Of a stretch of 64,000 nucleotides of DNA, positions 1-64,000 are shown in pieces. A program made the position numbers and the translations under genes. Origin of the DNA: Spiroplasma attinicola (GTDB lineage: Bacteria; Bacillota_I; Bacilli_A; Mycoplasmatales; VBWQ01). The notes under the pieces were generated by a model that saw nothing but the letters and a program-made list of their open reading frames with translations, made no database searches and had not been told where the DNA came from. The stretch spans positions 496,001 to 560,000 of the forward strand of contig NZ_JAKQXY010000001.1 of the NCBI RefSeq assembly GCF_023509825.1, written 5' to 3'. The stretch's first letter is position 1. Each line of letters opens with the position of its first letter.

Positions 1-1
1 A

Positions 2-1117
2 ATGGGTGTTTTCAAACTTAAAGATATTGCAACTATAAATATGTGCAAAAGAGTTTTTTCAAAAGAAACTTCTAAAAATGGAGATATACCATTTTATAAA
101 ATTGGAACATTAGGAAACAAACCTGATTCGTTTATCAAGAAAGAACTTTTTTTATATTTAAAAAGTAAATATAGATATCCAGAATTGGGTGATTCATTAA
201 TTAGTTGTAGTGGAACAATAGGTAAAGTTATAGAATTTAATGGTAAAGAAGCTTATTTTCAAGATAGTAATATAGTTTGATTAACTACATCAAAATTAAT
301 AAAAAAATATACATATTATTGGTTATCAAAAAAACCTTTTAAAGGCACTCAATGAGGTACAATAAAAAGACTTTATAATTCAGATATAGAAAATACTTTG
401 ATTTTTGTACCATCATTAAAAGTTCAAAAACAAATAATAGATATTATTGAACAAAATGAACTCCTTTTTCTAAAGTATTCAAATTGTATTAGAATAGACA
501 CTTTAGAAAATGTTCAAACTGACATGAAAAACTTAATAGAAATAGTTAAACCACTAGAAATACTTAAAAATAATTTAATTAATCAATCAAATTGTTTTTC
601 AAAATATTTAAAACTAATATCAAAACAATATAATATTTTAGAAAAAATGAATAAAAATTGTATTTTTGTTAAAGGTGAGTCAGTTTCTAATTCTTTAGAA
701 GGAAAAACATTATTTTTAAATGTATCTGCAGCAAATAATAACCCCAATAAATATTGTGATAACGAACCAAATATTTTTCCTAAAGATATAACACTTTCAC
801 TAGATGGTAATATTGGTCTTGTTAATAACAATTTATTAGGCTTTAATGGATATTTATATAAAATTGAATCAAAAACTATACCTAACTGACAAATATATTA
901 TTCACTTAAACATAAAATTAATCAAAATATTATTAAATTAAATGAAACTGGCATTACTATTAAACATAGTAATAATTCAAAAAAAGACTTATTAATTTTA
1001 GATTTTAAACAAAAAATAATTTTTGAAAATATTTTTATTTTAGAAATAAATTTAAAACAACAAATAAATTTAATTAATAAACAAATCAAAAAAATGAGTG
1101 AAATATTGACTAAATAG
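2..1117 (+). CDS. hsdS: Type I restriction-modification specificity subunit HsdS, copy 1
   Basis: DNA-recognition subunit of a type I restriction-modification enzyme; it would sit between HsdM and HsdR and set the target sequence. The reading frame is open from position 2 to a TAG at 1115 (371 aa) with UGA as Trp (for example 278-280). The architecture is target-recognition domain 1, then a central conserved helix (motif EQNELLFLKYSNCIRIDTL, about residues 149-185), then target-recognition domain 2 and a second helix ending QIKKMSEILTK. The N-terminus VFKLKDIATI is typical for a recognition-domain start, so the gene is probably nearly complete, but it lies at the window edge and the true start could be upstream. 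It is convergent with copy 2, 9 bp apart. hsdM and hsdR are not in the window. Confidence 0.85.
464..549 (+). repeat. 86-bp hsdS inverted repeat, left arm
   Basis: Perfect match, in opposite orientation, to 1704-1789. It encodes the conserved central helix of HsdS copy 1. Crossing over with the opposite arm would invert about 1.3 kb and exchange the second recognition domains of copies 1 and 2. Confidence 0.9.
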
Positions 1118-1126
1118 AAAAAATTA

Positions 1127-2248
1127 TTATTTTATTAAAAGATTTATTATGGATTTTTTAATTTCTTTAATTTTATTTTTTAAAATTAAGAATTTTATAT
1201 AAAATTCATTAATGTATTCATCATTTGCAGTTTTTTTAATCATTTTTAAATTTAAAATATCATCAATTGTAATATTTTTTTGTACAGCTCCTGTAGCATG
1301 TTTTATTAGAAAGTTATTTTGTTTTATTATTGCAATTTTAATATTTAAAGGAATATTACTTCTTAAAACTAAGGTTCTTTGATTTGAAACTCAATTATTT
1401 TCATATACTATAGAAGCAGTTCCAATTGTCCCAGATAAACCTGTAATAACATCTCCAATGTTAATTAAGTTATTCTTTGTTATATTTGTTTTCTCAAATT
1501 TAAATTTATTATTAATATTTTTAACAGTAAAAATTTTATATACTCCATGTAAATTTTTATCAGAATATTTGTATGTATAACCAGCAGATTTTCAATTTAT
1601 ATTTTCTTTAATAAAATTATTAATTTCAAAAGATCTAAAGAAAAAAGATTTTTCAATAAATTTTATTATATTCAAAATTTTATTTTCATATAATTCAAAA
1701 GGCTTAACTATTTCTATTAAGTTTTTCATGTCAGTTTGAACATTTTCTAAAGTGTCTATTCTAATACAATTTGAATACTTTAGAAAAAGCGTTTCATTTT
1801 GTTCAATAATGTCAATTATCTTTTGTTGTAGTTCTATAGTGGGAATAAAAATATTTAATTCTGAAACAGTTGAGGGATTAAATTGAGGTTGACCACTACC
1901 TTCAATGAGTTTTTTTAATTGATTTTTGTATTTATTAGTTTTAGTTCAATAATAGAAATATTTATTATTTAATTTTGAATCATCAAAATTATATCTAACT
2001 AAAAAACCTGCAAATACACATTCTTGATAAGAATCATGAATATAAGTTTCTCCAGCATTTGCTCCAGTTCTTGAAATTAATATATCGTTCTTCTTTAATA
2101 AAGGTCCAGAATTTACAAATGTGGGAAAAAATTTATTCTTCAAATCTGTTTGTCGAACATACTTATACTTTCCTGTTCTAAGAGCAGGTAAAGAAGCACC
2201 ATATTCAGGTTTATTTTTGTATAAATCTTTAAGTTTATTAATAATCAT
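1127..2248 (-). CDS. hsdS: Type I restriction-modification specificity subunit HsdS, copy 2 (inverted)
   Basis: A second HsdS on the opposite strand, 373 aa, starting MIINKLKDLYKNKPEY behind a strong GAGAGG ribosome binding site. I checked the frame triplet by triplet between 1163 and 1946 and found no TAA or TAG; the TGAs there read as Trp. It has the same two-domain layout as copies 1 and 3. The two recognition domains differ from theirs, while the central helix is identical at DNA level to copy 1 (1704-1789) and copy 3 (1735-1819). It ends INLLIK, like the end of copy 3. It has its own ribosome binding site, so it may be translated, but inverted copies in such loci are often silent stores of recognition domains. 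Confidence 0.85.
1704..1819 (-). repeat. hsdS inverted repeat, middle arm (1704-1789 and 1735-1819)
   Basis: Bases 1704-1789 match copy 1 (464-549) perfectly in inverse orientation, and bases 1735-1819 match copy 3 (2846-2930) perfectly in inverse orientation. The two windows overlap, so the middle gene can recombine with either neighbour. Confidence 0.9.
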
Positions 2249-2399
2249 TATTAAACCTCTCTTTGTTTAATTTTACTTAATTTTTATATAAAATTAAATA
2301 ATTTAAAAAAATAAATTATTAAATTAAAAATCATATAATGAAAGAAATATAAGAAAAAATGATTTTTTATTTTTTTTATAATGATTATTAATAAACTTA
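2230..2399. repeat. 19-bp inverted repeat at the starts of hsdS copies 2 and 3
   Basis: ATGATTATTAATAAACTTA occurs at 2381-2399 on the plus strand and at 2230-2248 on the minus strand, covering the first six codons of both genes. The arms flank the 132-bp divergent intergenic region, so inversion here would swap the upstream signals of the two genes. Confidence 0.8.
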
Positions 2400-3556
2400 G
2401 TAATATTTGTAGTTATACAGAAGGCTATGTTAATCCAGAAATCACAAATGAGAATTACTTTTCAGAAAATGGTATGCCTTGATTAAAAGTTGCTGATTTA
2501 GTACATGGTGAGAATATTTATTTTACAAAATATCACTTATCACCATTAGGCGAATCTTTAGCTAAAAATGAAAATCAAATATTTAAAAAAGGAACAATTG
2601 TTTGATCAAAATCCGGTTCAATTGGTCTTACATCTATTTTACAAATTAATGTAATGGCTAATAGAGGTATTTTAAATATTAAACCAAATAACAAATATGT
2701 AAAAAATAAATATCTTTTTTATTTTTTATACAAAAATAAAAACATCTTTTCAAGTAAAGGAACTGGTATTGTATTAAAGCATTTTTATGGACCTAATTTA
2801 ATGAACGAAGAAATAAATTTGCCTAATATTAAAATGCAAAATCAAATAATTGACATTATTGAACAAAATGAAACGCTTTTTCTAAAGTATTCAAATTGTA
2901 TTAGAATAGACACTTTAGAAAATGTTCAAATTGATATGAAGAACTTAATTGCTATTATTGAACCATTAGAAAACATTGAAATTAATATAATGAGGATTAA
3001 AAATAAATTAATTAAATTACTAATTAATCTTTATAATTATTCAAATAATAAACACCAAGTTGTTTTTAATTCAGTAATTAAAATATTATCAAATAAATAT
3101 AAAGAACAAAGAAATTATTTTGCCACAAATGCTGTTGGTGAATTGGAAATTGATTATCAAAAAATAATTAATCTCTCTGGAAAAATTCCTTCTAGAGCAA
3201 ATGTCTCTCCATTACAAGATTCATTTATTTTTTCTAAACTTGTCGGAGAAAATAAAATTTTTTATTTTAAAGAAAAACCAAAAGAAGTGTTTTCAACTGG
3301 TTTCTTTAACTTTAAAACTGAATATCATGATCATATTTTAGGATTCATGTTATCTGATGATTTTAAATTACAAAAAGAATATCTTTCAACCGGAACTACA
3401 ATGCAAGGAATTAATAATTCATCATTAGAATTAATTAAACTAAAAAAATCAAATTTAAAATCAAATGTTATTACAACTACATTATACGATTTAGAAAATA
3501 ATTTAGTTAAAATTAAAGCATTAAAAACTAAATTAGTTGAACTTTTAATTAAGTAA
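2381..3556 (+). CDS. hsdS: Type I restriction-modification specificity subunit HsdS, copy 3
   Basis: Third HsdS, 391 aa, starting MIINKLSNICSYTEGY and ending TKLVELLIK. Recognition domain 1 covers about residues 1-150, the shared central helix (IIDIIEQNETLFLKYSNC) about 155-200, and recognition domain 2 about 230-370. The first 19 bases equal the first 19 bases of copy 2, which runs divergently 132 bp away. There is no clear ribosome binding site just before the ATG, unlike copy 2; a TATAAT at 2334-2339 is a candidate -10 box. Weak translation signals could mean this copy is a reservoir or depends on inversion for expression (inference). Confidence 0.85.
2846..2930 (+). repeat. 85-bp hsdS inverted repeat, right arm
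   Basis: Perfect inverse match to 1735-1819 in copy 2 and direct near-match to copy 1. Recombination with copy 1 would delete the material between them; recombination with copy 2 would invert it. Confidence 0.9.
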
Positions 3557-3608
3557 AAGATTGTTATTGTTTTTACTTGATAAATCAATAAAAATTAAAG
3601 GAAAAAAT

Positions 3609-3637
3609 TTGCTTTTTGCTCTTCCCATATATATAGT
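3609..3637 (+). promoter_or_regulatory. Candidate promoter of the ribosomal protein superoperon
   Basis: TTGCTT at 3609-3614 and TATAGT at 3632-3637 are separated by exactly 17 bp, in the 236-bp gap before rpsJ. A second possible -10 (TATGCT, 3641-3646) follows. This leaves a leader of about 150 nt before rpsJ. Confidence 0.55.
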
Positions 3638-3792
3638 ATCTATGCTATACTTACTAGGCATGGTTGTTTTGTGTCTTTTTTGATACACCAATATTAGTTG
3701 TAGTAAAAAAATAACCCTGTATTGTTCTTTTATTTCATTGATATTTTGAAAGAAAATTATCAATAATTTGTTCTAATAGGAGGAAACAATCA

Positions 3793-4179
3793 ATGGCAAT
3801 CATTGAAGATCGCGTAAAAATTCGTTTAGTAGGATATGATCAAGAAGCACTTGATGATATTGTTAAAAAATTTACTAATACGTTAAAAGAAGAAAACGTT
3901 GAAATGTCAGGACCGATTCCGTTACCAACTCATCGTGAGTTGTATACAATTCTTCGTTCACCACATAAACACAAAGATTCTCGTGAACAATTTGAAAGAA
4001 GAATTCACAAGAGAATTATTACTGCAAAGTTATCTCAAAAAGCTTTAAATGCTTTAAGTGGTATTAAACTTCCAAGTAGTGTTAGTGTGTCATTAGTACT
4101 TGAATCAAAAAATCAAGCAACTGTAAGACAACAATCAAAAAAGCAAAAAAATATTAAAAGAAACAAAGCAAAAAAATAA
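3793..4179 (+). CDS. rpsJ: 30S ribosomal protein S10
   Basis: First gene of the S10-spc-alpha superoperon; S10 sits in the head of the small subunit and (as NusE in other bacteria) also acts in antitermination. It has 128 aa with the family core VKIRLVGYDQEALDD near the start and HRELYTILRSPHKHKDSREQFE in the middle. The usual length is about 102 aa; the extra 25 residues are a lysine- and glutamine-rich C-terminal tail. The ribosome binding site AGGAGG lies at 3779-3784, well spaced from the ATG. rplC follows 27 bp downstream. Confidence 0.97.
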   Translation: MAIIEDRVKIRLVGYDQEALDDIVKKFTNTLKEENVEMSGPIPLPTHRELYTILRSPHKHKDSREQFERRIHKRIITAKLSQKALNALSGIKLPSSVSVSLVLESKNQATVRQQSKKQKNIKRNKAKK

Positions 4180-4206
4180 TATTTTAAAAGTCTAAAGGAG
4201 AAAGAG

Positions 4207-4914
4207 ATGAAAGGAATCTTAGGAAAAAAACTAGGGATGTCACAAGTGTTCTTAAGCAATGGACAACTAGTTCCTGTTACAGTAATTGAAGTTCAACCAA
4301 ATCTTGTTAGTCAAACTAAAACTGCTGAAAAAGAAAAATACAATAGTTTACAACTTTCAGCATTTGATTTACGTTTGAACTTAAGTAATAAAGCTGTAGC
4401 TGGTCATTTTAAAAAAGTTGATAGTCAACCTAAGCGCTTCGTAAGAGAAATTCGTGGAATGGAAGGTTTTAATGTTGGAGATACTCTTAATGTTGGAGAT
4501 GTTTTCAAACCCGGAGAATTCGTTGATGTAACAGGAATTTCAAAAGGGAAAGGTTTTCAAGGACGAGTTAAACGTTATAACCAATCTCGTGGACCAATGG
4601 GACATGGGTCTGGATTACACAGACAAATGGGTTCAACTGGTTCAATTGCAGCTAATCGTGTTTTTAAAGCACAACCAATGCCAGGGCAAATGGGACATGT
4701 AAAAAGAACGATTAGTAATTTAGAAATTATTAAAGTTGATAGTGATTATTTATTAGTTAAAGGGTCAATTCCAGGACCAAAAAAAGGATTTGTTGTAATT
4801 AAATCAGCAATTAAAAATTCAAAAACAAAAGAAGCAGCTAACTTACACCAATGAGTAAATCCTAGTCAAACTGTTGAAAGTAAGGCAAATGGAGGCAATG
4901 ATGGACAAAACTAA
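4207..4914 (+). CDS. rplC: 50S ribosomal protein L3
   Basis: Core 23S rRNA-binding protein near the peptidyl-transferase centre. It starts MKGILGKKLGMSQVF and carries the family signature around GKGFQGRVKRYNQSRGPMGHG and PGQMGHVKRTISNL. With UGA read as Trp at 4852-4854 the frame runs on to TAA at 4912-4914, giving 235 aa rather than stopping at 4854. The last 14 bases overlap the start of rplD. The ribosome binding site AAAGGAG ends 6 bases before the ATG. Confidence 0.96.
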
Positions 4915-5545
4915 TTTAAAAATTAATGTTGTAGATCATACTGGTAAAAAAGTTAGTGAATTAACATTAAACGAAAAAATTTGAGGTATCAAACCTAACG
5001 AAAAAGTTCAGTTTGATAGTTTATTAAGTTATAATGCTGCTCAAAGACAAGGAACCCACAAAGTTAAAACTCGTGCTGAAGTATCGGGTGGTGGTAGAAA
5101 ACCTTGAAAACAAAAAGGAACTGGAAATGCAAGACAAGGATCAATTAGATCACCACAATGAAAAGGTGGAGGGATTGTATTTGGTCCAACAACTGAAAGA
5201 AACTATACGATTAAGTTAAATAAAAAAGTTCGTAGTTTGGCTTTAAAATCAGCTTTGGCTGCGAAATTACAAAATGATAATATCGTAGTTATTGATCAGT
5301 TAACATTTGAAAAACCATCAACAAGTACAATGTTAAAAACATTGACAAAACTAAAATTAGCTAATAATAAAACTTTAATTATTAGTGATTTAGAAAATCA
5401 AAAAACAGTAATTAAATCAGCAAGAAATTTAGAAAGAACAGAAGTTATTAGTAGCAATAATGTTAATATTTATGCTTTATTAAATGCAAATAAAGTTTTA
5501 TTAACATTAGCAGCAGTTAAAAATATTGAGGAGGCTTTAGGATAA
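4901..5545 (+). CDS. rplD: 50S ribosomal protein L4
   Basis: Large-subunit assembly protein whose extended loop lines the exit tunnel. The frame, with two UGA Trp codons (4981-4983 and 5105-5107), gives 214 aa including [25 protein letters not shown], the conserved loop region. Two ATGs (4898 and 4901) are adjacent; I chose 4901 because the GGAGG at 4891-4895 is then 5 bases away rather than 2. The start overlaps rplC by 14 bp, and the stop overlaps the rplW ATG by one base, so translational coupling is likely. Confidence 0.95.
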
Positions 5546-5838
5546 TGCATTTAAGTGAAGTAATTAAAGGTCCAGTCTTAACAGAAAAGACCTATGCACA
5601 AATGGCAAATGGTATTTATACATTTTCTGTTAATCGTAAAGCTAATAAAACTCATATTAGAAAAGCTTTTGAACAAATTTTTGAAGTTAAGGTTGAAAAA
5701 GTTAACATTGTTAACAATAAACCGAAAACTAAAACTGTTGGTAGATTCGTTGGTAAAACTTCTGCAGTTAAAAAAGCAGTTATTAAATTAGCTGCTGGCG
5801 AACAATTAAGTCTATTTAGCGATGAACAAAGCAAATAG
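5545..5838 (+). CDS. rplW: 50S ribosomal protein L23
   Basis: Exit-tunnel rim protein that docks trigger factor and SRP. It has 97 aa, close to the family norm. [17 protein letters not shown] at the start and [23 protein letters not shown] are characteristic. The start codon overlaps the rplD stop (TAATG). GGAGG lies at 5529-5533 inside rplD. rplB follows 22 bp downstream. Confidence 0.96.
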
Positions 5839-5860
5839 TAAGGTTTAGAAGGAGTAAGAA

Positions 5861-6730
5861 ATGGCAATTAAAACAAAAAACCCCATCACAAATGGTCAAA
5901 GAAATATGACAGTACTTGACTATAAAAGTGTTATTACTACTAATAAACCAGAAAAATCATTAGTAGAAAAATTAGTTCGCAAATCTGGAAGAAATAACCA
6001 AGGAAAAATTACTGTTAGACATCAAGGTAATGGTCATAAAAGAAAATATCGTGTTGTTGATTTCAAAAGAAATAAAGATGATATTATTGGCATCATTAAA
6101 ACGATTGAATATGATCCAAACCGTAATGCTAATATTTGTTTAGTTAATTACTTAGATGGTGAAAAGCGTTATATTTTAGCACCAAAAGGAATTAAAGTAG
6201 GAGACAAAATTATTAGTAGTTCTGGTAACAATGATAAAGTAAAAGTTGATATTCTTGTTGGTAACTGTTTACCATTGAATAAAATTCCACAAGGAACATT
6301 TATTCATAATGTTGAACTAAAACCAGGCAAGGGTGGACAATTAGCAAGAAGTGCTGGAACAAGCTTACAAATCTTAGGAAGAGATGAAGAAGGTAAATAT
6401 ACCTTACTAAAAATGGCTTCTGGAGAAGTAAGAAAAGTATTAAGTATCTGTCGTGCCACAATTGGTGTTGTTGGTAATGAAGATTTTAATTTAGTAAACA
6501 TTGGTAAAGCTGGAAGAAACCGTTGAAAAGGTATTAGACCGACTGTTCGTGGTAGTGTTATGAATCCTAACGATCACCCACATGGTGGTGGTGAAGGAAA
6601 AGCACCAATCGGAAGAAAAACTCCAGTAACTCCTTGAGGTAAACCTGCCTTAGGATTAAAAACTCGTGATAAGAAAAAAGCATCAAATAAGTTCATTGTT
6701 AGAACTAGACATGCTGCCAAGAAAAGATAA
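5861..6730 (+). CDS. rplB: 50S ribosomal protein L2
   Basis: Universal large-subunit protein needed for subunit association and peptidyl transfer. It has 289 aa; the frame passes UGA codons at 6524-6526 and 6636-6638. Family blocks are visible: [12 protein letters not shown] near the N-terminus, [20 protein letters not shown], and the C-terminal GVVMNP-type block around [19 protein letters not shown] with the conserved histidine region. A good AGAAGGAG site lies upstream. rpsS follows 15 bp after the stop. Confidence 0.97.
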
Positions 6731-6745
6731 AGGAGAAAATAAATT

Positions 6746-7018
6746 ATGGCAAGATCATTAAAAAAAGGTCCCTTTGCAGATCAATCTTTAGTTAAAAAAG
6801 TTGAAGAATTAAATAAAGCAAAGAAAAAACAAATTATTAAAACTTGATCACGTCGTTCAACAATTTTCCCTGAATTTGTTGGTCACACTTTTGGAGTTTA
6901 TAACGGTAAAACTCATTTACCAGTTTATGTTACAGAAGATATGGTTGGTCATAAGTTAGGTGAATTTTCACCAACAAGAAAATTTGGTGGTCATGGTAAT
7001 GACAAGAAAAAGAAATAG
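6746..7018 (+). CDS. rpsS: 30S ribosomal protein S19
   Basis: Small-subunit head protein contacting S13 and tRNA. It has 90 aa starting [15 protein letters not shown], with [20 protein letters not shown] and [14 protein letters not shown] at the end. One internal UGA Trp (KTW, near 6845) splits it under the standard code. AAGGAG stands 10 bases before the ATG. rplV starts 10 bp after the TAG. Confidence 0.96.
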
Positions 7019-7028
7019 GAGTTAAGTA

Positions 7029-7364
7029 ATGGAAGCAAAAGCAAAATTAACTAAGTTAAGAATGAGTCCAAGAAAAGTTCGTTTAGTAACTGACTTAATT
7101 CGTAATCAACATGTTGTTAGAGCCATCACAATTTTAGCTCATGAACCAAAAAGAGCAGCCAAACCAATTAGAGATTTATTAAATTCAGCAATTGCCAATG
7201 CGACAAATAACCACGGTATGGAAGCCGATAAATTAAAAATTAAAACAATTTATGTTAATGAAGATCCAACATTAAAAAGATACAGACCACGAGCACATGG
7301 TCGTGCTTATCAAATTTTAAAACGATCAAGCAATGTAACAATTGTTCTTAGTGATGAAAAGTAG
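7029..7364 (+). CDS. rplV: 50S ribosomal protein L22
   Basis: Tunnel-lining protein, 111 aa, the usual size. LTKLRMSPRKVRLVTDLIR at the N-terminus and the C-terminal beta-hairpin region KRYRPRAHGRAYQILKRSS are diagnostic; this loop is where macrolide resistance mutations occur in other bacteria. It sits in the usual place between rpsS and rpsC, with TAGGAG as the ribosome binding site overlapping the rpsS stop. Confidence 0.97.
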   Translation: MEAKAKLTKLRMSPRKVRLVTDLIRNQHVVRAITILAHEPKRAAKPIRDLLNSAIANATNNHGMEADKLKIKTIYVNEDPTLKRYRPRAHGRAYQILKRSSNVTIVLSDEK

Positions 7365-7376
7365 GAGGTAAAGAAA

Positions 7377-8117
7377 ATGGGTCATAAAGTTAGTCCAAAT
7401 GCTTTAAGATATGGTATTAATAAAGATTGACAATCTCGTTGATATGCTGTTAATGATCAAGAAATGGCAAAATGAATCATCGAAGATGACAAAATTCGTG
7501 TTGCTTTACTTAAAAGTTTAAAAAATTCTGGTGTTTCAAAAATTGAAATTGAAAGAACAAAGCAACAAATTACCTTATTCATTCACTGTGTTCGTGTCGG
7601 ATCAGTTTTAGGACAAGGTGCATCAAACCTTGAAGTATTAACAAAATTAGTTCAAAAAACAATTAACAATCGTAAGATTGGCATCAAAATTAATGTTGTT
7701 GAAGTTGTTAACCCCGACTTAGACGCACAAATTTTAGCAAATACAATTGCACAACAAATTGAAAATCGTTTATCACATCGTGCTGTGCAAAAATTAGCAA
7801 TTCGCCGTGCTTTAAGAGCAGGAGCAAAAGGAATTAAAACTAAGGTTTCAGGAAGACTTGGTGGTGCTGATATGGCAAGAACTGAAGGATATTCTGAAGG
7901 TAGTGTTCCTTTAGCAACTTTAAGAAGTAATATTGATTTTGCTAAAGCTGAAGCAAATACTGTTTCAGGTAAAATTGGTATTAAAGTTTGAGTTTATAAA
8001 GGTGAAATTTTACCAGGTGAAAAATTAAGACAACCAACACATTTCAAACCAAGACATAATCGTAATCAAAACCATCATCATCAAACACCAAATCATCATC
8101 GTAGGGAGGCTAAGTAA
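7377..8117 (+). CDS. rpsC: 30S ribosomal protein S3
   Basis: Small-subunit head protein at the mRNA entry site. It has 246 aa with UGA Trp codons near 7428, 7440, 7472 and 7989. It starts [18 protein letters not shown] and contains a KH-like RNA-binding region, then [31 protein letters not shown]-type C-terminal domain blocks. The last about 25 residues are rich in His and Asn. The ribosome binding site TAGGAGG overlaps the rplV stop. rplP starts 2 bp after the stop. Confidence 0.95.
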
Positions 8118-8119
8118 AA

Positions 8120-8599
8120 ATGGCAATTCCGAAAAGATATAAATATCCTGCTGTTCATCGTTTAAGTTATGAAGGTAAGGCAAAAGGATGTAAAACTGTT
8201 GATTTTGGTACGATTGGATTAAGAGCTGAAGAGGGTAGTTATATTACTGAAAGACAAATTGAAGCAGCTAGAATTGCGATGACAAGATATATGAAGCGTG
8301 GCGGAAAAGTTTGAATTAGAATTTTCCCACATTTACCAATTACTAGAAAACCAGCTGAAGTAAGAATGGGTTCTGGTAAAGGGTCAATTGATCATTGAGT
8401 GGCAGTAGTTAAAAAAGGAACTGTTATGTTTGAAGTTGATTATCCAAATTTAGACATGGCAAAAGAAGCTTTGCGTTTAGCAATGCATAAGTTACCAATT
8501 AAATGTAAAATTGTTACTCGTGCTGATAATGCATCAGTATTAGGAATAAAAAACATTAAAAAAGAATTAGGTGAAAGCAATGGACATGCAAGTAATTAA
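8120..8599 (+). CDS. rplP: 50S ribosomal protein L16
   Basis: Protein near the A-site tRNA elbow. Reading UGA as Trp (8312-8314, 8396-8398) gives 159 aa. [46 protein letters not shown] and [17 protein letters not shown] are signature blocks. It is about 20 aa longer than usual, with a C-terminal extension that overlaps the start of rpmC by 20 bp. Confidence 0.95.
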
Positions 8600-9002
8600 A
8601 TCTAAATCAACACTTGAATTACAAGTACACGAAGAAGAACTTCGTGCCCAATTATTTGCTTTAAGAATTCAAAAAGCAATTGGTAAGTTAGATACTCCAC
8701 ACAAGATCAATGAACTACGCAAAGATATCGCAAGAATTAAAACTGAAATCTCAAATCGCGCTTTAAATGGTGAAGTGATTAAACCATTAAATTTTCAAAA
8801 AATGGAACTACCAGAAGAAAAAAAAGCAAAAAAAACACAAAACAAAAAAACAGATAAAAAAGAAACAAAAGAAACTAGTAAAAAAGATGTAAAAAAAGCA
8901 TCAACTAAAGCTAGTACAAAAACAAACAAAGTAAAACCAACAGCAACAAAGACAACAAAATCTAAATCTTCATCAAAGGAGGACAATAACAATGACAAAT
9001 AG
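8580..9002 (+). CDS. rpmC: 50S ribosomal protein L29 with long lysine-rich tail
   Basis: Exit-site protein of the large subunit. Residues 1-65 are the normal L29 fold ([26 protein letters not shown] and [17 protein letters not shown]). Another 75 residues follow, almost entirely Lys, Thr and Ser with some Ala and Asn, making 140 aa against the usual 65-70. I chose ATG 8580 because AGGTGA at 8569-8574 is then 5 bases away; GTG 8571 and ATG 8586 are alternatives. Extended L29 tails occur in other Mollicutes. The gene overlaps rplP (20 bp) and rpsQ (11 bp). Confidence 0.93.
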
Positions 9003-9303
9003 TAATACTCTTATCAAAAGACGCAAAACTTTTATTGGAACAGTTGTTTCTGATAAAAATGACAAAACAATAACTGTTAGCGTTGAAACATCTAAAACTC
9101 ACCCGATGTATAACAAACGTTTTAAGTCAACTAAAAAATACCATGCTCATGATGCAAACAACCAAGCCCAAGTTGGTGATGTTGTTGAAATCATTGAAAC
9201 TCGTCCATTATCAGCTTTAAAGCGTTTTCGTTTATTAAAGGTTGTAAAACCAAAAGAACAACCAGAATCAACGAAAGCTAAAGCAAAGGCAAAGAAAGAT
9301 TAA
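8992..9303 (+). CDS. rpsQ: 30S ribosomal protein S17
   Basis: Early-assembly 16S rRNA-binding protein with an OB fold. It has 103 aa, including [23 protein letters not shown] and a [17 protein letters not shown] loop, then [22 protein letters not shown] Lys/Ala-rich C-terminal tail of about 18 aa makes it longer than the usual 85. The ribosome binding site AAAGGAGG lies inside the rpmC tail. Confidence 0.96.
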
Positions 9304-9305
9304 TC

Positions 9306-9674
9306 ATGTTACAAAATTTATCATGAATTAATATTGCTGATAATACGGGTATTAAAGAAGCAATGGTAATTAGAGTTTTAGGTGGAAGTAATAAGAAGAC
9401 TGCTAATATTGGCGATATTGTTGTTTGTTCTGCTAAAGTAGTAACACCAAGTTCAGCGATTAAAAAAGGACAAATTGTGAAAGCAGTAATTGTTCGAACA
9501 AAATTTGGTGTTAAAAGAAATGATGGCAGTTGTGTAAAATTTGATGATAATGCAGCAGTAGTAATTAAAGATGATAAAACACCAAGAGGAACTAGAGTAT
9601 TTGGTGTTTTAGCAAGAGAAGTTAGAGATCAAGGTTTCAACCGAATTGCTTCTCTAGCAGAAGAAATAGTTTAA
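9306..9674 (+). CDS. rplN: 50S ribosomal protein L14
   Basis: Large-subunit interface protein, 122 aa, exactly the family length when started at ATG 9306 and read through the UGA Trp at 9324-9326. [18 protein letters not shown] matches the canonical N-terminus, and the conserved [20 protein letters not shown] block follows. It starts 2 bp after the rpsQ stop, so coupling is likely. Confidence 0.96.
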
Positions 9675-9689
9675 AGGAAAAGAATTAAT

Positions 9690-10046
9690 ATGGCATTAAT
9701 GAAAAAAGCTAAAGCAATTAAAATTCTTGATAGTAAATTAAAAAAAGGCGATAAAGTAAAAGTTATTGCTGGAAAACATAAAGGAACTGTTGCACCAATT
9801 ATTAAAGTATTACGTGACAAAAATCGTGTTGTCCTTGAAGGTATTACAATGAAAAAACATCAAAAACCATCACAAGAAGAAAAAGAAGGAGGAATTATTG
9901 ATGTTCCTGCTCCAATTCACATTTCTAATGTAATGATTATTGATGGTAAAAATGCGAAAGCAAAAAAAGTTTCAAGATTAGGTTATGTATTTAAAGATGA
10001 TAAGAAAATTCGGGTTTATCGCAAATCTGGATCTGAAGTTAATTAA
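9690..10046 (+). CDS. rplX: 50S ribosomal protein L24
   Basis: Assembly-initiating protein with a KOW motif: KLKKGDKVKVIAGKHKGTVAPI near residues 17-38. It has 118 aa, slightly long because of a basic N-terminal segment. GGIIDVPAPIHISNVMIID is the second family block. AAAGGA precedes the start. It sits between rplN and rplE as in other bacteria. Confidence 0.96.
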   Translation: MALMKKAKAIKILDSKLKKGDKVKVIAGKHKGTVAPIIKVLRDKNRVVLEGITMKKHQKPSQEEKEGGIIDVPAPIHISNVMIIDGKNAKAKKVSRLGYVFKDDKKIRVYRKSGSEVN

Positions 10047-10064
10047 GGAGGACAATAGTTAAAT

Positions 10065-10631
10065 ATGAATCGTTTACAAGAAAAATATAACAAAACAATT
10101 GTTCACCAATTGCAAAAAGACTTAAAATACTCATCAATTATGCAAGTACCTAAAATTGAAAAAATTGTTATTAATATTGGTGTTGGTGATGCTGTTGCGA
10201 CACCAAAGGCTTTAGATAAAGCCGTAGCAGAATTAACAAAAATTACTGGACAAAAGCCAGTAGTTACAAAAGCAAAAAAATCAATTGCCGGATTTAAACT
10301 TCGTGAAGGTATGGCAATTGGTTGTAAAGTAACCCTAAGGGGTGAAAAAATGATGGACTTTTTTGATAAATTAATTTCAATCGGATTACCAAGAGTAAGA
10401 GATTTCCAAGGTTTATCAAGAAATTCCTTTGACAAAAATGGTAATTATACTTTTGGAATTAAAGAACAAATTATTTTCCCTGAAATCAACTATGAAGATG
10501 TTGATAAAATCAGAGGATTAGAAGTAACAATTATTACTTCAACAACAGAAAAAGAAGCAGCAATAAGATTATTAGAAGCATTTGGTTTTCCCTTTAAGAG
10601 AAGACCAAACCAAGTAAAACAGGAGGCATAA
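10065..10631 (+). CDS. rplE: 50S ribosomal protein L5
   Basis: 5S rRNA-binding protein of the central protuberance. It has 188 aa starting [20 protein letters not shown], with [36 protein letters not shown] and [30 protein letters not shown] at 10045-10054 serves as the ribosome binding site. The stop is one base before the rpsN (S14) start. Confidence 0.97.
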
Positions 10632-10632
10632 G

Positions 10633-10818
10633 ATGGCAAAAACAGCTTTAAAAGAAAAACAAAGAAAACAAGCTAAGTATAGTACTAGAACTTATACTCG
10701 TTGTCAAAGATGTGGTCGCCCACATGCAGTAATTCGTAAATTTATGATTTGTCGTCTATGCTTTAGAGATTTAGCTTATAAAGGGCAAATTCCTGGCTTA
10801 AAAAAGGCTTCATGATAA
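10633..10818 (+). CDS. rpsZ: 30S ribosomal protein S14, zinc-binding type
   Basis: Small-subunit head protein, 61 aa, with the four-cysteine zinc ribbon [10 protein letters not shown]...[10 protein letters not shown]. This is the short zinc-dependent type (also named rpsN). The last codon before the stop is a UGA Trp (10813-10815), followed directly by TAA at 10816-10818. AGGAGG overlaps the end of rplE. Confidence 0.96.
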
Positions 10819-10836
10819 GAAGAGGAGGTATGTTAA

Positions 10837-11241
10837 ATGACAAATGATCCAATTAGCAATTTGCTAACAGTAATTCGTAATGCAATTAAATCATCTGATA
10901 AAAGCAAACATCGTTCTGTTAGTGTTCCATCATCAAAACAATTAGTGAAAATTGCTGAAATTTTATATAAAAATAATTATATTGAAAAATATCGTGTTAA
11001 TGAACATGAACCAAAGAAATTTACCTTAGAAATTCTATTAGGTAATACTGCAAAGAATAACATTCTTGGTTTAAAACGTATCTCAAGCCCGGGATTAAAA
11101 GTATATGCTCAAGCTAAAACTTTACCAAGTGTTTTAAATGGTTATGGAATTGCAATTATTTCAACTTCAAAAGGAATTATGACAAACAAGCAAGCAAAGA
11201 AACTTGGCCTTGGTGGCGAAGTTCTAGCTTATGTTTGATAG
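10837..11241 (+). CDS. rpsH: 30S ribosomal protein S8
   Basis: 16S rRNA central-domain protein and translational regulator of the spc operon in other bacteria. It has 134 aa with MTNDPISNLLTVIRNA at the start and STSKGIMTNKQAKKLGLGGE at the end. The final UGA at 11236-11238 is Trp and TAG follows at once. GAGGAGG is 8 bases before the ATG. Confidence 0.96.
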
Positions 11242-11260
11242 AATTAGGGAGTAAAGAAAT

Positions 11261-11815
11261 ATGTCAAGAATCGGTAATCGAGTTTTAACAATTCCAACAG
11301 GCGTTCAAGTTAAATTAACTGAAAATAATCTTTTAAATATTGCTGGAAGTAAAGGGACTTTATCTAAAACCCTACCAAAAGAAATTAAAATTATCATTGA
11401 TCAAGAAAAAAACACTATTAGCACAACAAGACCAAACGATATTAAAAAAAATAAACAATTACACGGAACTGTTAATTCTTTAATTAATGGGATGTTAATT
11501 GGAGTTTCTAAAGGCTTTATTAAAGAATTAGAAATTAATGGTGTTGGTTATCGTGCTAATGCTCAAGGTGATATTGTAAATCTTAGTTTAGGATATTCAC
11601 ACCCAATTAAATATCAAATTCCAGAAGGAATTACAGTTGTTACTCCAAAACCAACTTTAATTCAAATTAGTGGTTTTGATAAACAATTAGTTGGACAAGT
11701 TGCTGCCCAAATTCGTCAATTCAGAAGTCCTGAACCTTATAAAGGTAAAGGAATTAAATATCAAGATGAAGTTATTCGTCGTAAAGAAGGAAAATCAGCT
11801 GGTAAAGGTAAATAA
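11261..11815 (+). CDS. rplF: 50S ribosomal protein L6
   Basis: Large-subunit protein near the factor-binding site, 184 aa as expected. It starts [17 protein letters not shown], has the internal repeat typical of L6, and ends with the signature [20 protein letters not shown]. It lies 19 bp after rpsH and 27 bp before rplR. Confidence 0.96.
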
Positions 11816-11842
11816 CCTTTAACAGAATAAGGAGAAAAAAAT

Positions 11843-12193
11843 ATGTTTGATAGAAAAAAAGCTCGTAAAATTCGTCATTTGCGAATTCGAAAGAAAATTG
11901 TTGGTTCTAAAACAAAACCGCGTTTAAATATTTTTAGATCAAATACTAGTCTTTATGGCCAAATCATTGACGATAGTACTGGACATACAATTATTGGGTT
12001 ATCTTCTTTGAGTTTTAAAGATTTAAAATCAAAGAAAAACATTGAAGCAGCAACAAAATTAGGCGAAGAAATCGCCAAATTAGCAAAAGAAAAAAGTATT
12101 AAAAAAGTTGTCTTTGATCGTGGTGGAAATTTATATCATGGTAAGATTAAAGCATTTGCTGAAGCTGCCAGAAAAAGCGGATTAGAGTTTTAA
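11843..12193 (+). CDS. rplR: 50S ribosomal protein L18
   Basis: 5S rRNA-binding protein of the central protuberance. It has 116 aa: a basic N-terminus RKKARKIRHLRIRKKIVGS, PRLNIFRSNTSLYGQIIDD in the middle, and FDRGGNLYHGKIKAFAEAAR at the C-terminus. TAAGGAGA is the ribosome binding site. rpsE starts 15 bp downstream. Confidence 0.96.
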   Translation: MFDRKKARKIRHLRIRKKIVGSKTKPRLNIFRSNTSLYGQIIDDSTGHTIIGLSSLSFKDLKSKKNIEAATKLGEEIAKLAKEKSIKKVVFDRGGNLYHGKIKAFAEAARKSGLEF

Positions 12194-12208
12194 AAGGAGA
12201 TTAAAAAA

Positions 12209-12892
12209 ATGAGTTCAGAAAAAGAATTAACTAATAAGGGTCATAACCCGACAACTTTGTCAAAAGAAAAAATGACAAAACATCCTGAAGTTACTCAAAG
12301 TAACAATAAAAAACCATTCCGCGGACAAGATAATAAAAAACCAAATCATCAAAGACCACAAAGATCAAAACAAGATTTTCGTAAACCAAAAGAACAAAGT
12401 GAATTTTTAGAAAAAGTTATTTGAATTAGAAGAATTAATAAAGTAACTACAGGTGGAAGAAGACTAAGATTTTCAGCAGCCGTAGTTATTGGTAATAAAA
12501 AAGGAACAGTAGGACTTGGTGTTGCTAAAGCAAACGAAGTTAACGATGCAATTAAAAAAGGTATTGCTGCTGCTCATAAAAATCTAAAACAAGTAGCAAT
12601 TAATGAAAATTCTTCAATTTATCACCATGGAATTGGACATTATGGTGCTAGCAATATTATTTTAAAACCAGCTAAAGAAGGGATTGGAGTAAAAGCAGGA
12701 GGAAGCGCAAGAGATGTTATTGAACTTGCAGGAATTCAAAATATTTATTCTAAATCATTAGGCTCAAATAATAAAATTAATTTAGCTAGAGCAACAATTC
12801 AAGGTTTAAGTTCCCTTAAATCAGAAGACTTTTTTAAGAATAAAGTTATTAAAAAAAGAACTCCAGCAGTTAATGCTGAAAGTAAAAGATAG
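12209..12892 (+). CDS. rpsE: 30S ribosomal protein S5 with N-terminal extension
   Basis: Decoding-fidelity protein. It has 227 aa read through a UGA Trp at 12422-12424. The usual S5 (about 166 aa) begins near residue 68 with [20 protein letters not shown]. The first 65 residues are hydrophilic, rich in Lys, Asn, Gln, Pro and Arg, and probably disordered. The C-terminal domain carries the [20 protein letters not shown] region. Start ATG 12209 follows AAAGGAG by 9 bases. Confidence 0.95.
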
Positions 12893-12910
12893 AAAAGGAG
12901 AGTAAAAAAA

Positions 12911-13354
12911 ATGGAATTAAAATTACATGAATTAACATCTTCTCCTTTAGCTAGAAAAAAACCAAAACGAAAAGGAAGAGGTACTAGTTCAGGTCTTGGT
13001 AAGACTGCCGGTAAGGGAACAAAAGGGCAAAATGCTCGTACTGGTGGTGGAGTAAGACCAGGATTTGAAGGAGGACAAACTCCTTTATACCGTAGAATTT
13101 CAAAACGAGGTTTTACAAATCCAACAACTATTACTTATAGTATTATTAATTTAGATCAAATTAATAAAATCAAAGAAACTGATATAACACCAAAGTTGTT
13201 ATATCAATTAAAAATTATTAAAGATAAAAAACATCAAATTAAAGTTCTTGGTAAAGGGACTTTATCAACAGCTAAAAATATTCAAGCACATAAATTTTCA
13301 GATGCTGCTAAAGCAGCAATTGAAAAAATTGGAGGAAAAGCTGAGGTGATTTAG
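12911..13354 (+). CDS. rplO: 50S ribosomal protein L15
   Basis: Late-assembly large-subunit protein, 147 aa. The glycine- and basic-rich N-terminus RGTSSGLGKTAGKGTKGQNA followed by GGVRPGFEGGQTPLYRRISK is diagnostic. The ribosome binding site is AAAGGAGAG. The TAG stop at 13352-13354 directly abuts the GTG start of secY. Confidence 0.96.
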   Translation: MELKLHELTSSPLARKKPKRKGRGTSSGLGKTAGKGTKGQNARTGGGVRPGFEGGQTPLYRRISKRGFTNPTTITYSIINLDQINKIKETDITPKLLYQLKIIKDKKHQIKVLGKGTLSTAKNIQAHKFSDAAKAAIEKIGGKAEVI

Positions 13355-14719
13355 GTGTTTAAAACCGCTCGCGAAATAACAAAACAGTATAAAGAAGTTA
13401 TTATTCGAATTTTATTTACTATTTTTGTTTTAGTAATCTTTCGAGTAGGAGCCTTTATTACTGCTCCAGGAGTTCATTTAAATACTGATTTAAATAACAG
13501 TAATAACAGTGGATTAGAGTTTTTTAACTTGATTTCAATGTTAGGTGGTGGAGCGATTAATCGTTTTTCACTTTTGGCTCTTGGAGTTTCACCTTATATT
13601 ACTGCATCAATCATTGTGCAGTTATTATCATCTGATGTTGTGCCAACTTTAACAAGATGGGCAAAATCAGGAGAAAAAGGGAAAAGAAAATTAGAATTAA
13701 TGAATCGAATTCTAACAGTACCATTTGCAATTATGCAAGCATTTGCAACGATTCTTGGATTACAATCACAAGGAATCATTAATGTTGATTGAACATCAGG
13801 TTCTGGAGTTGGTCCAGCAATGTTTTATTATTTTTTAATACCAATAGTGCTGTTAGCAGGAACTATGTTATCATTATGAATGGCAGACCAAATTACTAAT
13901 CGTGGAATTGGAAATGGCATTTCATTAATTATTTTTGCAGGAATTGCTGCAAATTTACCATTCAATTTATCTGCTACTTTTAAATATTGAGTAGCACCTG
14001 ATTCAAATAATGCTGTCATATTTCAAGGTGCATTACAATTTGCCTTATATTTATTGGCTTTCTTGTTTATCATTTTGATTGTCGTATTTTTCAATGAATC
14101 TGAAAGACATATCCCAATTCAACAATCAGGGAGCGGACTGACACTAAAAGGTGATAAGTCGTCTTATTTACCTTTAAAGATTAACTCAGCTGGAGTTATT
14201 CCAGTTATTTTCTCATCAGCATTGATTACAGCGCCGATGACAATTGCTCAAATTGTTCAAAGTAGTAATCCTAATAATGGTTTTGCTAAGTTTACGCAGA
14301 ATTATTTATCGTTACAGTCGTGACCAGGGATTAGTATCTTTGCGATTTTAACAATTTTATTTACTTTCTTGTATGCTCAAGTTCAAATTAATCCTGAACA
14401 AATGACACAAAACTTCCAAAAATCGGGAACATATATTCCCGGAATTAAACCAGGAAAAGAGACTGAAGTATATATTAAAAGAATGTTAAATCGTTTAAGT
14501 ACAATTGGAGCAACATTCTTAACTTTTGTTGCTGTCTTACCATTCTTGATTTCCAAGATTGCTAATTTGCCATCATCATTAGCGATTGGTGGTACAGGTG
14601 TTATTATTATGGTTGGAGTGGCTTTAGATACAGCAAAACAAATTAAAGGACGAATTACTCAACATTCATTCTTAAACTATAAAGACGAAAAAGTTTCACA
14701 AGAACATTTATGATCATAA
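13355..14719 (+). CDS. secY: Protein translocase subunit SecY
   Basis: Channel-forming core of the Sec translocon in the cell membrane. It has 454 aa with a GTG start placed 5 bases after GAGGTGA (13343-13349). About ten hydrophobic segments are visible, including [20 protein letters not shown] (segment 2 region) and the cytoplasmic loop [12 protein letters not shown]. Four internal UGA Trp codons break it into short pieces under the standard code; the end is at TAA 14717-14719, two codons past the last UGA. Its partner SecG is at 53725-53979. Confidence 0.96.
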
Positions 14720-14738
14720 GTTCAAAGGAAAGAGAAAT

Positions 14739-15401
14739 ATGAATTTAATTATTATGGGTCCACCAGGTGCCGGTAAAGGAACACAGTCAGAATTTTTAGT
14801 AAGACATTATCATTTACTGCATCTTTCAACCGGTGATTTATTAAGAGCAGAAATTCAACAAAAAACTGAACTAGGTTTAAAAGCACAAAGTTATTCTGAT
14901 CAAGGTAAATATGTTCCTGATGATTTAATGAATCAAGTTGTTGCAAGTAAACTAACTAAAATTAAAACTAATTTTATTTTAGATGGTTATCCAAGAACAA
15001 GTGATCAAGTAAAGTTCTTAGAAACAGTATTAAAAAAAATCAAACAAAAAATTGATTTTGTAATTTATTTAGAAGTGAGCAAAGAAGCAGTTATTAAGCG
15101 CTTACAAACAAGGTTAATTTGTCCAGTTTGTAAAACAACTTATAATACAATTAGCTCACCACCAAAAGTTGATAATATTTGCGATAACGATCAAACAGCA
15201 TTAATTCAAAGAACTGATGACAGTGATCAAGCAAAAATTATTACTCGTTTAAAAACATATCAACAATCAACCCAACCTTTAGTTGCTTACTTTAAAAAAC
15301 AAGGCAATTTGAAACTAATTGATGCTAATCAAGACCAAGCAAGTGTTCACGAACAATTAAAAAAAGTAATTGGAACACCAAAAGGAACAAACAATGATTA
15401 G
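14739..15401 (+). CDS. adk: Adenylate kinase
   Basis: Converts AMP plus ATP to two ADP. It has 220 aa. The Walker A loop GPPGAGKGTQ is at residues 7-16, the AMP-binding STGDLLRAEI follows, and the DGYPRT motif is in the middle. The LID carries a metal site LICPVCKTTYN with a further Cys and Asp downstream (ICDND), so it is the long, zinc-type enzyme of Gram-positive bacteria. The last bases overlap the map start by 8 bp. Confidence 0.97.
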   Translation: MNLIIMGPPGAGKGTQSEFLVRHYHLLHLSTGDLLRAEIQQKTELGLKAQSYSDQGKYVPDDLMNQVVASKLTKIKTNFILDGYPRTSDQVKFLETVLKKIKQKIDFVIYLEVSKEAVIKRLQTRLICPVCKTTYNTISSPPKVDNICDNDQTALIQRTDDSDQAKIITRLKTYQQSTQPLVAYFKKQGNLKLIDANQDQASVHEQLKKVIGTPKGTNND

Positions 15402-16140
15402 TATTAAAAGTGCTAGTGAAATTGCTAATATGAAAAAAGCAGGCAAAGTTGTTGCATTAATTCATCAAGAATTAGCAAAAATGATTAAGGTTGGAACAAC
15501 AGGGAAAATGCTTGATTTGAAAGCAAGAGAAATTATTAAAAAAAATCAAGCTAAACCATCATTTCTTAATTATCATGGTTTTCCAGCAGTAATTTGTGTT
15601 TCAGTTAATGAACAATTGATTCATGGAATTCCCAATGAAAAGCCCTTTAAACTTAATGATCTTGTTAAAATTGATGCTGGGGCATCTGTTAATGGTTATC
15701 ATTGCGATGCCGCCTTTACAATGGCAGTTGGTAAAGCAACTCCAGCACAAGAAAAGATTATTAATGTTACTAAAGCGGCATTAATGAAAGCGATTAAAAT
15801 TGTTAAACCAGGCACTAGAATTGGTGATATTGGGGCAACAGTTCAGGCTTATGTTGAAAGCCAAGGCTTTTATTTACCAACATCATATACTGGTCATGGT
15901 ATTGGTAAATTCTTACACGAAGACCCAGCAATTCCTAATGTTGGCATTGCCAACACAGGAGTTAAATTAAGAGCGGGTATGGCCATTTGTATTGAACCAA
16001 TGGTCCAAACTTCAACTGATAAAGTTAAAGTTTTAAATGATCAGTGAACTGTAGTAGCGTTAGATAATAAACCAACCGCTCATTTTGAACACACTTTACT
16101 TGTGACTGATGATGGTTGTGAAATCTTAACTGCTATTTAA
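15394..16140 (+). CDS. map: Methionine aminopeptidase type I
   Basis: Removes the N-terminal Met from new proteins using two metal ions. It has 248 aa from ATG 15394; a GTG-like extension upstream would only overlap adk further. Metal ligands are visible in order: DAGASVNGYHCDAAFT (two Asp), GHGIGKFLHEDP (His), EPM (Glu), and HFEHTLLVTDDG (Glu region) near the end. A UGA Trp lies at 16045-16047. Its place between adk and infA is standard. Confidence 0.96.
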
Positions 16141-16155
16141 AAAATGATTAAATTA

Positions 16156-16164
16156 TGTTATAAT
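16156..16164 (+). promoter_or_regulatory. Candidate extended -10 promoter before infA
   Basis: TG-T-TATAAT lies 15 bp before infA, in a short gap after map. No convincing -35 is visible. It could provide a secondary promoter for infA, rpmJ, rpsM, rpsK, rpoA and rplQ. Confidence 0.4.
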
Positions 16165-16179
16165 TTGAAGAGGTAATTA

Positions 16180-16500
16180 ATGGCCAAAAAGAAACAACAA
16201 ACAAAAAAAAATAATAGTAATAAAACTACTAATAATTTTGAAAAAAGTAAACCAAATACTATTATGCTTGAAGCACAAGTAGTAGAAGTTTTACCAAATG
16301 CAAAATTTAAAGTTTTATTAAAAGAGTTTAATACTGTTATTGATGCAACTCCGTCTGGCAAAATTCGTTTAAATCATATTAGAATTTTGAAGGGAGATTT
16401 TGTTAGTGTCGAGTTATCAACTTATGATTTAACTAAAGGTCGCATTACTTTTCGTTATAAAGGAAAAAAATCATCAAATTCTAATCAAGAAAATAATTAG
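16180..16500 (+). CDS. infA: Translation initiation factor IF-1 with tails
   Basis: Binds the A site of the small subunit during initiation. The OB-fold core (MLEAQVVEVLPNAKFKVLL through RILKGDFVSVELSTYDLTKGRITFRYK) covers residues about 29-97. The N-terminal 28 residues (Lys/Asn/Gln-rich) and a short C-terminal tail make it 106 aa against the usual 72. If the internal Met at residue 29 were the start the protein would be of normal length, but the GAGG at 16170-16173 favours 16180. Confidence 0.93.
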   Translation: MAKKKQQTKKNNSNKTTNNFEKSKPNTIMLEAQVVEVLPNAKFKVLLKEFNTVIDATPSGKIRLNHIRILKGDFVSVELSTYDLTKGRITFRYKGKKSSNSNQENN

Positions 16501-16513
16501 GAGTTAAAAAATT

Positions 16514-16627
16514 ATGAAAGTACAATCATCAGTAAAGAAAATTTGTGATAAATGTCAAACAATTAAACGCAAAAATCGTAATATGATTATTTGTGAAAAT
16601 CCTAAACATAAACAACGCCAAGGATAA
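16514..16627 (+). CDS. rpmJ: 50S ribosomal protein L36
   Basis: Smallest large-subunit protein, 37 aa, starting [20 protein letters not shown]. The zinc ligands CDKC, a third Cys in [11 protein letters not shown] and a His are present, so it is the zinc-containing type. Start ATG 16514 follows TAGGAG by 9 bases. Position between infA and rpsM is standard. Confidence 0.95.
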
Positions 16628-16642
16628 ATATGGAGGAATTAC

Positions 16643-17038
16643 ATGTCAAATATTAATATAACAAGTAGAAGAATTGGACAAATCAATATTCCAGGGAATT
16701 TACATTCTGATATTGGTTTAACAAGAATTTATGGAATTGGCCGTAGTAGTGCCATTAAAATTTTATCTGGTTTAAACATTAATCCAACTACTAAAATTGC
16801 TGAATTAACAGAAAAACAAATTAGTGCTATTAGTGCAGAAATTGAAAAAAACTACAAAACTGAGGGAGAATTACGCCGAGATGTTTCATTAAATATTAAG
16901 CGTTTAATGGAAATTGGTTGCTATCGTGGAATTAGACACAGAAAAGGATTACCTGTAAATGGTCAATCAACTAAAACTAATGCCAGAACTCGTAAAGGTA
17001 GAAGAAAAACTGTAGCTAATAAGAAGAAAGCAGCATAG
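16643..17038 (+). CDS. rpsM: 30S ribosomal protein S13
   Basis: Head protein bridging to the large subunit and contacting P-site tRNA. It has 131 aa: N-terminal [16 protein letters not shown], a helix-hairpin-helix region [16 protein letters not shown], and the basic tail [20 protein letters not shown] that reaches toward tRNA. The N-terminus is slightly longer than usual. TGGAGG is the ribosome binding site. Confidence 0.96.
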
Positions 17039-17053
17039 GAGGAACATATTAAA

Positions 17054-17446
17054 ATGGTTAATAAATCAACAACAAAAAAGAAAATTAAAATTAATCCTAA
17101 TTTCCTTAAAGCTAAAGCTTATATTAAAGCAACTTTTAATAATACTATTGTAACTATTACTGATATTAATGGTAATGTTATTGCTTGATCAAGTGCTGGA
17201 GCAGTAGGATTTAAAGGAACAAGAAAATCAACACCTCATGCTGCACAAAAAGCAACTGAAGCAGCAGGTAAAATTGCTATGGAACATGGTGTAAAAATTT
17301 TATCAATTTATGTTAATGGAACAGGACCAGGAAGAGAACCTGCAATTCGTAGTTTACAAGCATTAAATTTTGAATTACATGAGTTAAGTGATGTAACACC
17401 ATTACCTCATAATGGTTGTCGCCCACCAAAGAAACCAAGAAAATAG
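17054..17446 (+). CDS. rpsK: 30S ribosomal protein S11
   Basis: Platform protein lining the mRNA exit path. It has 130 aa with one UGA Trp (17188-17190). [20 protein letters not shown] and the C-terminal [10 protein letters not shown] are diagnostic. TAGGAGG overlaps the end of rpsM. The stop lies 14 bp before the rpoA start. Confidence 0.96.
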
Positions 17447-17460
17447 TAGGTGATATTGAA

Positions 17461-18519
17461 ATGAATCAATTTTTAAGACCAAAATTTCTTTTAAATCAAG
17501 AAAATAACCATGATAATTACATGGAATTTAATGTTAATCAATTAGAGCGAGGGTTTGCGACAACTTTAGGTAATGCTTTAAGAAGAACACTTTTATCTTC
17601 AATTCCAGGAGTTGCAATTTATGCAATTAAAATTAATGGTGTAACTCATGAATTCACAACAATTAAAGGTGTAGTTGAAAATGTTTCAGAAATAATTTTG
17701 AATGTTAAAAATATTGTTTTAACTTCATATAATAATACTTTTTCAGAAAACAAAATTGAAAATTTAACATTAACTGTTAAAGGCGAACAAATTGTGACAG
17801 CAGCAAGTATTGTTTGTCCAACAGGAGTTGAAGTTGTTAATAAAGATTTAGTTATTTTTCGAACAACTAATCGTAATGTTGAATTAGAAATTGAATTTTT
17901 TGTTAAAAAATCTCGTGGTTATGCTAGTTTTGAAGAAAATAAAAAATTAGTTGGTAATGGTATGGGAATTATTGCGATTGATGCTAACTTCTCACCAGTA
18001 ACAAAAGTAACTTATATGGTTGAACCAATCACAAAAACAATTAAAGGTGTTGATTATGAAAAATTACTATTAGCAATTGAAACTAATGGTGCAATTAGTC
18101 CATCAACAGCGATTGCTACAGCAGCTAAAATTTTCTTTAGTCATCTAGAATTATTTGTTAATTTAGATGACGAAGTAAGAAGTTTTGAAGTAATTGCGAC
18201 TTCTGATAATAAAGAAAATGATAACTTGAATTTATTATTAGAAGATTTAGATTTATCTGCTCGCTCATATAATTGCTTAAAACGAGAAGGTTGCAAGACT
18301 TTATCTGATTTCTATCACAAGAAATTAATTGAACTAAAAGATATGGAAAATTTAGGAGATAAATCATTAGAAGATATTATTATTTCTGTTTTAACTGTTT
18401 TCCAAATCAACAAAGAATCTATTGAAAAGATTATTAAAAGTTTTAAAAAGAACTTTGATAAATGAAAAGAAAAGTCATTAGAAAATATTGTTGATGAATA
18501 TAAAGAAGAAGGCAAATAA
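17461..18519 (+). CDS. rpoA: RNA polymerase alpha subunit
   Basis: Scaffold for polymerase assembly; its C-terminal domain contacts promoters and regulators. It has 352 aa from ATG 17461, which follows TAGGTGA by 7 bases (the frame is open further upstream but only overlaps rpsK). The N-terminal domain has ERGFATTLGNALRRTLLSS. The C-terminal domain LSARSYNCLKREGCKTLSDF is present. Reading UGA at 18463-18465 as Trp extends the end to TAA 18517-18519. Confidence 0.96.
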
Positions 18520-18530
18520 AGGAGGTAAAA

Positions 18531-18896
18531 ATGTCATATATTAATGATTTAGGTAATACTAGTACAAAAGAATATGGTAAATTGCGAGATTTATCTAGTC
18601 AGTTAATTTTACATGGTAAATTAGTTGTTACTGAACATACTGGTAAAAAGTTACAAACTTTTGTTGAACCATTAGTAACTTTAGCTAAACGTGGAGATTT
18701 ACATTCACGAAGATTAGCAATTGCTAAGCTAAGAAAAATTACTAACAAAGATAGTGATAAAGACATTGTTATTGATACTTTATTTACGACAATTGCTGAT
18801 CGCTATAAAGATCGTAACGGTGGTTATACTCGTTTAATTAAAATTAATCCCAGAATTGGTGATAATGCAAAAATGGTAATTATTACATTTGTATAA
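18531..18896 (+). CDS. rplQ: 50S ribosomal protein L17
   Basis: Last gene of the superoperon, 121 aa. Family features: LRDLSSQLILHGKLVVTEHTGKKLQ, the HSRRLAI block and the terminal RNGGYTRLIKINPRIGDNAK. The N-terminus lacks the usual MRYRKLGR, starting instead MSYINDLGNTSTKEYGK. AAAGGAGG precedes it. A strong terminator follows 10 bp after the stop. Confidence 0.95.
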   Translation: MSYINDLGNTSTKEYGKLRDLSSQLILHGKLVVTEHTGKKLQTFVEPLVTLAKRGDLHSRRLAIAKLRKITNKDSDKDIVIDTLFTTIADRYKDRNGGYTRLIKINPRIGDNAKMVIITFV

Positions 18897-18906
18897 GGAT
18901 TTAAAG

Positions 18907-18933
18907 AGATGCTTTTAAAAGCATCTTTTTTTA
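18907..18933 (+). terminator. Rho-independent terminator after rplQ
   Basis: AGATGCTTTT/AAAAGCATCT makes a 10-bp perfect stem followed by a T tract. It closes the ribosomal superoperon. Confidence 0.9.
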
Positions 18934-19072
18934 TATTAAATATAGATAAAGCAAAAAAAAAGTGATATATTAAGATAGTTAAATTAGCATTCAGTTATAT
19001 TCCTTTTTAGTCACCTAGTATTTTTGTCTAAAATTAAACTGATTAGCAAAATAAAAGATGAAAGAGAAAACT

Positions 19073-21688
19073 ATGAAAAAATATTATGGTTATGTTGATA
19101 GTGTTAAAGCAGAATTTGGCGAACGAGTTTTTAGTAGTAGAAAAAGAGTAATTAAATTTATTGCGATTTGCTTTGTCCCTTTTTTATATGCTTTTGTTTG
19201 TATTTGAGCCTTTTGAAATCCAATTCCCAAAATTGGATCAGCACCAATGGCAATTATTAGTAATGATATGCCAATTGATACAATTGCTGGGGCGACTGTA
19301 ACTGGTGATTTTGCATTTGGAGAAGCTTATAGTTATTATACTGATGATAAAAATAATCAAACAATTATTGATGATAGCTTTAATTGAGATGCAACTCCTC
19401 CTAGTAATTTAGTTTTTGTGACAACAGCAAGTACAGAAATTCCTGTTGCTAATATGTTACTTCATAAAAAGATGTCATTAGTAGACAATCTAGTTAACGC
19501 TTGAAAATCAGGTAGTGTTGAAAATATTTCTTATAATAGCAGTAAAGATAAATTTAAGGTCAAAGTAAATGATAATATGACTTTAACAAATCTAAAATAT
19601 TTAACTGGTGATGAAGCAGCAGCAGTAGCAACAACAAATTCTGATGGTACTTGAAATGTTAAGGACCAAAAAAAATATTGAGTTCAAGCACAAATGCCAA
19701 AAAATTTATCAAAAGATTTTATTGGTTATCTTGATGCTACTTTACAAAATTTTAATCGGACAATAGGTGGTAGCAGTGTTACAGTACAAAAATCAGCAAG
19801 TGATTTTTTAACTGATTTAAAGCAAAACAATATTCAATTTTGATCAACTTATAAACATAATTTCTTATTTGGTCAATTTATGTATATTTTTAATGAGTTT
19901 AAAAGTAGTTTATTAGTTGATATGGGACCACAAGTGATAATGCAACTAGTTTCATTAATTATGCAAGATACACTTAACAACGCAAAAGCAGCAGTAGCAT
20001 TTACTGCTCCTGAAACTGTTGATGAAATTTTAACTGGGATTGCTGATCATGGTTCAACAACAACGCATTCAGCTAATTTTCAAGTTACAAAAGGTACTGA
20101 GTATGTTATTCGTAATCAAGAAATGCTAGCAGCAATTAAAGCGCAACACTCTACTTGAACTCTACCACCAATGAGTATTGAAGGAACAACAGGGACAAGT
20201 ATTACTAGTGATTGAGGAACTGATGGATTTTTAAGTCTCCTTGCGAAGTTATGAAATCTTTTAATGAATGGTTCATCCGGTGATTTGATTGCTTTAACTT
20301 TATCAGCACAATTAACGCAAAAAATTAATGATAGTTTGCCACCTAATTTGGGAACGATTACGATTGATGCTGCTGGTGTCAAGAAATTATTTTCTACCGC
20401 TGGTAATATTGCTGGTTTCTTAGAACAATCTGCTACTTTGATTCCAGAAACTGATGCTAACTTTGCTATTACTGCAACTGGAGCTTTTGCCGGAACACCT
20501 TTTAATATTAAAGATTATAAAAGTTTTATGGCGCTTGCAGCACCAATATTGCGTCAACAATTTGGTTTAGTTAGTATTTTATCTAGTACTAGTTCAACAA
20601 GTCCAGCAGATATAAGTGCTTATGTAATACCATTTGGTAGTACAAGTAAGCCACAAAAAGGAACATTTGTTTACAATTTAGAATCTGATTTTAATACTAT
20701 TATGTCATTAGTCTTTAATGACAGTAATAGTCAAAATAAGAGTGAACCTAGTACTTTAGCTGAAAATGGTTTTTTTCCTAATTTAGCAGGAATTGTCAAG
20801 ACAAATATTATTGGTAGTCAATATAATCCATATGGAATTGGTTTAGGGCAGTTCTTCTTATGTATTGGTATCTGAGTTGGTACCTTAATGCAAACCTTTA
20901 TTTATGATCGAGCAAAACGAGTTAAAAAAGCAACTCCATGGGCTTGATACTTATCAAAAACAACCTTAATGCTCGCTACGGCATGGATTCAAACAACAGT
21001 TTTAATGATTGCGATTTATGCTTTAGGTTGATCAGCAATTGGTGCTAGTTTCGGATTAATGTACTTATGAATGATGTTTACTGCAACCGTCTTTGTTTTT
21101 ATTCAACAAGCCTTGTGGTACAGTGTTCAAGATGAAACAATTGGTAAGTTTTTAGTTATTGTATTATTAATTATTAGCTTATCTTCGGGTTGAGGAACTT
21201 TCCCTACCTTTATGCAATCACCATTCTTTAATGTTTTAAGTTATATTACGCCATATACCTATTCAATTCATGGTCAAGGTGCAATTATTTATAGCATTGC
21301 TACAGGTAATGGTACAAGTGCTGATAGTTTATATATTATGCAACAATTTGGTTTTTTAATTATTTGAATTGCTTTATTCTTAGGTTTTGGAATGCTTGCT
21401 GCTTATCGCAGAAATCGTGATATGCTTTATGGAACTCATCGTAGCAAAAGGTTAGCAGAAATTTTATTAGAACAAGAAATGAATCAGTATGTTGATCATA
21501 AAACAAAAAAAGTAAAGTGAAATAAATTGCCAAAAGAAGAAATGGCAGATATTCGTAAAAAAGTTAAACATCGTTATCCTGAAGAAGGACAGTTTCAATG
21601 ATATAAAAGATGAAAAGCAAAAAATCATCCAGAAAAACCATTAACTGCTTCTGAAAGTGATGATGAAACAATGGCTAGAAGTGATTAA
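19073..21688 (+). CDS. YhgE/Pip-like large membrane protein
   Basis: 871-aa membrane protein. A single N-terminal segment around residues 27-48 (FIAICFVPFLYAFVCIWAFW) is followed by NP, the pattern seen at the start of YhgE/Pip (phage infection protein) family members and related ABC-2 type exporters. Residues about 50-590 form a long extracellular region rich in Thr, Ser and Asn. About five to six hydrophobic segments follow (residues 595-790), then a basic cytoplasmic tail of about 90 aa ending DDETMARSD. Many UGA Trp codons break it under the standard code. It is monocistronic, between two terminators, and separates rplQ from the ECF genes that often follow it. The substrate cannot be told from sequence; family membership is inferred from architecture. 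Confidence 0.7.
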
Positions 21689-21700
21689 TAAATTAATTTA

Positions 21701-21728
21701 ATGGTGCTAAATTTAGTACCATTTTTTA
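21701..21728 (+). terminator. Terminator after the YhgE-like gene
   Basis: ATGGTGCTAAA pairs with TTTAGTACCAT (one G-T pair), followed by six T residues. Confidence 0.8.
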
Positions 21729-21745
21729 TTTATTTTAAAGGATAA

Positions 21746-21808
21746 AAAAGCCCAACAGCTAGGGTTGGGAATGCGAAGGCTTACTCCTTCTTGAATAATT
21801 TAATTATA
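21746..21808 (-). ncRNA. Small repeated RNA cassette, copy 1 (candidate)
   Basis: Read on the minus strand: TATAAT (21803-21808), 10 bases, AAGAAGGAG, a hairpin GAAGG-AGTAAG-CCTTC-like (with GCGA variation), then a CCCAAC...GTTGGG stem followed by CTTTTTT, a typical terminator. The predicted transcript is about 50 nt and holds no ORF. The same order of parts recurs in three further copies. Could instead be a repeated minus-strand terminator with chance -10 boxes. Confidence 0.5.
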
Positions 21809-21944
21809 TCTTAAAAATATTATTTTTATCTTAATTTTTAATTTTCTTTATTATCAATCAAGAATTGGGAGTATACTTAACTATAAGTAGGTATTAAGAT
21901 AAAAGAGATTAGGGACAAATAAAATAATTGATAAAAAGGTATAA

Positions 21945-22007
21945 AAAAGCCCAACAGCTAGGGTTGGGAATCGGAAGGCTTACTCCTTCTTGAATAATAA
22001 TATTATA
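21945..22007 (-). ncRNA. Small repeated RNA cassette, copy 2 (candidate)
   Basis: Nearly identical to copy 1. The minus strand reads TGC-TATAAT (extended -10, 22002-22007), 10 bases, AAGAAGGAGTAAGCCTTCC, then CCCAACCCTAGCTGTTGGG and CTTTTTT. It lies 199 bp after copy 1 and 90 bp upstream of the first MazF/PemK-like gene, pointing away from it. Confidence 0.55.
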
Positions 22008-22096
22008 GCATTACTTTTAATAATATCTATTAAAATAATAAAATTTTTAAAAATATTTTTAATAAATTCTTAATTAAGAAATGGGGTAATTAATTT

Positions 22097-22684
22097 ATGA
22101 AAAATATTGTAAAATTTAAATGATATTGAAAAAAGTTTCGAAAAGGTTGTGGAATTAAAGTTGGATTAAAAGGTGATTTTGATAAAAATGGTCAACAAAA
22201 GTATCGGCCAGGAATTATTACTAAAGTTTATCCAACTCATGTTAAAGTTCAATTAATGAGTAGTCAAGCAAGTGAATATGATGCTTTTTCAATTAAGATT
22301 AATAATAAGATTCAATATATTAGACCAATTTATTTTCGAACAGTTGATATTAATGATGTAAAGTTTATGTGAAAAGATGAAAAAGGTGAGATTATTGAAA
22401 TTGATAAAAAGAGTGATTTTTTTAAAAAAGTTAGAACTATGGAGTATCAAGAATCACTTGAACAAGATGAAGGAGATCTAGATATGAAAGATGAAATGAT
22501 TAAAAATCAATCATTAGAAATTAAACAATTAAAAGATGATAAAAAGATAGAACGAAAAATAATTGAAAAATTAACTTTAGAAATTAAACAATTGAAAAGT
22601 AATCAAATTATTTTAGAAAATGAAAATGAAATCATTAAAAATCAACTAAAAGAACAAAATTTATCAGAATATGAAAATGAATAA
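22097..22684 (+). CDS. MazF/PemK-like protein with C-terminal coiled coil, paralogue A
   Basis: 195 aa, not firmly recognised. Residues 12-115 follow the layout of MazF/PemK-fold proteins: basic start KKFRKGCGIKVGLKG, then YRPGIITKVYPTHVKVQLM, then KIQYIRPIYFRTVDINDV. Residues 130-195 are a charged coiled coil with heptad-like repeats (LEIKQLKDDKK, LEIKQLKSNQ). Two to four UGA Trp codons confirm the code. Paralogue B, 125 bp downstream, shares the first about 125 residues but lacks the coiled coil. If it is a MazF-type ribonuclease, no classical antitoxin gene is beside it. Fold assignment is inference from residue pattern. Confidence 0.6.
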
Positions 22685-22713
22685 ATATAGTTATAAAAAT
22701 AAATTGACATTTA

Positions 22714-22757
22714 AGGTTGGACGTTTGAAATTTTGCTCCTTCTTAAAGAATATTATA
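22714..22757 (-). ncRNA. Degenerate copy of the small RNA cassette
   Basis: The minus strand keeps TATAAT (22752-22757), a 7-base gap and AAGAAGGAGCAA, but the downstream part (TCCAACCTTAAATG) has lost the closing stem and T tract. It lies between the two MazF/PemK-like genes. Confidence 0.4.
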
Positions 22758-22809
22758 GTAAGAATATTTTAATGTTAAAAAATAATTAAAGAAAGAAAGG
22801 TAAATTATT

Positions 22810-23187
22810 ATGAATAATATTGAAAATCCAAAATGAGATTTAAAAAAAATGCGAAAAGGGCGAGGGATTTGAGTAGCATTAAAAGATAATCTTGATGAAA
22901 ATGGTAAGCAAAGATTTCAACCAGCAATTATTATTAAAGTTTATCCAAATCATCATCTTCTAGTTCAAATAATGACTACAATTTCAAATAAATCTGATTA
23001 TTTTTCAATTAAGATTAATAATAAAATTCAATATGTTAGACCGATTTATGAACGAACAGTTGACGAAACTGAAATTATCAATGTTTGAAAAGATGTTAAC
23101 GGTAAAGTAATTAAACTTGATAAAAAAAGTAGATTTTTTCGTAAAGTTGCTATGATGAAATATCAAGAAGCTCTTAAAGATGACTAG
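22810..23187 (+). CDS. MazF/PemK-like protein, paralogue B
   Basis: 125 aa. It shares with paralogue A the blocks RKGRGIWVALKDN, FQPAIIIKVYPNH, FSIKINNKIQYVRPIYERTVD and a closing KYQEALKDD. It ends where A continues into its coiled coil. AGAAAGG at 22792-22798 is a good ribosome binding site. Like A, the pattern of a glycine-rich first strand followed by RP/QP-a-i-i-k-v resembles MazF/PemK toxins, but the catalytic residues cannot be fixed without alignment. A cassette copy follows 30 bp after the stop. Confidence 0.6.
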
Positions 23188-23217
23188 TTTAGATATGAAA
23201 TATCAAAATTAGCCATA

Positions 23218-23280
23218 AAAAACCCCAACAGCTAAGGTTGGGAATGGGAAGGCTTGCTCCTTCTTAATAAAAATATTCTA
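23218..23280 (-). ncRNA. Small repeated RNA cassette, copy 3 (candidate)
   Basis: The minus strand reads TGC-TAGAAT (23275-23280), 9 bases, AAGAAGGAGCAAGCCTTCCC, then CCCAACCTTAGCTGTTGGGG and TTTTTT. It also would terminate minus-strand transcription; from the plus side it ends the MazF/PemK-like unit only weakly. Confidence 0.55.
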
Positions 23281-23430
23281 GCATGTTCATTTTGAAAAGT
23301 CTATTTAAAATAAGAAAAAAATATAATGTTACTTATTTATTTTTTAAGAAATGATATGAAAATATCATTTTTTGTTTTATTTATTGAATTACTTATTTAT
23401 AAAAAATATAAATTAATATTAAATAAATTA

Positions 23431-23439
23431 TGTTATAAT
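23431..23439 (+). promoter_or_regulatory. Candidate extended -10 promoter of the ECF operon
   Basis: TG-T-TATAAT sits 58 bp before ecfA1 in an otherwise featureless AT-rich gap (23281-23497). No clear -35. Confidence 0.5.
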
Positions 23440-23497
23440 TTTATATGCACTAAGTGTATCAATGTAGATTTAGTCTTTTATGGAGATGAAATAATTT

Positions 23498-24340
23498 ATG
23501 TCACAAAATAATATTTCCTTAAAATTAAATAATGTTAGTTATCGTTATAAACCTGATTATCCAAATGCAATTGATGATGTTTCGTTTAGTATTAATCAAG
23601 GTGAGTATGTCACAATTATTGGCCATAATGGTTCTGGTAAATCAACTTTATCAAAAATCATTATGGGTGTTTTACATAACCAAAAAGGTGATATTGAAAT
23701 TTTTGATCAAAAAGTAACTAATAAAAATATTAAAAAAATTCGTAAACATTTAGGAATTGTTTTTCAAAATCCTGATAATCAATTTATTGGTGCAACTGTT
23801 CGTGATGATATTGCTTTTGGATTAGAAAATCATTTAGTAGATCCGAAAAAAATGCCAGCAATTGTTGAAAAAGCAGCTCGAACTGTTGGTATGGAAAAAT
23901 ATTTAGATCACGAACCATTATGATTATCTGGTGGTCAAAAACAAAGAGTGGCAATTGCTTCAGTTTTAGCATTACAACCAGATATTATTATTTTTGATGA
24001 AGCAACTAGTATGTTAGATCCAAAAGGTAAAAGTGAAGTTAAAGAAATTATTTTGCAATTAAAAGCAGAAAGAAAAAAAACAATTATTTCAATTACGCAT
24101 GATATGGATGAAATTTTAAATGCTGATAAAGTAATTGTTATGAATCGTGGTAAACTTGTTCGTTTTGATACACCAGATGAAATTTTAAAAGATTGAGAAT
24201 ATTTACAAAGTATTCGTTTAGATATTCCTTTTGTTTTGAAACTTGTTTTAGGGTTACAAGAACGAGGAGTTAAAGTTGCAAAAACTTTAGATGAAAAGGA
24301 GTTAATAGCAAACTTATGCCGATTAAATTCAAAGAAGTAA
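23498..24340 (+). CDS. ecfA1: ECF transporter ATPase EcfA1
   Basis: First ATPase of the energy-coupling-factor module that powers vitamin uptake by interchangeable S components. It has 280 aa. Walker [10 protein letters not shown] (residues 45-53), Q-loop [14 protein letters not shown] typical of EcfA, signature LSGGQKQR, Walker [14 protein letters not shown] and the switch His (SITHDMDE) are all present. The frame passes two UGA Trp codons (23921-23923, 24194-24196). Its 3' end overlaps ecfA2 by 25 bp. Also called cbiO1. Confidence 0.95.
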
Positions 24341-25221
24341 GTTATATTTACTCACCAAAAACTCCATATCAATATCAAGCTTTAACAGACATTACTCTTA
24401 CTCTTCCTGATCAAAAAATTATTGCGATTATTGGTGAAACTGGTAGCGGTAAATCAACTTTGGTTCAACATATTAATGGATTACTAATTCCGACAAAGGG
24501 TGAAGTTCTGATTGATGATTTTTTAATTAAAGCTAAAAAGAAAAAAATTAAAAATATTAAAGGAATTCGTAAACAAGTTGGATTAGTTTTTCAATTTCCT
24601 GAGTATCAATTATTTGAAGAAACAATTGAAAAAGATATTATGTTTGGTCCTGTTAATTTTGGTGAAAAAAAGGCTAAAGCAAAAGAAATTGCGAAAAAAT
24701 ATCTTAAAATGGTTGGATTGGATGAAAGTTATTTAAATCGTTCACCTTTTGATTTGTCTGGTGGTCAGAAAAGAAGAGTAGCAATAGCTGGAATTTTGGC
24801 TTTAGAAGGGAAAACTTTAATTCTTGATGAACCAACAGCTGGTTTAGATCCCGATGGTGAAAAAGAATTATTAAAATTATTTGCTAGTTTAAATCTAAAC
24901 GAAAATAAAACAATTATTTTAGTAACTCATAATATGAACCATGTGTTAGAAATTGCTGATGAAGTCGTAGTACTTCATGAAACTAAGATTCTTACTCAAG
25001 GCGATCCAGTCTCAATCTTTAAAAATCAAGGATTAATTGCCAGAACTGGAATTGAGCCACCAAAGATTTATGATTTTATTTATCATTTAACAGCTGCAGG
25101 CTTTGATACAAGTAAAATTAATGCTCGTAGTACGGAAGAATTAATTGATCAATTAGCAACAATTTTAAAAAATAGTGAAATAAAGAAAAAAGAAAACAGA
25201 GAAGATAAAAATGAAAGTTAG
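24316..25221 (+). CDS. ecfA2: ECF transporter ATPase EcfA2
   Basis: Second ATPase of the module, 301 aa. Walker A GETGSGKST, Q-loop VFQFPEYQLFEETI (the EcfA2 form), signature LSGGQKRR, Walker B TLILDEPTAGLDP and VTHNMNH are present. The C-terminal about 40 residues are Lys/Glu-rich. The ATG lies inside ecfA1, with AAGGAG about 14 bases upstream, so coupling probably helps initiation. It overlaps ecfT by 11 bp. Confidence 0.95.
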   Translation: MPIKFKEVSYIYSPKTPYQYQALTDITLTLPDQKIIAIIGETGSGKSTLVQHINGLLIPTKGEVLIDDFLIKAKKKKIKNIKGIRKQVGLVFQFPEYQLFEETIEKDIMFGPVNFGEKKAKAKEIAKKYLKMVGLDESYLNRSPFDLSGGQKRRVAIAGILALEGKTLILDEPTAGLDPDGEKELLKLFASLNLNENKTIILVTHNMNHVLEIADEVVVLHETKILTQGDPVSIFKNQGLIARTGIEPPKIYDFIYHLTAAGFDTSKINARSTEELIDQLATILKNSEIKKKENREDKNES

Positions 25222-26077
25222 TTTTGGTCGATACTTACCATTAAATTCAATTATTCATAAAGTTGATCCTCGCATTAAATTGGTAGTTTTAATTTCTTTA
25301 ATTGTTTCAATTTTCTTTAATACTGGTTTTACAGGTTATTGTTTTATTGCTGTTTTTATCTTAATCCTTTTTTTTAGTGCTAAATTACCAGCTTCTTTAT
25401 TAGGTCGATTGTTGGTACCAATGTTATTCATTGTCGTCATTTTATTTATTCTTAATTGTTTTATTATTAAAGCAGATCAAAGTGATTCAGAAGCAATTAA
25501 GAAAATTGGTCAACTTTGACACTGAAAGTTTCTTACTGTTTCTTTTAAAGGAATTTACAGTAGTATTTATATTGGAATTCGAATTTATTTAATGATTATT
25601 ACGACAACAATTTTAACAACAACGACGCAACCATTAGATTTAACTTTAGCATTGGAAGATTTAATGATGCCCTTAAAATTAATTAAATTTCCAGTTCATA
25701 TTATTTCAATGATTATTTCTATTGCTTTACGATCAATTCCAACTTTATTTGATGAAGCAGGTAGAATTTTGAAAGCACAAGCTTCAAGAGGAGTTGATTT
25801 GAAAAATGGTCATTTTCGAGAAAAAATTAAGGCTTTGGTATCATTAATTATTCCTTTATTAGTTTCTGCCTTTCAAAAAGCCGAAGATTTAGCTTATGCG
25901 ATGGATTCTCGTGGTTATGACCCTCAAGGAAAAAGAACAAGATTTCGTCAATTTAAAATTAATTATAAAGATATTTTATTTTTTATTTTAGGTGTTGGTC
26001 TTTTAGCTTTTATTATTACTTATCATAAAATTCCATCATTTATGCCTGCGATTCCAATTGATCATTATGTTTTATAG
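25211..26077 (+). CDS. ecfT: ECF transporter transmembrane protein EcfT
   Basis: Membrane scaffold that links the two ATPases to substrate-binding S components. It has 288 aa, with DPRIKLVVLISLIVSIF near the start, about five to six hydrophobic segments, and the two coupling-helix motifs AxxRG-like: QASRGVD (about residue 195) and DSRGYDPQGKRTR (about 232), which contact the ATPases. Two UGA Trp codons occur around 25518-25524. truA begins 8 bp after the stop. Confidence 0.94.
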
Positions 26078-26085
26078 GAGTTAAA

Positions 26086-26877
26086 ATGTCTAATAAAAAG
26101 CAACAAGTCAAACAAGCAAATAATCAGCAAAAAGCAACAACATATTGTGTTTGAGTTACTTATGATGGCAGTAGTTTCTTTGGTTGAGCAAAGCAAGATA
26201 ATTTAAGAACAATTGAGGGCGTAATTACTAAAACTTTATCAAGAACTTTTAATCAAGATATTACAATTCATGGTACTAGTAGAACTGATAAAGGTGTTCA
26301 TGCTTATGATCAAGTATTTACTTTTTCGTTACCATTTATGATTGAAGTTGAAAAGTTAAAAATAATATTAGATCAACATTTTAAAGGTGCGATTAAAATT
26401 AAAAAAGTTAAAATCGTAGCTAATGATTATAATTTACGCGATCATGTTAAAAATAAAGAATATCGTTATTATATTAATTGTGATAATTTTGATCCTTTTA
26501 AAATTAATTATCAGTATCAATATAGTCAAAAATTATCAACTTGAAAGTTAAAAAAAGTTGCTAAGTTATTTATTGGTGAACATTATTTTTATAATTTTAG
26601 TGGTTTAAAACCAACTGATAAAAATGATCCAATGCGAACAATTAAAAAAATTAAAATTTATCGAAAAAAGAAAACTGTAATTATTGCGATTAAAGCTAAA
26701 GGTTTTGTTCGTTATCAAGTACGATATTTAGTGGCAGCAATGTTAGATTATCATCATGATAAAATTACTTTATCAGAGATTAATGATTATTTATCACCAA
26801 AACAAACAGAAAAATATCGTTATCCAAAAGCACTTGCTTCAGGATTATACTTGTATAAAACAGTTCTTAATAGTTAA
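26086..26877 (+). CDS. truA: tRNA pseudouridine(38-40) synthase TruA
   Basis: Isomerises uridines 38-40 in the tRNA anticodon arm. It has 263 aa; the catalytic Asp is in SRTDKGVHAYDQ (about residue 68), the start YCVWVTYDGSSFFGW matches the family, and FVRYQVRYLVAAML is the conserved C-terminal motif (normally FLxxMVR). A hydrophilic N-terminal 17 residues (Lys/Gln/Asn-rich) is extra. ecfT-truA linkage is common in Firmicutes and Mollicutes. Confidence 0.94.
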
Positions 26878-26885
26878 TTTATAAC

Positions 26886-27137
26886 TAAAAAAGTAAAAAT
26901 TGCTAATTCTAATAGCTATGTATCAAATGCATTCATATTTTATATAAATAATCTTGATAATCAAATAAACAATATCACAGCAGTTGTTAATAATTTAAAT
27001 ATTAAAGAAAATGATTATATGAATCAAAAAATAATATTTAATAGTAAACTAAATGAACTATCAAATAATCAAAAATTTACCGAAACATTTAAATCTAATC
27101 TGAAATAATTATGATGATATTTTTAAAAATAAGGAGT
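26886..27137 (+). pseudogene. 3' remnant of an E-family gene (E0)
   Basis: No start or full frame. Translating from about 26886 gives KVKIANSNSYVSNAF..., INNLDNQINNITAVVNNLN and KENDYMNQKIIFNSKLNEL, which matches the C-terminal third of the E gene at 28225-29928. The end (WNNYDDIF-KNK) is in another frame, so there is a frameshift as well as loss of the 5' two thirds. It marks the left end of the D/E array, directly after truA. Confidence 0.8.
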
Positions 27138-27141
27138 ATTA

Positions 27142-28161
27142 ATGATGGATGATATAAAAAAAGAAATTAAAATAATTCAAATAAATCCAAAATTAAGATT
27201 ATTTTTATTTATTATTTTTAATTGATTAGCATTCTTTTTACCAATTGCAATTATTATTTGCTTAATATTAATCCCATATTTAAATAAAAACTCTTATATA
27301 TTTATTATTTTTATAATAAGTATATTTTTTTATGCAATATTTTATCACTTTAACTTTATAAAATATGGAATTAAATATCTACCAAAAGATTTATGCGAAC
27401 ATTATGTTAAAAAAAACACAAATCAGATTAAAAAAATCAACAATTTTGAAATTAATAGCATTAATAACTTATTTAATATAACACCAATTTGTACTGAAAT
27501 ATATTTCAAACAAAAGCAAAAATTTATTGAATTATCATGACTTGAAGAAAGCAATAATCGTTTAGTTGTTAACGGAAAAATTAATGATTTATATTTTTCT
27601 TGAGGAATAGTTACTAAAATGAAAAAAAATAATTTTAATTTTTTTTTATTAGCTATCCTTTATTTTAATCCAATTATTGGAATTTTTATTGGCTTAATAC
27701 CAAATATACTTAACACAAAAATTTCTTTTGTACCAGCATCATTATTATGAAGACCAAAGATTAAGAAATATAGAAAATTAGGTGGTTTGGATTTATTTCC
27801 TTATAATGTTGCAAAATTAAATTCAGAAAACTACTTGATTTTTGCTGCTAAACTGCAAAAACAAAATGATTCATTCACCTTAATTCCTACTGATAACCAA
27901 TATCAATGACCAACAAAAATTTCTGAAACACAAAAACGAGAACTACAAGATTTAATTAAAGAAATGTCATATTTACCAAGTATTTATATTAATCAAGATA
28001 ATATTTCAATTATGATGAAAAAATATCATTACAATGACAAAGATAATAATGAATTACAAACATGAGAACTTTTAAAACAAGAAAATTCTAATAATGAGAT
28101 TCAGTTTAATTACCTAAATAATGCTATTAAAATCTATCATATTTTTAATGAAACTATTTAA
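27142..28161 (+). CDS. D-family membrane protein, copy 1
   Basis: 339 aa, function unknown. Two adjacent N-terminal hydrophobic segments (about residues 20-45 and 55-80), the block FNITPICTEIYF, then NNRLVVNGKIND and a third hydrophobic segment near residues 165-190 (FLLAILYFNPIIGIFIGLIP). The C-terminal soluble half holds SENYLIFAAKL and ends NNAIKIYHIFNETI. The layout (paired helices, then a soluble domain) recalls DUF3137-type proteins, which is only a guess. Start ATG 27142 follows AAGGAG by 5 bases. About ten UGA Trp codons hide it under the standard code. Three paralogues follow. Confidence 0.8.
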
Positions 28162-28224
28162 TTAAATTTTAAGATTAAAGTAATTAGTGCTAAAATTTAT
28201 GTAATAGGTCGGGGGAAAATTAGA

Positions 28225-29928
28225 GTGAAAAAACGAGGACATTATTGATTAATCATTGGTGGAACATTACTTTTGTCAGGAACAATTGTTGGAACTTTAA
28301 CTGCAACGATATTAACTTCTGATAAAGCTCATTATTGAAATATCAATCCTTATCAAAAGTATGATTTTAATAAAGTTAAAAATACATTATTAAAAGCAGA
28401 AATAGCACCTGAATTAGTAAATCAATATTTAGAATTAACTAAAAAAATTACTGGTGTCACAAAAACCAATGAAATTATTAAAGCGTCAGAACTATTAGAT
28501 TTAGATAATAAAATCATCAACTCAATTTCTCAAAGAATAATTTGAAACAATGAAAATACCTATCAAGTGCAAAGTAAAATTGATCTTGTTAAACCAATCT
28601 TAATGCAATTTTACGAATACTATGATTATATTTATGTTAAACAAAATAACTTGCAAAATGATACTTTAAATAATATGCAATTAAAAAGTTCTAATACTGA
28701 TTTATATAAATGAAGTATTGGTGCAACTATTAGTGATTATAGTTTAATTAAAAACTATTTAACAAGTGCCCAAGAAGCCTGAATTAGTAAAATGAGTATG
28801 AGTTACATTCTTAAAACTTTCCTAAATAAAAAAATAGTTTTATATAACTCATTAATTGATGAAACTAATGATGAAATTGCTAATATTAATCAAGAAATTA
28901 AAACATTATTAGGAAACAAAAATCAATTACTAATCACGAAAATTGATGCTGAAAATCACAAAATATTATTAAGTAACATGCTATCTTCAATCAATTCATG
29001 AGAAACAAAGCTTGATATATGATTCAATTTAGCTATAATAGCATCTGCTGCTCAAATAGGTATGGAATGATTTCCGCCAGTAGCTTGAGCATTGGTCGCA
29101 GTGACCTTAAGTTTAAGTTGAAAATATTCAAATGTTGAAAAGCAAGCTAATAAAGATTTAAATTTACAAACTAATAATATTCAAGAATGAATTGATAAAA
29201 AAAGTAAAATTAGAGATATAGTAGAGGTAGTGTTTAAAGCCATAGTACAATTACTTGAAAAAACTCTTATTCACGCAATAGAAGTCGCAGCTGAAATGAT
29301 AGGATATATAGTGGCTTTTGTTGGAATGACATTTTTAACACTAGATTTTGGAATTCAAAATATTATGTTTGCAGACTTAAAATCAAAAATTGCTAATCCT
29401 GATAGTGATATATCAAATACTATTAACTCTTATATTAATGAACTTGATTATCAAATGAATGATATTTCGATAACTATTAATAACTTAAATGATAAAGAAA
29501 ATGATTATATGAATCAAAAAATAATATTTAATAGTAAATTAAATGAACTAGCAAATCAAAATCAATTTTTTAAAGAATTTGATACTATGAATACTCAAAC
29601 CTTTACTGAAACAAAGTTTTTCACTACTAATCAAATTGAAAATTGACAAAAAGCAATTCAAGAAAAATATGGATATCTGACAGAAAATTCAGTTACTACC
29701 GATGATTTTATTGTAGCATTTAGTAATGAAAGAAATAACTTTAATAATAAATATTTTAATGTTCAAAATCAAGAAAAAGAATTTATTAATAATTACAATA
29801 ATAATGATAAAGAATATTTCATTAAAAATTTACTATCATATATTGATAATCCATTAAAAAATAATTCAACATATTTTAATGATTTAAATCTAAATTGAAA
29901 TAACTATGAAGATATTTTGAAAAAGTAA
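28225..29928 (+). CDS. E-family membrane-anchored coiled-coil protein (only intact copy)
   Basis: 567 aa, unrecognised. GTG start 28225 in a leader conserved with the E2 remnant. Residues 8-32 (YWLIIGGTLLLSGTIVGTLT) form a signal anchor. Residues 205-260 and about 395-450 are coiled-coil-like (IDETNDEIANINQEIKTLLG; INELDYQMNDISITINNLN). Two hydrophobic patches lie near 265-295 and 350-375. It ends WNNYEDILKK. It follows D1 by 63 bp and precedes D2 by 10 bp, so D and E are probably co-transcribed partners. Likely surface or membrane-associated; no enzyme motif seen. Confidence 0.8.
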
Positions 29929-29938
29929 AGAGGGCAAG

Positions 29939-30982
29939 ATGGGTAATAATGATGGAAAAAATGAAATTAAAGTTAAACAAGTAAACCCAAAACTACGATT
30001 ATTTTTATTAATTTTTTCTTATTGACTATGAACTTTTTTACTAATTTTTGTTGTATCAAGATTTAAACCTTTAATTCTTGAAATTCCTTTTTTCCAAAAA
30101 CATATGTATCTGGCTTGAATTTTATTAGGTCTTTTTTTTCTTTTAACATTTTTTAATTTATATATAAGTATTAAAATTGGAGTTAAATATTTACCAAAAG
30201 ATTTACAAGAATATTATCTTCAAAAAAATAATCAAGACATTCAAAAAATAAAAAGTCTTGAAATTACTAATGTCACACAATTATTTAATGTTAAGCCAAT
30301 GTGTCAGGAAATTTATTCAAAAGATCCAAAAACTAGTATAAAAAAATTTATTGAATTATCATGAATTGAAAAAAGTAATAATCGTTTAGTTGTTAACGGA
30401 AAAATTAATGATTTAGATTTTTCTTGAGGTATAGTGACTAAAATGAAAAAAAAGAATTTTAAAGGCTTATTTCTTACTATTTTATATTTTGGTCCAATCC
30501 TAGGACTAGTTTTTATATTGCAAATAAGAATCCTTCTTAACTCAGTAGATTTGTTTAAAATAAGTAAAAAAGAAAAAAGATATACTAATTATAAAAAACT
30601 AGGTTGCTTTGATTTAGTTGCTAAAAATATTGGTGAAATAAATTCTGAAAACTATTTAATTTTTGCAGCTAAGCTCAAAAAATCAATTGATTCAATCATC
30701 TTGATTCCTACTAATAATCAATATGATTGACCGGCAAATCTTTCTGAAGCACAAAAACAAGAACTACAAGATTTAATTAAAGAAATGTCATATTTACCAA
30801 CTATTTATATTACTCAAGATAATATCTCAATTATTATGAAAAAATATTATTACAATGCCAAAGATAATAATGAATTACAAACATGAGAACTTTTAAAACA
30901 AGAAAACTCTAATAATGAGATTCAGTTTAATTACCTAAATAATGCTATTAAAATCTATCATATTTTTAATGAAACTATTTAA
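29939..30982 (+). CDS. D-family membrane protein, copy 2
   Basis: 347 aa, starting MGNNDGKNEIKVKQVNPKLRLFL. Same layout as D1: two N-terminal hydrophobic segments, LFNVKPMCQEIYSKDPK, NNRLVVNGKINDLDFSWGIV, a third membrane segment near residues 170-195, then the soluble C-terminal half. Its 3' 250 bp and the following leader into E2 are nearly identical to the D1-E1 junction, while the segment from IGEINSENYL to the end is nearly identical to D4. The start follows AGAGGGCAAG by only a few bases. Confidence 0.8.
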
Positions 30983-31047
30983 TTAAATTTTAAGATTAAA
31001 GTAATTAGTGCTAAAATTTATCTAATAAGTTGAGGGAAAAATTAAAA

Positions 31048-31245
31048 ATGAAAAAACGAGGACATTATTGAGTAATCATTGGTGGATCATTATTTTTGTC
31101 AGGAACAATTGTTGGAACTTTAACTGCAACCATATTAACTTCTGATAAAGATCATTATTGATAATTCATTAAAAAATAATTCAACATACTTTAATGATTT
31201 AAATTTAACCTGAAATAATTATGATGATATTTTTAAAAATAAGGA
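31048..31245 (+). pseudogene. E-family gene with internal deletion (E2)
   Basis: The first 36 codons (MKKRGHYWVIIGGSLFLSGT...) match E1, then at about 31156-31162 the sequence jumps to the last 90 bp of E1 (DNxLKNNSTYFNDLNL...NNYDDIF). The junction reads CATTATTGATAATTCATT, and TATTGA is present at both parental ends, so a deletion of about 1.5 kb through 6-bp microhomology explains it. The frame stops at TAA 31162-31164, leaving a 38-residue signal-anchor peptide. Confidence 0.85.
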
Positions 31246-31253
31246 GTTTAATA

Positions 31254-32336
31254 ATGCGTAATAATAATTTAAAAAGTGAGATTAAAGTCAAGCAAATAAA
31301 TCCTAATTTTAGATTATTTTTATTCATTATTTTTAACTGATATATTACCATAATACCTTTTGTTCTTCCTATTTGTATGATAATCTTGATCTCAAAAGAA
31401 AAAAACTATAATTTAATTTGAGCAATGATATTTCTCTTTGTTTCACTTTCGCCTATTTTATTTCATAGACTTTTTATTATGGGTATAGGAATTAAATACT
31501 TACAAGAAAATTGGTTTTCATATTATGTTCAAAAAAATAATGAGCAACTTCAAAAAATAAAAAATCTTGAAATTATTGATATTACCCAGTTATTTAATGT
31601 ACTACCAATTTGTGATGAAATATATCAAAAAAATAAAAGATTTGAATATAGAACAAAACGAGAATTTAAAAAACTATCACAAATTGAAGTTAGTGCTAAT
31701 CGTTTAGTTGTTAATGGAAGAATTAATGATTTAGATTTTTCTTGAGGAATAGTTACAGAAATGAAAAAGACTAATTTTAAAGTTTTCTTACTTGCTATTT
31801 TATACTTTGGTCCAATTTTAGGAATTTTTCTTGGATTATTCCCACAAATGTTTGTCAATGCTATTTATGCTCAACCAAGATGAGTTCGATATAGACTTGA
31901 TTATCATAGAAAATTAGGAGGAATTGACTTATTTCCTTATAATGTTGGTAGAGTAAACTCTGAAAATTATTTAATTTTTGCTGCTAAACTTCAAAAACGA
32001 AATAATTCAATGACTTTAATTCCTAACGATAATAAATATCAATGACCAATAAATGTTTCTGAAAATCAAAAACAAGAACTTGAAACTTTAATTCAAGCAA
32101 TGTCATTTTTACCAAGCATTTATATTTATCAAGATACAATATCAATCATGATGAAAAAATATCATTATAATGCCAAAGATAATAATGAATTACAAACATG
32201 AGAACTTTTAAAACAAGAAAATTCTAATAATGAAATTCAATTTAATTACCTAAATAATGCTATTAAAATCTATCATATTTTTAATAAAAGCAATTTTGAA
32301 GCTGAAAAGACTTTGTTTAATATCAATAAAAATTAA
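31254..32336 (+). CDS. D-family membrane protein, copy 3 (most divergent)
   Basis: 360 aa. Same order of parts as the other D copies, with NRLVVNGRINDLDFSWGIV and ENYLIFAAKLQKRNNSMTLIP, but the middle is the most divergent and it has a longer basic linker (KNKRFEYRTKREFKKLSQ). The 3' 170 bp is again nearly identical to the other copies, followed by a unique 18-residue end (SNFEAEKTLFNINKN). AAGGAG precedes the ATG by 7 bases. Confidence 0.8.
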
Positions 32337-32364
32337 CATTTTAATTAATGATTTGAAAAATAAT

Positions 32365-32399
32365 ATGAAATAATTATGATGATATTTTGAAAAAGTAAA
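32365..32399 (+). pseudogene. Last codons of an E-family gene (E3 scar)
   Basis: TGAAATAATTATGATGATAT and the following TTTTGAAAAAGTAA equal the last codons of E1 (WNNYEDILKK) plus its stop and the AGAGGGCAAG leader of the next D gene. Only this end survives, so almost all of a third E gene was lost. Confidence 0.7.
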
Positions 32400-32408
32400 G
32401 AGGGCAAG

Positions 32409-33461
32409 ATGGGTAATAATGATGGAAAAAATGAACTTGAAGTTAAACAAATAAGTCCTAAACTTAGATTATTCTTATTAATTTTTTGCAATTGATTTTG
32501 ATTTTTACTACTAATTTTTATTGGTGGAGGTTGAGCTTCTTGAAGTCTTAAAATTTCTTTTTTTCAAAATCATATGTACATAATTTGAATTTCACTAGGT
32601 TGTTTTATTCTTTTAACATTTTTTAATTTATATATAAGTAGACGAATTGGCATTAAATACTTATCAAAAGATTTGTATCAATATTATTTCAAAAAAAATA
32701 ATAATCAATTAGAAAAAATAAATAATCTTAAAATTACTAATATTACCGAACTATTTAATGTAATGCCAATTTGTCAGGAAATTTATTCAAAAGATCCAAA
32801 AATTAATATAGAAAAATTTATTGAATTATCTTGAATTGAAAAAAGTAATAATCGTTTAGTTGTTAATGGGAAAATTAATGATTTAGATTTTTCTTGAGGT
32901 ATAGTCACTAAAATGAAAAAAAACAATTTTAAAGGTTTCTTACTTGCTATTTTATATTTTGGTCCAATTATCGGAATTTTTGCTGGAATGTTGATGTCAA
33001 CTACTCTTAATGCAGTAAATCTTTCTGAAATGAATCAAAAAGATGAATATACTAAATATAAAAAACTAGGAGCTTTTGATTTAATTGCTAAAAATATTGG
33101 TGAAATAAATTCTGAAAACTATTTAATTTTTGCAGCTAAGCTCAAAAAATCAATTGATTCAATCATTTTGATTCCTACTAATAATCAATATGATTGACCG
33201 GCAAATCTTTCTGAAGCACAAAAACAAGAACTACAAGATTTAATTAAAGAAATGTCATATTTACCAAGTATTTATATTAATCAAGACAATATTTCAATTA
33301 TGATGAAAAAATATCATTATAATGCCAAAGATAATAATGAATTGCAAACATGAGAACTTTTAAAACAAGAAGATTCTAATAATGAAATTCAATTTAATTA
33401 CCTAAATAATGCTATTAAAATCTATTATATTTTTAATGAAACTATTCTTGGCACAGAATAA
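32409..33461 (+). CDS. D-family membrane protein, copy 4
   Basis: 350 aa, starting MGNNDGKNELEVKQISPKLRLFL, closest to D2. Hydrophobic segments near residues 20-40, 55-80 and 165-190, then the shared soluble half. It ends YYIFNETILGTE, seven bases further than D1 and D2. Leader identical to D2 (AGAGGGCAAG). It closes the array; a bidirectional terminator follows. Confidence 0.8.
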
Positions 33462-33481
33462 TTGATTAATATTTAAAATAA

Positions 33482-33520
33482 AAAGTAGTAAGTATCTTTT
33501 TAAACTCTTACTACTTTATG
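33482..33520. terminator. Bidirectional terminator closing the D/E array
   Basis: AAAGTAGTAAG and CTTACTACTTT form an 11-bp stem between the plus-strand D4 gene and the minus-strand PAP2 gene. Confidence 0.8.
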
Positions 33521-33534
33521 ATTAGATTATAATT

Positions 33535-34875
33535 TTAAAATAATTTGTACTTTTCATTTTTTATAATATTTACTTTTTTAGGTGATGATATTAATGGTGC
33601 TGGTGTTGGTAATAATTCTTGTTTGTTAGTTTTTAAAAGATTTAATTTTTTAGCAAATAGTTTATTCATAACAAAGTTAACAATAATAGCAATGATACTT
33701 GTAAGAATAATTGTAAATGCAGTATCAGACATTCAATGCATTCTTTCCATAACTAAAGCAAAATTCATTGAAAGAAAATGAATTATTCAAATGATAAAGA
33801 AAGTCTTAATTCATCAGTTAGCCTTACCTTTATTATTTTTTTTATAAAAAATATATAGTAATGATCCAACACCACAAGTTGCATTCATATGACCACTTGG
33901 GAAAGCTAGTTGTCAAGGATTTTTATAATGTGGCATATTAGGATCATATCTTAATGGCAAGGAAGATTTTCATCATGGATATTGTAGTTCTGGAGGAATG
34001 TTGTTATTAAAACCACCCGGTTCACCAAGAGACGGAGCACCGTAACCTAAACCAATTCCAGAATGAGGAGTTTCTAAATATTTCTGAACTAATTCAGGGT
34101 GTTTTTTTCCAAATGCTTCAAATAAATCACCAAAGATGGTATTAAAATAATAAACTCGATTCATTGTTCCTTTTAAAATTAGGACAATAATATAACCAAA
34201 GACAAAAAATGTTAATACTTTTGCAGATTTAAATCATAAATGTTCTGTTAGTAGGCGATTGGTTTTAGCTAATTTATAACGAACATAATAGAAACCAAAA
34301 CCTAAAATTATTGTTTGATAGATGATTGCGACAATTCCACCTGTTACCCGATATTTAATGCTATCTAGTAAAGTAGTATCAATCTTTGGTCCAAAAGTAC
34401 CATTTCTAAGTGCAATTCAAGTTACTCTTGAAATACTAAAAGCAAGAAAGCCAATAATTGCAGCAAGATAATATATATTAACAATTCAATAATTTTCTTT
34501 TCATCATAATTTTTTTTGTGCAATTTTTTTTAAAAATATTGATTCAAATAAAAGTGCAATATAAATCATCATCACGGCAATTAATTCAGTATTTCCTGAA
34601 TAACCATAACCGCGACTTCAATATTTACCAAATTCAGTAGATAATCCTTTTGAAATTACTTCAGCAATTTTAAAATCAATTGAATATCAACTAGTAGCAA
34701 TTAAAAGACCAATATTAGCAAGAACAATAATTAATATTGGAATAAAAAAGAATCAAAAATTTGTTTTCTTTTTAGTGAAAAAATCTTTTTGTTTTTTTAA
34801 ATTTGCTTCTTGATTGTTAATTATTTTTATTTTATTTTTTATTTTATTAGTAATTTTAAATTTGATAGTGTTCAC
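33535..34875 (-). CDS. PAP2-superfamily membrane phosphatase
   Basis: 446 aa on the minus strand, GTG start 34875 with GAGG 6 bases upstream. Several transmembrane segments. The PAP2 motifs are visible in order: KGTMNRVYYF (about residue 235; weak motif 1), AFPSGHMNAT (motif 2, about 310) and ERMHWMSD (motif 3, catalytic His, about 380), with a 50-residue insert between motifs 1 and 2. Such enzymes remove phosphate from lipid phosphates such as phosphatidate or isoprenyl pyrophosphate; the substrate here is unknown. The C-terminal 60 residues are Lys/Pro-rich. Many UGA Trp codons. Confidence 0.82.
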
Positions 34876-35001
34876 TTGTAGCCTCAATAGTTTAAAGTTT
34901 ACTTTAAATTAATACTAACATAAATTTTTTAAAAAAGATTAAAATCATTTTAACTTGAACAAGAATTTGAAAAAAACCTTTTTTGGTAATAATTTTTAAT
35001 G

Positions 35002-35007
35002 TATAAT
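35002..35007 (+). promoter_or_regulatory. -10 box of tRNA-His
   Basis: TATAAT 20 bp before the tRNA. The matching -35 is unclear (TTTTTT/TTGGTA region at 34979-34988). Confidence 0.5.
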
Positions 35008-35025
35008 ATATTAGGTTTTAAAAAT

Positions 35026-35103
35026 GGCGGTTGTGGCGTAGCGGTCTATCGCATCGGTTTGTGGAACCGACATTCGTGGGTTCAAATCCCATCAGCCGCC
35101 CCA
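35026..35103 (+). tRNA. tRNA-His(GTG)
   Basis: Acceptor GCGGTTG (35027-35033) pairs with CAGCCGC, with the extra G at -1 (35026) opposite C73, as expected for tRNA-His. Anticodon GTG at 35061-35063. CCA is encoded. Confidence 0.95.
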
Positions 35104-35125
35104 TTAATTTAATAACTTTTTATTT

Positions 35126-35157
35126 AAGGTTTTAATTTTTATTAAAATCTTTTTTTT
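35126..35157 (+). terminator. Terminator after tRNA-His
   Basis: AAGGTTTTAAT...ATTAAAATCTT stem (one G-T pair) followed by a T8 tract. Confidence 0.7.
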
Positions 35158-35292
35158 ATTTTCTTTTAAAATAGGTACCACTTTAATTTCGTTAATTTAT
35201 ACAAATATTAGATAATAATTTATTGCTTTTTTATTTTAGTTTAATAATAAATTTGATATTTTTTTAAAATTAATTGAGAAAGGGGTTTGATA

Positions 35293-35646
35293 GTGGCCAT
35301 TGAAACTGAAATTAGAAAGAAGCGGTTAAGACTTGGATGAACGCAAGTGCGTTTAGGCGAAATTGTTGGTGTAAGGCAAGCAACAATTAGTAGAATTGAA
35401 AGTAATGCTAAAAGAACTTCATGGGGACTATTAGAAAAGATTTTGATTGCTTTAAATGTTGATATTAAAGATATTAATACGATTACTAATAATTTTATTT
35501 TAAAAGAAAGTGATATTGACTTATTTTTAAAATTATTATTAGCTCATTCAGAAATTAAAACAAATATTTTATATAATCCAATTCATTCGGCACGAGTTAT
35601 TATTGATGCTTATAGTAAGGGTCAGTTGAATTTTACTAATAGATAG
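35293..35646 (+). CDS. XRE-family helix-turn-helix regulator
   Basis: 117 aa, GTG start 35293 behind AAAGGGG. Residues 5-60 form an XRE HTH: RKKRLRLGWTQVRLGEIVGV, then RQATISRIESNAKR and LLEKILIALNVD. The remaining half has no recognisable domain (helical, ending YSKGQLNFTNR). It sits 95 bp before the nucleoside lipoprotein genes in the same direction and is a plausible local regulator of them (inference). Confidence 0.85.
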
Positions 35647-35741
35647 AAGAAAACTTATTGTTTTAAAAAGTTATAATAATTATGTATACTTTATATCAAT
35701 TTTATAATAAGATAAAGTAATTATTATAATAGGTGTTGAAA

Positions 35742-37106
35742 ATGAAAAAATTATTAAAACTTTTTGGTATTAGTTTATTTTTTTTAAATAGTGCAATTGT
35801 TCTTGTTGCTTGTCGACCTGCTAGTTTGGGTGAAGTTTGAATCCTTACTGATGGTGGTGATTTATTTGATAAAGCATTTAATCAGCAAGTACTTGAAGGT
35901 AGCAAAGATTTTGTTGCCGAATTTAATGAAAATCGTGAATTAATTAGTCAACTGTCTGGTTTTGAAAATTGAGCCAATCAAAAAATGCGTTTAAAATCAA
36001 TTGCTTCTAAAGATGGTGATTTAACAACATTACAAAATAATTATAATATTGCTAGTTATGCTGGTGCTAAAACAATCATTTGTATTGGTTTTCATCATAT
36101 TAGTGCTTTAACACCAAAATTGCAGCAAGTTTATCAAAAATTAGGTGTCCGATTTATTTTAGTTGACGCAGAACTTAGTAGTCCAATTAATGTTGCTGGT
36201 TTAACTTATGCATCAGATCAATCAGGTTTTTTATCTGGTCTGGCTGGAGCAATTTGATTAGTTGCTAATTATGAAAAATATGAAACTAATGGTGGTTTAA
36301 AAATGTCAACTTTTGGTGGTTTGCCATCTGATGTGATTGTTAGAACAATGATGGGCTATTATTGAGGTGTTGAATATTTTAATCAATATAAAGATACTGA
36401 TAGTAATATTTTATTAATGGTTAATGCGATTCGTACTAATCTTGGAAAATCATTATTAAGCCAAACAGATTTGACAAATCAAAATATTATTTTTGATAAA
36501 TTACAAAATAGTTTTTCTAATGGTTTTAATTCAGGTTCATTAGATGCTAAAAATATTACTAATCAATTGATTAATGAAAATAAAAATGATATAGTTCTAC
36601 CGGTTGCTGGATCACAAACAACTGATTTAATTTCAGCAATTGAAAATTCACAAAATAATAGTTCAGCTAAAATTATTGGTGTTGATGTTGATCAAAGTTT
36701 GCAATATGATTATGCTAAAAATTATTTTGTTACTTCAGCTTTAAAAAAAATTCGCTCTTCAATTAATTGAATGTTGTGAAATTCTTTTAACTTAACAAAA
36801 GATGAAACAAATAATGAAATTAGTAGTCAGTCTGGTGATGAGTATTTTAATGGTACAGGAGAATACTTGCCACTTAGTGGTGAAAAATCTACTGGGATTT
36901 CTAATAATGAACCAATTGAAGAAATTTATCAAACATTAGTTGATAATAAGTACTGAGATTTAGCAACAAAAGTTTCTGCTGCATATGTTGATCTTAATAA
37001 TGATTTAGCAAGTAGCACTGATGCAAAGAAATGAAATAATGCTTGACAAAATTTGATTGATAAAGATAATCTTAAATATCGTCCTAAGTTTGAAGATGGT
37101 GAATAA
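35742..37106 (+). CDS. BMP/PnrA-family lipoprotein, probable nucleoside-binding, copy 1
   Basis: 454 aa. Lipoprotein signal peptide with lipobox AIVLVAC (Cys about residue 24). The BMP-family fold shows as WILTDGGDLFDKAFNQQVLEG, GFHHISALTPKLQQVYQKLG, FILVDAELSS, GLTYASDQSGFLSGLAGA and IIGVDVDQSLQYDYAK. In other bacteria these proteins bind purine nucleosides for the ABC transporter of the same operon. About eight UGA Trp codons. Copy 2 follows at 37254. Confidence 0.88.
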
Positions 37107-37138
37107 ATTAACTTTATTAGTTAAGTTTAGGAGTAAGA

Positions 37139-37174
37139 ATGAAAACAATAAAATTAATTTTAAATAAATATTAA
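37139..37174 (+). other. 11-codon micro-ORF between the two lipoprotein genes
   Basis: ATG to TAA encodes MKTIKLILNKY, preceded by a strong TTAGGAG at 37126-37132. It starts like a lipoprotein signal peptide. A terminator follows at once. Could be a leader peptide or the stub of a lost third lipoprotein gene. Confidence 0.4.
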
Positions 37175-37177
37175 AAA

Positions 37178-37207
37178 AGGGAAAGTTTTTTGCTTTCTCT
37201 TTTTTAT
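37178..37207 (+). terminator. Terminator between lipoprotein genes
   Basis: GGGAAAG...CTTTCTC stem with a T6-rich tail. It separates copy 1 (and the micro-ORF) from copy 2, so the transporter genes have a transcript of their own. Confidence 0.7.
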
Positions 37208-37253
37208 TTTTGTATTAAAATGTATTAAATTATGACATGAAAGGATGCAATTA

Positions 37254-38555
37254 ATGAAAAAAATAATTAAAGTTTTAATAGCCATTGCTTTTTCTAGCGT
37301 AACGACTAGTTCAATTATTGCTTGTACTAATCCGTTTATTAATGGTAATGTTATTAGAATTTCAATTGTTACTGATGGTCATCCAGTTAAAGATAAATCT
37401 TTTAATGAATCATCTTATCTTGGTGTAATAAAATTTCAGAAAGAATTTCAACAATGAACTAATCGTCCTGATGAGTTAAAAAATAAACAAGTAATTATTA
37501 CTCCAATTGTTCCGTTAACGATTGATGAAAATACTTTTATCCAAAGTTATGGACAAGCAGTAGTATTAAATAGTGCGGTAACAATTGCTTCTGGTTTTGT
37601 CCAAAATTCTGCTTTAGTTCGCGCCCAAAATTCGACTTTAAAAAATCTTATGCGTTACATTTATGTTGATGGTGATACACCTGAAGTAGAATCTGCTAAT
37701 AAAAACTTAGCAGGATTATTATATAATGCAGAGCAATCTGGTTTAATGGCAGCAATTGCTGGCGCTGTTTGATTAATTGCACATACTGATGAATATGGTG
37801 GTTTTGATGATTTAAAAATGGCAACTTATGGTGGACTTAATATTCCGACAGTAACAAGTTATATGTATGGTTTTTATTGAGGATTAGATTTAGTTAATAA
37901 TAGTACCGGAGATTTTAATCAAACTTTAAAAAATTGAGTTCAGAAATTAAATCCTAATTATGATGTTAGTGCTGCATTACCAAAAATTAATTTTCTTGCT
38001 TTAAAAAATCAATTTAGTGGTAATTTTAATCAGGCTTCTCCGGCATCGAAAGCAATTAATAGTTCTTTAGTTAATAATGGTGCTGATATTATTTTTCCAG
38101 TTGCAGGTCCGCAAATTTCTGATACTTTGGCTGCTTTGGCAAATAAAGGTAATGGTAAAGTGATTGGTGTTGATACTGATCAACAATTACAATATCATGA
38201 AGCAGCTGATCGTTTTATTACTTCAGCTTTAAAAAATGTTGCAACATCAGTTGATTATATGTTATGACGAGCAATTGGTTATGATGAAACGACAGAACAT
38301 AATCCAATTAGTTCAGAAGAAATTGAGACAACTTTTAAAGAACCAGCAGAATATCGTGGTGGCTCAGATTTTGTTGGAATTGCAAAAAATCAAGCAATTG
38401 AATTAATATATGATGATATTATTAATAGTAATAATTTAATTGCTCCTGATGGTTTTTTAGATCAAATTTCGCAAGGATGACAAAAAGTTTTAGCTGAAAA
38501 TACTAATGATTTATGAAGTTCCGGTCAAAAGATAAATCCATTTACTTTAAATTAA
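37254..38555 (+). CDS. BMP/PnrA-family lipoprotein, probable nucleoside-binding, copy 2
   Basis: 433 aa. Start ATG 37254 preferred over ATG 37245 because GAAAGG ends 9 bases before it. Lipobox SSIIAC (Cys about residue 24). BMP-family blocks: ISIVTDGHPVKDKSFNESSY, GLLYNAEQSGLMAAIAGAV, MATYGGLNIPTVTSYMYGFYWG and KVIGVDTDQQLQYHEAAD. It is divergent from copy 1 outside these blocks, so the two probably differ in ligand. The ATPase and permeases follow, 42 bp downstream. Confidence 0.88.
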
Positions 38556-38597
38556 TCTTAATTGCTTAAGATAAAAAAGAAAGAAAGGGTTAGCAAA

Positions 38598-49721: not shown

Positions 49722-51172
49722 TGGCCAAAAATTTTAATCAAAATATCACTTTAAGAAGTGTTGATTTTGCAAAATGATATACTAATGTCATTAAAGAAGC
49801 AGATTTGTGTGATTATGGTGATGATAATGGTTCAACGAAAGGAACAATTGTTTTTCGCCCTTATGGTTATGCAATATGAGAAGCAATACAAAAAATATTA
49901 GATCAACAATTTAAAAATCATAGTGTTGAAAATGTTATGTTTCCATTATTAATTACTGAAAAAACTTTTGCTTTAGAAAAAGATCATATTAAAGGTTTTG
50001 CACCAGAATGTGCAATTGTTACTCAAGTTGGTAATAAAAAATTGACCGAACCTTTTATTATTCGTCCAACTTCTGAAGTTTTATTTTGTAAACATTTTCA
50101 AAGAATTGTTAAAAGTTATAAGAATTTACCAATTTTATATAATCAATGATGTAATGTGATTCGCTGAGAAAAGACAACTCGGCCATTTTTAAGAAATAGC
50201 GAATTTTTATGACAAGAAGGTCATACTGTTCATGCTACAAGTCAAAAAGCTTTAGCTTTCACTGAAACAATGATTAAATTATATGCCGAATTTGTTGAGC
50301 AATTTTTAGCAATTAAAGTAATTTTAGGTAAGAAAACAGTTCATGAACGCTTTGCTGGAGCTTTAGAAACTTATACAATTGAAACAATGATGCAGGATGG
50401 TCAGGCATTACAAGCAGGCACAAGTCATTATTTTGGTTCAAAATTTGCTGAAATTTTTAATATTAAGTTTACTAATGAACTTAATCAACAAGAATATATT
50501 CATCAAACATCATTTGGTGCTTCAACAAGGTTAATTGGTGCTTTAATTATGGCTCATAGTGATGATTTAGGTTTAGTTTTACCAGCCTCAATTGCTCCAG
50601 TTAAAATAATAATATTAAATTTGTTTCCAAAAGATGAAAAAGTAACTAATTTAGTTAATAAATTACACAAAGTTTTCATTAAACAATATCACGTTCAAGT
50701 CGATGATAGTGAAAAAAGCGCTAGTTATAAAAAATCTGCTGCAACAATTAAAGGAATTCCTTTAATTATTGAAGTTGGACAAAATGAAGTTATAAAATCA
50801 ACAATTAAAGTTACTTTACGACATAATTTAAAAGAAAATTTTCTTAAAATTAATAGTGAAAAACAAATATTAAAAGCAGTTTCTGACTTATTAACAACTA
50901 GTAATACTGATTTATTACAAAATTCAGCAAATAATTTTGCAAAAAATTTACAAGAAGTTACTGATTTTAAGAAATATCAAAATTTAGTTAAAACTCATAA
51001 AGGTTATTTTATTGCTCCTTTTTGTGGTGATTATCAATGTGAAGCAGAAATTAAAGCATTAACCAGTACAACATCTCGTTGTGTACCGTTAACACCTTAT
51101 AAAAAAAATGGCATTTGCTTTAAATGTCATAAGCCTAATTCACCTTGAACATATTTTGCTCGAGCATATTAA
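49721..51172 (+). CDS. proS: Prolyl-tRNA synthetase, archaeal/eukaryotic type
   Basis: Charges tRNA-Pro. It has 483 aa, without the editing insertion of the usual bacterial enzyme. Class II motif 2 is seen at [34 protein letters not shown] lies before it and GASTRLIGALIMAHSDD is motif 3. The C-terminus has the zinc-type Cys groups (FCGDYQCE, CFKCHKP) and ends in Tyr (TYFARAY), typical of this subtype. The start overlaps the previous gene (TAATG). It pairs with tRNA-Pro at 60034. Confidence 0.95.
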
Positions 51173-51227
51173 ATAAATAAAAAAGGATTTTTTCCCTCAG
51201 ACATTTAATTATTTATGAGGTGAAAAG

Positions 51228-51584
51228 ATGTCAAACGCTTTAACAATTGATGAAAAGTTTTTAATTAATATCTTTAAAAGATATTTACAAGCAAAATTAC
51301 TTTTACATCAAGAATCAACAACTGATTTTAACCAATTACAAGAAAAGAAATTTGAATATGGTGAAATTGATCGTCATTTTAATCAACTTGTAAATTATCA
51401 TCATCATTTACAAGTTGTAGAAACAATTTTGGCATTAATGCCAAAGAAAGAATATGTTTGTTTAGTAAAAGATTTTTTAACTAATGATAATCAAGATTGA
51501 TGGAAACAATATTATTCAGAAAATTATTATCAAAAATTACGACAAAATGCGATTAAACGCTTTTTATATTTGTTTTTAGTTTAA
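51228..51584 (+). CDS. MG284-like protein, possible sigma region 4-like end
   Basis: 118 aa, beside proS, as MG284 lies next to proS (MG283) in Mycoplasma genitalium. The N-terminal half is helical. The C-terminal block around residues 88-118 (DWWKQYYSENYYQKLRQNAI, then KRFLYLF) looks like the YYR-x-x-K-A-x-x-F-L recognition helix of ArpU- or sigma region 4-like regulators. GAGGTGA is the ribosome binding site. Synteny supports orthology; the regulatory role is inference. Confidence 0.65.
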
Positions 51585-51722
51585 TTTTTTAGTATAATAA
51601 TACTTACTTTAAGTGTAATTTATATTTATATTTATTACTTTTAGTAGTTAATTTTAGGCAAATTAAAGTGCTAAGTTGTTATACTCATTTTAATTTTATA
51701 TAATATCTTTGGAGTGAAAATA

Positions 51723-51974
51723 ATGGATATTTTTAAAACAATTCAGAAAATTATTAAAACAAATTACCCACAAATTAAAGAAAATATTACTTTAGATACT
51801 GTTTTAGGAGATATTGAATATTTAGATTCTTTAGAGTTAGCAACAATTGCTGTTGAATTAGAAGATAAATATCAAATTAGATTTCCTGATGAAGACTTAG
51901 AAGAACTTAAAAATAAAACTGTTAAAGAAATTGTCAAAGAAATTGAAAAATTAATTGCCAATAAAAAAAATTAG
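51723..51974 (+). CDS. acpP: Acyl carrier protein
   Basis: 83 aa, with the phosphopantetheine attachment serine in YLDSLELATIAVELEDKY (about residue 40). Start ATG 51723 follows GGAG by 8 bases (an in-frame GTG at 51714 overlaps that site). The family usually has DSLD or DSLM; here DSLE. Position downstream of proS and the MG284-like gene parallels M. genitalium. It precedes the Fur-family gene by 10 bp. Confidence 0.9.
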   Translation: MDIFKTIQKIIKTNYPQIKENITLDTVLGDIEYLDSLELATIAVELEDKYQIRFPDEDLEELKNKTVKEIVKEIEKLIANKKN

Positions 51975-51984
51975 GATTTTTCCA

Positions 51985-52449
51985 ATGACTGAAAATAAAA
52001 AACAATACCAACAAATTATTGAAAAGTTACAAGCAAAAGATTATCGTTTAACAGATATTCGTAAAGCAGTAATAGAAATTTTAGTTACAAAAAAACATAT
52101 TAGTATTAATGATATTATTTCTGAATTAAAAAAAATTAATAGTGCCGTAAATATTATGAGTATTTACAATACAATTGATTTGTTAATGGAAGAACATATT
52201 ATTCATGCTAATGTTTTTGATAATAAACAAATTTTTTATGAATTATCAGATAATATTATTCATGTTGTGTGCAATATTTGTTATCAAATTATTCATTTTG
52301 ACAATCAAACAATTATTAATGCTAATTTTTTAGATGAAAAAAAGTTAAATTCTTTTTTACTAAATGAACGAAACTTTCTTTTTTCTCATTATAAATTAGA
52401 AGTTCACGGGATTTGTGATAATTGTCAATCACAAATGAAAAAAAGTTAA
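51985..52449 (+). CDS. Fur-family metal-dependent repressor
   Basis: 154 aa. N-terminal winged helix (KDYRLTDIRKAVIEILVTKK, then SIYNTIDLLMEEHIIH, the recognition helix region) and a C-terminal dimerisation domain with the two zinc-binding pairs CNIC (about residue 98) and CDNC (about 146). In the family these hold a structural zinc. Whether it answers to iron, zinc, manganese or peroxide cannot be told. Cotranscription with acpP is likely from the 10-bp gap. Confidence 0.88.
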   Translation: MTENKKQYQQIIEKLQAKDYRLTDIRKAVIEILVTKKHISINDIISELKKINSAVNIMSIYNTIDLLMEEHIIHANVFDNKQIFYELSDNIIHVVCNICYQIIHFDNQTIINANFLDEKKLNSFLLNERNFLFSHYKLEVHGICDNCQSQMKKS

Positions 52450-52520
52450 ATAATATTGTAATCTAAATTAGATTTCAGTAAAATTAAACAGTAAAAATTT
52501 AATTACCTTTAAATAAAAGG

Positions 52521-52596
52521 GGGGGTTTAGTTTTAATGGCTAGAACGTCGGCCTTCAGATCCGAAAGTGTGGGTTCGAGTCCTACAACCCCCGCCA
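52521..52596 (+). tRNA. tRNA-Trp(TCA), reads UGA
   Basis: Acceptor GGGGGTT pairs with AACCCCC; D stem GTTT/GAAC; anticodon loop CTTCAGA gives anticodon TCA (52555-52557), which reads UGA and, by wobble, UGG. There is a C-T mismatch at pair 31-39. This is direct evidence for code 4. Confidence 0.93.
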
Positions 52597-52600
52597 TAAA

Positions 52601-52628
52601 AAAAATCACAAAATGTGATTTTTTTTGT
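52601..52628. terminator. Bidirectional terminator between tRNA-Trp and degV
   Basis: AAAAATCACA/TGTGATTTTT perfect stem with A and T tracts on both sides. Confidence 0.85.
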
Positions 52629-52629
52629 T

Positions 52630-53511
52630 TTATAAATCTTTAGTTTCATCAAGAGCAAATATTACTAAAGCAAAAGCATTCAATCCTGTATGAGCAGCAA
52701 TAACATTTGCTAATTTGACATTTTTAGTTTTTTTAAACGAATAACTTTTAATATATTTCATTGTTTCATCAACCAATTCTTTATCAGCATAACCATCAAT
52801 AACATAAAGTGTTGTATCAGTTTTATGAAGTTTTTGAAATTTAATAATTTCATTAAGCGCTTTATATACAGCTTTCTTTCAAGTTCTTGTTGTATCAAAC
52901 TTATCAATTGTTCCATCAAAAGTAAGAATTGGTTTTATTTTTAACATTTTAGCTAAACCAGCAGCTGATTTACTAACTCTGCCACCTCGCGCTAAATAAG
53001 TAATGTCATTAGGTAAAATAAAAGCTTGATAGTTTTCACTAATTTTTTTTAATGCTGTTAAAATTGTTGTTACATCAGCATCTTTTTCTTGTGCCATATT
53101 GTAAGCTTTTTTAACTATTGCTCAATTAATTATTGAAACACCATTTGAATCAAAAACATGAACTTTATCTTTAAACTTTGGTTCTTTGGCCAAAACACAA
53201 GCTGTATTATATTGTCCTGATAAACCTTTTGATAATGGGATAAAAATAATCTTTTCAAATTTTTTTAGCATTGCTTCTCAAACCATCGTCATTTTACCTA
53301 ACGGTGTTTGTGATGTTTTTGCTAATTGCTTTTTTGTTGTAATTCTTTCAACAAAATCTTGTTCATTAAAAGTTCGTGGATCATCTTCAACTGTTTCTTC
53401 ATCATCAAAAGTAATTAGTAATGGACAAAAGCCTAAATCTTTCATTTCTGTAAAATCTTTTTTTGTTAAACCTGATGATGAATCAGCAACAATTCCAATT
53501 TTCTTTTTCAT
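52630..53511 (-). CDS. DegV family fatty-acid-binding protein
   Basis: 293 aa on the minus strand. It starts MKKKIGIVADSSSGLTK, the typical DegV strand-Asp-Ser-Ser motif, and contains TSQTPLGKM (second family motif), then YLARGGRVSKSAAGLAKMLK and KPILTFDGTI, both characteristic of DegV. These proteins bind a single fatty acid (some serve FakA/FakB fatty-acid kinase). Two UGA Trp codons. It is monocistronic. Confidence 0.92.
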
Positions 53512-53724
53512 TAATTTTTTTATCCTTCCATGATTTTCCTTAAGAAAGAAGTTATTTTTTAAACTTTAATAAATATTATTTTACATTATAACATATTAAC
53601 TTAATTAAAATTTTGATTTATTTGTCTTAATTAGTGTTAAAATAAGACAAGATTAGTTAAGAAAATTTTCTTTTTAAGAATTCAAAATAAAATTCTTTTG
53701 AAATCAAATGAGTGGATGTGAATT

Positions 53725-53979
53725 ATGAATCAAGATATTATTTTTGCTTTAGAAATTATTTTATTTGTTATAGGAACAATATTAGTTATTGTTGGTTTAT
53801 TGCAAGGAAAAAAGAATCATAATGGTTTAGGTGCTTTAAGTGGTGGTAATCAAGAATTATTTGCTAGTACTAAAGAGCGAGGTTGATCACGACTATTTTC
53901 AATTATGACTTTAGTTTTAGGAATATTGTTATTTATTATCGCAATTATTATTAGAATTTTACTTAATACATTATTATAA
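53725..53979 (+). CDS. secG: Preprotein translocase subunit SecG
   Basis: 84 aa, two membrane segments (about residues 7-25 and 58-80) around LGALSGGNQELFASTKERGW, the SecG loop motif. It precedes rnr and smpB, as in many Firmicutes, which supports the call. GGATGTG lies 6-8 bases upstream of the ATG. One UGA Trp at 53882. Confidence 0.9.
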
Positions 53980-54035
53980 TTAATATTAGTATCTTAATTA
54001 TTTTTAATAAGATGCTATTACTTTTGAGATAATTT

Positions 54036-54314
54036 ATGAACTCAAAATCAATGATTGATTTAAAAAATAGAAAAGAGGCAAAAGCAATGGCAAGTAGTGA
54101 AAAAAGAATTTCAAAATTATTTTTTGAAAGTGAACAACAATTACAAAGTTATAAAAATAGTAACAATAAGGATGGGGGAGTTGATGTTTTTATTACTCCT
54201 GAAAGAATTCTTATTAATAAAAAAGTTCATAATTCAGTTAATACAATTGAATTAAGTCAAATATTATTTGATGAAATTATTAAGTTTTATTATGAACAAA
54301 AAAAATTAGCTTAA
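54036..54314 (+). CDS. Small protein of unknown function
   Basis: 92 aa, no recognised family. Charged N-terminal half (KNRKEAKAMASSEKRISKL), then a C-terminal block DVFITPERILINKKVHNSVN and FDEIIKFYYEQKKLA. The ribosome binding site is weak (TGAG). It lies between secG and rnr in the same direction. Coding looks plausible from codon use, but function is open. Confidence 0.6.
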   Translation: MNSKSMIDLKNRKEAKAMASSEKRISKLFFESEQQLQSYKNSNNKDGGVDVFITPERILINKKVHNSVNTIELSQILFDEIIKFYYEQKKLA

Positions 54315-54549
54315 AATAAGAAACAAAAAATTAGAAGTTCAAAGCAATTATAATTATTCAATTTAATTATTTACTTAATTACTATTTTAGTTTATATTTT
54401 TAATTTAACAATAAAAAACATTACAATTTAAGTAAAATGCACTCGAAAAGTAGTGACAGAAATAAAAGATATCTGAAACTATTGATTGCGGTGCATTTGG
54501 AATTTAAGGTGCTAATTTTATATTTTTTATTTTAAACTAAAATTTTTAT

Positions 54550-54555
54550 TATAAT
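54550..54555 (+). promoter_or_regulatory. -10 box before rnr
   Basis: TATAAT 37 bp before the rnr ATG. The rest of the 277-bp gap 54315-54591 shows no gene or clear structure. Confidence 0.45.
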
Positions 54556-54591
54556 TTATTAAAAGAAAAGATTTGGAGTTGTTAATAAAAT

Positions 54592-56769
54592 ATGAAACAG
54601 CAAATCCTTGATGTTTTAAAGAATTCTTTAAAACCTTTATCAGTTGTTGAATTAACTAGTAAATTAAAAATTAGTAATCACAATCAACAAGAAGAAATGT
54701 TATCTGATTTAGAAGATTTAAAAAATAGCGATATTATTCTTGAAAACGATCAAAAACAATATTACCTTGAAAAAAATTATCATAATTTTTTAATTGGAAC
54801 AATTCAAATTACTATGCGTGGTAGTGGCTTTATTAAACCTTTAAATAGTGAAAAAGAATATCGTGTTAGTCCAAATCATACTAATTCTGCTTTAAATGAA
54901 GATGAAGTGTTATTTACCATTCTTACTGGTGATGAAGCAGTAGTTAGTCATGTTTTAAAACGCAATACCACGACTTTAGTTGGCACTGTAATTGTTGATC
55001 AAATAACAAAAGAAAAAACTTTGAGTATTCAAAATAGTAAAATGCATCGTTATAAAGTTAAAATTCTTAATGAAGAACAAGCAATTGAAAATAATATTGT
55101 TGTAGTTAAAATTAATAATTTTCAAGATAATGCTTTTACAGTTACAATTGAAAAAATTCTTGGAAATTTAAATGATCCAGGAGTTGATATTTTATCAGTA
55201 ATTTATGAAATAGGCATTAAAGCACAATTTGATCCTGAAACATTAATGGCTGCTAATGAAATTAGTCAAACAGTTTTAGAATCAGAGAAAGCAAATCGAG
55301 TAGATTTAAGAAAAGAACTTTTAGTAACAATTGATGGTAAAGATGCCAAAGATTTTGATGATGCAATTTGTGTTTATCGATTAAAAAATGGTAATTATCG
55401 TTTAATTGTTGCTATTGCTGATGTTAGTCATTATGTTCAACCAAAAAATGCTTTAGATGATGAAGCTTTTATTCGTGGTACATCTGTTTATTTAGCTGAT
55501 CGAGTAATTCCAATGTTACCAACGCAATTATCAAATGGAATTTGTTCTTTGAATGAACAAGTAGAACGATTAGCGATGGTTTGTGATATGGAAATTAATC
55601 ATCAAGGTGATACTGTTAAAAGTGAAATTTATCAAGCATTAATAAAATCAGTTCGCAGAATGAATTATGATGAAGTTAATGAGGCATATCATAATCAAGC
55701 ACCAGAATTTACTAAAACTCATCCAAAAGTATGAAAAATGTTACAAGATGCAAAAGAGTTATATCAAATTTTAGCAAATTATAAGATTAATACAGGAGTA
55801 ATTGATTTTAATATTGATGAAGCAAAAGTTGTTGTTAATGAACAAGGTGAAGTAACTGATATTAAAGTTAGAACTCGTGATATTTCTGAAAAATTAATTG
55901 AAAGTTTTATGATTCGTGCCAATGAAGTTGTAGCTAAAACAATTTATGATAAAAATTTACCTTTTATTTATCGGATTCATGAATCACCAAGAAAGAAAAA
56001 GTTGTCACAAATGACAACAATTTTAAAGTTAATGGGTGTTCAAGGCAATTATCATTGAGAAAAGTTGCACTCAAAAGATTTACAAATTTTATTAAATTCA
56101 ATTAAAGACTTACCAAATTTCCAAATTTTATCAACTTTGTTATTGAGAAGTATGGAAAAAGCACGATATAGTAATGATAATATTGGTCACTTTGGTTTAG
56201 CTAGTGATTGTTATACTCATTTCACTTCGCCAATTCGTCGTTATCCTGATTTAGTTGTTCACCGTTTATTAAGACAATATTTGATTACAAAAGAAATTAA
56301 TGGTAAAGTTATTGCTAGAAATCAAAATTTTACTGCTTTAGCAGCAGAACAATCAAGTAACATGGAAGTTAAAGCAATGGAATGTGAACGAACTGTTGAA
56401 CAAATGAAAAAAGCAGAATATATGACAAAATTTATTAATCAGAAATTTACTGGTATTATTTCATCAATTACTGGTTTTGGTCTTTTTATTGAATTACCAA
56501 ATACAATTGAAGGATTAATTAAATTATCAGATATGAATGATGATTTTTATATTTTTAATGAAAAAGCAATGATTTTATTTGGTGAAAGAAAACGAAAGCA
56601 ATATCGTTTAGGTCAAGAAGTTAATATTATTGTTAAAAATGCTAATAAAGAAACAAGAACGATTGATTTTCTTTTAGCTGATAGTAAGCAAGAAAATAAT
56701 AAAGTATTGCAAAATAAAAAACGTGATCGTAAAGTGAAATTTTATTATAGTAAACGAGCAAGAAAATAG
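54592..56769 (+). CDS. rnr: Ribonuclease R
   Basis: 3'-5' exoribonuclease for structured RNA and, with SmpB and tmRNA, for decaying nonstop mRNA. It has 725 aa: N-terminal helix-turn-helix-like and cold-shock domains (residues 1-220), the RNB catalytic domain with [18 protein letters not shown] (metal-binding Asp cluster) and [20 protein letters not shown], and a C-terminal S1 domain with [20 protein letters not shown] basic tail ends [17 protein letters not shown]. Start is fixed by a TAA six bases upstream; GGAG is about 13 bases away, which is long. Confidence 0.95.
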
Positions 56770-56789
56770 AAAATTATCAGAGGATAAAA

Positions 56790-57410
56790 ATGAACCTTAA
56801 TAAGGAAAATAATTTTCGGATTATCAAACAATCATCAGTTACAATTCCATGTTATTTTTTTGGTTTTTTTAAGTCACCAGGGTTAGAAAAATATCCTAAT
56901 TTACCATGAGTTAATGATGATTATCAATTAATTAAAACTAAAAATTTAAATGATGCTGATTGTCTTAAAATTGCTAATAATTTATTTTTAGTTGGTCAAA
57001 AATTCAATTTATTTAATGATATTGATTATTTTATTATGATGCCATTAAAAACTACTTCAGTTAGTAGTTTAGAAAAAATTGTTTTACAATTAATAAAATT
57101 AATTGCTGAAAAATTAGAATTAAAAATTCAATTAATTAATGATGCATTTCTTGTTAAAGATTATTTAAAATTTTGAGAAAATCATTTAAATTTAAAACAA
57201 AGAAAAACAGAAATTAATAATAAAATTCAGTTTAAAAAAAGTTATCAACACTTTTTTAATCATAAGAAAATTATTATGATTGATGATGTTGTTTCAACTG
57301 GGATTTCACTAGCAGAAATTGCGATTAATTTACAAAAGTTTAATCAAAATTTAACAATTACTGCTTTAGCTTATGGTTCGGTTTATCAATGAGAAAAAAT
57401 TTATCGCTAA
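56790..57410 (+). CDS. Phosphoribosyltransferase-like protein
   Basis: 206 aa. The PRPP-binding loop IIMIDDVVSTGISLAE is at about residues 162-177, as in type I phosphoribosyltransferases such as ComFC. No zinc cysteine cluster of ComFC is seen. Substrate unknown. CAGAGGAT precedes the ATG. Between rnr and smpB on the same strand. Confidence 0.78.
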
Positions 57411-57470
57411 TTAATAATCGGTTATACTTAAATTATTACAGCATAATAATTTTATTTTTTGGAGCATAAA

Positions 57471-57908
57471 ATGAAAGTTATTAGTAAAAATCGTAAAGCA
57501 TTTTTTAATTACGAAGTTTTAGATCGTTATGAAGCAGGGATTGTTTTAACTGGTGCTGAAATTAAAGCAATTAGAAATGCTGATGTTAATATTCAAGATA
57601 GTTATGTTAGTTTTGTCAAAAATCAAGCATATATTATTAATATGAATATTACGAATTATCAATTTAGTAATTCATATCAAGATGATCCATTAAGGAAAAG
57701 AAAATTGTTATTGCATAAAAACGAAATTTTAAGATTACAACATGAACAAAAAACAAAAAGTGTTGTAATTATCGTTTTAAATTTGTATTTAAACCAAAAA
57801 CAAAAGGCAAAATTAGAGATTGCTACTGCTCGACCAAAGAAATTATATGATAAAAGACAAACACTTAAGGCTCGACAATTAAAAAGAGAAATTAAAGATA
57901 AATATTAA
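57471..57908 (+). CDS. smpB: SsrA-binding protein SmpB
   Basis: Delivers tmRNA to stalled ribosomes. It has 145 aa from ATG 57471 (GGAG 6 bases before). NRKAFFNYEVLDRYEAGIVLTGAEIKAIR is the family start, and KLYDKRQTLKARQLKREIKD is the C-terminal tail that mimics the anticodon in the decoding centre. The tmRNA gene is only 1.3 kb away. Confidence 0.95.
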   Translation: MKVISKNRKAFFNYEVLDRYEAGIVLTGAEIKAIRNADVNIQDSYVSFVKNQAYIINMNITNYQFSNSYQDDPLRKRKLLLHKNEILRLQHEQKTKSVVIIVLNLYLNQKQKAKLEIATARPKKLYDKRQTLKARQLKREIKDKY

Positions 57909-57942
57909 TAAAAACTAACTTAAAAATTAAGTTAGTTTTTTT
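57909..57942. terminator. Bidirectional terminator after smpB
   Basis: AAAACTAACTT/AAGTTAGTTTT stem with T tracts, serving smpB and the convergent hydrolase gene. Confidence 0.85.
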
Positions 57943-58877
57943 GATTCAGATAAAGATTTATTATAAAAATTTAAAATGTCTTGATAAACTTCAGTTTTAA
58001 TTGGTTCATTTAAAATTTCATGTCTAGCGTTGCGATAAAGTTTAATATTGACATTGGTGTGATGTTTTTTAAAAAGTTTATAAACTTTTTTTACACCTTT
58101 ACCAAAATTACCAACTGGGTCATCTTGACCTGAAATAAGTAAAATTGGTAAGTCTTTTGGTGCTTTTTGAATATTTTTTTTATTATTAATAAATAATAAG
58201 CCAGTAAACATATCTTTAAAAGCACTGGTTGAAAAAACTTGACCAGATAATGGATCATCTTGAAATGCTTTTTGTACTTTTTTATCGGTGCTTAATCATT
58301 CAGTTCCAGTTTTACCTTCATCTTTAAATCGTTTACCAAATTTAGCATATGATAAATTATAAATTTTTTGATCTTTTGCTTTTGATCCAAGTTTCTTTTG
58401 ATTATGTTTTGCGATTTTAATTGAAAGTTTTAATAGTAATTTTTTATGAAATGCTGTACCGCAAATTACTGCTGCTTTAATATTGGCACCATATTTAATA
58501 AGATAATGTCGCACCATAAAAGAACCCATTGAATGGCCAAAGATAACGATTGGTTGATTAGGATAAGCTTTTTTAATATAAGATGTTACTTCATATAAAT
58601 CATCAATAATTTTTTCTCAACCATCTTCTTCTGCAAAAAAACCTAAATCTTCCTTACTTTGTGCTGTTTTACCATGACCACGATGATCATCAGCAATAAC
58701 TATATAATCATTTTCTACTAAATAGTTAGCAAAATCATCATATCTTTTTGCATGTTCAGCGCTACCATGAACTAATTGAACAACTCCTTTAACATTTTTT
58801 AAATTTTTTGGTTTTCATTGATACATATGTAATTTAATGCCATCTCGTAAAGTTTGGTCTCATTCTTGAACTGTCAT
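57927..58877 (-). CDS. Alpha/beta hydrolase, monoacylglycerol lipase-like
   Basis: 316 aa on the minus strand. It starts MTVQEWDQTLRDGIKLHMYQW, has the nucleophile elbow FGHSMG (about residue 112), LLISGQDDPVG with the acid Asp, and the catalytic His in ARHEILNE. The GVVQLVHGSAEHAKRYDDFA block matches monoglyceride lipases and lysophospholipases. AAGGAAT lies 6 bases before the ATG. Likely releases fatty acids from host or membrane lipids (inference). Confidence 0.9.
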
Positions 58878-58989
58878 AACTATTCCTTTAATTGAGTTTA
58901 TAATTGTTAATATTATTGTAGCACTATATTTTTTATTTATGTTTAGCCAAGTTCGTTACATAATTTTAAAAAATAAGTGTATTATTAAA

Positions 58990-59085
58990 TTAAGGCTATT
59001 TCGTTTTATAGTCTCATTTCACTCCTTACGGGTAAAGGTTTGCCGATTTTCGGCTGATACAGCGTCTATAAGGCTGTATTTTTTT
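58990..59085 (+). ncRNA. Unassigned structured RNA candidate ending in a terminator
   Basis: Three or four hairpins in 95 bases and no ORF: CTAT...ATAG (58996-59012), CCTTA-CGGG-TAAAGG (59024-59038), GCCGATTTTCGGC (59042-59054) and TACAGC...GCTGTA-TTTTTTT (59058-59085), the last a proper terminator. A TATTAT at 58980-58985 could be its -10. GC content is higher than around it. Not recognisable as SRP RNA or a riboswitch known to me. The rest of 58878-59253 shows only the tmRNA promoter. Confidence 0.5.
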
Positions 59086-59218
59086 ATAATTTAATTGATA
59101 AACTTTCTGAAGATAAAGTAGAAATAAAAAATATTAAATCTTTTAAGAAGAGTGTAAATATGCAAAAAGAAACATTATAAATTTTTATGATTTTTTTCTT
59201 ATTAATTATTTACTAATC

Positions 59219-59247
59219 TTGCTAAAATCAAGCAAATATAGTATAAT
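59219..59247 (+). promoter_or_regulatory. Promoter of tmRNA
   Basis: TTGCTA (59219-59224) and TATAAT (59242-59247), spacer 17 bp, 7 bp before the mature 5' end. Confidence 0.8.
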
Positions 59248-59253
59248 AATTGT

Positions 59254-59678
59254 GGGGATGTTTTGGTTTCGACAGAAGAAAACGGTAAGTAATGGCAGTG
59301 GTCTTGTAAACCATAAGACTTCGGGGTTCAAATAACCGGAAACAAAAACAAAACTGTAGTTCCTGCAGACATTAAAGCTAAATTAGGTTCATTCAACTTT
59401 GGTTTCATGAATTCTAATAACTTAGTTACTTTATCTGCTTAAAGATATATTCAAACTACCATTAATTAAATAATTGTTTGTTGTTATTAATTAATGAAAC
59501 ATAAAACAAACTAGAAAAAACTGATGTTAATAAAGTTTTTTTTAAAAACCTAATTAACTAGTTAATATTGCTTTCGTGTAATTAGACAATATTAATGAGA
59601 CAGATAATTATACTAAACTGTAGAAGTTATTTGTTAGTTCTCTTTTGGACACGGGTTCAATTCCCGTCATCTCCACCA
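59254..59678 (+). ncRNA. ssrA: Transfer-messenger RNA (tmRNA)
   Basis: About 425 nt. The 5' GGGGATGTTTTGGTTTCGAC and the 3' GGGTTCAATTCCCGTCATCT followed by CCACCA form the tRNA-like domain (GGGGATG pairs with CATCTCC, one G-T). A tag frame opens at GCA 59365 and ends at TAA 59440: 25 residues beginning ADIKAKLG and ending NLVTLSA. It ends in LSA rather than the LAA common elsewhere. It works with smpB (57471) and rnr. Confidence 0.95.
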
Positions 59679-59683
59679 TTTTT

Positions 59684-59708
59684 AGCACTTATTATTGTGC
59701 TTTTTTAT
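59684..59708 (+). terminator. Terminator after tmRNA
   Basis: AGCAC-TTATTATT-GTGCT followed by T6. Confidence 0.8.
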
Positions 59709-59779
59709 TTTCTGTATTGTATTTATTGCATATCATTGATATTATAAAAATGCTTAATTAAAGATGATAAAAAAAATTT

Positions 59780-59857
59780 GGAGTTGTCGCCAAGTTGGTT
59801 TAAGGCCCTAGTCTGCAAAACTAGTATTCGTCGGTTCAAATCCGTCCAACTCCTCCA
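59780..59857 (+). tRNA. tRNA-Cys(GCA)
   Basis: Acceptor GGAGTTG/CAACTCC, anticodon loop CTGCAAA, CCA encoded. First of nine tRNAs in one direction. Confidence 0.94.
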
Positions 59858-59953
59858 TTATTAAATATGATGAATTCTTAGAAATTAACTTGTAAAATTT
59901 TCTTTAAATAAGTATAATTTACTAGGTTTGTTATTTTATTATTAGTAAGTTGT

Positions 59954-60028
59954 GCGCCTATAGTTTAATGGATAGATCATTTGACTACGGATCAAAAGGT
60001 GTGGGTTCGACTCCTGCTAGGCGCGCCA
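59954..60028 (+). tRNA. tRNA-Arg(ACG)
   Basis: Acceptor GCGCCTA/TAGGCGC, anticodon loop CTACGGA (ACG, read as ICG after deamination), CCA encoded. Confidence 0.94.
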
Positions 60029-60033
60029 AACCT

Positions 60034-60110
60034 CGGGAAGTAGTCTAGCTTGGTAGGGCGCTCGGTTTGGGACCGAGAGATCGCAGGTTCAAATCCTGTC
60101 TTCCCGACCA
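60034..60110 (+). tRNA. tRNA-Pro(TGG)
   Basis: Acceptor CGGGAAG/CTTCCCG, anticodon loop TTTGGGA, CCA encoded. Only 5 bp after tRNA-Arg, so processed from one precursor. Confidence 0.94.
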
Positions 60111-60127
60111 TATTTAATAATTTACAT

Positions 60128-60203
60128 GGGTTCGTAGTTCACCTGGGAGAACACCTGACTTGCACTCAGGAGGTAGTCGGTTCGAGTCCGATCGAATCCA
60201 CCA
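60128..60203 (+). tRNA. tRNA-Ala(TGC)
   Basis: Acceptor GGGTTCG/CGAATCC, anticodon loop CTTGCAC, CCA encoded. Confidence 0.94.
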
Positions 60204-60230
60204 TTTAAATTAAATAACAAATTTCTATTT

Positions 60231-60308
60231 GGCGGGGTAGTTCAGTTGGTTTAGAACATTCGGTTCATACCCGAAAGGTCATGGGTTCAAGTCCCTTCTC
60301 CGCTACCA
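60231..60308 (+). tRNA. tRNA-Met(CAT), elongator
   Basis: Acceptor GGCGGGG/CTCCGCT with a G-T pair at 1-72, anticodon loop TTCATAC, CCA encoded. It lacks the GGG/CCC anticodon stem of initiators. Confidence 0.85.
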
Positions 60309-60316
60309 TTGATTAT

Positions 60317-60393
60317 GGACCCTTAGTTTAGTTGGTTAAAGCCCCCGGCTCATAACCGGGTGATCATTGGTTCGAATCCAATAGGGTCCACCA
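60317..60393 (+). tRNA. tRNA-Ile(CAT), lysidine type
   Basis: Acceptor GGACCCT/AGGGTCC, anticodon loop CTCATAA. The body resembles the AUA-reading tRNA-Ile2 of Gram-positive bacteria, whose C34 is changed to lysidine by TilS. Confidence 0.8.
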
Positions 60394-60403
60394 ATTATTA
60401 AAT

Positions 60404-60494
60404 GGGAACTTACCCAAGTGGCTGAAGGGACCAGTCTTGAAAACTGGGAGGCGTTTTGCGACGCGCGGGGGTTCGAATCCCTCAGTTCCCGCCA
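60404..60494 (+). tRNA. tRNA-Ser(TGA)
   Basis: Acceptor GGGAACT/AGTTCCC, anticodon loop CTTGAAA, long variable arm GGCGTTTTGCGACGC, CCA encoded. Confidence 0.94.
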
Positions 60495-60517
60495 TTTAAA
60501 TAAATTTCATATTATAT

Positions 60518-60592
60518 TTCGGAGTGGAGAAATGGTATCTCGTCGGGCTCATAACCCGAAGATTGTTAGTTCGAATCTAGCCTCCGAAACCA
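60518..60592 (+). tRNA. Initiator tRNA-fMet(CAT)
   Basis: Anticodon stem TCGGG/CCCGA with three G-C pairs next to the CTCATAA loop marks the initiator. Acceptor TTCGGAG/CTCCGAA is fully paired, including T1-A72 where most bacteria have a mismatch. CCA encoded. Confidence 0.85.
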
Positions 60593-60593
60593 T

Positions 60594-60671
60594 GGTCTTG
60601 TGGTGCAGTTTGGTTAGCACACCCGCCTGTCACGCGGGAGGTCGCGGGTTCAAGTCCCGTCAAGACCGCCA
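60594..60671 (+). tRNA. tRNA-Asp(GTC)
   Basis: Acceptor GGTCTTG/CAAGACC, anticodon loop CTGTCAC, CCA encoded. Two bases... one base after tRNA-fMet; last of the array. Confidence 0.94.
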
Positions 60672-60686
60672 TTTTTTTAAATAAAT

Positions 60687-60724
60687 AAAAAAGTTAATTA
60701 ATAAATAATTTAATTAACTTTTTT
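60687..60724. terminator. Bidirectional terminator after the tRNA array
   Basis: AAAAAAGTTAATTAA/TTAATTAACTTTTTT, a 15-bp stem shared with the end of the convergent acetyltransferase gene. Confidence 0.85.
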
Positions 60725-61291
60725 ATTTTTATTAGGAGAATTTTTTAAATAATTTCTTTTAGTAATTGCTAAAAGTTTACAATCATAAATTTGATTATCT
60801 TTAATGAAATTATCATGTAAAATACCTTCAAAAATCATCTTGCAACTAATCATAGTTTTTTCTGAAGCAATATTTTCAGTAACACAAACCCCCTGAATTC
60901 GGATAATATCTAAATTATTAAAAATATAATTAATTATTGTTTGTAATGATTCTTTCATATAACCTTTATTTTGGAATTTTGGATTAAGTGCATAGCCAAT
61001 TTCAATTGTTTTATTTTCTTGATAATATCGCATAACTCCACAAGTACCAATCATTATATTTTGGTCTTTTAATTCAATTGCTCACATAAATTTATTTGGT
61101 TGTTGATATTGTTTAATTGTATCTTTGATAAATCTTTTACTATCACGAATTGATTGATGTGGTTGTCAAAAAACATATTTACTCAATGCTTGATCTTGAG
61201 CATAGTCAAAAACATTTTTAGCATCTTTGCGTTTAATGGTTCTTAGAATTAATCGTGATGTTTCTAGTTGTGGAATTTTTGTTTTACTCAT
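60710..61291 (-). CDS. GNAT acetyltransferase, RimJ/RimL-like
   Basis: 193 aa, minus strand. LETSRLILRTIKRKDAKNVF at the N-terminus is the standard RimJ/RimL start; IEIGYALNPKFQNKGYMKES contains the acetyl-CoA-binding loop (normally Q/RxxGxG/A; here QNKGYM). The tail is Lys/Asn-rich. AAAGGAA lies 7 bases before the ATG. Two UGA Trp codons between 61083 and 61200. Substrate unknown. Confidence 0.88.
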
Positions 61292-61388
61292 AAATATTCC
61301 TTTATTTTGAGATATTAAATTTAGATAATAATTTAATTGTATTACAATTTCTTGTTTATTAATTTTCAGTTTCGATTGTTTTTGTTTT

Positions 61389-61472
61389 TTATTCTAAATT
61401 TATTTTAATTTTTTGTTTAAGAGTTTGTAATTCTTTAGTAAGTTCAATGATTTTTTTAAATATATTCTTCAT
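61389..61472 (-). CDS. Possible small helical peptide gene
   Basis: 27 codons, MKNIFKKIIELTKELQTLKQ..., heptad-like with Leu/Ile spacing, behind GGAG spaced 8 bases from the ATG. No homologue known to me. The rest of the 338-bp gap 61292-61629 holds nothing else I can identify except the tRNA-Phe upstream region. Confidence 0.3.
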   Translation of the reverse strand: MKNIFKKIIELTKELQTLKQKIKINLE

Positions 61473-61629
61473 AATTCAACTCCGCTATCTTTTTATAATA
61501 TTTTATTATAAGTAAATTCCCATTATATTTTTCTTACTTTTATAGTATATTACTTTTATGAAGATTTGTTTTTTATAATAAAAATTTATTTTGTCATTTT
61601 AATAATTTATGTTATTATTTTATCGTCAA

Positions 61630-61705
61630 GGTTGAGTAGCTCAGTAGGTAGAGCATACGACTGAAGATCGTAGTGTCGGCGGTTCGATTCCGCCCTTAAC
61701 CACCA
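61630..61705 (+). tRNA. tRNA-Phe(GAA)
   Basis: Acceptor GGTTGAG/CTTAACC, anticodon loop CTGAAGA, CCA encoded. Confidence 0.95.
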
Positions 61706-61723
61706 TTATTAAAAATATATTTT

Positions 61724-61745
61724 AAGGCATTTAGATGCCTTTTTC
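61724..61745 (+). terminator. Terminator after tRNA-Phe
   Basis: AAGGCAT-TTAG-ATGCCTT followed by a T-rich run. Confidence 0.8.
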
Positions 61746-61798
61746 TTTTGAAATTACTCTTTTTTAAATCTGGAAGTCTTATTTTTCTTAGATAAATA

Positions 61799-61807
61799 TG
61801 TTATAAA
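61799..61807 (+). promoter_or_regulatory. Candidate extended -10 promoter of tpiA
   Basis: TG-T-TATAAA, 88 bp before the tpiA ATG; no clear -35. Confidence 0.35.
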
Positions 61808-61894
61808 GTAAATGGTTATTTATTTAAATTAATTAAAACTTAAGATAAATAAAGAAAAAACGGATTTCATCAATATAGAAAAGAAGGTTTACTA

Positions 61895-62644
61895 ATGCGT
61901 CAAAAAATTATTATTGGAAATTGAAAAATGCATAAGACAATGAAAGAAACAACTGACTTTTTAACTGAATTTGAGAAAAAGATAAATAATAAAACTTTTA
62001 ATTGTCAATTTGGTATTGCTTCAAGTTTCACTAATTTAATTGCTTTAAAAAATAAGCAAGTAAAAAATTTAATTGTTGCGGCTCAAAATTGTCATGATCA
62101 ATTGCAAGGTGCGTTTACTGGTGAAGTTTCAATTAACATGTTGGAAGAATTAAATGTTAGTCATGTTATTATTGGTCATTCGGAACGTCGTCAATATTTC
62201 AATGAAACAAATGAAAGTATTAATCGTAAATTAAAAACAATTTTTAATAACTCTAAAATGATTCCAATTTTATGTTGTGGTGAAACTTTAGTTCAATATG
62301 AAAGAAAAACTACTGATCAAGTAATAGAAACACAAATTAAATTAGCATTAAGAGATATTTCTGGTGAAAATGTAGCTAAATTAATTATTGCTTATGAACC
62401 AATTTGAGCAATTGGAACAGGTAAAACTGCTTCTGTTGCTGAAGCACAAAATATTTGTGCTTTGATTAGAACAATAATTGCTAAGTTATATCAAAAAGAA
62501 ATTGCTAATAAAGTAAGAATTCAATATGGTGGGTCAGTAAAACCTGAAAATATTAAAACATTTTTAGCACAACCTGATATTGATGGTGCTTTAGTTGGTA
62601 GCGCTTCATTACAAGTAACTGACTTTATTAATTTATTGCATTAA
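61895..62644 (+). CDS. tpiA: Triosephosphate isomerase
   Basis: Interconverts dihydroxyacetone phosphate and glyceraldehyde 3-phosphate in glycolysis, the main energy route in these bacteria. It has 249 aa: GNWKMHK with the catalytic Lys, IIGHSERRQYFNET with the catalytic His, AYEPIWAIGTGK with the catalytic Glu and the flexible loop, and YGGSVKPEN/GALVGSASL phosphate loops. AAGAAGG is the ribosome binding site. Two UGA Trp codons (61921-61923, 62405-62407). Confidence 0.96.
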
Positions 62645-62701
62645 TTTTTTTATTTTTGATAAAAATTTATTTATTCTAAAAGTAGAAAGAGGGACAATAA
62701 A

Positions 62702-64000
62702 ATGCCTCAATTAGAAGAAAAAAATTGATGGAAATATTTAAAAACAAAAGCTAATAGTTATCTTTTTCCTAAAACAAAAATTATTAAAACGAAAAAGAGA
62801 ATTAATAGTAAGATTTTGGCTTTATTAGATGAAAAAGCTGAAATTGTTAATCAATTATCAAATCATGGCTTAATTGTTTTAGATCGAACAATTTTAAATA
62901 GTTGTGATAATAAAATTATTTCTGAACAAGGTATCATTAGTAGTGACTTTTTTAAAGCCAAAATTATTGATGTTAATAATAAAATTATTAAAGGTGTTTA
63001 TTTTCATTTAGTAAAAATAATTTCAGGTATTATTGTTATTAATCCTGAGCATCAAATAACTTTAGAAGCTGATGAAGAGTTCAATAAAAGATTATCTATT
63101 AATAAATTAGCTGCGAAATTATTTAATTTGTTTTTTAATCATTATGATAAGTTACAAACAAATCTTATTTCAAAAATTAAAATTATTATTAATGAATCTC
63201 AATTTCAACTAAGATTTAAAAAAATTAATGTTACAAAGGATTTAATTTTTCAAGTTCGTAATTCAATTAATAATTTTTTAAGTAATAAGAAACTTGATTA
63301 TCAAAATTATCAATTTCTAGAAAATAATTTAACTAAAGTAGAAATTAAAAATATTTTTAAACTTGAAAAACTTGAAATTACAAGTTTTGAAATTAATGGT
63401 TCTAATTTTATTGTTACTTTCTTGGTTGGTAAAGCAAACATTGATCAGTTTTTTTTGAATGCTAAAAAAGAATTATTAACATCAATTAAAGTAATTAATA
63501 AAAAAATTAAAGTGATTAATAATGATGAATTAATTTCACAATTTTATTTGAATGATGAAATAAATACTTATGAAGATTTAGGAAAATTAAATCAAGATTA
63601 TTTGCAGTTAAAAAGCAATTTTACTAAATTTAAAAATCAAAATTTGCAAATAGTAAAAAATCTTGTTGATCAGTCTGCTGGAACTCATTATTCAGAAAGA
63701 GTTGCTGATTATGATATTGTTCATATCAGCTTTAATAATTTTTTAATTGACAAAGAATTATTAGAATTAAAAGCAAAAGAACAATTGACAGAAGGTAAGA
63801 ATAAAATTTTATTTTTATCAAATAATAATCTTGATGATTCTTTACTTGTTTGAAAAATTAGTACTGATTTAATTAATAAAATTAATTTAAAGTCATTAAT
63901 TGAACAATTTTCATCTTCATCATTTATTAAAATTAATAATCATAATGATGATACTGTTTTTATTGAAGCTAATAATTATCAAGTGATTAATGATTTTATT
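62702..64000 (+). CDS. Unknown protein, truncated by the window end
   Basis: 433 codons to the window edge, unrecognised. Start ATG 62702 behind AGAGGGAC. The first 40 residues are basic and Trp-rich (NWWKYLKTKANSYLF); there is no signal peptide or membrane segment. Repeated alternating regions rich in Ile, Asn and Lys look like two or three similar alpha-beta blocks (for example IVNQLSNHGLIVLDRTIL). It follows tpiA by 57 bp and could be cotranscribed. Confidence 0.7.

What the first reader, a model, noticed from the sequence alone, without database searches (positions are those of the whole stretch)
21746..23280. Repeated minus-strand mini-transcription units (promoter, SD-like hairpin, terminator)
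Seen: three near-identical elements (21746-21808, 21945-22007, 23218-23280) and a worn one (22714-22757). On the minus strand each has a -10 box (TATAAT or TAGAAT), 7-10 bases, AAGAAGGAG, and in the three good copies a GAAGG/CCTTC hairpin and a CCCAAC/GTTGGG stem with T6. The conserved spacing of the -10 box and of AAGAAGGAG argues that the elements are transcribed. Each would yield an RNA of about 50 nt with an exposed Shine-Dalgarno-like 5' end and no ORF. I know of no named family like this.
Basis: partly seen in the sequence, partly recalled or inferred. Interest (0 to 1): 0.65.

Follow-up and report, generated by a model that had tools for sequence, protein, structure and literature searches.

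The report
Divergent small RNAs guarding MazF-like toxins
The repeats are real small-RNA genes that sit back-to-back with a MazF-fold toxin gene in a group of insect-associated Spiroplasma bacteria and their plasmids, and they most likely act as RNA antitoxins arranged in a way not described for the known RNA-protein toxin-antitoxin families.

Summary
In detail: three near-identical minus-strand units (21746-21808, 21945-22007, 23218-23280) and one worn copy (22714-22757), each with a -10 box, and in the good copies a hairpin and a terminator. They are not free-floating. The same unit lies divergently just upstream of a protein family (window genes 22097-22684 and 22810-23187) throughout the Spiroplasma ixodetis clade. 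Nearly every homolog carries it, often with a TTGACA-16/17-TATAAT promoter on the RNA strand. The stems covary strongly. A covariance model found the RNA beside the gene in 6 of 6 plasmids not used to build it. The protein has a confident MazF/Kid/CcdB fold. The catalytic-type Arg is present in 21 of 23 members aligned; window gene B has lost it, and B is the copy with the worn RNA. Some orphan RNAs outlive a lost toxin. No RNA-mRNA complementarity beyond shuffles was found. The SD-like motif is incidental: that stem varies in relatives. Best explanation: a type III-like toxin-antitoxin system with a separately promoted, divergent, non-repeat RNA antitoxin. A second MazF family in the same genomes carries a different RNA in the classical sense arrangement. 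Function is inferred, not shown.

The parts
21744..21808 (-). sRNA unit 1: -10 TATAAT (21803-21808), CAA-GAAGG..CCTTC hairpin, terminator CCCAAC..GTTGGG + T6
   Evidence: CM R1 20.2 bits
21943..22029 (-). sRNA unit 2: -35-like TAGATA, 16 nt, TG-extended -10 TATAAT (22002-22007), same hairpin and terminator; the divergent partner of toxin gene A
   Evidence: CM R1 20.0 bits
22714..22757 (-). worn sRNA unit: -10 TATAAT and AAGAAGGAG remain, stem 2 and terminator broken; lies upstream of toxin gene B
   Evidence: MFE only -3.7 kcal/mol; not among the CM R1 matches
23218..23303 (-). sRNA unit 3: weak -35-like TAGACT, -10 TAGAAT (23275-23280), hairpin, terminator; downstream of toxin gene B, upstream of ecfA1
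   Evidence: CM R1 16.6 bits
22097..22684 (+). toxin-like gene A (195 aa, code 4): MazF/Kid/CcdB fold plus C-terminal coiled coil; catalytic-type Arg37 intact
   Evidence: AF2 pLDDT 87; Foldseek MazF E 2.4e-4; VIA Z 10.6; family A1
22810..23187 (+). toxin-like gene B (125 aa, code 4): paralog of A, Arg37 replaced by Gln, no coiled coil; probably a dead toxin

Best explanation
The elements are genes for a short structured RNA that acts as the antitoxin of the MazF-fold protein encoded back-to-back with it. SHOWN by sequence: (1) a conserved promoter, hairpin(s) and terminator unit on the strand opposite the toxin gene, pointing away from it; (2) covarying stems; (3) linkage to one protein family; (4) a predicted MazF/Kid/CcdB fold for that protein. 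INFERRED: the RNA is made constitutively from its strong promoter; the toxin gene has only a weak promoter in the shared, often palindromic -10 region; the folded RNA binds the MazF-fold protein and blocks its ribonuclease site, as type III antitoxins do. Loss of a plasmid or locus then ends RNA supply and frees the stable toxin. The window cluster is a partly decayed array: one toxin with intact motifs (A), one probably dead toxin (B) with a worn RNA, and three intact RNA genes, likely multiplied by recombination between direct repeats.
For: Linkage: homologs in seven genomes of the clade carry the divergent unit directly upstream; of the homologs inspected the clear exceptions are one whose upstream is transposase-like (L031), one with a re-modelled hairpin (L032) and a coiled-coil-only spurious match (L049). 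Blind test: 6 of 6 plasmid loci not used in the model have it divergent and just upstream of the toxin, E 7e-17 to 7e-4. Promoter: TTGACA-16/17-TATAAT on the RNA strand, none of that quality on the toxin strand. Structure: 72 cells with double changes against 20.9 +/- 4.3 in shuffles, 16 of 20 pairs, slid controls far lower; independently 14 against 4.3 in the 6 plasmids. Fold: MazF, with CptN of type III also listed. Catalytic-type Arg kept in 21 of 23; of the two that lost it, gene B has a worn RNA and L115 a terminator mismatch. Orphan RNAs: G001 has two and no toxin match; at the ysxC locus G002 has two RNAs plus toxin, G001 one RNA alone. No conserved neighbouring protein that could be a MazE. 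Plasmid context: one copy in each of seven Spiroplasma plasmids with a match, often near ParA. A second MazF family (PF02452) in the same genomes has its own RNA in sense, promoter-RNA-terminator-toxin.
Against: No expression or toxicity data. The antitoxin is not a tandem-repeat transcript and no pseudoknot was demonstrated. Direct RNA-protein binding is only inferred from fold and from the absence of RNA-mRNA complementarity. The association of lost Arg with damaged RNA rests on few decayed cases chosen after looking. Some toxin genes in the clade are truncated or frameshifted, so the system is decaying in places. The RNA could serve the protein in another way.
Confidence: 0.66

Rival explanations
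1. Type I-like: the RNA controls the toxin by base pairing with its mRNA or by transcriptional interference from the divergent promoter, not by binding the protein.
For: Divergent, partly palindromic shared promoter region. If toxin mRNA is made by read-through from upstream genes it would contain the RNA's complement.
Against: Interaction energy of RNA with the cognate mRNA start region is no better than with non-cognate or shuffled (mean -3.8 against -4.4 kcal/mol). The RNA points away from the toxin. Orphan RNAs persist without a linked toxin, in G001 without any toxin match. Compensatory changes preserve folds, not complementarity.
Confidence: 0.13
2. The RNA is a partner of the protein but not an antitoxin: for example a scaffold, guide or processing substrate that the MazF-fold protein needs in order to act.
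For: Co-conservation fits any ribonucleoprotein partner. The proteins carry a variable C-terminal coiled coil.
Against: MazF-fold ribonucleases need no RNA cofactor (established knowledge), and the known RNA partners of this fold are antitoxins (PMC5086642). Orphan RNAs without protein would be useless cofactors.
Confidence: 0.1
3. Only transcription terminators or insulators between genes.
For: The terminator is the best conserved part of the window copies.
Against: Promoter kept next to it, two further covarying stems, tight linkage to one gene family.
Confidence: 0.03
4. An unlinked MazE-like protein is the antitoxin and the RNA has a minor regulatory role.
For: MazF relatives are usually type II (Pfam PF02452); unlinked antitoxins are possible.
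Against: No conserved protein neighbour; the plasmids examined carry the toxin with the RNA and otherwise variable genes.
Confidence: 0.05

Closest known systems
Type III toxin-antitoxin systems: ToxIN, CptIN, TenpIN
   Same: MazF/Kid-fold protein encoded beside a structured non-coding RNA that ends in an intrinsic terminator; plasmid and chromosomal; antitoxin to toxin ratio favoured by the promoter layout
   Different: RNA is on the opposite strand with its own consensus promoter, is a single two- or three-hairpin unit and not a tandem-repeat transcript processed by the toxin; the toxin is not recognised by Pfam family models; pseudoknot not shown
Type II MazEF / PemIK / Kis-Kid
   Same: Toxin fold and the RP...(S/T) motif positions
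   Different: No MazE-like gene; an RNA occupies the antitoxin position
Type I toxin-antitoxin systems (antisense RNA)
   Same: Small RNA from the strand opposite a toxin gene
   Different: No complementarity to the toxin mRNA start; toxin is a ribonuclease-fold protein and not a small membrane peptide; RNA fold conserved by compensatory changes
Second MazF family in the same clade (PF02452; G000:C2:69597, G002:C4:101122, G006:C1:570678), found here
   Same: MazF-family toxin with C-terminal coiled coil and a structured RNA with promoter and terminator
   Different: RNA upstream in sense, classical type III order; RNA sequence unrelated; no description found in the held library

Membership tests
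Type III toxin-antitoxin (definition after PMC5086642) | Toxin with MazF/Kid/ToxN core fold | tested here: met
   AF2 pLDDT 87; MazF Foldseek E 2.4e-4, prob 1.00; VIA Z 10.6, rmsd 2.8, 103 aligned; CptN 4rmo E 0.014
Type III toxin-antitoxin (definition after PMC5086642) | Antitoxin is a non-coding RNA adjacent to the toxin | tested here: inconclusive
   Adjacent structured RNA gene supported by sequence; antitoxin activity not tested
Type III toxin-antitoxin (definition after PMC5086642) | Bicistronic operon on one strand from one promoter, terminator between RNA and toxin | tested here: not met
   RNA is divergent with its own promoter and its terminator points away from the toxin
Type III toxin-antitoxin (definition after PMC5086642) | Antitoxin is a tandem array of short repeats in one transcript, cut by the toxin | tested here: not met
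   Single unit per terminator; extra copies are separate units with their own -10 box. Processing not testable
Type III toxin-antitoxin (definition after PMC5086642) | Antitoxin folds as a pseudoknot | not testable with these tools
   Only nested stems were predicted
Type II MazEF/PemIK | Toxin matches PemK/MazF family | tested here: inconclusive
   No Pfam PF02452 hit; fold matches MazF; one weak PHROG MazF-like hit E 0.0086
Type II MazEF/PemIK | Protein antitoxin gene adjacent | tested here: not met
   No conserved small ORF next to the toxin in L050-L060
Type I toxin-antitoxin | RNA antisense to the toxin mRNA | tested here: not met
   No complementarity to -35..+60 beyond shuffles in 14 cognate pairs; a longer read-through leader was not tested

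The most novel reading that the evidence does not exclude
A distinct RNA-protein toxin-antitoxin architecture: a MazF-fold toxin neutralised by an independently promoted, divergently transcribed, non-repetitive RNA, carried on plasmids of heritable insect-associated Spiroplasma, and existing beside a second MazF-RNA pair in sense order, so that RNA antitoxins have been paired with MazF-fold toxins more than once in this lineage.
Probability: 0.5. Interest if true: 0.82.

Novelty: new variant of a known kind. Interest (0 to 1): 0.73.

Why it matters
If true, RNA antitoxins are not tied to the same-strand, repeat-array layout by which type III systems have been searched for (PMC5086642 describes that criterion), so other RNA-guarded MazF-fold toxins may have been overlooked. 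It would give a plasmid-maintenance mechanism for plasmids of S. ixodetis-group symbionts, several of which carry HMG-box genes already proposed as candidates for reproductive manipulation (PMC13240588, PMC13085286). The system is small enough to test in laboratory E. coli.

Tried and rejected
Rfam: no family, only a sub-threshold GadY hit at E 0.85. Pfam, NCBIfam, PADLOC and PDB sequence profile: no convincing family for the protein. Viral contigs: no relative; phages: none. Protein profile found in only 2 of 295 genomes sampled across the phylum, both in the window's own GTDB family. Shine-Dalgarno decoy idea: rejected because the stem-2 sequence varies. Antisense to toxin mRNA: no signal. 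Terminator-only: rejected. Profile-profile comparison of the two toxin families gave nothing (shallow alignments). CM hits in G042 and G095 (E 0.03-0.06) look like chance on reading the sequence. The second MazF family was not found in the plasmid collection. Literature: no paper found in the held library on RNA antitoxins in Spiroplasma or on divergent RNA antitoxins of ribonuclease toxins; the library lacks most subscription journals.

Full report
WHAT IS THERE. The four elements exist as described. On the minus strand each of the three good copies reads -10 box, 9-10 nt, AAGAAGG AGUAAG CCUUC, then a CCCAAC..GUUGGG terminator with six U. The terminator scan found all three against 0.2 expected. 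Promoter-like sites in this AT-rich stretch are at chance level (16 against 16.9), so the window alone could not settle whether the units are transcribed.

RELATIVES. A nucleotide search found convincing further copies only in the same GTDB family, and a protein search with gene A found homologs at the same places. Records identify them as the Spiroplasma ixodetis clade: S. ixodetis SHM, symbionts of Danaus chrysippus and Drosophila atripex, Spiroplasma sp. AdecLV25b and MAG A83_bin3_2. Reading the 260-380 nt upstream of each homolog showed the same thing almost every time: a transcription unit on the opposite strand, pointing away, with its -10 box about 30-120 nt from the toxin start. The promoter is TTGACA-16/17-TATAAT exactly in 12 of 23 loci and close to it in others, while the toxin strand never reaches that quality. 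In many loci the -10 region is ATTATATAAT, a palindrome that offers a -10 box to both strands (read).

THE RNA. Most relatives encode a 60-80 nt RNA with three stems: stem 1 GUACAG..CUGUGC, a linker with AA, stem 2 with a UAUAG-like loop, then the terminator. The window copies belong to a shorter class without stem 1. Single-sequence folds recover the same stems in nearly all. In 25 distinct sequences 16 of 20 pairs show changes on both sides; 72 such cells against 20.9 +/- 4.3 in shuffles, with slid controls at 6-24 (that alignment is fitted to the model, which favours it). Stem 2 changes from GAAGG/CCUUC to GGGAG/CUCCC to GGUUC/GAAUC, so AAGAAGGAG is not a conserved Shine-Dalgarno element.

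BLIND TEST. A model built from eight long-class sequences was applied to six plasmid loci that were fetched later through the protein alone. All six carry the RNA, all divergent and directly upstream of the toxin-like gene, E 7e-17 to 7e-4, and no other match. Covariation is also seen in these six alone.

THE PROTEIN. No family library recognises it apart from a weak MazF-like PHROG hit. The AlphaFold2 model of gene A has mean pLDDT 87 with seven strands followed by helices. Against the PDB the top Foldseek hits are MazF (E 2.4e-4, prob 1.00), with CcdB, Kid and the type III toxin CptN further down; the second aligner gives MazF Z 10.6, 103 residues, 2.8 A. Near-invariant residues include the RP at the start of the second strand, the place of the catalytic Arg of MazF by established knowledge (the equivalence was judged from motif and topology, not from a residue-level superposition). 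Arg is kept in 21 of 23. Gene B has Gln, and its pairwise dN/dS is near 1 with several relatives, against 0.2-0.5 for many other pairs. The other exception, plasmid pSAP_1, has Cys and a mismatch in its RNA terminator. A truncated further homolog (L039) also lacks the Arg and its RNA lacks a clean terminator.

HOW IT PROBABLY WORKS. A MazF-fold gene without a MazE neighbour but with a strongly promoted structured RNA in its place is best read as a toxin with an RNA antitoxin. Against an antisense mode: no complementarity to the mRNA start in 14 pairs, and RNAs survive where the toxin is gone. At the ysxC locus G002 holds two RNAs and a toxin, G001 one RNA and none (with for the two RNAs); G001 has two RNAs and no toxin match at all. 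Beside L064 and L085 only toxin remnants remain. Orphan antitoxins are what one expects when toxins decay first. The plasmid setting, with ParA nearby in several cases and one copy per plasmid, fits plasmid maintenance. Direct binding to the protein is inferred from the fold shared with ToxN and CptN and was not tested.

A SECOND SYSTEM. A search for Pfam PF02452 in the relatives found another MazF family (G000, G002, G006, G007). In four loci (L103, L104, L105 and the truncated L108) the gene is preceded on the same strand by a promoter, a different conserved RNA (UCUACAUCUUUCACAUUUAUGUGA.UGCU.AA.UGUA) and a terminator, twice in tandem in L103. One stem changes by compensation (CACAU/AUGUG to CGCAU/AUGCG). 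This is the classical type III order. It supports the idea that MazF-fold toxins in this clade are guarded by RNAs.

KNOWN OR NEW. The review PMC5086642 defines type III by one promoter, one strand, a terminator between RNA and toxin, tandem repeats and pseudoknots. Our unit fails the one-strand and repeat criteria, and the pseudoknot could not be tested, so I do not file it as ToxIN, CptIN or TenpIN. It may well work like them. No paper in the held library describes it.

Noticed in passing
L103 (G000:C2:69597-70079), L104, L105, L108, upstream of each gene: Second MazF family (PF02452) preceded in sense by a promoter, a distinct conserved structured RNA and a terminator; tandem in L103. Looks like a classical-order type III-like system; no description found.
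   Followed up: partly
L053 3518-3790, L054 3524-3796, L055 3549-3770, L056 3542-3814, L058 3514-3744, L059 3561-3782; L112 4023-4244; L113 4287-4559: A eukaryote-like HMG-box gene (Pfam E 9e-20) lies directly or closely downstream of the toxin-like gene in many S. ixodetis-clade loci. HMG genes are proposed reproductive-manipulation candidates; their linkage to a maintenance module may explain their persistence.
   Followed up: partly
L055 2060-2842, L060 1708-2127, L111 2182-2955, L112 2173-2979: ParA-type ATPase genes upstream of the toxin-like gene on plasmids or plasmid-derived regions.
   Followed up: partly
C-termini of homologs in L029, L032, L036, L041, L045, L048, L111-L114: Different paralogs share a near-identical C-terminal tail KNxNxG after a variable coiled coil; purpose unknown.
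   Followed up: no
L046 1329-1403, 2069-2149, 2225-2305: The own genome has another toxin-like gene flanked on both sides by RNA units in direct orientation, like the window cluster; suggests duplication and loss by recombination between RNA units.
   Followed up: no
L096 (G000:C1:114933) and L089 (G001:C1:106863): Short MazF-family genes with no evident MazE and no recognisable RNA unit upstream.
   Followed up: no
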